DNA of 39,257 bases, from the NCBI GenBank assembly GCA_946186455.1, contig CAMHNK010000005.1:1-39257 (forward strand), given 5' to 3'. Origin of the DNA: an uncultured Candidatus Saccharibacteria bacterium. Lineage in GTDB: Bacteria > Patescibacteriota > Saccharimonadia > Saccharimonadales > Saccharimonadaceae. The position numbers were made by a program, and so were the translations under genes. Shown here piece by piece: positions 1-39,257 of this stretch. Under the pieces are notes generated by a model. It worked only from the letters and a program-made list of their open reading frames with translations. It ran no database searches and was not told the DNA's origin. Each line of letters begins with the position of its first letter. Position 1 is the first letter of the stretch.

Positions 1-127
1 TACTTTTGGCCTCCGATAGTACTTTGCCATTTTGCAGGGCTTCCTCAGCAAAGAGTTCAATACGATCCGTTCTTGCAATGCGTTTTCTGAATCTCTTGAT
101 GTAATGTTTTGTTAATTCCACACACAT
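1..127 (-). CDS. Third gene of the ATPase operon, truncated by window edge
   Basis: The ATG is at 127 (minus strand) and 42 codons are readable before the window ends. The start lies 5 nt after the TAA of the alpha-CTD/sigma4-like gene, with a GGAG about 9 nt upstream, so it is translationally linked to the two genes before it. The visible N-terminus begins MCVELTKHYIKRFRKRIART and is basic, then helical with a run of acidic and Ala residues. I do not recognise the family, and too little is visible to propose a function. Its interest is that it completes a three-gene operon whose other members are a GHKL ATPase and a transcription-factor-like protein. Confidence 0.7.
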   Translation of the reverse strand, partial: MCVELTKHYIKRFRKRIARTDRIELFAEEALQNGKVLSEAKS

Positions 128-132
128 TTTTG

Positions 133-1545
133 TTACTCCGTGATGCCATTTACTATTTTTCTTGCGTAACATCCTGTTCTTGCCCCACCTACACGTATGA
201 TTTTTCCTTTATCGGCAAGTCTAATTAATGTCCCTCTAATAGAGTTAGGATTCATAGACACGGAGTTGCCGTATTTTTTTAGCTCATCAGTAATTCTTTC
301 ACGATCAAAAATTTCATCCGACGCATTAATTGTATCTAACACTGCGTCTTCGAGAGATACTCTATAATCTTTTTTAATCGTTTCTCTTTTAATCATTTCC
401 AATGGCCAACCATTGATTAGCACATAGCTATCGTGTATGAATAAAAGTCGCGAATCATATAGCAAGACGGTAGCACTAGTCTTGCTTATGTTTCTATATC
501 TTTGTATATATTTTATAACTGCCTCTATTTTAAGTGCGCGATTTTCGGCCGTTAGTATATTGACGGCAAGTTCTGCAGCCGATAATTCGTTATATTCGCG
601 GTCTACAAGATCATAAACAGATTTCCCAACGTTAACATATGTATTCTTGTAGCTCAATGCTCCACGGATTTGGCCAAAAGTTAGGCATGTATTGCTGATA
701 ATCTCTGGGATTGAGGCTGGCCTATTAACGTTTTCGAGATATCTCGTAATAATAAAGAATCTGTCGCTACCAGTAGTCACTTTATTCTTTTCGTGTGTCA
801 CGTAGCCATCTTTTTCAATGATACCTTTAATGCTCATCAAAATACTATCATCAATTGAATATAGATCCTTTATCTCGGAAACTAACAATGGCTTGGAGTG
901 GTTTTTTAATCCATCAACAATAATGTTTAGAATTGAGTTTAAATTATCGTCAACACTTGTAAACCAATTTCCGTTTACGTTTTTATTGGAAACTATCTGA
1001 AATATTTTTGGCTTAAATGCTGCGGCTAAATTCGCGATGCCAATTCCCGTAAAAACAGCGTCTGAGATATTAATCATATGAATTTCAGTACGCTTATTCG
1101 CATATTCTACTAATTTTTCGGCAATTCTTGGGTTGATCATTCCGCTCGTAAATGCATAATAAATGCGCTCCGTGCCATTAGAAATAATTTGTCTAATTCG
1201 CTCTCTTGATACTTCATATTTATTAGCAAGATCCTGAAGGGTAAGTTTTGAATTGCCATTGTAATAATCTACAAGTACATTGAAATTTCTCTCATCTCTT
1301 GAAACTTCTTTCCAGTATTCGCCAATGTTGTAAGTCTGGATAGTTAAATCATCATTCACGGCAATCTGTTGAGCTAAATCCCTGATTTCACCTAAGCCGC
1401 CAGCGCCCATTCCATCCATATTCATGATATCTTCTTCTGACAAGGTTATTAATTCGCTTAGGGAACTAACGCCATTTCTAATAAGCGTATTGACGGTACG
1501 CTTAGAAAACCCAAGAGTCTTTACACTAGTTTGCGAATCTATCAT
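133..1545 (-). CDS. RNAP alpha-CTD-like / sigma region 4-like DNA-binding protein
   Basis: A 470-aa protein. Residues ~10-60 (LGFSKRTVNTLIRNGVSSL, then SEEDIMNMDGMGAGGLGEI) follow the helix-hairpin pattern of the RNA polymerase alpha C-terminal domain. Residues ~100-130 (LTLQDLANKYEVSRERIRQI) match the helix-turn-helix of sigma-70 region 4. The remaining ~300 residues look like repeated winged-helix units ending in a basic RVGGARTGCYARK tail. No sigma region 2 is present, so it is not a complete sigma factor. It probably binds DNA, perhaps with RNA polymerase. The start ATG lies 3 nt after the ATPase stop with GGAG 6 nt upstream, so the two are tightly coupled. The domain reading comes from motifs seen; the role is inferred. 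Confidence 0.75.
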   Translation of the reverse strand: MIDSQTSVKTLGFSKRTVNTLIRNGVSSLSELITLSEEDIMNMDGMGAGGLGEIRDLAQQIAVNDDLTIQTYNIGEYWKEVSRDERNFNVLVDYYNGNSKLTLQDLANKYEVSRERIRQIISNGTERIYYAFTSGMINPRIAEKLVEYANKRTEIHMINISDAVFTGIGIANLAAAFKPKIFQIVSNKNVNGNWFTSVDDNLNSILNIIVDGLKNHSKPLLVSEIKDLYSIDDSILMSIKGIIEKDGYVTHEKNKVTTGSDRFFIITRYLENVNRPASIPEIISNTCLTFGQIRGALSYKNTYVNVGKSVYDLVDREYNELSAAELAVNILTAENRALKIEAVIKYIQRYRNISKTSATVLLYDSRLLFIHDSYVLINGWPLEMIKRETIKKDYRVSLEDAVLDTINASDEIFDRERITDELKKYGNSVSMNPNSIRGTLIRLADKGKIIRVGGARTGCYARKIVNGITE

Positions 1546-1548
1546 TTA

Positions 1549-3003
1549 CTACTCCTTTTTTGAAAAGGCGTTTGATACTTCTTCGAGAAAAGGACCGATA
1601 GATGAAAGCGCATCAGATTGCTTGATATACGACATAATACTCGCTTTAATAATATCATCGAGCACTTCCTTCGTTTTCGTACTGCTGCCATCTGCTGGCA
1701 TTTTCTCATAGTAGTACTCGCTACAAGTATTATAAAGAATCGTGATTTTTTCACCTTGGATCGTATGCTTAAAAAGTGGTCCTTTTTCGTCGCCGGCGTA
1801 ATTCGAGAATACTATTTCGAATTTTAACTCTTTCGCTGGTTCATCGTCAGGAACTGGCACTTCGATTTCTTTTTCTTTTTTAGTAGGCGTCAAAACTGTT
1901 TTTCCAGGTTTTTTTGGCGTCTGTGGAAGAATGAAAGGATTGTCATCTTGTGCTCTCCTTTGCTTTTCCTTCATTTCTTCGCGCACTTTTTTGACTGGCT
2001 CATCCAATACGACCTTAAGAGCGTCGATAATCTCATTCGATGGTGCAATGTCGTGTTTTTTCAAGTTAACGCCCATCAAATCGTCAAGATCCGAATTGAA
2101 GCTGAGTTCGATCCTTAATAGGTTAAAATCATTATGTTTTTTGAAGATTTCAGGGAATTCCAACGCTGCAGCTACCTCACGTCTGTTTCTCAAGATATAA
2201 AAACCTTGGCCTTTAATATTCAGCCGAAGAGCCTTATTGGCTTTTGGGCCTTGATCTGGAATTTTAACCGCTAACACATGCATTTTTCCTTCAATACCAG
2301 ATTTTGACTTTATGTCAATATCCGTATCAACTATCGCCGTGCCGAAACCGGTGAGAAGAGGGTCATACAGATGAACTTCCGAACCATTGATAAATATCTT
2401 CTTCCCACTCTTGAGGAATGCGCGAAAGGCTTCGCCGACGTATTCATCAACGGCACTAATTAGATCTTTTGCTCTTGTGTATTGTAATTTATCGCACTTG
2501 TCAATGGCTAATACTGTGCCACTTTTTGAATTGTTAGTGCGGAAATTGAAGCTTGCAATTTCCGTATCTGTTGATTTATGAAAATCCGCATTAAACAGAT
2601 TAGTTTGGCGAATGGCGTCATAATCTAGCACGGCTGTATTGTACACACCATCTTTTTTCGTAATAATACGAATTACACGGCCCATCGAAATAGAGGCAGT
2701 AATAAGACCTAGGCCATACTTGCCCAAATCAGAAGCGCCATCATGAGCCTTTTTGCCGCCAAGTCGAATAGCATCGTGAAGGGTGTCTTCCGACATACCA
2801 ACACCGTCATCTGCAATAAAGATTTTGTTCAGGTCTTCATCTACCGAAATCCAAATATTATTGGCTTCTGCATCAATTGAATTATCGATAAGGTCGGCCA
2901 CTGCAGCTGTGTTCTCGTAGCCCATACTTCTTAATGCATAAAAAAGACCTGCCGCATCAGGAAGTATATTTTCTTGCCCACCCCTTGATTCTTTGTAATC
3001 CAT
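1549..3003 (-). CDS. GHKL (MORC/HATPase_c_3-like) ATPase
   Basis: A 484-aa protein with a GHKL ATP-binding fold in its first ~150 residues: N-box AVADLIDNSIDAEA, G1 box IADDGVGM, and G2 box LGKYGLGLITAS. The ADLIDNSIDA form resembles MORC and MutL/Hsp90-class ATPases rather than sensor kinases, and no DHp or transmembrane segment is seen. A charged linker rich in K, P and E (residues ~335-385) separates it from a C-terminal domain of unknown type. Related ATPases occur in DNA-management and defence gene clusters, which is family knowledge. It is the first gene of a three-gene operon with a consensus promoter. The start ATG at 3003 is preceded by GAGGA at a usable distance. Confidence 0.8.
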   Translation of the reverse strand: MDYKESRGGQENILPDAAGLFYALRSMGYENTAAVADLIDNSIDAEANNIWISVDEDLNKIFIADDGVGMSEDTLHDAIRLGGKKAHDGASDLGKYGLGLITASISMGRVIRIITKKDGVYNTAVLDYDAIRQTNLFNADFHKSTDTEIASFNFRTNNSKSGTVLAIDKCDKLQYTRAKDLISAVDEYVGEAFRAFLKSGKKIFINGSEVHLYDPLLTGFGTAIVDTDIDIKSKSGIEGKMHVLAVKIPDQGPKANKALRLNIKGQGFYILRNRREVAAALEFPEIFKKHNDFNLLRIELSFNSDLDDLMGVNLKKHDIAPSNEIIDALKVVLDEPVKKVREEMKEKQRRAQDDNPFILPQTPKKPGKTVLTPTKKEKEIEVPVPDDEPAKELKFEIVFSNYAGDEKGPLFKHTIQGEKITILYNTCSEYYYEKMPADGSSTKTKEVLDDIIKASIMSYIKQSDALSSIGPFLEEVSNAFSKKE

Positions 3004-3038
3004 GGGGGTTCCTCGCGTTAAATAATTAATTTTCGCTT

Positions 3039-3067
3039 ATTGTATCACGTGCAAAAAATAATGTCAA
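3039..3067 (-). promoter_or_regulatory. Consensus sigma-70 promoter of the ATPase operon
   Basis: Reading the minus strand, TTGACA (3067-3062), a 17-nt spacer and TACAAT (3044-3039) preceded by TGA give a near-perfect extended promoter. The predicted leader is about 30 nt. Confidence 0.85.
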
Positions 3068-3149
3068 TACCTATTTTTAATTGATCCTAGTTTTACTCGA
3101 CAGTATGGAAAAAATAATAATCAAACGAAACTATTTGTTTTGGGATAGA

Positions 3150-3830
3150 TTATCTGACCTCAAACGTCCACTCGTCGCCGGAGCCTTCGGTGGTTGATTT
3201 GACAATTTTGTGAATCTTGCCGTCTTTGTCCTGGGTGTATCCTAGATAGCCGACACTGTCGGTGAAGTTGCCATACACCCTAACGGTGTTTTCGGCGCCT
3301 TCAACTTTGTTTGCCTTGGTGTGCGTATATTCGTCAACCGTCACTACGGTGCCATCGCTAAGTAGTGCAATAAGCCAAGTATCGCCGCCATTTCCTAATT
3401 GACCAACCGCGAGATCGACTGGCGTGCCACCGAGAACTGAAGTAATATCCTTTGATTCGCCGTATGGCCATTGGTTTTTAAAGGCTTTCAGCTTGCCATC
3501 GGCAGAAAGGACATAGCTCCCACCATAAGAATCGTTCGGCGAAGCCACCGTCATAGAGTGCTTAACCTTAGTGTCTTCGGCGTCCGGGAGACCGCTACTA
3601 GCTGTATACTCAATATCGCCATCAAAATTACTGGCTTGGAAGCCAAACTTAACTTCCGTTTTTGCAGTATTATCATCCGGCTTTGGTGTTGGGGTTTCTA
3701 GACTACGCGTCATGCCGTAAATACCAAATGCGATACCGGCGAGGCCGATAATCGAACCAACCGCTATTCCGATAATTGCATTTTTGTTTCCATGTTTCTC
3801 TTGTGGTTTAGTTGAAACTTCATTTTCCAT
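3150..3830 (-). CDS. Membrane-anchored extracytoplasmic protein, unknown function
   Basis: Starting at the ATG at 3830 (MENEVSTKPQEK), the protein has a short charged cytoplasmic N-terminus, one transmembrane helix (about residues 17-39, AIIGIAVGSIIGLAGIAFG), a Pro/Thr linker (ETPTPKPDDN), and a ~170-residue domain predicted to lie outside the cell. The domain is rich in Gly, Asp and Thr and reads like repeated beta strands (phrases such as GGSYVLSADGKLKAF and GGDTWLIALLSDGTVV), possibly a small propeller-like or WG-type repeat fold. That is a guess. An upstream in-frame start at 3872 is less likely because a -10 box lies between the two starts. The gene appears leaderless. Confidence 0.65.
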   Translation of the reverse strand: MENEVSTKPQEKHGNKNAIIGIAVGSIIGLAGIAFGIYGMTRSLETPTPKPDDNTAKTEVKFGFQASNFDGDIEYTASSGLPDAEDTKVKHSMTVASPNDSYGGSYVLSADGKLKAFKNQWPYGESKDITSVLGGTPVDLAVGQLGNGGDTWLIALLSDGTVVTVDEYTHTKANKVEGAENTVRVYGNFTDSVGYLGYTQDKDGKIHKIVKSTTEGSGDEWTFEVR

Positions 3831-3837
3831 AAGTATT

Positions 3838-3846
3838 ATTATATCA
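3838..3846 (-). promoter_or_regulatory. Leaderless extended -10 promoter for the 3150-3830 gene
   Basis: On the minus strand TGA-TATAAT (TATAAT at 3843-3838) ends 7 nt before the ATG at 3830, so transcription would start at or next to the start codon. No Shine-Dalgarno site fits. Confidence 0.7.
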
Positions 3847-3882
3847 TTCCAAGCTCGCCAACATAATGCCATTATGCCATGT

Positions 3883-3907
3883 AAAAACCCGCTCCATTGG
3901 AGCGGGT
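3883..3907 (-). terminator. Intrinsic terminator of the structured RNA
   Basis: ACCCGCTCC-AAT-GGAGCGGGT followed by TTTTT on the minus strand: a 9-bp GC-rich stem with a U-tract. Confidence 0.9.
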
Positions 3908-4304
3908 AGGGAAATGTGCGAGAGCTCCAAGGCTCGACGTCCGGACACCGAGTGGGTCCCAGGAGCTCTGTTGCCGGGGTTATCCGGCCGAACTACGGAA
4001 TCCGCAGCGCTTCATCCGTATCCCATAGGCAGGACCGTATCCCGCTATGGCCTTTTCTCATCCGTGCGGTCTTCCTCCGCGCGAATTCTCCGCGCCGACC
4101 AGGGTCGAGCGGCGTCGTACACCATTCGTAGGCTTTCCTACGATAGTGCTGCCCCGAAGGGCATTGCTAGGTCTACCCGTCTACAACAACTTCCGCGCAA
4201 AAGCACGTGCGAACGTTATGGCAATGCCATAAGCTCATATCATAAACGAGCACCCCTGCCTAGCAGTTCTTACCACGGGCGGCGTACCGCACCGTAGTTA
4301 GATC
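3883..4304 (-). ncRNA. Structured ~420-nt RNA of unidentified family
   Basis: A promoter at 4311-4338 and an intrinsic terminator at 3883-3907 bracket a GC-rich stretch with no convincing ORF on its strand. Several hairpins are directly visible on the minus strand: GCGG-UACG-CCGC near the 5' end; UUAUGGC-AUU-GCCAUAA around 4213-4229; GCCC-UUCG-GGGC around 4152-4163; CGUAGG-AAAG-CCUACG around 4127-4142; and an AGAGCUCC/GGAGCUCU pair that closes a domain near the 3' end. Length and layout would suit RNase P RNA or tmRNA, but I cannot find the RNase P core GGAAAGUCC or its 3' partner, nor the tmRNA tRNA-like ends. The family is therefore left open. Confidence 0.7.
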
Positions 4305-4310
4305 ACTATA

Positions 4311-4338
4311 ATTATATCATATCTAGATATTAAAACAA
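4311..4338 (-). promoter_or_regulatory. Promoter of the structured RNA
   Basis: Minus strand TTGTTT (4338-4333), a 16-nt spacer, then TATAAT (4316-4311) preceded by TGA. The predicted start is near 4304, right at the beginning of the structured region. Confidence 0.75.
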
Positions 4339-4357
4339 GTCTTAGGGCGCCCATCTA

Positions 4358-4386
4358 TTTACTTTTATGGTTATTTATGTTATAAT
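4358..4386 (+). promoter_or_regulatory. Promoter for the small gene at 4420-4734
   Basis: TTTACT (4358-4363), a 17-nt spacer and TATAAT (4381-4386) with TGT directly before it. Transcription would start near 4393. Confidence 0.7.
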
Positions 4387-4419
4387 ATAGGTATATATGG
4401 CTAGAGTCATGTAAGTTCT

Positions 4420-4734
4420 TTGAAAGGAGGGATTATTACGGCTAATTCGATCTACCTCGACGAGGAAGAAATCCGGATGCACGAAATTTTGACCGAGTAT
4501 CTGTTCGTTCGTTATAAAGCAGCCTGTGATATGTTGACGGACAATTTTACAAAAAGATTGGAAGAGATGTGGAAAAACGGGAAAACTCCCGACCGGAAAT
4601 TCTACGATTTTGAGTACGACAAACTGGCATCTGCCAAGGCGCAAGCCGACGAAAAACTCTTTCAGCTCCACTCCATGAGCGGTGCCGAGATTCGGCGTGT
4701 TTACGCCAGATATTACCACGAAATGTTCCCGTAA
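4420..4734 (+). CDS. Small hypothetical protein (~99-104 aa), start uncertain
   Basis: The coding frame reads NSIYLDEEEIRMHEILTEYL and continues as a charged, mostly helical small protein ending YYHEMFP. I do not recognise the family. The start is unusual. The longest frame begins with TTG at 4420, but a strong AAGGAGGG (4424-4431) lies inside it. At the correct distance after that site stand ATT (4435) and ACG (4438), not ATG. The first ATG is at 4477, with GAGGA about 10 nt upstream. Initiation at a non-AUG codon near 4435-4438, or at the ATG at 4477, are both possible. The gene has its own promoter and a terminator, and converges with the XRE-Panacea gene. Confidence 0.6.
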   Translation: MKGGIITANSIYLDEEEIRMHEILTEYLFVRYKAACDMLTDNFTKRLEEMWKNGKTPDRKFYDFEYDKLASAKAQADEKLFQLHSMSGAEIRRVYARYYHEMFP

Positions 4735-4741
4735 CTCCCCA

Positions 4742-4765
4742 GCCCACGTTTACGTGGGCATTTTT
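4742..4765. terminator. Bidirectional terminator
   Basis: GCCCACG-TTTA-CGTGGGC followed by ATTTTT on the plus strand. It lies between two convergent genes and overlaps the stop codon of the XRE-Panacea gene. Confidence 0.8.
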
Positions 4766-5486
4766 AATACGCTGGTAAATTTACTGGAGCAAATACATTA
4801 TTGGTGGGTTCTTTTTTTATCGTTTGATATGGTATATACTCACCATCGCGCCGCTCTTGCCATGCTTTTTGTGAATGAGTAAAGTTTACGATTTCCGATG
4901 TATTTTTATCTTTCCAATAATTGCAGACCATATCTATGATGTTTTTTTCTTTTTCCGTAAAGACTTCTGGGTCAAAATCGCCATTAGTATCGGATATCGA
5001 AATGATTTGAGCTAGATCGAATATTCTGATGCTAATTTTGCCTTTTTTAAACTGGTCATCAGTAATAGCAAGAAAGTCCTTTGCGAGTGGGCCATAATGA
5101 TTTCTATAATAGCTCGCCCCCGTAATCGATTCATTATAACAATAATAGTAAGTGAAGTCTGAAAGATATAGTAGCTTAGCTAGTTTAGTTTTTGTTACTC
5201 CAGTATCACTAAAGTGCTTTTTTAGAATATAGTAATACAGTTGTACAAATTTTTCCTCGTCGTAGTCATCTTTCGGCTCACTAGACTCTATGACGCCTAT
5301 TGGTTCAATATTTAGTATTTCGCATATTTCATTAAGGGTATTAATGCTTAGAGGGCTCCTATTGGCCTCTATGTTCATGTACGTAATACGATTAATGCCG
5401 AGGGCATCAGCTATCTGCTCCTGGGTCATCTTCGCTTTCATCCTTGCTTCGCGGATTCTCGAAACGATAGTTGCATTCGAAATCAT
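4764..5486 (-). CDS. XRE HTH + Panacea (DUF4065) domain protein, antitoxin-like
   Basis: A 240-aa protein using the ATG at 5486, which has AGGAG 8 nt upstream; the GTG three codons earlier abuts that site and is unlikely. Residues ~6-60 are a canonical XRE helix-turn-helix (REARMKAKMTQEQIADALGI and NRITYMNIEANRSPLS). Residues ~75-190 match the SocA/GepA-like DUF4065 domain (KLAKLLYLSDFTYYY; GASYYRNHYGPLAKDF), called Panacea when it serves as an antitoxin. Panacea antitoxins neutralise diverse toxins and often carry HTH domains for autoregulation. No toxin gene lies in the same operon here, so the partner is unclear. The small convergent gene at 4420-4734 and the divergent DUF4417 operon are the only neighbours. 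Confidence 0.85.
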   Translation of the reverse strand: MISNATIVSRIREARMKAKMTQEQIADALGINRITYMNIEANRSPLSINTLNEICEILNIEPIGVIESSEPKDDYDEEKFVQLYYYILKKHFSDTGVTKTKLAKLLYLSDFTYYYCYNESITGASYYRNHYGPLAKDFLAITDDQFKKGKISIRIFDLAQIISISDTNGDFDPEVFTEKEKNIIDMVCNYWKDKNTSEIVNFTHSQKAWQERRDGEYIPYQTIKKEPTNNVFAPVNLPAY

Positions 5487-5518
5487 CCCGTTCACTCCTA
5501 GTTGATTTTATTCGTTAT

Positions 5519-5551
5519 ACTGATTATAAAGCAGTTGTCGTTTTTTTGCAA
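5519..5551 (-). promoter_or_regulatory. Promoter and possible operator of the XRE-Panacea gene
   Basis: Minus strand TTGCAA (5551-5546), a 17-nt spacer and TATAAT (5528-5523). The -10 box sits inside an imperfect palindrome, ACTG...CAGT (5519-5535, 12 of 17 positions symmetric), a good place for autorepression by the encoded XRE protein. Confidence 0.65.
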
Positions 5552-5625
5552 CACTATTCGTGATTAATTTTACTCTTGCAATTATATTTTTACTAACTTT
5601 TACACAATGGTCATATAAATTTTTC

Positions 5626-5654
5626 TTGACTTCGCCAATTGTATTTGCTATACT
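5626..5654 (+). promoter_or_regulatory. Sigma-70 promoter of the DUF4417 operon
   Basis: TTGACT (5626-5631), a 17-nt spacer and TATACT (5649-5654) with TGC upstream. Transcription would start near 5661, giving a ~210-nt leader before the ATG at 5872. Confidence 0.85.
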
Positions 5655-5660
5655 AGTGCC

Positions 5661-5871
5661 AAACGGAGGTTAAAACTTTAAATTAGCGCCTTCGTCGAAT
5701 ATTAATAAGTACGGATCATAAAAACGCGCCTGCTGATATTTTCGACGATACGCAGCAAACGCGCTGGACGACAGTATACTAAAATACTATCAATTCTTAT
5801 TTTAGCATATTTTGTCAAAAAGTAAAGCATTGGCGTTTTATTGATCCTTTTAATTTATGAAAGGATAAAAA
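5661..5871 (+). promoter_or_regulatory. Long folded leader with possible pseudoknot
   Basis: A stem can form from GCGCCTGCTG (5726-5735) and CAGCA...GCGC (5753-5764). Its loop carries ATATTTTCGACG (5736-5747), which complements the upstream CGTCGAATAT (5693-5702) apart from a 2-nt bulge, so a pseudoknot or two exclusive folds are possible. A weak AGTAT/ATACT hairpin near 5773-5788 precedes U-rich sequence. AAAGGA before 5872 is the ribosome binding site. Function unknown. Confidence 0.45.
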
Positions 5872-6570
5872 ATGGCAAATAGATTTGCTAAAATTAGCGA
5901 TGGCTTTCAAGAAGAGCTCATCATGAATGCTAGGTTAGATGGGCTCATCCAAATGCCCGCCATTGACCGTGAAAAGGAAATAATTGTCCCGGAACGTTTA
6001 GTTCCTTATTCTAAGATTGATTACTGCGAGGAACCAAATAAATTCGGTGTATTCTATGAGGACGATATTAATTTTACAGATGTGCTCGAAAACCCAGAAA
6101 ATGAGCTATGCAAGAGACGAATAGCTCAATGCATGGGCGTCGTATCACCGGATTGTTCTGTTTTTCTCAATGCTCCTTTCATTGTCCAGCTAATGGCTAT
6201 TTATAGAAGTCGTGCCATTGGTGCAAAATTTCAAAGTATGGGAATATACACAATTGCAAACGTCAGATGGGGCGATGAACGAACCTATACTACTAGTATT
6301 CTACCTGAGCCGGCCGCTTTCTTAGGAGTACCAAAGCACTTTGTTGTCTCAATTGGTTCTCATGGTGCTTGCAAAAACACTGAAGTTAGACATCAGTTCT
6401 GCAATGGGCTTGTGGCAATGTTAGATTATTTAGAGCCAGAAGTCGTACTGGTTTATGGCCCTATGCCGAAAAGCATCTTCGGTGATTTAGTGAATCGAAC
6501 TCGATTTGTTCAGTACGATGATTGGATTACGGCTCAGCATAAAGGAGGGGCGCGACATGGGAACTGGTAG
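5872..6570 (+). CDS. DUF4417 family protein
   Basis: A 232-aa protein with the DUF4417 pattern: GVFYEDDINFTDVLENPE, then GVVSPDCSVFLNAPFIVQL, YRSRAIGAKFQSMGI, and NVRWGDERTY, followed by VVSIGSHGACKN. The molecular function of DUF4417 is not established. It is common on phages, plasmids and accessory islands, and in Saccharibacteria (family knowledge). It is the first gene of a three-gene operon with a long structured leader. Its last 14 nt overlap the next start, so the two are translationally coupled. Base composition (AT-richer than the housekeeping genes) fits an accessory origin. Confidence 0.8.
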   Translation: MANRFAKISDGFQEELIMNARLDGLIQMPAIDREKEIIVPERLVPYSKIDYCEEPNKFGVFYEDDINFTDVLENPENELCKRRIAQCMGVVSPDCSVFLNAPFIVQLMAIYRSRAIGAKFQSMGIYTIANVRWGDERTYTTSILPEPAAFLGVPKHFVVSIGSHGACKNTEVRHQFCNGLVAMLDYLEPEVVLVYGPMPKSIFGDLVNRTRFVQYDDWITAQHKGGARHGNW

Positions 6571-6916
6571 CGACAATAAATATCATAGCGTCCGTAGGAA
6601 TGCCGAATCCGCTCCGGCGAAATTCGGCTATAACAGCAATAGCGGATTATTCGGCAATAATGGCAATCATGAGGGAATTCGCGAGATTAAAACGGATAAC
6701 CCCATTAAAGATGCGAGAGAATTATTTGCTATAATAGCTAATGGAGGATGGAAGCGTCTTAAAAATGACTCCGGGATGGAGGTTTACGTTCTGCCCGATA
6801 ATACTTATATTACCTTGAGAATTCATACAAAGTCCGGAAGCCCCGCAGTAGACATCAACATTAATAGTAACCCTTATGGTAGCAAAGTAAAAACTCAAAA
6901 AATTCATTTTATATAA
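6557..6916 (+). CDS. Small two-part protein, toxin-like C-terminus (tentative)
   Basis: The ATG at 6557 has AAAGGAGGGG just upstream inside the DUF4417 gene and gives 119 aa. The N-terminal ~45 residues are low-complexity and rich in Gly and Asn (KFGYNSNSGLFGNNGNHEG). A compact C-terminal domain follows (DARELFAIIANGGWKRLKND, YVLPDNTYITLRIHTKSGSP, ending KTQKIHFI). The pattern of a disordered linker plus a short C-terminal domain with a TxSGxPAxDI segment recalls C-terminal domains of polymorphic toxins and some phage proteins. This is recollection, not a match I can verify. No signal peptide is seen. The next gene could be a cognate immunity protein. Confidence 0.6.
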   Translation: MGTGSDNKYHSVRRNAESAPAKFGYNSNSGLFGNNGNHEGIREIKTDNPIKDARELFAIIANGGWKRLKNDSGMEVYVLPDNTYITLRIHTKSGSPAVDININSNPYGSKVKTQKIHFI

Positions 6917-6928
6917 GGAGGAAAAACT

Positions 6929-7492
6929 ATGACAAAAGCATCGAGACAATTATCTGAAGATAGTAAAAAAGTATTACATAGCACTATTGGGAAAAGAATT
7001 GAATGTTTTAGAGTAATTAAGGACCATGAAAAAACTAGGCCGATTGGGCTTGTGGTTGTAGATTTTGACGATGGTTCTTCTATTGAAATCCGCAACAGTG
7101 AAGATCTTGTGCCGTTTTTTGACGGAAAAGAAGAATTAAATGGTTTTAGCTGTAAAGAATTTGATGATAGAATTCTCGAAAGGATTCCATTTGACAAAAA
7201 CAAAGTTCCTACTTCAACCATTAAAAGTATTGATTTAATAACCGACAAAATAGTCGTACACTCAAATAAATTTGAAGACTATATTATTATTATAGACGCT
7301 GGCATTATTATCAATGGTGATAAACACTCATATATATTTGCATTAGATAAAGTATTCTTCTTTGAGCAGATTTTATGTTCGGTTGATGGCAATTTTGAAG
7401 AAATGCGTCCTCTAGGGGAAGTTAAAAAGTATTGGGAGATGGGCGACCATATTATCGATGCCGAAATAACAAGAGCTTCAGAACAAATATAA
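6929..7492 (+). CDS. Hypothetical protein, third gene of DUF4417 operon
   Basis: A 187-aa acidic protein with a strong AAGGAGG site before the ATG at 6929, 12 nt after the previous stop. It has no signal peptide or transmembrane helix. The sequence alternates beta-like strands (IGLVVVDFDDGSSIEIR; FEDYIIIIDAGIIINGD) with a short C-terminal helix. I do not recognise the family. Being acidic, soluble and directly downstream of a toxin-like gene, it could be an immunity protein, but that is inferred from position only. Confidence 0.6.
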   Translation: MTKASRQLSEDSKKVLHSTIGKRIECFRVIKDHEKTRPIGLVVVDFDDGSSIEIRNSEDLVPFFDGKEELNGFSCKEFDDRILERIPFDKNKVPTSTIKSIDLITDKIVVHSNKFEDYIIIIDAGIIINGDKHSYIFALDKVFFFEQILCSVDGNFEEMRPLGEVKKYWEMGDHIIDAEITRASEQI

Positions 7493-7501
7493 TAATGAAA
7501 A

Positions 7502-7527
7502 ATCCCCCTCTTTTGAGGGGGGTTTAG
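7502..7527. terminator. Bidirectional terminator between convergent operons
   Basis: CCCCCTC-TTTT-GAGGGGG (7504-7521) flanked by AAAAAT and GTTT serves the DUF4417 operon on plus and the 7529-8317 gene on minus. Confidence 0.85.
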
Positions 7528-7528
7528 A

Positions 7529-8317
7529 TCAAATCTGATCTGCACGGAGGCGAGCGTTCATAAACTGCCGATTAAAGAATACGGGGACATGAACACAACT
7601 ACTGTCTGCTATCATTTTAAAGTTAGCGTTACTTTCCGTAATCTTTAAAACGATGCGACGTCCAGTCATGACTTTCGTCCTAGTCGCGAGTTCGATGGAT
7701 GAACCAGCTTCGACAACTCGACCATCTGCAACTAGGCCGTTCGCAATAACTTTTAGATACTCTAATACTTCTGCCGGTTTTTGCGTCCATTTCTCGCCGA
7801 CCCCTTGTTCGATAAAATTACCGAGCTCTTTTTCATCCGGGATGAAGACGTTGTCGCCTTGCAAGCGACTCGTACCAATCCGGTCGATGTCGCTAGACGA
7901 GAAAGTCGAGAGGGGAAATTTGGTGCCGAAATAGTCTAACCGAACTTCGTGATAAAGCCGGTTAAACTTGCCAATGGATAAGGTTTCGTCGAAAACATAG
8001 CGCCGGTTTCTAAATTCAACGATGGCGCTAAATGGATTGAGGCGATTATTGGCAGCCACGTACTCATCGTGAAACCAGAAGCATCCGCCGACGGCGGAGC
8101 CGGAAATCAAGATGACGGTACCAGCTTCTTCTGGAATAGTATTTTTATCATAAACCGAGCAAACTGATCGGTCATAGATAAACTCGTATTCCGGACAGAA
8201 CTCATCTCTTGTCCCAATGAAGAAATAGCCGCTGCCATTTTTGGTACCAATGTACATTCGCCGTTTGCGGTCGAGTTTCTCGACCTCATCGATTAGTCTG
8301 CCGTAGGTTTTTTCCAT
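7529..8317 (-). CDS. Hypothetical protein, accessory-region
   Basis: A 262-aa soluble protein with GGAGG shortly before the ATG at 8317. The N-terminus (RRMYIGTKNGSGYFFIGTRD) reads like a small beta-rich module seen in some phage and accessory proteins. I cannot name the family, and no catalytic motif stands out. It follows the 8378-8905 gene on the same strand with a hairpin (8342-8364) between them, so it may be read through from that promoter. Confidence 0.6.
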   Translation of the reverse strand: MEKTYGRLIDEVEKLDRKRRMYIGTKNGSGYFFIGTRDEFCPEYEFIYDRSVCSVYDKNTIPEEAGTVILISGSAVGGCFWFHDEYVAANNRLNPFSAIVEFRNRRYVFDETLSIGKFNRLYHEVRLDYFGTKFPLSTFSSSDIDRIGTSRLQGDNVFIPDEKELGNFIEQGVGEKWTQKPAEVLEYLKVIANGLVADGRVVEAGSSIELATRTKVMTGRRIVLKITESNANFKMIADSSCVHVPVFFNRQFMNARLRADQI

Positions 8318-8341
8318 GGAACACCTCCAAATTATTAAATT

Positions 8342-8364
8342 CCCCCGGACTAAGCGTCCGGGGG
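8342..8364 (-). terminator. GC-rich hairpin between two minus-strand genes
   Basis: CCCCCGGAC-TAAGC-GTCCGGGGG, a 9-bp stem. The sequence that follows on the minus strand is only moderately U-rich (GAATTTAATAATTT), so it may terminate partially or protect a processed end. Confidence 0.6.
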
Positions 8365-8377
8365 TACTTGCTAGGGA

Positions 8378-8905
8378 TTACTCCACCTTAGTGGGGTCAG
8401 GAAGGGGCATCGAAATGGGTTTCTGGAAAATCCAGATATCCACGTGGGGATCATCTGCGAGATTGTCCTTAGCCGCTACCAGATAGCTATCATCCTCGAA
8501 GAGGAAGAGACCTTCTTTCCAGGTGACGGGCGAATCTTTAACGACCTTTCCGTCTACAAAGAAAGACCAGCCCTGGCAGTGCCCGGGATCCTCACAATAA
8601 AGATCCTTAGAGATGTGTTTCGGATTCAACACGTCGTGAATCCGGATGGGTTTGCCAATTTCGAGATTCGAAATTGGCGAGCAGAACCTTAAGAAGCAGG
8701 CCAGCTGCATTCCAAGTGTTCCGTCGCCGCCAAGCATGGCCGAGACGATAGAAACGTCTTCGCCCCAGGCTTTGTCGTCTTCAGGATAGTACATGTCAGC
8801 GATGCGATTGCCAAGCACCCCAAGGATCATTGCCTTATTAGGGAACAGGTCGGCATCTGCAAAGCTGTTATGGGGACAAAACCCCAGGTTTTCATACCTC
8901 GCCAT
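8378..8905 (-). CDS. Hypothetical protein, accessory-region
   Basis: A 175-aa protein with AAGGAGG 9 nt before the ATG at 8905 and a consensus promoter. No signal peptide or transmembrane helix. It contains a small Cys/His cluster (CEDPGHCQGW) and an aromatic-rich C-terminal half. The family is not recognised. Its promoter is the best match to consensus in the window, suggesting strong or tightly repressed expression. Confidence 0.6.
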   Translation of the reverse strand: MARYENLGFCPHNSFADADLFPNKAMILGVLGNRIADMYYPEDDKAWGEDVSIVSAMLGGDGTLGMQLACFLRFCSPISNLEIGKPIRIHDVLNPKHISKDLYCEDPGHCQGWSFFVDGKVVKDSPVTWKEGLFLFEDDSYLVAAKDNLADDPHVDIWIFQKPISMPLPDPTKVE

Positions 8906-8959
8906 AAAAACTAACCTCCTTGCGTAAACCCGCCGGTTTTTCTAGCAAGTTAAATTGCC

Positions 8960-8975
8960 ATGACCTTATGGTCAT
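8960..8975 (-). promoter_or_regulatory. Leader hairpin / palindrome upstream of 8378-8905
   Basis: ATGACC-TTAT-GGTCAT, a perfect 6-bp inverted repeat starting 8 nt downstream of the -10 box. It could be an operator or a 5' hairpin. Confidence 0.45.
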
Positions 8976-8982
8976 CTCTTAT

Positions 8983-9011
8983 ATTATAGCACACATGGGC
9001 GTTTTTGTCAA
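8983..9011 (-). promoter_or_regulatory. Perfect consensus promoter for 8378-8905
   Basis: Minus strand TTGACA (9011-9006), a 17-nt spacer, TATAAT (8988-8983), with TGC before the -10. Confidence 0.9.
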
Positions 9012-9023
9012 GATAAGGAGAAC

Positions 9024-9053
9024 TTGAACGATTCGGTTTCTCCGTGTTATAAT
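9024..9053 (+). promoter_or_regulatory. Promoter of the surface-protein pair
   Basis: TTGAAC (9024-9029), an 18-nt spacer, TATAAT (9048-9053) preceded by TGT. AAAGGAGG follows at 9063-9070. Confidence 0.75.
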
Positions 9054-9074
9054 AGACGAAACAAAGGAGGTTAA

Positions 9075-10070
9075 GTGAATAAGATATTGCGAGGATTTAT
9101 TGTAGTCTTGGCTGGTTTTTGTGCTTTGGTCGGAGTGAACGGAACGGTTTTTGCTGATGAAGAGAATCAGGAGGGAGAAACCAAGCCGGCGACCAGTATT
9201 AGTATTAGCCCGGTTAATAAGGTGCTCAAACTCGAGCCAAATAAGACCTATGATGACTCATTTAAGGTGATGAATAACGGCGCGGACGCGATCAGATTTG
9301 AGGTTTACGCTTCGCCGTACTCTTATACTAAGGATGAGGATGATGGTACTTATAAGCTTGGTTTTAGCAATGAGACTGCTTATACACAGATTACGCGCTG
9401 GATCACTTTTAGAGATAATAATGGTGCTTATACGAGCAAGCCGAAATTCAAGGTGGAGCCAGGTACGACCTTTGTGGTGCATTACCGCATTAAGACTCCG
9501 TCGAGCATTCCAGATGGTGGACAATATGCCGTAATATTTGCGCACACACTTTCAGATGACACCGAATCTGGTGGTCTGAAGACCGAAGCAAGCCCTGGGC
9601 TCGTCGTCTATGGTCGCTCGAATGGCATCACGAGGTTTTCGTTTGAGACTTATGATCTTAAAATTAATAAGACTATGCAGGATGGCGAAAAGACTGTTAC
9701 CAAGATTAATGGTACTTCAATGGTGAATAACTCTGGTAACGTAGATTTTATGGCCTATGGCAAGCTCACCGTGCGGGGTATCTTTGGCCACCAATACTAT
9801 GTGACGCCAGAGACAAAGGGTGTTTCGATTATTCCAGAGACCGAACTAGAAGTGTCCGATGCGTGGGATGACACGCCGTATTTCGGACTGTTCAATGTGA
9901 CTTGGTCCGTGACCGTGAAGGACGAAACGAAGGAAATCTCGAGGTTAGTACTGATTCTTCCTGTACCAATCATCATACTTATGATTTTGCTATTGACAAT
10001 TATCGGAATTTGGATTACAATTATGGTTAGGAAACGCAAAGAACGCCGTTCTAGGTTCGGTACCGTCTAG
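9075..10070 (+). CDS. Exported DUF916-like (WxLIP-type) membrane protein
   Basis: A 331-aa protein starting at GTG 9075 with AAAGGAGG 4 nt upstream. Residues 1-27 are a signal peptide (ILRGFIVVLAGFCALVGVNG, then AxA-like FADEE). Residues ~42-165 resemble the DUF916/WxL-interacting-protein fold: ISPVNKVLKLEPNKTYDDSF, WITFRDN, and PSSIPDGGQYAVIFAHT. A C-terminal transmembrane helix (PVPIIILMILLLTIIGIWI) and an RKRKERRSR tail leave the bulk outside the cell. In Gram-positives such proteins help display wall-associated proteins. Here it is paired with a sortase-type substrate 68 nt downstream, so a joint role in surface assembly or host attachment is plausible. Confidence 0.75.
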   Translation: MNKILRGFIVVLAGFCALVGVNGTVFADEENQEGETKPATSISISPVNKVLKLEPNKTYDDSFKVMNNGADAIRFEVYASPYSYTKDEDDGTYKLGFSNETAYTQITRWITFRDNNGAYTSKPKFKVEPGTTFVVHYRIKTPSSIPDGGQYAVIFAHTLSDDTESGGLKTEASPGLVVYGRSNGITRFSFETYDLKINKTMQDGEKTVTKINGTSMVNNSGNVDFMAYGKLTVRGIFGHQYYVTPETKGVSIIPETELEVSDAWDDTPYFGLFNVTWSVTVKDETKEISRLVLILPVPIIILMILLLTIIGIWITIMVRKRKERRSRFGTV

Positions 10071-10138
10071 AAATGGCGCCCGTGTGGAGCGGGACTGCGA
10101 GGCCAAAATAAATATTAAACATAAAAAGAGTGTAGAGT

Positions 10139-11044
10139 ATGAAGAACACACACAAGAGGATGCTAGGCTTCTTCGGGTTGTCGGTAGTTGCTACTATGAC
10201 GGTAGTTGCTGCTACTATGCCGACTCCTGGAGTATCCGCGACGGCATCACCATCGGCGGTTGACACCTTGACTGTGAGGGTGCTCAACAATGTCCCGACC
10301 GCAGAGATTACCTCTCCGGTTAATGGAGTTACGGTTACGAAACCGATCCAACATGTCACAGTAAATTACGAAAAAATTAAGGAGGTAACCGTCTATATTA
10401 AATATATTGATGAAGACGGTCACGAATCAGCAGAACATATTTTCTTCCACCAGGCAGGATTAGATCCAACTGAGCCAGGAACGATTGATCAGAACTATAC
10501 ATTAGGTTCCGGTGGCTTCGGTTATGGTAGGTACGTATTTTCGGTGGTTGGCGTAGATGAAGACGATGGAACGCTCCCGCTGGATTCAGTTGTAGTTGAC
10601 TTCACCCCAGTTAAGGCGGAAGCAGAGCAGAACGAAGAAGATGGTATGGTAGAAGTCAGATTCACAGATTATCAAGATGATGTAGAAGAAATTGAAATCT
10701 GGTTAGATGGTAAGCTAATCAAAACAGTACCAAAAGAGGATCTTGATAAAGTACAGAAACTTTCATTTGAAGATAAAGACTCAGGCACGTACACGCTCGA
10801 ATTAAAAGCCAAGTACGCAGACGGAAGTACTGCAAACATGCCGAGCATTGATGTAGATTTCGATGCAGGATTTGTCCCGCACACCGATGTACCTGATACC
10901 GGTAGATTCTTTAGAAACTTAAATATTGCGAGTGAAGATTACTTAGTCACCGGTTTGATTGTATTCTTCGTGCTAGGAATTGTAGCATTTGGAATTGTCA
11001 CGAGAAGTAAGAGAAGCACGAATCTAAGAAGAAAGCGTCGTTAA
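10139..11044 (+). CDS. VPDTG-anchored cell-wall surface protein
   Basis: A 301-aa protein with a signal peptide (residues 1-34, MLGFFGLSVVATMTVVAATM, cleaved near VSA-TA), two Ig/fibronectin-like beta domains (~50-155 and ~160-245; phrases EITSPVNGVTV and VEEIEIWLDGKLIK), and a C-terminal sorting signal. That signal is VPDTG, a short spacer RFFRNLNIASEDY, one transmembrane helix (LVTGLIVFFVLGIVAFGIV), and a basic tail (RSKRSTNLRRKRR). VPDTG fits the sortase LPXTG class in a variant form, with a longer than usual gap to the helix. It probably shares a transcript with the DUF916-like gene. Confidence 0.75.
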   Translation: MKNTHKRMLGFFGLSVVATMTVVAATMPTPGVSATASPSAVDTLTVRVLNNVPTAEITSPVNGVTVTKPIQHVTVNYEKIKEVTVYIKYIDEDGHESAEHIFFHQAGLDPTEPGTIDQNYTLGSGGFGYGRYVFSVVGVDEDDGTLPLDSVVVDFTPVKAEAEQNEEDGMVEVRFTDYQDDVEEIEIWLDGKLIKTVPKEDLDKVQKLSFEDKDSGTYTLELKAKYADGSTANMPSIDVDFDAGFVPHTDVPDTGRFFRNLNIASEDYLVTGLIVFFVLGIVAFGIVTRSKRSTNLRRKRR

Positions 11045-11067
11045 TAATTATCATACTCTAGCTCTTA

Positions 11068-11103
11068 GTACAGGCGCCATTTAAACTGCGAGGGCGCCTG
11101 TAC
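11068..11103 (+). repeat. 11-bp perfect inverted repeat after the surface-protein gene
   Basis: GTACAGGCGCC (11068-11078) and GGCGCCTGTAC (11093-11103) would form a stable stem with a 14-nt loop in the 3' UTR. There is no U-tract, and the real terminator follows 10 nt later, so this may be a stability element or a protein site. Confidence 0.6.
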
Positions 11104-11112
11104 GGAGGTTTC

Positions 11113-11143
11113 AAAAAACGGGCACTCACGGCCCGTTTTTTTT
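11113..11143. terminator. Bidirectional terminator
   Basis: AAAAAACGGGC-ACTCACG-GCCCGTTTTTTT between the convergent surface-protein operon and rpmE. Confidence 0.9.
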
Positions 11144-11150
11144 AGTCTCA

Positions 11151-11477
11151 TTATTTTTTAGCTTCTTTTTTCTCAGCTTCTTTTTTGGCTTTCAAAGCTT
11201 TGTTTTCGAGAGCTTTCTTAAGAGCCTCAGCTTTGGCGGCGCGAGCCTTGAAGCGGTCAACACGACCTTCGGTATCGATAATCTTCTCTTCACCGGTAAA
11301 GAATGGGTGAGATTTAGAAGAAATTTGAACCTTAACTAGTGGATATTCATTGCCATCTTCCCACTTGATGGTCTCTTCGCTCTTCGCAGTAGACTTGGTG
11401 AGGAACGAAAAATTCGCGGCTTCGTCCATGAAGACGACATCACGATAATCTTTAGGATGTAATTCTTTTTTACTCAT
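11151..11477 (-). CDS. rpmE: 50S ribosomal protein L31 (zinc-free type B-like)
   Basis: A 108-aa protein. Residues 1-80 match L31: [39 protein letters not shown], then [14 protein letters not shown]. There are no cysteines, so this is the zinc-independent (type B-like) form. A Lys/Ala/Glu-rich C-terminal tail of ~30 residues ([15 protein letters not shown]) extends the usual length and should contact rRNA. The promoter leaves only a ~4-nt leader, so translation is almost leaderless. Confidence 0.9.
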
Positions 11478-11488
11478 AACTAGCCCCT

Positions 11489-11517
11489 ATTATATCAGAG
11501 AAATAATAAAATGTAAA
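11489..11517 (-). promoter_or_regulatory. rpmE promoter
   Basis: Minus strand TTTACA (11517-11512), a 17-nt spacer, TATAAT (11494-11489) preceded by TGA. The -10 ends 11 nt before the ATG at 11477. Confidence 0.8.
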
Positions 11518-11525
11518 GAGAAAGA

Positions 11526-11551
11526 ATAGGCGAGTCCGGAGACTCGCCTAT
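11526..11551 (-). terminator. Terminator of the clpP-like gene
   Basis: ATAGGCGAGTC-TCCG-GACTCGCCTAT, an 11-bp perfect stem followed on the minus strand by TCTTTCTCTTT, 8 nt after the stop codon. Confidence 0.85.
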
Positions 11552-11559
11552 CAAGGTGC

Positions 11560-12210
11560 TTAGAGGATGACGTTCAAATCAGTGACGATCTCGTCAATGA
11601 AACCACGCTCTTTGGCGTCGGGCGGAAGCAGATAGTACTCAACGCGTGCCAGGGCATCGTATTCATATTCTTTCATTTTACTATGCCTCAGTACGTGAGG
11701 TTTAATCACTTCCTTTTCGATTCGCTTGTCAAATGCGACACGGTCTTCGACCTTATTGCTGGCGCCGCCAACGAAAGATTGGCCTTCGTGCAGCAGGAAA
11801 GTCGTATACGGGAGCGCGAAACGCTTGTGGCCAGTAATGCCAATCAAGAATGCCATTGAGCACCACCGGCCAAGGTTAATCGTATAAACCGGAGTTTTGC
11901 TGAGTTCGATGGCTGCAATAATCGGCAGCCCATCTTCGATTTCTCCGCCGGGAGAGTTGATGAACAACTTGATTGGCTTACGATCCGAAACCGGAACATT
12001 CATATCTTCGCGGTTAAAGTCCAGAATTGCATGGATGATGTGCGTTGCCGTCGAAGCATGCTCGTTCGAGGTTTCTTCGTAACCAAGCGGTTCGATTTCG
12101 CGATAGAGGTAAAGTCTCCTTTCTTTCAAATCTTCGAGCATACGATACTCTTCTGCTGTAGTGGTGATTTTCAGCATGTCGCGCGGGATTTCGAATGACA
12201 TTTCTGCCAC
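11560..12210 (-). CDS. clpP: ClpP-like serine protease subunit
   Basis: A 216-aa ClpP/crotonase-fold protease. The oxyanion and strand region FINSPGGEIEDGLPIIAAI, the nucleophile Ser in LGRWCSMAFLIG and the His in YTTFLLHEGQ are present. The third triad position, Asp in typical ClpP just before the final strand (RDRFLSAPEA), aligns here with Glu (VEYYLLPPDAKERGFID), by eye. It is a divergent member and may pair with a second ClpP elsewhere. The N-terminus carries a long extension (IPRDMLKITTTAEEYRMLED). GGAGG precedes the ATG at 12210. The leader has an inverted repeat that could be an operator. Confidence 0.8.
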   Translation of the reverse strand: MAEMSFEIPRDMLKITTTAEEYRMLEDLKERRLYLYREIEPLGYEETSNEHASTATHIIHAILDFNREDMNVPVSDRKPIKLFINSPGGEIEDGLPIIAAIELSKTPVYTINLGRWCSMAFLIGITGHKRFALPYTTFLLHEGQSFVGGASNKVEDRVAFDKRIEKEVIKPHVLRHSKMKEYEYDALARVEYYLLPPDAKERGFIDEIVTDLNVIL

Positions 12211-12227
12211 CTCCTCTTTTTTAAATT

Positions 12228-12253
12228 GCTCTTATCTAGCAAAAGATAAGCGC
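12228..12253 (-). promoter_or_regulatory. Inverted repeat in the clpP leader, possible operator
   Basis: GCTCTTATC and GATAAGCGC, 9-nt arms with one mismatch separated by 8 nt, lie between the clpP -10 box and its start codon. The geometry recalls CIRCE (9-N9-9), but the sequence is different. Confidence 0.45.
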
Positions 12254-12262
12254 TTGAGGAAG

Positions 12263-12291
12263 ATTTTAGCAAGAATTGTTGCTTTTTTCAA
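12263..12291 (-). promoter_or_regulatory. clpP promoter
   Basis: Minus strand TTGAAA (12291-12286), a 17-nt spacer, TAAAAT (12268-12263) preceded by TGC. It is divergent from and interleaved with the rpsB promoter. Confidence 0.7.
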
Positions 12292-12307
12292 GCATGTGTG
12301 TTATAAT
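12279..12307 (+). promoter_or_regulatory. rpsB-tsf promoter
   Basis: TTGCTT (12279-12284), a 17-nt spacer, TATAAT (12302-12307) with TGT upstream. The -35 lies beyond the clpP -35 (12286-12291), so the two promoters overlap. Confidence 0.75.
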
Positions 12308-12334
12308 TCGTTCATTAATAAATTTAATGAAACA

Positions 12335-12366
12335 GCTATGGGGGGTTTCCTGAATAAACCCATAGC
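12335..12366 (+). promoter_or_regulatory. rpsB leader hairpin
   Basis: GCTATGGG (12335-12342) pairs with CCCATAGC (12359-12366). TTT/AAA extends the stem across a 3-nt G bulge. It lies just before the GGAAAGGAAA site of rpsB. rpsB-tsf leaders in other bacteria are feedback targets of S2, so this may be an S2 site (inferred). Confidence 0.55.
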
Positions 12367-12385
12367 AAAGGAAAGGAAATCATAG

Positions 12386-13072
12386 ATGACTGTGAAAGTC
12401 GATATGAAAGCTCTGCTCGAAGCTGGTGCCCATTTTGGTCACAAAACGAGCCGCTGGCACCCAAAGATGGCGCCATACATCCACAGCAAACGCCAGGATG
12501 CACACATTATTAACCTCGAAAAGACCGTCGATGCTCTCGAAGTCGCTCTCCCTAAGGTGACCGAGATTGTAAAGAACGGCAAGAAGATTCTTTTCGTTGG
12601 TACCAAGAAGCAAATGAAGGAAGTAGTGAAAGAAGCTGCCACTTCAGTTGACATGCCTTACGTCACGGTGCGTTGGGTTGGTGGTACGCTCACGAATGTT
12701 GAGACGGTAAATCGCCAAATCAAGAAACTGAAAGATTTGGAGCGCCGCATGGCTTCTGGTGAACTCGAGAATCGTTACTCGAAGCTTGAAGTTCAGAGAT
12801 TCCAAGAAGAGATTGATCTTTTGAACGAGCGCTATGGTGGCATTAAGGAAATGACCGAGCAACCAGCTGCTATCATCGTCGTCGATGCAATCGAAGACAA
12901 GAATGCTATCAAGGAAGCTAATGGTCTTAAGATTCCTGTATTTGCAATGACCGACACCAACGTCGATCCAACCAATATTGATTATGTCATTCCAATGAAC
13001 GATGATGCGATCAAGGCAACCAAGCTCGTCCTTGGCTACTTCGTTGAAGCTATCAAAGAAGGTAAAAAATAA
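12386..13072 (+). CDS. rpsB: 30S ribosomal protein S2
   Basis: A 228-aa protein of normal length for S2. Diagnostic segments: LLEAGAHFGHKTSRWHPKM near the N-terminus; KKILFVGTKKQMKEVVKEA; RWVGGTLTNVETV; and PAAIIVVDAIEDKNAIKEA with DTNVDPTNIDYVIPMNDDA. It binds the neck and head of the small subunit and helps recruit S1-type factors where present. It is cotranscribed with tsf (17 nt between), the usual arrangement. AAAGGAAAGGAAA sits upstream of the ATG. Confidence 0.97.
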   Translation: MTVKVDMKALLEAGAHFGHKTSRWHPKMAPYIHSKRQDAHIINLEKTVDALEVALPKVTEIVKNGKKILFVGTKKQMKEVVKEAATSVDMPYVTVRWVGGTLTNVETVNRQIKKLKDLERRMASGELENRYSKLEVQRFQEEIDLLNERYGGIKEMTEQPAAIIVVDAIEDKNAIKEANGLKIPVFAMTDTNVDPTNIDYVIPMNDDAIKATKLVLGYFVEAIKEGKK

Positions 13073-13089
13073 TTATTTAGGAGGCACAA

Positions 13090-13680
13090 ATGGCTGAAAT
13101 TTCAGTTGAACAAATCAAAAAATTAAAAGAGCTTTCTGGCGCTGGTCTCACCGATGCCAAGAAGGCACTCGTTGAAGCTAATGGTGATTTTGATAAAGCT
13201 CTTGAAGCAATGCGTAAAAAAGGTCTCACCAAGGCCGAGAAGCGTGGTGACCGCGAAACTCGCGAAGGTCTCGTTGAAGCCTACATCCATGATGGCCGCC
13301 TCGGCGCAATTGTCGAAGTAAACTGTGAAACTTCTTTCGTTGCTAAGACGGATGAGTTCAAAACTTTGGCTCACCAAATCGCCATGCAAATTGCTTCAAT
13401 GAATCCACTTTATGTTTCTGAAGATGACATTCCAGAAGATGTCCGCAAGGCTAAGATCAAAGAGCTCGAAGCTAACTTCAAAGGCCCAGAAAACATGAAG
13501 GATAAAATCCTCGAAGGCCAAATGAAGAAAGCTTTCGCTGACAAAGTTCTCATGAACCAACCATACATTCTTGATGACACTAAGACGGTGGAACAATTCA
13601 TCAAGGAAGCCATTGCGAAGACGGGTGAGAATATCACTGTTAAGCAATTCAAGCGTATTGAACTTGGCGTAACCGAGTAA
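13090..13680 (+). CDS. tsf: Translation elongation factor Ts
   Basis: A 196-aa protein with AGGAGG 6-7 nt before the ATG. The N-terminal UBA-like domain (VEQIKKLKELSGAGLTDAKK, ALVEANGDFDKALEAMRKKG) and the EF-Tu contact region (IVEVNCETSFVAKTDEFKTL, AHQIAMQIASMNP) are clear. The protein is the short form, comparable to Thermus EF-Ts, with a single core subdomain rather than the duplicated core of E. coli. It is the guanine-nucleotide exchange factor for EF-Tu, whose gene starts at 38805. Confidence 0.97.
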   Translation: MAEISVEQIKKLKELSGAGLTDAKKALVEANGDFDKALEAMRKKGLTKAEKRGDRETREGLVEAYIHDGRLGAIVEVNCETSFVAKTDEFKTLAHQIAMQIASMNPLYVSEDDIPEDVRKAKIKELEANFKGPENMKDKILEGQMKKAFADKVLMNQPYILDDTKTVEQFIKEAIAKTGENITVKQFKRIELGVTE

Positions 13681-13682
13681 TC

Positions 13683-13711
13683 AAAAAAATGCACCGAAAG
13701 GTGCATTTTTT
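13683..13711 (+). terminator. rpsB-tsf terminator
   Basis: AAAAAAATGCACC-GAAA-GGTGCATTTTTT, directly after the tsf stop. Confidence 0.9.
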
Positions 13712-13718
13712 GATTGTA

Positions 13719-13727
13719 TGATATAAT
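13719..13727 (+). promoter_or_regulatory. frr extended -10 promoter
   Basis: TGA-TATAAT (TATAAT 13722-13727), just downstream of the tsf terminator. No clear -35. A short leader with AAGGAG leads to frr, so this is a leadered mRNA. Confidence 0.65.
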
Positions 13728-13752
13728 TAAGATAGTAAAACAAGGAGTTATT

Positions 13753-14298
13753 ATGTTTGACACCAAAGAAGATCGTAAGAAGATGGAAGAGGTCGTCTCG
13801 CGCTTTCTTGATGAAATGAAGAAAGTCCGCACTGGGCGCGCTCATCCAGACATGCTTTCTGGCATCAAGGTTGAAGTTTATGGACAGTTTATGCCTCTAA
13901 ACCAGGTGGCTAACATTACCGCCGCTGACGCAACGCTCCTTGTCATTACTCCATTTGATCCGTCCACGATTCAAGCGATTTCAGCTGCGATTCGTGCTGA
14001 TCAATCGCTTGGTCTTAACCCAGCCGATGATGGTCGCGTGATTCGCGTACCAATTCCAGCTCTCACCGAGGAACGTCGCAAGGAAATTGTAAAGAATGCT
14101 TCCCAGAAAGTTGAACAAGCCAAGGTCGCTATCCGCAACGTTCGTGAAGATGCCCGCAAAGCCGTGAAGGTTGCCACCGAGATGGGTGAAGATATAAAGA
14201 AACGCGCTGAAAAAGAGATTGATGATATCACTAAAGAATTCTCAGACAAGATTGATGCTGAATTCAAGAACAAGTCTGACGAAATCATGAAATTGTAG
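13753..14298 (+). CDS. frr: Ribosome recycling factor
   Basis: The ATG at 13753 has AAGGAG 5 nt upstream and gives 181 aa (MFDTKEDRKKMEEVVSRF). The upstream in-frame ATG at 13714 precedes the -10 box and is rejected. RRF signatures: VRTGRAHPDMLSGIKVEVYG; LVITPFDPSTIQAISAAIRA; GLNPADDGRVIRVPIPALTE; ERRKEIVKNASQKVEQAKVA, then IRNVREDARKAVK. With EF-G it splits the post-termination ribosome. uppS follows after 7 nt. Confidence 0.97.
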   Translation: MFDTKEDRKKMEEVVSRFLDEMKKVRTGRAHPDMLSGIKVEVYGQFMPLNQVANITAADATLLVITPFDPSTIQAISAAIRADQSLGLNPADDGRVIRVPIPALTEERRKEIVKNASQKVEQAKVAIRNVREDARKAVKVATEMGEDIKKRAEKEIDDITKEFSDKIDAEFKNKSDEIMKL

Positions 14299-14305
14299 GA
14301 ATACT

Positions 14306-14974
14306 ATGTTAGAACATTTAGGCGTAATTGCCGACGGTAATCGCCGGTGGGCAAAAGAACGCGGTTTACCAACCATTGAGGGTCACCGCCGGGGTCTCGA
14401 TTCAATTGAGCAAATGGTGATTGGTGCAAGAGATGCCGGCATCAAATATATAACTTTTTATGTCTTTAGCACTGAGAACTGGGGTCGCTCGAAAGATGAA
14501 GTGAGCTACATAATGAAGCTCGCCGAGACGAAAATTCCAAAATACGCTGAGAAGTTGAAGGAAAACAACAGCAAGATGATTATCCTCGGCTCCAAGAGGA
14601 ATGTGCCACCAAAGCTAGCTACCGCTATTGAAGAAGCAGAAAAACTAACTGCTGATTGCACCGGCATTACGGTTTGTTTCTGTTTTAATTACGGCGGCGA
14701 GCAGGAAATTGCCGACGCGGCGACGATTGCAAACGAAGTTGATAAAGAGATTACGCCAGATACGATTCGGAAGCACCTCTATCATCCAGAAATCCCAAAT
14801 ATCGACATGGTCGTAAGGACGAGCGGCGAGGAAAGAATCTCTGGGTTTATGCTGTGGCGTGCCTCTTATGCGGAGTTTTATTTCATTAAGAAATACTTCC
14901 CGGAAATGGGCTACGACGACATTAAAATAATCTTAGAAGAATACGAAAAACGTAACCGTCGTTTCGGTAAGTAA
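14306..14974 (+). CDS. uppS: Isoprenyl (undecaprenyl) diphosphate synthase
   Basis: A 222-aa cis-prenyltransferase. The substrate motif HLGVIADGNRRWAKERG holds the Mg-binding Asp. GHRRGLDSIEQMV, YVFSTENWGRSKDEV, and DMVVRTSGEERISGFMLW with AEFYFIKKYFPEM are diagnostic. It makes the C55 lipid carrier used by MurJ substrates and wall polymers. It starts 7 nt after frr without an obvious strong Shine-Dalgarno, so it is probably read from the frr promoter. Confidence 0.93.
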   Translation: MLEHLGVIADGNRRWAKERGLPTIEGHRRGLDSIEQMVIGARDAGIKYITFYVFSTENWGRSKDEVSYIMKLAETKIPKYAEKLKENNSKMIILGSKRNVPPKLATAIEEAEKLTADCTGITVCFCFNYGGEQEIADAATIANEVDKEITPDTIRKHLYHPEIPNIDMVVRTSGEERISGFMLWRASYAEFYFIKKYFPEMGYDDIKIILEEYEKRNRRFGK

Positions 14975-14983
14975 TGCTATAAT
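14975..14983 (+). promoter_or_regulatory. Leaderless promoter of rseP
   Basis: TGC-TATAAT (TATAAT 14978-14983) ends 6 nt before the ATG at 14990 and begins right after the uppS stop. No Shine-Dalgarno is present. Confidence 0.75.
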
Positions 14984-14989
14984 AGAAAT

Positions 14990-16252
14990 ATGGATATTTT
15001 TGTAGGCGTAATTGTTGGTCTTTTAGTATTAATGATTTTAGTTACACTCCATGAATTTGGCCATTTTATCATGGCAAGACGAAATGGCGTAAGGGTACTG
15101 GAATTTGGAATTGGCTTCCCGCCAAAAGCGATTGCTTGGGTTAAGGATCCAAAAACCAAAAAATGGAAACGACTACCGAAAAAAGAGTGGGGTAAGCCAC
15201 AGGAAGGTTTGATTTTTAGCTTGAACTGGCTACCGATTGGCGGCTTCTGCCAGATGGATGGGGAATCGGATGCCGAGACCAGAAAGGGGACCTTTGGAAG
15301 CGTCAGCTTCTGGAAGAAGACGAAGATTCTGTTTGGTGGCGTCGCAATGAACTGGCTAACCGGGATTGTAATTTTTACAATTCTCGCTTGGGCTGGGATG
15401 CCAGAATTTCTAGATAATCAGTTTACGATTGCCGACGATACGCGCACCGAATGGGTGCCAATTAAAGTCGCAGTGGTAGCGGAAGGTTCGCCGGCTGATG
15501 CGGCCGGATTCAAGACGGGTGATTACTTGCTCTCCGTGGATGGTAATGCAATAAAGTACGCTAGCGATCTAACCAGTTATAACAATACGAAAGCCGGACA
15601 GGCTGTGAACTATCAAGTAATGCGCGGCGTAGATGATGATTGTATTAAAAAACCAACTTGCGATAAGGATTCTTGTGAATGCGCCGAGGGTGCTGAGACG
15701 CTAGAACTAGTTGCAGTACTAAATCCGGAAGGAAGCGACTATCTCCTTGGTGTGTCGATGGAAAGTTCACAAATGATGAAATATTCAACTTGGTCAGCAC
15801 CACTCGTTGGCGTTGGCTTAACGGCCCAAATTACCGCAGAAACCTTCCACGGTATTGGTGATTTGCTCTGGAATCTAGTGCGAGGCGTAGGTTCGCTCTT
15901 CAGCTTTGATTCAAATGTGCGTGAGAGCGGACAACAAGCAATTTCCGAAGTCGGCGAATCCGTCTCGGGCCCAGTTGGCATCATCGGTGTCTTGTTCCCA
16001 GCGTTCACTTCGGCTGGTCCGGCCAATCTTGCCTTCCTCGCCGCTTTAATCTCAATCTCGCTCGCTTGTATGAATGTGCTGCCGATTCCAGCGCTGGATG
16101 GTGGTAGATGGCTACTTATTGCAATTTATCGTTTAAGACACAAGAAACTCACCAAAGAGATTGAAGAGAAAATCGTTTCGCGTGCTTTTATCGTATTGAT
16201 TCTTTTGATGCTAATCGTAACCGTGCTTGATATCACGAGGTTCTTCCGATGA
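14990..16252 (+). CDS. rseP: Site-2 zinc metalloprotease RseP
   Basis: A 420-aa membrane protease. The first helix carries the active site HEFGH (LVTLHEFGHFIMARRNG). A PDZ domain occupies ~residues 155-255 (EGSPADAAGFKTGDYLLSVD). The second metal-ligand motif is NVLPIPALDGGRWLL near residue 365, followed by a C-terminal helix. The PDZ region has an unusual Cys-rich loop (DDDCIKKPTCDKDSCECAEG). It performs intramembrane cleavage of regulators or signal-peptide remnants. The gene is leaderless, and its TGA overlaps the start of the CPBP gene. Confidence 0.93.
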   Translation: MDIFVGVIVGLLVLMILVTLHEFGHFIMARRNGVRVLEFGIGFPPKAIAWVKDPKTKKWKRLPKKEWGKPQEGLIFSLNWLPIGGFCQMDGESDAETRKGTFGSVSFWKKTKILFGGVAMNWLTGIVIFTILAWAGMPEFLDNQFTIADDTRTEWVPIKVAVVAEGSPADAAGFKTGDYLLSVDGNAIKYASDLTSYNNTKAGQAVNYQVMRGVDDDCIKKPTCDKDSCECAEGAETLELVAVLNPEGSDYLLGVSMESSQMMKYSTWSAPLVGVGLTAQITAETFHGIGDLLWNLVRGVGSLFSFDSNVRESGQQAISEVGESVSGPVGIIGVLFPAFTSAGPANLAFLAALISISLACMNVLPIPALDGGRWLLIAIYRLRHKKLTKEIEEKIVSRAFIVLILLMLIVTVLDITRFFR

Positions 16253-17016
16253 TGAAAAAGCGTGGAGTGGGCGAGCTAATTCTAACCATTGTGGGAATGT
16301 GCATCTGGGTGTTTGCTGTCGTAATTGCGACCCAACTTATCGTTGGTCACATTATGCTGGCACTACTCGGTTCTTCGCGCTTCAATCTGCCAGTCTGGAC
16401 TTCGGTTTATTCAGCCATAGTTTATGTTCTGGCATTCATTATTACCGTTTTCGTGCCGCTACTAATCAAGAATAGACGAAAAAAGAAACAGGTTGAAACT
16501 CCGGCTGAAATTAGGAAGGAACTCGGGCTCGAAGGTCTGCCAACTTGGACGGATGTCGGGCTGGGACCAGTTGGTTTTATCGTGTCGCTACTTCTCGCCG
16601 CTCTGCTTGTCTTTATCTTTAGTAAATTCCCGTGGTTTAATGCAAACCAGGCGCAAGAGTTAAGCTACAGCGTGCTAGCGCCGGGTTTTGATCGGATTCT
16701 CGGCTTTCTAACACTCGTCATTATTGCGCCAATCGCCGAGGAAATCATCTTCCGCGGTTGGCTTTACGGAAAACTCCGCGAGAAACTCAACGGCAAACTC
16801 AGCGAAATCTGGGGAATCATTCTTTCATCATTTATCACTTCTTTGTTATTTGGTTTAGTGCATCTCCAATGGAACGTGGGCGTGAATGTCTTCGCGCTTT
16901 CGATTGTGCTCTGCGCGATGCGTGAAATCACTGGGACAATTTACGCCGGCATGCTGACGCACATGATTAAGAACGGCGTCGCCTTTTACCTTATCTATGT
17001 TATAGGTGTGGTATAA
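16249..17016 (+). CDS. CPBP-family intramembrane glutamic protease
   Basis: A 255-aa multi-pass protein. The CPBP/Abi signature motifs are present: EEIIFRGWLYGKL (motif 1) and FGLVHLQWN (motif 2, HxxxN), plus a third hydrophobic segment near NVFALSIVLCAMRE. It carries about seven or eight transmembrane helices. Two ATG codons (16249, 16252) overlap the rseP stop, so translation is coupled. Pairing with RseP suggests consecutive membrane proteolysis, but substrates are unknown. The TAA stop lies inside the proS -10 box. Confidence 0.88.
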   Translation: MMKKRGVGELILTIVGMCIWVFAVVIATQLIVGHIMLALLGSSRFNLPVWTSVYSAIVYVLAFIITVFVPLLIKNRRKKKQVETPAEIRKELGLEGLPTWTDVGLGPVGFIVSLLLAALLVFIFSKFPWFNANQAQELSYSVLAPGFDRILGFLTLVIIAPIAEEIIFRGWLYGKLREKLNGKLSEIWGIILSSFITSLLFGLVHLQWNVGVNVFALSIVLCAMREITGTIYAGMLTHMIKNGVAFYLIYVIGVV

Positions 17017-17017
17017 T
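17012..17017 (+). promoter_or_regulatory. Leaderless promoter of proS
   Basis: TATAAT (17012-17017) contains the CPBP stop codon TAA and ends 9 nt before the ATG at 17027. The upstream GTGTGG offers a partial TG extension. Confidence 0.7.
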
Positions 17018-17026
17018 TAATCTATT

Positions 17027-18244
17027 ATGAGATTATCAAAGACTTTTGTAAAAACTTTAAGGGAAGCACCAAAAGACGAAACCGCTAAAAACGGCGCTTT
17101 ACTCACGCGTGCAGGCTACATCCACAAAGAGATGGCTGGCGTTTATGATTTTTTGCCACTCGGCATTCGCGTGATGGAAAATATTAAGAATATCATTCGT
17201 GATGAATTAAATAAACTCGGTTGCGAAGAACTCCAGATGACTGCACTCCAGAACCCAGAACCTTGGGAAAAAACCGGGCGTTTTTCGGATCAAGCCGTTG
17301 ATATTTGGTTTAAGACGAATCTCGCTAGTGGCGGCGAACTTGGTCTCGCGCCAACCCACGAAGAGCCAATCGTTAATCTCATGAAGTCTTATATTTCTAG
17401 TTACAAAGATTTACCGCTTTCCGTATATCAATTCCAGACGAAGTTCAGGAACGAGCTCCGTGCGAAGTCCGGAATTCTTCGTGGTCGCGAATTCTTAATG
17501 AAAGATCTCTACAGCTTCCATACTAATGAAGAAGACCTCGATAAGTTTTATGCTGAAGTCGAAGTTGCTTACAAGAAGATTTACGAAAGACTTGGTCTTG
17601 GTGAAGATACGTTTGAAACGTTCGCTTCAGGTGGCATTTTCTCGAAGTACTCGCACGAATTCCAAACCTTCTTACCAGTAGGCGAGGATGATGTTTATTA
17701 CAATGCGGATAAGTCTGTCGTATTAAATAAGGAAGTCCTGAATCCTGAAACTTTGAACGACCTTGGCGTCAAGGAAGAAGAGTTGCAGCAAACAACTGCT
17801 GCTGAGGTTGGCAATATCTTTAAACTCAAGTTTAAATACTCTGAACCACTTGGTCTCAAGTATTCTGATGAGCAGAATTCCCAACAAGTCGTTTACATGG
17901 GCTGCTATGGCATTGGCGTGTCCCGCGTAATGGGTGTAATTGTCGAGAAATATGCCGATGACAAGGGTCTAGTCTGGCCAGAAAGTGTTGCGCCATTTAA
18001 GTATCATTTGATTGGTATCGGCGAGAATGGCATGAAGCGCGCTGAAGAGTTCTATGCTAGCCACCCAGGTGAAGTTTTGTTTGATGATCGCGACCTCCGC
18101 CCAGGCGAGAAGTTTGCCGACGCCGAACTAATGGGTATGCCGTACCGCATTGTGATTTCGGATAAGACTTTGGCTGAGGACTCGGCTGAAGTTACAGATC
18201 GTGGAACCGGCGAATCAAGACTCGTCAAAATCTCTGAATTATAA
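17027..18244 (+). CDS. proS: Prolyl-tRNA synthetase, short form
   Basis: A 405-aa class II synthetase. Motif 1 region: GYIHKEMAGVYDFLPLGIRV. Motif 2: FRNELRAKSGILRGREFLMK with DLYSFH. Motif 3: GCYGIGVSRVMGVI. The C-terminal anticodon-binding domain (FDDRDLRPGEKFADAELMGM) ends at the chain terminus. Typical bacterial ProRS is ~570 aa because of an insertion domain that clears Ala-tRNA-Pro. That insertion is absent here between motifs 2 and 3, so post-transfer editing of Ala must be done by a separate protein or be lacking. The gene has a leaderless promoter. Confidence 0.95.
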   Translation: MRLSKTFVKTLREAPKDETAKNGALLTRAGYIHKEMAGVYDFLPLGIRVMENIKNIIRDELNKLGCEELQMTALQNPEPWEKTGRFSDQAVDIWFKTNLASGGELGLAPTHEEPIVNLMKSYISSYKDLPLSVYQFQTKFRNELRAKSGILRGREFLMKDLYSFHTNEEDLDKFYAEVEVAYKKIYERLGLGEDTFETFASGGIFSKYSHEFQTFLPVGEDDVYYNADKSVVLNKEVLNPETLNDLGVKEEELQQTTAAEVGNIFKLKFKYSEPLGLKYSDEQNSQQVVYMGCYGIGVSRVMGVIVEKYADDKGLVWPESVAPFKYHLIGIGENGMKRAEEFYASHPGEVLFDDRDLRPGEKFADAELMGMPYRIVISDKTLAEDSAEVTDRGTGESRLVKISEL

Positions 18245-18276
18245 TCTTGACTTAATAAGCATTTTCCTGTAAACTC

Positions 18277-18282
18277 TATAAT
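18277..18282 (+). promoter_or_regulatory. greA -10 element
   Basis: TATAAT at 18277-18282. The best -35 (TTGACT at 18247) is too far away for a standard spacer. A short leader with GGAG about 11 nt before the ATG at 18308 follows. Confidence 0.55.
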
Positions 18283-18307
18283 TGATTAAAGTGGAGTCTC
18301 ACTAAAG

Positions 18308-18754
18308 ATGATTAAGAAAAGTATTAGCATTACTGCTGCCGGAAAAAAAGAACTTGAAGCTGAGCTTAATGAATTAATTAAGAATCGACCTGTAATTGCA
18401 GAGAAGATTGCAACCGCTCGTGCTTTTGGCGACCTTTCCGAAAACGAAGAATACAGCTCTGCACGTAACGAACAAAAAATGGCTGAGACCCGTATTCTCG
18501 AAATCCAAGAAATTTTGAAGAGCGCCAAGATTATTAAGGCGGTGAAACGTGATTCAGCAGCACTTGGTTCAACCGTCGTCCTCGATATGGGCGGTCGCAA
18601 AGTGACTTATACCCTAGTTGGTGCAACTGAAGCGAACCCGCTTGAGGGTAAGATTTCGAACGAATCCCCAATCGGCAAAGCCGTGATGGGTAAAAAAGCC
18701 GGTGATTCATTTGACTTTAACGGCAAGACGGTGAAACTAGAAGAAATCAAATAA
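18308..18754 (+). CDS. greA: Transcription elongation factor GreA
   Basis: A 148-aa protein. The N-terminal coiled coil carries the acidic tip (ARAFGDLSENEEYSSARNEQ) that reaches the RNA polymerase active site and stimulates transcript cleavage. The C-terminal FKBP-like domain includes KVTYTLVGATEANPLEGKIS and SPIGKAVMGKKAGD. It stands between proS and lysS on the same strand. Confidence 0.95.
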   Translation: MIKKSISITAAGKKELEAELNELIKNRPVIAEKIATARAFGDLSENEEYSSARNEQKMAETRILEIQEILKSAKIIKAVKRDSAALGSTVVLDMGGRKVTYTLVGATEANPLEGKISNESPIGKAVMGKKAGDSFDFNGKTVKLEEIK

Positions 18755-18756
18755 TA

Positions 18757-18765
18757 TGCTATAAT
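18757..18765 (+). promoter_or_regulatory. Leaderless promoter of lysS
   Basis: TGC-TATAAT (TATAAT 18760-18765), 2 nt after the greA stop, ending 7 nt before the ATG at 18773. Confidence 0.75.
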
Positions 18766-18772
18766 ATATAGT

Positions 18773-20218
18773 ATGTTACTTGAGGACTATCGAAACGAGA
18801 GATTAAAAAAATTAGAGGAAATTAGAGCGCGGGGCATCGATCCGTACCCAGCGAAGAGTTTTCGTAACGCTAAGATTTCCGAAGTGATAAATCATTTTGA
18901 GGAAAAACAAGGTCAGGAAGTGACTATAGTTGGTCGCATCGTGGCGATTCGCTCGTTTGGTAAGCTAGTCTTCTTGAAGGTTCGCGATTATTCTGGTGAA
19001 GTTCAGATTTTTATGAAGGCCGAAGACGAAGGCCGTGACGGCTTCTTTGGCGCCAAAGATATTAGGTTACTTGATTTAGGTGATTTTGTGGAAGTCACTG
19101 GCAAAGTCGATAAATCTCAGACTGGTGAAATTTCGGTATTCTCGAATTATGTGAGGCTTCTAACTAAGTCGCTTCGTCCGCTGCCGGAAAAATTCACCAA
19201 CAAGGAAGAACGCTATCGTCGTCGCTATGTTGATATGAATGTAAATCCTGAAGTACGCGAGAGGCTAGTACGCCGTTCGAAATTCTGGCAGGCAACCCGC
19301 GATTTTATGAACAAACATGGCTTTATTGAGATTAACGTGCCAGTATTAGAGCACACCACTGGCGGTGCCGACGCTACGCCATTTGTGACGCATATGAATG
19401 CCCTCGACGAGGATTTTTATCTCCGGATTTCGCACGAGTTGCCATTAAAGCGCCTACTTGGTGGTGGATTTGAAAAGGTCTATGACATTGGTCCGCGCTT
19501 CCGTAACGAAGGTGTTGATGACGAACACTTGCCAGAACATATCGCTTTTGAAGCTTATGCCGCCTACGAGAATTACGAAGATGGTATTAAATTCTATGAA
19601 GAAATGATGAAATATGTCGCGATGGAAACTTGGGGAACTTTGAAGTTCCATGTTAACGGTTTTGATATCGATTTAGACCAAGAGTGGCCACGTATCAAAT
19701 ATTCTGATTTACTACGTGAGAAATATGACGTTGATGTCTTTAATCCAAATCGTGAGCAACTCATCCAGATTCTAAAAGATAATGGCGTTGAGTCGGATTT
19801 TGATATGACTACTCCGCACCTCATCGATCACGTTTGGAAACTAATTCGTAAAACTTCCGCTGGTCCGTTCTGGCTAATTGAGGAGCCACTCAGTTTATCG
19901 CCACTCGCGAAAAAATCAACCGAGAATCCACTGGTAACGGAGAGATTCCACCCAGTGATTGCCGGTACCGAAATGGGAAATGGCTTCTCGGAATTGAATG
20001 ATCCACTAGACCAATTAGAGCGCTTCAAGGAACAACAAGCTGCTCGTGACGCTGGCGATGAAGAGGCCCAGATGCTTGATATGGACTTTGTTGAAATGCT
20101 TGAATACGGTATGCCACCAGCCTGTGGTTGGGGTAATTCTGAACGCAATTTCTGGTTGCTTGAAGGTGTGCCAGGTCGCGAAGCGGTACCGTTTCCAACA
20201 CTTCGCAAATCCGAGTGA
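18773..20218 (+). CDS. lysS: Lysyl-tRNA synthetase, class II
   Basis: A 481-aa enzyme. The OB-fold anticodon domain spans ~residues 45-135 (VTIVGRIVAIRSFGKLVFLK). The catalytic domain has motif 1 (HGFIEINVPVLEHTTGGADA), motif 2 (YDIGPRFRNEGVDDEHLPEH) and a C-terminal motif 3 region (MDFVEMLEYGMPPACGWG). In motif 3 the usual GxGxGxDR reads GWGNSERNFWLL at the extreme C-terminus, a variant worth noting. Leaderless. Its TGA precedes the uvrB promoter. Confidence 0.93.
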   Translation: MLLEDYRNERLKKLEEIRARGIDPYPAKSFRNAKISEVINHFEEKQGQEVTIVGRIVAIRSFGKLVFLKVRDYSGEVQIFMKAEDEGRDGFFGAKDIRLLDLGDFVEVTGKVDKSQTGEISVFSNYVRLLTKSLRPLPEKFTNKEERYRRRYVDMNVNPEVRERLVRRSKFWQATRDFMNKHGFIEINVPVLEHTTGGADATPFVTHMNALDEDFYLRISHELPLKRLLGGGFEKVYDIGPRFRNEGVDDEHLPEHIAFEAYAAYENYEDGIKFYEEMMKYVAMETWGTLKFHVNGFDIDLDQEWPRIKYSDLLREKYDVDVFNPNREQLIQILKDNGVESDFDMTTPHLIDHVWKLIRKTSAGPFWLIEEPLSLSPLAKKSTENPLVTERFHPVIAGTEMGNGFSELNDPLDQLERFKEQQAARDAGDEEAQMLDMDFVEMLEYGMPPACGWGNSERNFWLLEGVPGREAVPFPTLRKSE

Positions 20219-20224
20219 TATAAT
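20216..20224 (+). promoter_or_regulatory. Leaderless promoter of uvrB
   Basis: TGA-TATAAT (TATAAT 20219-20224). The TGA of the extended element is also the lysS stop codon. The -10 ends 6 nt before the ATG at 20231. Confidence 0.75.
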
Positions 20225-20230
20225 TAGATT

Positions 20231-22225
20231 ATGCCTAAATTTAAGTTAGTATCGAAGTTCCAGCCGACTGGAGATCAGCCGAGTGCAATTAAGCAGCTCA
20301 CGGATGGGATTGTGGCGGGCGTGAAAGAACAGACACTCCTAGGCGTGACTGGCTCTGGCAAGACCTTTACGATGGCTAATATTATCCAGAATGTTCAGCG
20401 TCCGACTTTGATTTTGGCACATAATAAAACGCTTGCTGCACAACTTTATTCGGAATTTCGCGACTTTTTCCCAGAGAACGAAGTCCATTATTTCGTATCT
20501 TACTTTGATTATTACCAGCCAGAAGCCTACATCGCTTCGACGGATACTTACATTGAGAAAGACTCGGCAATTAATGACGAGATTGACCGACTCCGCCACG
20601 CCGCAACCGAAGCGCTACTAACGCGCCGTGACGTGATTGTGGTGGCGTCAGTTTCTTGTATTTACGGCATTGGCTCACCAGAATACTACGCTGAAATGTC
20701 GCTCCCGCTCTGGCAGGAAAAAGGTGTTTGGATGGACAGCGACAAGAATACTTTAGATCAGGTTGGCTTTATTCGAACTCTGGTAGGGATGCAGTATCAC
20801 CGCAACGACCTTGCTTTTGAGCGTGGTAATTTCCGCGTGATGGGCGACACGATTGATTTATATCCGGCCAATGGTGAGTACGCTTACCGTTTTGAATTTG
20901 GTTTCGATGCTTTGGAAGACGTGAAGATTGTCGACCCGCTAACGTTTGAAATTCGCGAAAAACCGGACCATATTCACATTTTCCCAAACACACACTATGC
21001 GACGCCAAAAGAGCAACTAGAAGGCGCTTTAAAGGCCATAGAAGCCGAGTTTAAGGAACGTTTGGCCTATTTCCGCGAACACGAGAAATATCTCGAAGCG
21101 GAGCGTTTATCACAGCGCACTAAATATGATTTGGAGATGCTCCGTGAAACTGGATTCGTGAAGGGAATTGAAAACTATTCTCGGCATCTAGAGGGCCGTA
21201 AGGCTGGCGAACCGCCTTCCACTTTACTCGATTTCTTCCCGGATGATTTTCTGCTCATCGTGGATGAGTCGCACATGACTTTGCCGCAGGTACGTGGAAT
21301 GTATAACGGTGACCACGCGCGTAAACTCACGCTTGTAGACTATGGTTTTAGGTTGCCAAGCGCGCTAGATAACCGTCCACTCACTTATGGTGAGTTTCAG
21401 AAGCATGTGAACCAGGCGATTTATGTTTCAGCGACGCCGGGTGAATACGAGCTTGAAAACTCGCCGAAGCCAGCTGAACAGGTGATTCGCCCAACTGGCC
21501 TGCTTGATCCAGAAATTGAAGTCCGTAGTAGCGATGGCCAGATTGACGATCTCATGGAAGAGATTGATAAACGTATTGCCAAGGGACAGAGGACACTCAT
21601 CACGACTTTAACGAAGCGGATGGCGGAAGATTTGACCGACCACCTCAAAGAACGAGGCGTGAAAACCGCCTACATTCACTCCGATGTGGATACTTTGGAG
21701 CGCGGCGACATCCTCCGGGATTTGCGTGAAGGTGTTTATGATGTGCTGGTCGGTATTAATCTGCTTCGTGAAGGCTTGGATCTTCCGGAGGTGTCGCTCG
21801 TCGCGATTCTTGATGCCGACAAGGAAGGGTTCCTGCGTTCCGAATCGGCCCTTATTCAAACGATTGGTCGCGCTGCGCGTCATGTAGAAGGTAAAGTTAT
21901 TATGTATGCCAATTTCATTACAGAAAGCATGGAAAAGGCAATTTCTGAGACTAACCGTCGTCGTGAAATTCAGAAGGAATACAACGAGAAGCATCACATC
22001 ACACCAACTTCGATCAAAAAGGACGTATCGCTCGGACTGAGGGCGATTATCCCGGAGAAACAAGCTGAGAATAAACTCGATATTAAGCGTATTCCGAAAG
22101 ACGAGCTCCCGAATCTTGTTAAACAATTGACTTCCGAAATGCAACTTGCCGCCGCTAACCTTGAATTTGAGCGCGCCGCGCTCATTCGTGACGAGATTAA
22201 TAAAATCAAAGAATACATCGGCTAA
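20231..22225 (+). CDS. uvrB: Excinuclease ABC subunit B
   Basis: A 664-aa helicase-fold repair protein. Walker A is [10 protein letters not shown]. The beta-hairpin region, which clamps damaged DNA, is [20 protein letters not shown] followed by [17 protein letters not shown]. Other motifs: [53 protein letters not shown]; and [12 protein letters not shown]-terminal UVR motif ([20 protein letters not shown]) contacts UvrC. Full length. Leaderless. Confidence 0.97.
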
Positions 22226-22241
22226 AAAACTATTGCGTTTA

Positions 22242-22250
22242 TGCTATAAT
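22242..22250 (+). promoter_or_regulatory. Leaderless promoter of the phosphoketolase genes
   Basis: TGC-TATAAT (TATAAT 22245-22250), ending 7 nt before the ATG at 22258. Confidence 0.75.
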
Positions 22251-22257
22251 TACTAGT

Positions 22258-23193
22258 ATGAGTGGGCATGCTGACATTAAAACGCTCGAAAGAATCAACA
22301 AGAGGATTCGTTTTTGTGATTATTTGTCAGTGGCTCAACTTTATCTACGTGATAATTTTCTTTTGGAACATCGTTTGAAGCATGAAGATATTAAACCGAG
22401 ATTGCTCGGTCACTGGGGTACTTGCCACGGTATTAATGTAGCGTACGCAAACCTTCGGAGTTTCTTTAAGGGCAATGCTAATGTTAGTTTTATTTTGGGA
22501 CCAGGACATGGCTTTCCAGCACTTCAAGCTAATTTATTTGTTGATGGTGAACTGGCTAAGGTTGACGAGAAGGCAACGCTTGATTATGATGGACTGGCCT
22601 ATCTTTGTAAGAAGTTTTCGTGGCCGGATGGTTTTCCATCCCACGCTAGCCCAATGACGCCAGGTGTGATTACAGAGGGCGGTGAGCTCGGTTATGCACT
22701 CGCAAATGCCTATGGCATGGCTTTAGGGCATCCGGAGAAAACCTTAGCGGTCTTAATTGGTGATGGTGAACTCGAAACCGCTACGGCGCTCGCATCGCTA
22801 AATCTCCGCGATTTGCTAACTAGTGATATTAACGGCCGCGTGCTACCGATTTTACATCTAAATGGCTACAAAATTTCGGCACCATCAATTTATGCTCGCC
22901 GATCCGAACGGGAATTAAATGAACTCATTCGTGGGTTTGGTTTCACGCCGGTTTGGATTCATGGCGATGAGCCAGAAGAGTTTCAAAATGCGCTCGAAAA
23001 AGAAGTTGAATCACCATTTTATATTCTTGAAACCGAAAAGGGTGCTGGTGGTCCGAATCGCTATCACAACGCACACCAAATTCCACTGAAGAAACCAGCA
23101 ACTGACGAGAAGGAGTTAAAGGAACTCGAATTCTGGCTCGCATCGTATGGAATACATGAACTGTTTACTAAGGAAGAGGGGCTTAAGATATGA
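22258..23193 (+). CDS. Phosphoketolase N-terminal subunit (split XFP)
   Basis: A 311-aa protein matching the thiamine-diphosphate-binding N-terminal part of xylulose-5-phosphate/fructose-6-phosphate phosphoketolase: LSVAQLYLRDNFLLEHRLKH, RLLGHWGTCHGINVAYANLR, GPGHGFPALQANLFVDGE, PSHASPMTPGVITEGGELGY, LIGDGELETATAL, and LPILHLNGYKISAPSIYARR. The usual GPGHGGPA reads GPGHGFPA. It ends SYGIHELFTKEEGLKI, where a full-length enzyme would continue into the linker before the second domain. The stop overlaps the start of the C-terminal gene (ATGA), so both chains are made together. The enzyme would yield acetyl phosphate from pentose phosphates. Confidence 0.88.
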   Translation: MSGHADIKTLERINKRIRFCDYLSVAQLYLRDNFLLEHRLKHEDIKPRLLGHWGTCHGINVAYANLRSFFKGNANVSFILGPGHGFPALQANLFVDGELAKVDEKATLDYDGLAYLCKKFSWPDGFPSHASPMTPGVITEGGELGYALANAYGMALGHPEKTLAVLIGDGELETATALASLNLRDLLTSDINGRVLPILHLNGYKISAPSIYARRSERELNELIRGFGFTPVWIHGDEPEEFQNALEKEVESPFYILETEKGAGGPNRYHNAHQIPLKKPATDEKELKELEFWLASYGIHELFTKEEGLKI

Positions 23194-24368
23194 ACACGGT
23201 AGATTTTGTCGAATTCCCAGGTAAAGATTACTATTCACCGGCCGAGCGGATTGGTGATTTGTTGAAGCAACAATTCATTAATAATCCGTACTTCTATTTC
23301 TTCTCGCCGGATGAAACCACTTCAAATCGCTTTGACGCCGTGTTCGAAATTGAAGAACGTGCATGGGGCGACCTAATCAAAAAGAATTGGGATTTGCCGG
23401 AAAGCGACCACGGCCGCATTATCGAAATGTTATCTGAAAACGTGTTGTTCTCGGTAATGACCGGGCATCTTGCCAATGGTGAGCAGGCCATGATGGGAAG
23501 CTACGAGGCTTTCTTCCCGGTGATAACAGCGCAACTTTTGCAACAAATTAAGTTTATTAAACAATCCAAGGCTTGTCCGTGGCGTGAGCCGATGCCGGCT
23601 GTAAATCTGCTTTCGACTTCGACTTGTTGGCGCCAGGATCATAATGGCTTTACGCACCAATCGCCAGCGCTGATTTCGACATTACTTAGCCATCCGTCTG
23701 ACCTTTGTAACTGTATTTTCCCAGTGGATGATGTGGCAGCCGAAGCGGCTTTTCACTTTATGCTCGGTTCAAGAGACGTTGTAAATCTTACAACATTTAA
23801 TAAGAATCCAAGGCCACGCTACATTGATTCACGCCACGCCAGATACCTGTTTGATAATTCCGGCGCGTCGATATATCGTTTCGCTTCGGATGAAAATCCA
23901 GACATTATCCTCACCGCTGCTGGCGATATCGCTACACACGAAACGCTCGAAGCGATGAAGATCCTCCGCGCCGATATGCCGAAACTCAAAATGCGTTTTG
24001 TGGGCATTAATGCGTTGTCTTACCGCGCAATTGGTACGACCGACAACAAATTATCGCACGATAAATTCGATGAATTATTCCTCGAGGGAATTCCAATTGT
24101 GGCCAACTTCCACGGTTATCCAGAGACGTTAGAAAACATTCTCGAGAATTATACCGAACGTAGGAGACTACGCGTACACGGCTTTAACGAAGAAGGCTCC
24201 ACGACGACACCGTTTGAAATGCTCCGAAAAAACGTGGCTTCAAGATATGATATTGCCTATGATATTGCAGCGGCACTCTGGCAGAACCGCCTAGCAAACA
24301 AATACCAAGACATCCTTGATGCTAATCACGAGCATGCCGTCTTCTTTGGTGAAGATTTGATTAAATAA
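23190..24368 (+). CDS. Phosphoketolase C-terminal subunit (split XFP)
   Basis: A 392-aa protein equivalent to the second half of phosphoketolase: FFSPDETTSNRFDAVFEIEE, GRIIEMLSEN (canonical SEH or SET), MMGSYEAFFPVITAQLLQQI, STCWRQDHNGFTHQSP, and the C-terminal RVHGFNEEGSTTTPFEMLRK. The ATG at 23190 overlaps the TGA of the N-terminal gene, and a purine-rich GAAGAGGGG lies ~10 nt upstream. The two chains total about 703 aa against roughly 790 for single-chain enzymes, with ~30 linker residues missing at the junction. There is no sign of a frameshift, so this is a true two-subunit arrangement. Confidence 0.88.
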   Translation: MNTVDFVEFPGKDYYSPAERIGDLLKQQFINNPYFYFFSPDETTSNRFDAVFEIEERAWGDLIKKNWDLPESDHGRIIEMLSENVLFSVMTGHLANGEQAMMGSYEAFFPVITAQLLQQIKFIKQSKACPWREPMPAVNLLSTSTCWRQDHNGFTHQSPALISTLLSHPSDLCNCIFPVDDVAAEAAFHFMLGSRDVVNLTTFNKNPRPRYIDSRHARYLFDNSGASIYRFASDENPDIILTAAGDIATHETLEAMKILRADMPKLKMRFVGINALSYRAIGTTDNKLSHDKFDELFLEGIPIVANFHGYPETLENILENYTERRRLRVHGFNEEGSTTTPFEMLRKNVASRYDIAYDIAAALWQNRLANKYQDILDANHEHAVFFGEDLIK

Positions 24369-24375
24369 AAAATTA

Positions 24376-24384
24376 TGTTATTAT
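24376..24384 (+). promoter_or_regulatory. Leaderless promoter of the PIN/TRAM gene
   Basis: TGT-TATTAT (TATTAT 24379-24384), ending 9 nt before the ATG at 24394. The weakest of the series. Confidence 0.6.
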
Positions 24385-24393
24385 ATCTGTATT

Positions 24394-25083
24394 ATGGAAT
24401 TATTTATTTTGATTGTAGTACTCGCGATTCTCGCTGAGACTACCGTTCTTGTATTACGTAAATACAAACCAACTTTTAATAGTAAACGTAAAATCTATGT
24501 CGATACGTCGGTACTAATTGACGGACGCATTTTAAATATCGCTAGAAGCGGCTTCTTAGATGGCGATTTAATCGTTTTAAAAAGCGTGCTACTCGAAATG
24601 CAACTGCTCGCCGATGGTAAAGATTCCGATAAGCGCGCAAGAGCGAGAGCTGGCCTTGAAACAGTCGCTGAACTCGAGCGCGTCGTGAATGTAAACACCG
24701 AGATCCTAGATAATGGCGGACGCTACAAAAAAGTCGACGAAGAATTATTAAAAATCGCGAAGGAAACTAAGGGTGCAATTTTAACCCTTGATTATAATTT
24801 AATTAAAGTTGCAAAAGCCGAGAAGATTGAAACTCTAAATGTAAACGAACTTGCGCTCGCACTGAGAAATGAATTCTTGCCGGGCGAGAAAATCAAGATT
24901 AAGATCCTGGAAAAAGGTTCTAATCGTGGCCAGGGTGTCGGTCATTTAGACGATGGCACGATGGTGGTGGTAGAAAATGCCGCTAACAAAATCGGCAAGG
25001 AGATTATCGTAGAATTTGTGAAATTCTACGAAACTCCTGCCGGTAAGATGATCTTTGCGAGACCAGTGAATAAGAAGAAGTAA
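24394..25083 (+). CDS. Membrane-anchored PIN-TRAM domain protein (YacL-like)
   Basis: A 229-aa protein. One N-terminal helix (LFILIVVLAILAETTVLVLR) is followed by a PIN nuclease domain (~residues 33-155) with acidic residues in VDTSVLIDGRIL, VLLEMQ and ILTLDYNLIKVA, and a C-terminal TRAM RNA-binding domain (GQGVGHLDDGTMVVVENAAN). It corresponds to the C-terminal half of Bacillus YacL, which has more helices. The likely role is RNA binding or cleavage at the membrane. It converges with the PBP gene, with 1 nt between the stops and no terminator visible. Confidence 0.88.
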   Translation: MELFILIVVLAILAETTVLVLRKYKPTFNSKRKIYVDTSVLIDGRILNIARSGFLDGDLIVLKSVLLEMQLLADGKDSDKRARARAGLETVAELERVVNVNTEILDNGGRYKKVDEELLKIAKETKGAILTLDYNLIKVAKAEKIETLNVNELALALRNEFLPGEKIKIKILEKGSNRGQGVGHLDDGTMVVVENAANKIGKEIIVEFVKFYETPAGKMIFARPVNKKK

Positions 25084-25084
25084 C

Positions 25085-28072
25085 TTATTCACCGGAACTT
25101 TGGTCGATTTGTAAGGTTGCTACTGCAGTGTAGCCAACGTTATCGGAGATCATGATTTTGAGTGACTTCTCGGTACCATTCAAGGTGTAGCCGTTAATGA
25201 CGCCATTTGAAGCCACGGAGATTGCATTGTTTTCAACGCCATCCACATAAAGCGTGTAACCGACGATCGCGTTCGAACCGCGACGAATAGTGGCAATGAT
25301 TTGGTTGCCGGACGTCGAGAGTGAGACGGAAGGCGGTGTGTAATCGCAGGTGTCACTGACTTCATTATTGTATGGTTCTGGAACGTTGTAGGATTCCTTC
25401 TTCGTGATTGGATCCATAACCTTGTTCACTTCGATACCAATCTTGAAGGCTTCTTGCGTACAAGATGAAGCAAGTTTGTAATTGTAACGGTTAAAGACTA
25501 ACGTTTCCTTAGTGACACCCGAGTTCTTACTGGGGTCGTACCAGCTCGGCCAAATATCGTTCTGACCATTGACGGTCAAACGCTTGATGCCGGCTGGCTG
25601 TGCGATGGCTTGATTGGCAGCATATTTACCTTCTGGAATGTAGACCTCGTTGTGAGCTCTATCCATGTAGCGTTGGACGGCAAATCTAACTGGATCACCG
25701 GAACCGACCGCGAAGCCGGAACCATCGGCGTTACCGTTCCAAACAAAGGTCGAAAGGGCAGGTGAATAGCTTTCAATGAGGGAGTCCTTCACGGTAGTGG
25801 AGCTGGCGGTCGTAGTAGTACCAGTCTTCGTCGCAGTCCAAACATTTGGAATGAGGAAGCCGGTAGTACTGTTGGCCCAGCGGGCGCCACGGTCGTTTAA
25901 GATGCTCGAAACCATGTAGGCGACTTGTTCATCAACTACGCGAGTAGCTGGAGAATCAGTCCATTTCTCGATGGTGTCACCGGTCGAATTCTTCACCTCT
26001 AGCACGTAGGAAAGTGGTTTGTAGGAACCACCACGAGCAAGGGAAGCGTAAGCGTTCGCGTGCTCGACCATGTGGACACCACAACCAGAGCCGATGGCGA
26101 TAGAGAGACCATAGCCACTACGGTCCTTACAATAGGCTTCGTCGCCAAGGGCATGGGCAACTTTCAAAGAATTGTCGATACCATTAATATATAGGGCTTT
26201 TACAGCGGCGATGTTCAAAGAGTGACCGAGCGAGAAGCGAATCGAAACGTTACCATAGAAGGTGTTCGTTGCGTTCGTCATACAGTTTCTAACGGCGCCG
26301 TTACAATAGAGTTTATCGATGTTTTCATCTTTTAGAATCGTACCTGGGCCATAGTTGATACCATCGCGCTGCATGAAGAGCGGGGCATAGTCGAGAATCG
26401 GCTTAATAGATGAACCTGGCTCGATTAGAGAGTCCGTTGTCACATTCAACTCACCGAAGGCCTTGTTATTGAAGTTGGCGGAGCCGACCATCGCAACGAC
26501 TTGCGACGTTTCGACATCGATTGAAACGAGCGCCATGTTGTTGGTGCGGTTCGTAACGGCAGCTTTTTCCATGCCGATGTTTACAGCATCTTGAGCAATG
26601 TCTTGGAGACGCCAGTCGAGGGTGGTAATAATCGTCCAACCACCGGCACGCATCGTAGAGATGCCATATTTCTCTTCAAGTTGTTTCTTTACTTCAAGCA
26701 CGAAGTGTGGCGCTTTCATATCCGCATATTGACTAGATTCCGGCTTAATCGTAGCAAGAATGTCAACGGCCTTGGCTTCTTCGGCTTCTTCGGTCGTAAT
26801 GTAACCAAGTTCGGCCATTACATCGAGCGTGTGTTGTTGGCGCCAAATCAATTGATCGTGACCATATTCATTATATGGGTTAAACACGGCCGGGTTGTTT
26901 GGAATCGCAGCGAGAAGCGCACATTCAGCCAGAGTCAAATCTTTCACAGACTTGCCGAAGTAAGTACGGGCAGCAGACTCAACACCGTTACGGCGACCAC
27001 CGTATGGTGATTGGTTGAGATACATCGTTAAGATTTCGTCCTTTGAATACATGCGCTCAAGCTCAATGGCAAGGATAAGCTCTTTGATCTTACGCGAAAG
27101 ACCACCACGGTTGGAGCTCGCGGCTTCGTCGGCAAAGTAAACCTGCTTAATCAGCTGCTGGGTGAGAGTAGAACCACCTTGCACCTGCTTACCAGTAACC
27201 GTCATAAAGAAGGCACGAGTAAGGCCGACTAGGTCAACGCCGATATGGTTGTAGAAGTTCTTATCCTCAATGGCAACTGTCGCTTGCTTCATGATTTTTG
27301 GAATATCTTCACTATCAACCACGAGGCGATAGTTTTCGCTACCAGTATCTTTCCAGAGCAATACGCCGTTACGATCGAGATAAGTATTGACCGTTTCAGA
27401 AATCGACATTTCATCAAGGCGAATTTCATCGAGGTCTTTCTTATAGTAAAGGAATAGACCAGCAATGAAGATAACTAAGAGTAGGAAACAAGTACCAATG
27501 AATTTGAGAATGGCTTTTTGGCCACGCCACGAGAACCACCAACGGAAAACACGCTTCGGGTGTAATCTCGCGAAGAATCTCTTAATTGGTTCCTTAGGTA
27601 ATGATGCAAGATCCTCTGCCTTACGGCGAGCTTCAGCTTCCTTTTTAGCTTTGCGGCGTTCGCGCCACCTAGCAAAAAAGCCCAAACTATTCTTTGGTTT
27701 TGACTGCTTCTGCTTTTTAGATTTCTTTGCTTTCGCCATCTCCTCGGACACCTTATCTTCTTTAGTTTCTTCCTGAACCTTGGCTTCCTGGGTTTTGGTC
27801 TCAGGGGCTTTAACTTCAGGGGTTTTTGCTACGGCTTTTACGACCGGCTCCTTCGCAACCGGTTTGACAGTCGGCTTCACGTCAGAAACCTTTACTGTAG
27901 CTTTTCCTTCAGGCACTTTCGTGACTTCTTCGTCATTTAAATCATTAATACGAATCTTGACTTTATTCGTATTATCAGCTGTTTTTCTGACGGTTTCGTC
28001 TGGCCTTTTTTGATTTGGTGTTCTAGGCTTGCTAGACGGCAAAATAACGTCCACTCTTTTCTTTTTAGCCAT
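25085..28072 (-). CDS. Class A penicillin-binding protein (PBP1A-like)
   Basis: From the ATG at 28072 (MAKKKRVDVILPSSKPRTPN) the protein has 995 aa. A ~175-residue basic, Pro/Lys/Val-rich cytoplasmic tail precedes one transmembrane helix (FIGTCFLLLVIFIAGLFLYY). The GT51 glycosyltransferase shows EDKNFYNHIGVD and GGSTLTQQLIKQ. The transpeptidase has SxxK (EPGSSIKPILDY), SxN (GHSLN) and KTGT (TATKTGTTTT). A C-terminal Ig-like region (PPSVSLSTSGNQIIATIRRG) follows. It polymerises and crosslinks peptidoglycan, with MurJ encoded divergently supplying lipid II. The in-frame ATG at 28090 is rejected because the -10 box lies after it. Confidence 0.93.
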   Translation of the reverse strand: MAKKKRVDVILPSSKPRTPNQKRPDETVRKTADNTNKVKIRINDLNDEEVTKVPEGKATVKVSDVKPTVKPVAKEPVVKAVAKTPEVKAPETKTQEAKVQEETKEDKVSEEMAKAKKSKKQKQSKPKNSLGFFARWRERRKAKKEAEARRKAEDLASLPKEPIKRFFARLHPKRVFRWWFSWRGQKAILKFIGTCFLLLVIFIAGLFLYYKKDLDEIRLDEMSISETVNTYLDRNGVLLWKDTGSENYRLVVDSEDIPKIMKQATVAIEDKNFYNHIGVDLVGLTRAFFMTVTGKQVQGGSTLTQQLIKQVYFADEAASSNRGGLSRKIKELILAIELERMYSKDEILTMYLNQSPYGGRRNGVESAARTYFGKSVKDLTLAECALLAAIPNNPAVFNPYNEYGHDQLIWRQQHTLDVMAELGYITTEEAEEAKAVDILATIKPESSQYADMKAPHFVLEVKKQLEEKYGISTMRAGGWTIITTLDWRLQDIAQDAVNIGMEKAAVTNRTNNMALVSIDVETSQVVAMVGSANFNNKAFGELNVTTDSLIEPGSSIKPILDYAPLFMQRDGINYGPGTILKDENIDKLYCNGAVRNCMTNATNTFYGNVSIRFSLGHSLNIAAVKALYINGIDNSLKVAHALGDEAYCKDRSGYGLSIAIGSGCGVHMVEHANAYASLARGGSYKPLSYVLEVKNSTGDTIEKWTDSPATRVVDEQVAYMVSSILNDRGARWANSTTGFLIPNVWTATKTGTTTTASSTTVKDSLIESYSPALSTFVWNGNADGSGFAVGSGDPVRFAVQRYMDRAHNEVYIPEGKYAANQAIAQPAGIKRLTVNGQNDIWPSWYDPSKNSGVTKETLVFNRYNYKLASSCTQEAFKIGIEVNKVMDPITKKESYNVPEPYNNEVSDTCDYTPPSVSLSTSGNQIIATIRRGSNAIVGYTLYVDGVENNAISVASNGVINGYTLNGTEKSLKIMISDNVGYTAVATLQIDQSSGE

Positions 28073-28078
28073 ATATTT

Positions 28079-28098
28079 ATTGTAGCACATGTTATAAT
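28079..28098. promoter_or_regulatory. Back-to-back leaderless promoters for PBP1A (-) and murJ (+)
   Basis: Minus: TGC-TACAAT (TACAAT 28084-28079), 6 nt before the PBP ATG. Plus: TGT-TATAAT (TATAAT 28093-28098), 7 nt before the murJ ATG. The two -10 boxes are 8 nt apart, so each promoter's -35 region would fall at the start codon of the other gene. Confidence 0.75.
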
Positions 28099-28105
28099 AA
28101 TAAAT

Positions 28106-29746
28106 ATGAAAAAGTTCCGTTTTAAGTCCGTGGTGCAGCTTGCAAATATGAAGATGTCCGTCAAGGCTGCGGCTATCGTTCTGGCCAGTTCCACGCTTAT
28201 TTCGGCGCTACTTGGTTTGTTCCGTGATCGTCTTTTGAACTCTTATTATCTAGGTACTTATCCAACCGGTATTGATGCTTACACAGCCGCATTTACGATT
28301 CCGGATTTCATGTTTTTTATTCTGACTTCTGGCGCACTTGCGGTGTCGTTTATTCCAGTCTTTAACCAACGTCTCGCGACTGGTAACAAAAAATCGGCCT
28401 GGGAACTTTCCGCCAGTTTAACGAATTTACTAGCACTGCTTACACTTACAGCCAGTATTCTAATTATGATTTTTGCCGAGCCACTCATTCGTTATGTCGT
28501 GAGCCCAGGGCTTGATGAGTCGGGCATGATTCTTGCCATTAATATGACACGTGTGATTGCGATTAATCCGTTCCTATTTAGTATTGCGACGGTTCTGACT
28601 TCCATTCAGCAGGCGGTCGGTCGATTCGTGTTTTATGCGTTTGCACCGGCTATATATAATATTGGTATTATCATCGGTATTACTTGGTTCACGGGTGGAA
28701 TAAATTTGTTCGGCGTGCAGATTTTTGAAGGTGGCATTATGGGTGTCGCGCTCGGCGTGATTCTTGGTGCCGTGATGCAGCTCATCGTTTCGTTAATTGG
28801 CTTGTTCGGTCTTGGCTTTGATTATAATTTCAAAATCAATTGGAAGAATCAGGGTTTTCGCACCATTTTGAAATTACTCCCAGCTCGTTCACTCGACCAG
28901 GGAATTGACTATGTGAACGCGATCGTAAACACCAACCTTTCGTCTCGCATGGGTGCTGGTGCGGTGCGTTCGTTTAACCAAGCTTCATCACTTCACCAGA
29001 TGCCAGTGAATTTGATTGGTGTTGCGATTTCGACCGCTTTCTTCCCGAAGCTAACTGAGGAACTCGGCACGGGTGACGATAATGAATTCTTTAATACGTT
29101 TAGAAAAGCGCTTAGGATGATTATTTGGATTTCACTACCGGTTGCTGCGATTGCTTTCTTTACGCGTGGCTACGTGGTAAGTTTTATTTCGAACATTGGT
29201 AATAACGATAGTAACGGCACGATTGCTTCAGTGCTTGGGACGTTATGTATTGCGATTTTTGCGCGTTCGATTTTCCATATTGCCTCGCGTGGATTCTATG
29301 CCTACCAGGATACGAAGACACCGTTTCGCGTTTCGATTGTCGCTATTGGCCTTACGATCCTATTCTCGGTGTGGTTCTATTTCATGGGGCTCGGTGTAGA
29401 CGGGCTCGGTATGGCGCAGTCACTCGGTGCAATCATCGAAATCATCATATTATTATATATATTGCAACGACGCTCAAATAATCGCATTCTAAATAAAGAG
29501 TTTTGGAAAGCGACCGCTAAGATTGTAATCGCTACAATTATTGCGGGTTGTGCGGCCTTTTCGCTTACGAAATTTATTCCTTTGATGGCAACCGACTCGT
29601 CACTCGTAATTACGATTCCGAAATTCTTACTGATTTCTGGCACATCGATTCTCGTTTATGGCGCCGCGAGCTTCTTCCTCGATCTTGAAGAAGTAAAACC
29701 AATTGTGGCAAGTGTCAAGAAAATCCTCTTCAAAAATCTCAAATAG
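28106..29746 (+). CDS. murJ: Lipid II flippase MurJ
   Basis: From the ATG at 28106 the protein has 546 aa (MKKFRFKSVVQLANMKMSVK). It is a MATE/MOP-superfamily membrane protein with about 14 helices. MurJ-like segments: STLISALLGLFRDRLLNSYY with the conserved RD-type N-terminal motif, ISTAFFPKLTEE, and FHIASRGFYAYQDTKTPFRV. It moves lipid II to the outside for PBP1A, whose gene shares the intergenic promoter region. The longer frame from 28010 overlaps the PBP gene and is rejected. Confidence 0.92.
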   Translation: MKKFRFKSVVQLANMKMSVKAAAIVLASSTLISALLGLFRDRLLNSYYLGTYPTGIDAYTAAFTIPDFMFFILTSGALAVSFIPVFNQRLATGNKKSAWELSASLTNLLALLTLTASILIMIFAEPLIRYVVSPGLDESGMILAINMTRVIAINPFLFSIATVLTSIQQAVGRFVFYAFAPAIYNIGIIIGITWFTGGINLFGVQIFEGGIMGVALGVILGAVMQLIVSLIGLFGLGFDYNFKINWKNQGFRTILKLLPARSLDQGIDYVNAIVNTNLSSRMGAGAVRSFNQASSLHQMPVNLIGVAISTAFFPKLTEELGTGDDNEFFNTFRKALRMIIWISLPVAAIAFFTRGYVVSFISNIGNNDSNGTIASVLGTLCIAIFARSIFHIASRGFYAYQDTKTPFRVSIVAIGLTILFSVWFYFMGLGVDGLGMAQSLGAIIEIIILLYILQRRSNNRILNKEFWKATAKIVIATIIAGCAAFSLTKFIPLMATDSSLVITIPKFLLISGTSILVYGAASFFLDLEEVKPIVASVKKILFKNLK

Positions 29747-29755
29747 TGCTATAAT
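29747..29755 (+). promoter_or_regulatory. Leaderless promoter of gatC
   Basis: TGC-TATAAT (TATAAT 29750-29755) directly after the murJ stop TAG, ending 7 nt before the ATG at 29763. Confidence 0.75.
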
Positions 29756-29762
29756 TTAAGAT

Positions 29763-30050
29763 ATGGAAGTTAACTGCGAGACCATCAAGCATTTGGCACA
29801 GTTGTCTAATTTTTCGATGAGCGACAAGCAAGCCGAAAAGCTAACTGGTGATTTAAAAAACATTATTAACTATATTTCTGAACTCGACAAACTCGATACG
29901 GACGGAATTGAACCAACTTATCAAGTTTTTGAAATGGAGAACGTCTGGCGCGATGACGAGATCCTACCTCAAGATGCTGACCGCGAACAATTACTCGCAT
30001 TAACCAAAGAAGAAAAAGACCATCAAATTAAAGTGCCAAAGGTGTTGTAA
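29763..30050 (+). CDS. gatC: Asp-tRNA(Asn)/Glu-tRNA(Gln) amidotransferase subunit C
   Basis: A 95-aa protein with the GatC pattern: IKHLAQLSNFSMSDKQAEKL, DLKNIINYISELDKLDTDGI, PTYQVFEMENVWRDDE. It wraps GatA and GatB and stabilises the complex. Its stop overlaps the gatA start (TAATG). It heads a four- or five-gene operon. Confidence 0.93.
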   Translation: MEVNCETIKHLAQLSNFSMSDKQAEKLTGDLKNIINYISELDKLDTDGIEPTYQVFEMENVWRDDEILPQDADREQLLALTKEEKDHQIKVPKVL

Positions 30051-31420
30051 TGAAAACTGCGAATAAAACTGTCACTGCAACTAAACTTGTAAAAGATGCG
30101 CTTGGGAAAGCCAAGCATTTTAAAGAATACAATATCTTTAACTATCTCAATGAAGAAGGTGCCCTAAAGAAAGCTGCCGAAATCGACGAAAGAATTGCAC
30201 GTGGTGAAAAGGTCGGAAAACTTGCTGGTGTGCCATTTGCAATTAAGGATAATTACTTGAGCCCAGAAGGCGAGACAACTGCTTCAGCTCATATCCTAGA
30301 GGGTTTCACTTCACCAATCACTGCAACTTGCGTCGAAAAACTCTTGGCAGAAGACGCGATTTTAATTGGTCGCACCAATCTCGACGCTTTCGCACATGGT
30401 TCATCGACTGAGAACTCTTATTATGGCCCGACTTTGAACGCTTACGACAAAGAGCGCGTCGCTGGTGGTTCGTCCGGTGGCTCCGCCGTAGCCGTAGCAC
30501 TGGATATTGTGGAATTTGCGACCGGTTCCGATACTGGTGGCTCAATTCGTCAGCCAGCTTCGTTCAACGGCGTTTATGGTCTGAAACCAACTTATGGCGC
30601 CGTTTCACGTTATGGCGTCGTAGCGATGGCCTCTTCGACCGACTGTATGGGCTTCTTTACGAAGACTCCAGAAGACATGGATCTTCTCATGTCGATTGCG
30701 ACAGGCCAGGATCCAAAGGACATGACTTCGCTCCCGGATTTCTATGAGAAATCCGAAGTGAAAAAGGTGAAGAAGATTGGTGTGGTTAAAGATTTTGATA
30801 ATGACTCGGTAAATGTTGAAATTCGTGACGCTTTGAAGAAAAAGACCGAAGATTTGAAGAAAAAGGGTTACGAGATTGTCGAACTCGATATGCCGACTCT
30901 AAAATACGCGCTCGCTGCCTATTATATTATTGTGCCAGCCGAAGTAGCTTCGAACTTGTCGCGTTATGATGGCGTGCGCTATGGTTTTCGTTCGGAGAAT
31001 TCCAAGGATCTCGAATCGCTTTATGAAAATACGCGTGATGAAGGCTTTATGCCAGAAAACAAGCGCCGTATTATGATTGGTAACTTCGTTTTGTCGTCTG
31101 GTTTTTACGATGCTTATTTCTTGAAGGCCGCGAAAGCCAGAACTCTCATTGTAAAGGAATATGAAGATGCCTTTAATAAATGTGACTTTATCCTGACGCC
31201 AGTTTCACCAAACTACGCCTTCAAATTAGGTGAAAAAGTAAATGATCCAATTGCAATGTATCTCGAAGATTTGATGAGTGTGTCACTCAACCTTGCTGGT
31301 GTACCGGGTCTTGCGGTGCCAGTAGGGAAAACTAAATCTGGTTTACCGATTGGTTTGCAATTAGTCGGACCAAGGCGGAGTGATAAAGCGTTAATTGAAT
31401 TCGCAAAGGAGCTTAAATAA
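30050..31420 (+). CDS. gatA: Amidotransferase subunit A (GatA)
   Basis: A 456-aa amidase-signature enzyme. The Ser-cisSer-Lys triad sits in VPFAIKDNY (Lys), GGSSGGSAVAVALDI (cis-Ser) and GSDTGGSIRQPASFNGVYGL (nucleophile). LNLAGVPGLAVPVGKTKSGL and GLQLVGPRRSDK are also diagnostic. It releases ammonia from Gln for GatB, completing Gln-tRNA or Asn-tRNA synthesis. Stop overlaps the next start (TAATG). Confidence 0.96.
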   Translation: MKTANKTVTATKLVKDALGKAKHFKEYNIFNYLNEEGALKKAAEIDERIARGEKVGKLAGVPFAIKDNYLSPEGETTASAHILEGFTSPITATCVEKLLAEDAILIGRTNLDAFAHGSSTENSYYGPTLNAYDKERVAGGSSGGSAVAVALDIVEFATGSDTGGSIRQPASFNGVYGLKPTYGAVSRYGVVAMASSTDCMGFFTKTPEDMDLLMSIATGQDPKDMTSLPDFYEKSEVKKVKKIGVVKDFDNDSVNVEIRDALKKKTEDLKKKGYEIVELDMPTLKYALAAYYIIVPAEVASNLSRYDGVRYGFRSENSKDLESLYENTRDEGFMPENKRRIMIGNFVLSSGFYDAYFLKAAKARTLIVKEYEDAFNKCDFILTPVSPNYAFKLGEKVNDPIAMYLEDLMSVSLNLAGVPGLAVPVGKTKSGLPIGLQLVGPRRSDKALIEFAKELK

Positions 31421-31839
31421 TGGATGGTGGGGTTATCACATTTGTTATTGCCATATTAATTATTGGTGTGTTTTTATTTATCGCTTTTGGTTTAACTGGC
31501 AAGCGTGGACACAAATTCGATATGCGCGAATACCAAGCTAGATTTCTGGCGATTGAAAACAAGTTAAATCGCGAGAATCCAGCCACTTTTGAGACGACGA
31601 TTATTAATTGTGATAAATTGCTTGATCGTGCCCTAATTGAAATGGGTATTCCAGGCAAAACGATGGGTGACCGGTTGAAGCGTTGTGGCACGAAGTTCAA
31701 TAATCTCGATGCCGTCTGGCGTGCGCACAAAATGCGCAATATGATTGCCCACGAGAGCGATTTCGAGTTAACCTACAAGCAAGCCCAAAACGCAGTCGAA
31801 GTTTATAAGCAAGCATTAAAAGACTTAGGAGCTATCTAA
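31420..31839 (+). CDS. Membrane-anchored HEPN-like protein in the gat operon
   Basis: A 139-aa protein. Residues ~5-25 form one transmembrane helix (ITFVIAILIIGVFLFIAFGL). The rest is an all-helical soluble domain with RNMIAH at residues 106-111, an Rx4H motif like the catalytic motif of HEPN ribonucleases, inside a helix followed by ESDFELTYKQAQNAVEVYKQ. The helix arrangement (CDKLLDRALIEMG before it) also fits HEPN. The 1-nt overlaps on both sides (TAATG) place it firmly in the gatCAB operon. The family is inferred from the motif and fold pattern only. It might act on tRNA or be an inactive scaffold. Confidence 0.65.
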   Translation: MDGGVITFVIAILIIGVFLFIAFGLTGKRGHKFDMREYQARFLAIENKLNRENPATFETTIINCDKLLDRALIEMGIPGKTMGDRLKRCGTKFNNLDAVWRAHKMRNMIAHESDFELTYKQAQNAVEVYKQALKDLGAI

Positions 31840-33251
31840 TGAAATACTATCCTACCATCGGCATTGAATGCCACGTACAGCTTTCTACTAAAACCAAATT
31901 GTTTTCCGAAGTCGACAACGACGCACGTGGAAAAGAGCCAAACTCTTGCGTGTCGCCAGTTTGCTACGCACTGCCGGGCATGCTCCCAAGACTGAACGGG
32001 GAAGCGATTAAATACGCCATCCGCGCCGGTCGCGCAATGAATTGTGAAATTAACGCCCAGTCACGTTTTGATCGCAAGCATTATTTCTATCCAGATTCAC
32101 CAAAAGGTTACCAGATTACGCAGTTTTATCATCCGATTATTGGTGCCGGCTATGTAGAGCTGCCATCCGGAACCAAGATTCGCATTGAACACGCTCACCT
32201 TGAAGGTGATGCTGGCAAGCTTACCCATTTTGACAATTATTCACTCGTGGATTTAAATCGCGTTGATACGCCACTGATTGAAATCGTGTCGATGCCGGAC
32301 ATTCACTCCGCAAAGGACGCACACGATTATTGTAAAGAGCTTTGGCGCCTGATGCGTTATGCGAAGGTGACTTATGGTGATCTTTACAACGGCAATATGC
32401 GTTTTGATGTGAACGTTTCGCTCGCACCGGAGGGCTCCGACAAACTCGGTACGCGTGCTGAGGTGAAGAATTTGAACTCATTCCGTTCCGTAGAGAGAGC
32501 CGTGGAATACGAGATTGCTCGCCAGACCAAGATTCTCGAAGCCGGCGAAAAGGTCGTCCAGGAAACCCGTGGTTGGAATGATGCAACTGGTAAAACCACC
32601 GGTCAGCGTTCAAAGGAAGAGGCGAAGGATTATCGCTACATGCCAGAACCGGATTTGCCACCAATTAATTTGTCGAGGCAATTCATCAATGATGAGTCGG
32701 CAAAACTTTCAATGATGCCATCCGATTACCGCGAAAAGTTCGGTCAGACTATTTCAACTGATATTCTCGAGATTTTACTCGATTATCCGGAACTCATGGA
32801 GACGATGAACGGCATTGATGAGAAGCACATCACGATGATTGCAAATTTGTTTACGTCGGTTTTGCTTGCAGAAGAGAAGTCCGTGGAATACCTCAATGAT
32901 TTGCCGGATACTAAGAAACTCAATGACCTCGCCGAAATGAACGAGAAGAAGGAACTTAGTTCAACAGCAACTAAGGAAGTATTCTTAAGGCTGTTCGATC
33001 CACAAATGAAAGGTCGCGATACAAAGACGATTGCAAAGGAACTCGGACTAATTCAGGAAAACGACCTCGGTGCGCTTGAGGCGATTGTCGATGCGGTACT
33101 AAAGAAACCAGAAACGAAAAAAGCACAAGATGATTTTAGAAACGGGGAAGAAAAAGTAATTGGATTCTTGGTGGGCCAGGTAATGAAAGAGTCGAAAGGT
33201 AAAGCCAACCCATCAGCAGTGCAACAAATTCTGCGGGATAAGCTGAAGTGA
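31839..33251 (+). CDS. gatB: Amidotransferase subunit B (GatB)
   Basis: A 470-aa protein: TIGIECHVQLSTKTKLFSEV, then PNSCVSPVCYALPGMLPRLN, DRKHYFYPDSPKGYQITQFY, EHAHLEGDAGKL, and a C-terminal YqeY-like tail domain (VIGFLVGQVMKESKGKANPS). It binds misacylated tRNA, phosphorylates the side-chain carboxylate and amidates it with ammonia from GatA. The stop overlaps the GTG start of the next gene. Confidence 0.96.
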   Translation: MKYYPTIGIECHVQLSTKTKLFSEVDNDARGKEPNSCVSPVCYALPGMLPRLNGEAIKYAIRAGRAMNCEINAQSRFDRKHYFYPDSPKGYQITQFYHPIIGAGYVELPSGTKIRIEHAHLEGDAGKLTHFDNYSLVDLNRVDTPLIEIVSMPDIHSAKDAHDYCKELWRLMRYAKVTYGDLYNGNMRFDVNVSLAPEGSDKLGTRAEVKNLNSFRSVERAVEYEIARQTKILEAGEKVVQETRGWNDATGKTTGQRSKEEAKDYRYMPEPDLPPINLSRQFINDESAKLSMMPSDYREKFGQTISTDILEILLDYPELMETMNGIDEKHITMIANLFTSVLLAEEKSVEYLNDLPDTKKLNDLAEMNEKKELSSTATKEVFLRLFDPQMKGRDTKTIAKELGLIQENDLGALEAIVDAVLKKPETKKAQDDFRNGEEKVIGFLVGQVMKESKGKANPSAVQQILRDKLK

Positions 33252-33703
33252 TTGAAGCGATTTTAACGACCTTTTTCGTAGCGATGGTGCCGGTAATTGA
33301 ACTACGTGGCGCTTTACCAATCGGCGTTGGTATGGGCTTACCACCACTTGCCACGGCTGCGATTGCAATCATCGGTAATCTGGTGCCAATCCCATTTATT
33401 CTGTTTTTGCTCCAAAAAATCTTCGATTTTATGCGTGACAAAAAATACACAAAAAAGATTGTGGCTTGGCTTGAGAAAAAAGCGGACAAGAACCGAAGTA
33501 AAATTGATAAATATGGTTGGCTAGGATTAGTTCTCCTAGTCGCAATCCCTCTACCAGGAACCGGAGGATGGACCGGCGCTCTAGTTGCAAGTTGCCTAAA
33601 GATGAAAAAGAAGCCGGCAATGCTCGCAATTTCGGCTGGAGTATTTATTGCCGGGATTATCGTTTTGCTAATTACTTATGGTGTTACAAATTTGGTGAGT
33701 TAG
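33248..33703 (+). CDS. COG2426 small membrane (multidrug-export-like) protein
   Basis: A 151-aa multi-pass protein starting at GTG 33248, overlapping the gatB TGA. The pattern VIELRGALPIGVGMGLPPLA, then VPIPFILFLLQKIFDF, and AIPLPGTGGWTGALVASCLK matches the Sm_multidrug_ex/COG2426 family. About four helices. The transport role is a family name, not proven. Its stop codon runs into a long inverted repeat. Confidence 0.85.
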   Translation: MIEAILTTFFVAMVPVIELRGALPIGVGMGLPPLATAAIAIIGNLVPIPFILFLLQKIFDFMRDKKYTKKIVAWLEKKADKNRSKIDKYGWLGLVLLVAIPLPGTGGWTGALVASCLKMKKKPAMLAISAGVFIAGIIVLLITYGVTNLVS

Positions 33704-33766
33704 AATACGAAATAATTCATTTGTTCGACAATTCGGAAAGTCTCACAAATGAATCTTTTTGTATTC
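33703..33766 (+). repeat. Long imperfect inverted repeat (22-nt arms)
   Basis: The left arm (33703-33724: GAATAC, G, AAA, TA, ATTCATTTGT) pairs with the right arm (33745-33766: ACAAATGAAT, CT, TTT, T, GTATTC). There are 19 Watson-Crick pairs, one G-U and a 2-nt mismatch, with a 20-nt loop. It begins on the stop codon of the COG2426 gene. It may terminate or process the gat transcript; the T-run sits inside the right arm rather than after it. Confidence 0.7.
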
Positions 33767-33780
33767 TGCCTAAAAAACTA

Positions 33781-33809
33781 TTGACGCCGTAAGAAATATG
33801 CGATATAAT
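33781..33809 (+). promoter_or_regulatory. Consensus promoter in the gene-poor stretch
   Basis: TTGACG (33781-33786), a 17-nt spacer and TATAAT (33804-33809). Transcription would start near 33816 with no conventional gene until fusA. Confidence 0.85.
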
Positions 33810-33937
33810 GTTCTGCACGGATGGTGGCTACGGCTTCCATCCTCTATTTGTTCTTACGGCTCTTCCGTAAGAGCCGTAATTTAAAATACAGGGCTTCGCA
33901 AATGCGAAAATCTTACCCGAGAAGGGAGGGGACACCT

Positions 33938-34111
33938 TTGGTAAGAATCGGATTTCTCGTTTTTCCATACCAGCTTAGTCTGGTCACTGATGCGACTATA
34001 ACCTTTGATAAAGGTGATGAAAATGTCGTTCCTGCTGCTTCAATTTCGCAGTGTGCTGATCGGAAGCGTAATACGGCGCGGTTTTATTATCGGAAGGTGG
34101 AACCTCAGTAG
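33938..34111 (+). CDS. Possible 57-aa ORF in the gene-poor stretch
   Basis: TTG at 33938 has GGGAGGGG (33924-33931) 6 nt upstream and follows a consensus promoter by ~120 nt. The product (MVRIGFLVFPYQLSLVTDAT...) matches no family I know. TCTTACC (33911-33917) and GGTAAGA (33940-33946) could pair and hide the ribosome site. Codon pattern alone does not prove coding. Confidence 0.35.
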   Translation: MVRIGFLVFPYQLSLVTDATITFDKGDENVVPAASISQCADRKRNTARFYYRKVEPQ

Positions 34112-34474
34112 ATTTAGGGGTAATTTTACCCCTAGTGGTTTAACCACCAAATTTCCTCCAAAATTACCGCCTCTACTTATCCTATAATCATCTACACTCC
34201 TTTTCGAATTGAAGATAATGCACCCATTTTTAAATCCTTTCTCAATAGTTGGTTGTAGTTCACTCCTATGTACCTCCATTTAATGGGGTGTGATTAAACA
34301 AATCCTAGGGAGTGGTTCACCCAAGCGAGATTGCATCGCACCCCGTAGCTACATCGTTTTGGTCATCGTTTAGTCTCCTTTCTGTGTAGTGGTCAGCGAA
34401 TGTTCTGTTGTACATCCATCCAAAGTGCCGAGTCTAGCTCGGACAACGGAGGTTTAACCTCCAACCCCCAGCAC

Positions 34475-34500
34475 CCCAGTGCATTGCACTGGGGTTTTTC
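34475..34500 (+). terminator. Strong terminator upstream of fusA
   Basis: CCCCAGTGCA-T-TGCACTGGGG followed by TTTTTC, a nearly perfect palindrome. Confidence 0.9.
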
Positions 34501-34541
34501 AATAAGTATTTCTGATTTTGCTTTATTTTTTTTGAGATATG

Positions 34542-34550
34542 TGTTAAAAT
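34542..34550 (+). promoter_or_regulatory. fusA extended -10 promoter
   Basis: TGT-TAAAAT (TAAAAT 34545-34550) with a weak -35 (TTTATT near 34522). The leader is about 70 nt, with AAAAGGAG before the ATG at 34629. Confidence 0.6.
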
Positions 34551-34628
34551 CTTCACATAAATTGTCTCTTGTTTTTGAGTGTGGTAACTTAGCAAGAACG
34601 AAAAAGTAATTAATAATAAAAGGAGCAT

Positions 34629-36728
34629 ATGGCTACTGAGATTAAAGACCTCGCAAAGCTACGCAATATTGGTATTATTGCGCACATTGATGCAGGTAAA
34701 ACCACTACCTCCGAAGCGATTCTTTATCGTACCGGACTTAAACACAAAATTGACCTCGTAAAAGGTGACACTGGCGGCGCAACGACCGACTGGATGGAGC
34801 AGGAAAAGGAACGTGGTATCACGATTACTTCTGCGGCCGTTACGACTTACTGGAAAGGTCACAAGATTAACATTATTGATACCCCGGGCCACATCGACTT
34901 TACGGCTGAAGTGGAGCGTTCACTTCGCGTGCTCGATGGTGCTGTCGTAGTATTCGATGGCAAGATGGGCGTTGAAGCTCAGTCTGAAACCGTGTGGCGC
35001 CAGGCTACTAAGTATGGCATTCCACGTATTTGTTTCGTTAACAAAATTAACCAAATTGGTGGTGATTTCTACAAATCACTTGATTCGATTCACAAACGTC
35101 TTTCTAAGAACGCTGTGGCAATCCACCTCCCAATTGGTTTTGAAAAAGACATTTGTGGCGTGGTTGACCTCATCGATATGAAGGCTTACACCTACAAAGA
35201 TTACGCTGATCATGAGCTCACCGTTGGTGAAATTCCAGCTGACATGGTTGAAAAAGCTAAGAACGCTCGTTCAATACTCGTGGAAGAAGCCGTCCAAGCT
35301 GATGAAGCTTTGATGGACAAGTACTTCAACCAGGGTGAAGATGCAATTACCGAAATCGAACTTAAAGCCGCTCTTCGTAAGCGCGTGCTTGAGGGTGATT
35401 TCTTCCTCGTTACTGGTGGTGATGGCCGTGGCGTGATTGTCGAGAAGGTCCTTGACCTCATGACCGACTATCTCCCAAGCCCACTTGATCGTGACCAAGG
35501 CCAAACTGTTGGTACCGATCCAAAGACTGGTGACCAAATCGTTCGCAAGGCTTCTGACAACGAGCCACTTACCGCACTCGCATTTAAGATTGCTACCGAC
35601 CCATTCGTTGGTAAGCTCATCTTCGTCCGCGTTTACGCAGGCGTTCTAAAATCCGGTTCTTATATTCTTAATGCTACGACCGGCAACAAGGAGCGTGTTG
35701 GTCGCGTAGTTCGCATGTTTGCTGATAAGCGTGAGGAAATTTCTGAAATTACGGCTGGCGATATTGCCGCTGTAGTTGGACTTAAGGAATGTACGACTGG
35801 TACAACTCTTTGTGACCCAGCTCATCCAATTCATCTTGAATCAATCGACTTCCCAGATCCACCGGTATCAATCGCCGTGGAACCAAAGACCAAAGCCGAC
35901 CAGGAAAAGATGGGCATCGGTCTTGCGAAGATGGCTGAAGAAGATCCAACCTTCCGCGTGCACACCGATGAAGAAACTGGTCAAACCATTATTTCCGGCA
36001 TGGGCGAGCTTCACCTTGAAATCATCATCGATCGTTTGAAGCGTGAGCACGGCGTTGAAGCTAACACGGGTGCTCCACAAGTTGCTTACCGTGAAACTAT
36101 TCGTGGTACGGCTGAAGCCCAAGGTAAGCACATCAAGCAGTCCGGTGGTCGTGGTCAGTACGGTGACGTATGGATTAAGTTTGAGCCAAATGAACCAGGC
36201 AAGGGCTTTGAGTTCATCGATATGATTAAAGGTGGCGTGGTTCCACAAGAATACCGCAAGCCAGTTCAAAAAGGTGTCGAAGACACTCTCGCTGGTGGTG
36301 TGATTGCCGGCTACCCAGTCGTCGACGTGAAAGCTACCCTCTATGATGGTTCTTACCACGATGTCGACTCATCCGAACTTGCCTTCACCCTCGCCGGTGC
36401 ACTTGCAACTCGCGAAGGTATCAAGAAAGCCAACCCGGTGCTTCTTGAGCCAGTTATGAAGATGGAAATCACGACTCCGGAAGAATTCATGGGTGACGTG
36501 ATTGGTGATATCAACTCTCGCCGTGGCCGCATCGATGAGATGGAAGATTTGAACGGTGGCGCCAAGCTCATCAAGGCTTTCTGCCCACTCGCAAACCTCT
36601 TCGGTTACACTGGTGATCTCCGTGGTATGACGCAAGGTCGTGCGGCTTCTTCGATGGAGCTCTTTGCTTACGAGGAAGTTCCACCAAACGTAGCACAGGA
36701 AATCATCGAGAAGAGAAACTCGAAATAA
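34629..36728 (+). CDS. fusA: Elongation factor G with altered guanine-recognition motifs
   Basis: A 699-aa full-length EF-G. G1 [14 protein letters not shown], switch [17 protein letters not shown] and G3 [16 protein letters not shown] are standard, and domains II-V are intact ([40 protein letters not shown]). Two motifs that hold the guanine base differ. G4 NKxD reads NKIN (residues 138-141; AAC at 35049), and the G5 segment, GSA[F/L]KNKG in typical EF-G, reads GGDGRG (residues 263-268). The rest looks functional. It drives translocation and, with RRF, recycling. Whether nucleotide preference is changed is unknown. A terminator follows the stop. Confidence 0.95.
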
Positions 36729-36737
36729 GCCAAGAAA

Positions 36738-36765
36738 AATCCCCGGGTAAAACCGGGGATTATTT
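36738..36765. terminator. Bidirectional terminator after fusA
   Basis: AATCCCCGG-GTAAAA-CCGGGGATT followed by ATTTT. It overlaps the stop codon of the convergent 36760-37170 gene. Confidence 0.88.
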
Positions 36766-37170
36766 TGTGCCATATTCTTTTTTAATTTTTTCAAGAGCGT
36801 CGCCAAATTCAGACATTTCTTTCCAGTTTTTGTAACCGAGTTTTTCGGAAATAATCTGGAATGAGGCGTCCAATTCCGAGCAGATTTGATCGATTGTATC
36901 ACAGAGTGCCACAAATGATTGGCTGACTTCTGGCATAACACCGTCCAATGTATAGGCGGATTTATACATCGCGCTCGCCGCAAGCAGCGTAAATAGATTA
37001 ACATTCGCAATTGCGAGCTGGTCATATGCTTCATTTTCGAAGAATGGCCCCATCAGTACTCCAAACGATAGCTCTTTTTCTCCAGATTCATTTTTAATTA
37101 CTTGGAAGATTTTGTCAACATCTCCGTTTTCAAAAGAGAAAATGCCATCCAAGCTATCATTTTGTTTCAA
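36760..37170 (-). CDS. Hypothetical helical protein (136 aa)
   Basis: The start is TTG at 37170, with AAGGAGGTGAG about 10 nt upstream. The product is acidic, mostly helical and soluble (AYDQLAIANVNLFTLLAASA; SFVALCDTIDQICSELDASF). No motif or family recognised. It converges with fusA and is divergent from the coiled-coil gene. I see no clear promoter beyond AT-rich sequence near 37220. Confidence 0.6.
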   Translation of the reverse strand: MKQNDSLDGIFSFENGDVDKIFQVIKNESGEKELSFGVLMGPFFENEAYDQLAIANVNLFTLLAASAMYKSAYTLDGVMPEVSQSFVALCDTIDQICSELDASFQIISEKLGYKNWKEMSEFGDALEKIKKEYGTK

Positions 37171-37255
37171 TGATCTCTCACCTCCTTAATTTACTAATTG
37201 TCTGGCACAATTTGCATTATTATAACATGAAATGTCATATTTTTCAATGTCTATA

Positions 37256-37284
37256 TTGACTTTTTAAAGCGTTTATGCTATAAT
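37256..37284 (+). promoter_or_regulatory. Promoter of the coiled-coil gene
   Basis: TTGACT (37256-37261), a 17-nt spacer, TATAAT (37279-37284) preceded by TGC. The leader is ~165 nt. Confidence 0.85.
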
Positions 37285-37309
37285 ATATAGTATAGTACCT
37301 TAACATAGG

Positions 37310-37362
37310 GGTTTAGATTGCGGAAGAGAGCTAGAAACTAGCTTTGTTCTGCAATCTAAACC
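37310..37362 (+). promoter_or_regulatory. Long leader hairpin, possible RNA switch
   Basis: GGTTTAGATTGC (37310-37321) pairs perfectly with GCAATCTAAACC (37351-37362). Inside, AGCTAG-AAA-CTAGCT extends the stem with few mismatches. A second near-copy of the left arm, GGATTTAAGATTGC (37409-37422), lies closer to the start codon and could compete for the same right arm. A smaller GGTG/CACC hairpin before TTTTT (37383-37397) resembles a weak terminator. Confidence 0.55.
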
Positions 37363-37455
37363 TTGATACGATGATAAAGAGGGGTGCACACCTTTTTGCC
37401 TGAGATTAGGATTTAAGATTGCAAAAATTTTATTATCCGAAAGGAACTATCTGTT

Positions 37456-38613
37456 ATGAACAGAATCTCAAAAGAACGTACCCCTGGCGAGAATCTCATG
37501 GTCGTGATCCACAGCGTCAAATTCCCCAATGCCAAGAACGTAGTTCCTCCTGCAATTCTGCAGAGCAACTACAACCAGGCGCTCGCGCTTATCAGTGATA
37601 CTTTCAAAAATGAGCCCGGTGCCGCTAGCGACATCCAGCGTTTCTTCGGTATCAACACCGAACGCGCCTCCAAGAGAGAACTGGCCAAAGCAAGAAATAT
37701 CGACACGCAAGAGTATTATCCTATGTTTAATAAGTGGATGGAAGCTCTTGCTAAGCGTTATTCCGAGTTCAAAAAACTCACTGCTAGCCAGGAAGAATTG
37801 GAAGTTCGTGGAAAGAAAGCCGATGAACTCGAGGACGAGTTCAGAAAGTACAGGGAAGCTGCCGAGAAGGAAATTGCCGAGCTTAAAGAAAAACTCGGAA
37901 ATGTTCAGAAGACAGTCCTTGAACAGGACGAAGAACTGGAGAAGAAGGATGCTGAGATTAAGAAACTCACGGCCGCTGTAACCAATGTAGGCGACAATCT
38001 TGCTAAAACCAAGAAACTGTTGGCTGCAGCCACTTCTGAAATCGAAAGACTGAAGAAGGAGGCCAAAACTCAAGCCGCCGAACTCAAAGAGTCGGTGCGC
38101 GAGAGCATGAAGAAGAATCTTCATGACCTGAGAGTAGAGAAAAAGGATCTCGTTGCCGCCCTTAAGAAGTGCAACGAAGAGATTGCCCGTCTCCATGAAG
38201 AGATATCCAAACTTGAGCAAAAGCTTGCGGGAAAGGATACTGAATACGCTGAGCTGATTGCTAAAAAAGATGCTGAAATTTCTGAGGTCGGAATCCGGCT
38301 TATCCAAGCAGAGTATCGTCTGGCGCCCTATAAAGAGGCGTACGAAAACCTGGTCAGAATCCGCGCTATCGTTACTGACGGCAAGAGGGCAGAAAACACG
38401 GTGGAGACCATCAGCGATGCCGTTCATGATGCCTTCTATGGCTTGTTCAGAGAAGAAATCAAGAACGCGCTGATCCGGATCGCTATCGATTCCTTGGATA
38501 AGCTCCTCAAGACTCCTCGAGCCACTTTAGTCAAAATGAAAGTAGGTGAAAAAAATGTAATCGAAATCGAAGAGATTCTCGCCAAATATCATCTGCATTT
38601 AAGCGCTGCTTAA
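37456..38613 (+). CDS. Long coiled-coil protein of unknown function
   Basis: A 385-aa protein with AAAGGA before the ATG. The N-terminal ~100 residues form a separate domain (VIHSVKFPNAKNVVPPAILQ; IQRFFGINTERASKRELAKA) with the look of a small helical or HTH-like unit. Residues ~105-280 are an almost unbroken coiled coil rich in K, E, L and A (heptads such as ELEVRGKKADELEDEF). The C-terminal ~100 residues are globular (EAYENLVRIRAIVTDGKRAE). No signal peptide. The family is unknown; roles in cell shape, DNA handling or scaffolding are all open. A structured leader suggests regulation at the RNA level. Confidence 0.7.
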   Translation: MNRISKERTPGENLMVVIHSVKFPNAKNVVPPAILQSNYNQALALISDTFKNEPGAASDIQRFFGINTERASKRELAKARNIDTQEYYPMFNKWMEALAKRYSEFKKLTASQEELEVRGKKADELEDEFRKYREAAEKEIAELKEKLGNVQKTVLEQDEELEKKDAEIKKLTAAVTNVGDNLAKTKKLLAAATSEIERLKKEAKTQAAELKESVRESMKKNLHDLRVEKKDLVAALKKCNEEIARLHEEISKLEQKLAGKDTEYAELIAKKDAEISEVGIRLIQAEYRLAPYKEAYENLVRIRAIVTDGKRAENTVETISDAVHDAFYGLFREEIKNALIRIAIDSLDKLLKTPRATLVKMKVGEKNVIEIEEILAKYHLHLSAA

Positions 38614-38636
38614 CTGCAAGAATCATCGTATTTCGG

Positions 38637-38667
38637 GGCCTCGGCAGAAATTCTGCCGGGGCCTTTT
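38637..38667 (+). terminator. Terminator of the coiled-coil gene
   Basis: GGCC-T-CGGCAGAA-A-TTCTGCCG-G-GGCC followed by TTTT. Confidence 0.9.
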
Positions 38668-38707
38668 AAATTGTCTTAAAATTGAAAAAATAACCGCTTT
38701 TTTACCC

Positions 38708-38736
38708 TTTACAATTCTCTAAAAATAGTCTAAAAT
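38708..38736 (+). promoter_or_regulatory. tuf promoter
   Basis: TTTACA (38708-38713), a 17-nt spacer, TAAAAT (38731-38736). Transcription would start near 38743. Confidence 0.65.
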
Positions 38737-38748
38737 AATACTGTAGAG

Positions 38749-38780
38749 GTTTGGAGCTGGTTTTTATTAGCGCTCCAAAC
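38749..38780 (+). promoter_or_regulatory. tuf leader hairpin
   Basis: GTTTGGAGC (38749-38757) pairs perfectly with GCTCCAAAC (38772-38780), with a U-rich 14-nt loop, ending shortly before AAAAGGAG. At the 5' end of a very abundant mRNA it may protect the transcript. Confidence 0.6.
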
Positions 38781-38804
38781 ATTAATAATATAAAAGGAGA
38801 ATGA

Positions 38805-39257
38805 ATGGCAAATTTTGACCGTTCCAAGCCGCATATCAATGTCGGCACCATGGGTCACGTCGACCATGGTAAAACCACTTTAACTGCTGCGATTACGACC
38901 GTCCTCGCGAAGAGACTTCCATCGGACGTAAACAAACCAGTCGCTTATGATCAAATCGATAACGCTCCAGAAGAGAAAGCTCGTGGTATCACCATCGCTA
39001 CCTCTCACCAGGAGTATGAGTCTGAGAAGCGCCACTACGCACACGTAGACATGCCAGGCCACGCAGACTACATTAAGAACATGATTACCGGTGCTGCACA
39101 GGTTGATGGTGCTATCCTCGTAGTTGCTGCGAACGATGGTCCACTTCCACAGACCCGCGAGCACGTACTTCTTGCTCACCAGGTGAACGTACCAAAGATC
39201 ATCGTCTTCCTCAACAAGATGGACCTTGCTGATCCAGAACTCGTTGAGCTCGTTGAA
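38805..39257 (+). CDS. tuf: Elongation factor Tu (5' part, cut by window edge)
   Basis: 151 codons are visible from the ATG at 38805. The upstream ATG at 38801 is in another frame. G1 [14 protein letters not shown], switch [19 protein letters not shown]3 [20 protein letters not shown] and G4 [12 protein letters not shown] are all standard. It delivers aminoacyl-tRNA to the ribosome, and EF-Ts is encoded at 13090. Its normal NKMD contrasts with NKIN in the nearby EF-G. Confidence 0.96.

Follow-up and report, generated by a model that had tools for sequence, protein, structure and literature searches.

The 39,257-nucleotide stretch of an uncultured Candidatus Saccharibacteria genome analysed here, called the window below, probably carries a stand-alone gene whose product is a large structured non-coding RNA (ncRNA) of a family outside Rfam 15, with a putative promoter and terminator of its own and a proposed role as a scaffold or as the core of a ribonucleoprotein (RNP). 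As a structure, a new RNA family of the large free-standing kind is well supported.

Gene borders and fold

The gene is read on the minus strand, and transcription would run leftward from a start placed at about 4304 to a terminator ending at 3883, giving an RNA of ~422 nt (Table 1). An earlier sequence-only reading had proposed a discrete RNA gene of about 420 nt with promoter and terminator, naming no strand; the size and both signals are borne out, the signals lying on the minus strand. The candidate promoter is an extended -10 element, TGATATAAT, with a weak -35 region in the window copy, and a consensus promoter scan left it unlisted, returning on the same strand only a different and poorer match. 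We call it a promoter because the extended -10 is conserved in the homologues, being identical and at the same position in G047, G051, G020, G169 and G211, and because the divergent copy in G168 has a full TTGACA-16-TATGAT. The terminator is kept in all six copies that have their 3' end, and in G168 its stem has a different sequence with the pairing retained. Judged by this conservation, the RNA would be transcribed and terminated independently of its neighbours.

The minus strand folds with a minimum free energy of -193.5 kcal/mol, where dinucleotide shuffles give -159.0 +/- 5.8; this corresponds to a z of -5.95, and none of 100 shuffles folded as well. Folding of the plus strand is weaker (z -3.47). 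The GC-rich hairpins with UUCG and UACG loops that had been noticed earlier are indeed present, at 4162-4151 and 4298-4272 respectively. The second of these is P1, in which the G020 copy changes a C-G pair to U-A and so keeps the pairing. Two alternative pairings were dropped: the P4 hairpin drawn by RNAalifold (GCUGCGG-AUU-CCGUAGU), where G168 favours UACGGA/UCCGUA, and a pairing of GUGCG in P1 with the 3' CGCAC, where G020 alters P1 with compensation inside P1.

Table 1. Features of the ncRNA gene, in window positions
Feature	Positions	Strand	Remarks
Whole ncRNA gene	3883..4304	-	Folding z -5.95; homologues and covariation
Extended -10 element TGATATAAT (putative)	4311..4319	-	TATAAT at 4316-4311; kept in homologues
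P1, 5' hairpin with UACG loop	4272..4298	-	Near-invariant; 27-mer pattern in the same 7 genomes
Variable internal domain	4165..4265	-	~60% identity to close relatives, equivalent stems; not in G168
Stem PV1 of internal domain	4265-4259/4171-4165	-	
Stem PV2 of internal domain	4250-4239/4187-4176	-	
PV3 of internal domain	4232-4216	-	
PV4 of internal domain	4207-4194	-	
Hairpin GCCC-UUCG-GGGC	4151..4162	-	Consensus fold; not in G168
Hairpin CACUAUCGUAGG-AAAG-CCUACGAAUGGUG	4120..4150	-	Two pairs changed on both sides
GC-rich hairpin CCGC...GCGG	4090..4112	-	Consensus fold; inside poorly conserved
P2, conserved-core hairpin	4060..4086	-	Covariation, including G168 in outer pairs
P3, 12-bp hairpin	4023..4050	-	Four pairs compensated in G168; 100% of cells paired
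P4, UACGGA/UCCGUA	3994..4020	-	Longer in G168; one compensated pair and one-side changes
P5 hairpin	3973..3988	-	G168 carries an extra hairpin here
P6 enclosing P7	3921..3969	-	P6, 3969-3962/3928-3921; P7, 3952-3945/3940-3933
Invariant CGCAC directly 3' of P6	3916..3920	-	Identical in the 6 copies reaching it; G211 stops at CGC
Intrinsic terminator ACCCGCTCC-AAT-GGAGCGGGT-TTTT (predicted)	3883..3907	-	Best terminator-like site of the region; conserved

Covariation in the core

The structure is conserved in relatives, as compensatory changes keep the helices. In the core, P2 to P7, 96.6% of cells are paired and 13 of 50 pairs differ on both sides and still pair, a count to be read knowing that G168, a single divergent sequence, supplies most of the double changes, that its two inserted loops were manually trimmed beforehand, and that the structure was partly drawn with the counted sequences in view. 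Shuffles averaged 2.8 such pairs, none of 500 reaching 13, and slid controls gave 0-3. Two results speak against circularity: R1, a covariance model for which the 3' domains of five close relatives were used and G168 was not, still retrieves that copy (63.2 bits, E 8.4e-13), and the minimum-energy fold of G168 on its own has the same helices. P6 contributes four compensated pairs, with 100% of cells paired, and P7 one. The loop of P7 is CCGG (3944-3941), and the palindromic UCCGGA that contains it is invariant in all seven copies; a self-complementary four-base loop would arise by chance about once in 16. At ~300 nt, the G168 copy has P1 and P2 with no internal domain in between, and for this reason P1 together with P2-P7 is likely to be the core of the ncRNA.

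Distribution

A blastn search over 149 genomes found the ncRNA in four, its own included, all of one genus; one of the carriers is a public Saccharibacteria genome from the omasum of a roe deer. Run over 174 genomes of that genus, R1 recovered seven carriers (G000, which is the genome of the window, and G047, G051, G020, G169, G211 and G168), comprising a tight clade of six and the divergent copy in G168; the copy in G211 is cut by a contig end. The 27-base pattern of P1, allowing up to three mismatches, occurs in exactly the same seven genomes, and its reversed control in none. Model R2 gave no further copies when run on samples of 394 genomes from the family, 392 from the order and 380 from the phylum, under strict filters that scored few candidates per genome and that very divergent copies could escape. 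Nor was a copy found by blastn against phages and plasmids, by pattern scans of IMG/VR, or in other genomes searched by way of the gene neighbouring the RNA in G168.

When sampled relatives, G169 and G211 not among them, are ranked by UvrB identity, the closest (99, 97 and 93%) are all carriers, and those at or below 89% are non-carriers except for G168 at 82%. Because the nearest relatives carry the RNA and the more distant ones do not, G168 apart, the distribution fits stable inheritance within one clade. The position of G168 implies an older origin followed by many losses, or undetected divergence elsewhere, or transfer.

A fast-changing internal domain in a mosaic locus

Near relatives are 94-100% identical in P1 and 91-96% in the 3' domain, while the internal domain of ~170 nt has only ~60% identity among them and nevertheless keeps its stems. 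The comparison of the window with G169 is a case in point: identity is 100% in P1, 95.5% in the 3' domain and 88-93% in the flanking genes, but falls to 61% in the internal domain and to 58% over the 66 nt that follow. PV1, which is a long-range stem, the stem PV2 and the hairpins PV3 and PV4 form in every version of the domain, their arms having been matched by eye, with independent folds in agreement save for PV2 of the G020 copy. Between G047 and G051 the 171-nt internal domain is identical and a 104-aa gene is 97.8% identical, with nearby genes mostly 75-93% identical. The locus is a recombination mosaic, and we therefore think it likely that the internal stretch of the RNA has been exchanged between lineages.

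This variability bears on how the RNA might act. The main rival to a scaffold or RNP core is a trans-acting regulatory sRNA, in which exposed loops or the variable domain would pair with target mRNAs and the fold would serve mainly for stability. A stand-alone gene with a terminator would suit such a regulator, and an internal domain that changes so much faster than P1 and the 3' domain could be tracking changing targets. However, these 300-450 nt are mostly structured, the helices and junctions are the most conserved parts, and the whole is unusually elaborate for an antisense sRNA, so that we regard this explanation as rather unlikely. We give less credence again to the idea that the RNA belongs to a hypervariable or defence-like island and is partnered with a neighbouring protein. 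The mosaic itself, with identities from ~75 to 99%, the MzaB-similar protein and the SocA/Panacea-HTH gene among the neighbours, and the internal domain and 104-aa gene common to G047 and G051 would all agree with it; yet no protein gene stands beside the RNA in all carriers, the divergent 104-aa gene occurring in only five of the seven and not being found in G020 or G168.

Relation to known RNAs and to adjacent genes

Rfam 15 at gathering thresholds gives no match in the window. At E<=10 the ncRNA region returns chance-level matches only, the best (E 0.04) scoring less than half the gathering score of its family; the divergent G168 homologue likewise returns only chance-level matches, and the homologous regions of the relatives give tRNAs only. 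According to ARAGORN the window has neither a tRNA nor a tmRNA, and at the ncRNA locus neither the RNase P RNA model RF00010 (at E<=10) nor the tmRNA model RF00023 has a match. Both of these RNAs are encoded on another contig of the same genome, RNase P RNA at G000:C14:7789-8131 (219.6 bits) and tmRNA at G000:C14:593-946 (76.7 bits, above the cut-off), and because both genes are present elsewhere the ncRNA is very unlikely to be either. The sequence-only reading had left the RNA unassigned, suggesting a search for rnpB and ssrA elsewhere in the genome and wavering between a divergent known RNA and a new class; it stays unassigned, with no Rfam match, a divergent RNase P RNA or tmRNA has become very unlikely, and the new class is what is left, narrow in its distribution. 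The wider proposal of a very divergent RNase P RNA, tmRNA, 6S, SRP RNA, OLE, GOLLD, ROOL, HEARO or raiA suits the size range, and an additional large RNA is unexpected in so reduced a genome; set against the chance-level Rfam scores of the window copy and its homologues, and the genome's own rnpB and tmRNA, it seems to us quite improbable. No account of an RNA like this from Saccharibacteria turned up in the open-access papers searched.

A role in cis is harder still to credit. As a leader or attenuator the RNA would control the gene downstream, which in the window is a 240-aa ORF directly following on the same strand, as it is in G169, and a terminator at the end of the RNA would be in keeping with this. 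However, that ORF has its own -10, again TGATATAAT (3846-3838, minus strand), beyond the terminator of the RNA, and the next gene is another one elsewhere: a GHKL ATPase in G047, an unrelated ORF of 114 aa that points the opposite way in G051, and a convergent carboxypeptidase-like gene in G168, while in G020 the RNA sits near a contig end. Since the neighbours thus differ between G000/G169, G047, G051, G020 and G168, and since the next gene has a promoter of its own, the ncRNA is without a constant protein neighbour and is very probably not a leader. That the plus strand encodes a protein here (the 143-aa ORF at 3866-4297) can be practically discounted, for although long antisense frames exist in several copies, gaps of 1, 2 and 8 bases between copies break the frame, the longest antisense frame in G168 has 66 codons, and the changes keep the base pairs of the minus-strand RNA. 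A short ORF after P1 (ATGATTTACTCAGGGG...) was also rejected; it occurs in G047, G051 and G169, and is absent from G000, G020 and G168.

Possible role

In the explanation that we prefer, the conserved core, P1 with the 3' multi-branch domain P2-P7, would probably be the working part, and the internal PV domain an addition to it that changes fast but retains its stems. The folded RNA would function as a scaffold or RNP core, neither coding for protein nor controlling the next gene, and dimerisation is an attractive possibility, by way of the UCCGGA at the P7 loop, which is both invariant and self-complementary. This step from structure to action, whether as scaffold, RNP core or possibly dimer, we put forward only tentatively.

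Few free-standing RNAs of more than 300 nt have a conserved and elaborate fold; ribozymes, RNP cores and RNA-only assemblies are among those known. RNase P RNA and tmRNA resemble the ncRNA in length and in having a stand-alone gene, but the ncRNA matches neither model. With OLE, GOLLD and ROOL it has in common a long elaborate fold, stems supported by covariation and a poorly understood function (PMC12286853); it differs from them in having no Rfam match, in being shorter (300-450 nt), and in being confined, among the genomes sampled here, to one Saccharibacteria genus. OLE and GOLLD have symmetric palindromic kissing loops (PMC12286853), and the invariant self-complementary loop of the ncRNA, as known from its sequence, is of this kind. 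The raiA motif RNA, which folds alone as a monomer (PMC12286853), is similarly a large structured bacterial RNA, but unlike it the ncRNA has no match in Rfam.

An RNA that is retained in a genome of ~0.7 Mb probably earns its place. It is conceivable, if somewhat speculative, that we are dealing with a new RNA class of one small-genome lineage, which joins a constant core to an exchangeable but constrained domain in an RNA machine without known counterpart, and that machine may be a scaffold, an RNP core or a self-assembling dimer. The case supplies a sequence, a structure model backed by covariation, and seven naturally occurring variants, of which the G168 copy is a minimal form, and biochemical and structural tests are straightforward for that reason.

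Other features of the locus

Several observations concern the surrounding genes. The ATG of the 240-aa ORF (3830) stands seven bases after its TGATATAAT, giving a promoter that looks leaderless (3830-3846, minus strand). Across window positions 4420-13072, compared with the loci L012, L013, L023 and L024, gene identities between the same genomes swing from ~75 to 99%. In many relatives within the genus, UvrB has gained some 35-40 residues in frame at around residue 170 (for example G214:C2:1884-3977 and G056:C2:20391-22481), an insertion that the UvrB of the window is without. At 1549-3003 and 133-1545, both on the minus strand, lie the genes for a GHKL-ATPase protein that resembles MzaB, a defence protein (E 4e-25), and for an adjoining protein that combines an RNA polymerase alpha-CTD domain with a sigma-70 region 4 domain, and this pair of genes is also found beside the RNA in G047. 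On the other side of the RNA, 4764-5495 (minus strand) encodes a fusion of an HTH with an antitoxin-like domain of the SocA/Panacea type, possibly a toxin-antitoxin or regulator gene, and 5872-6570 (plus strand) a DUF4417 protein.
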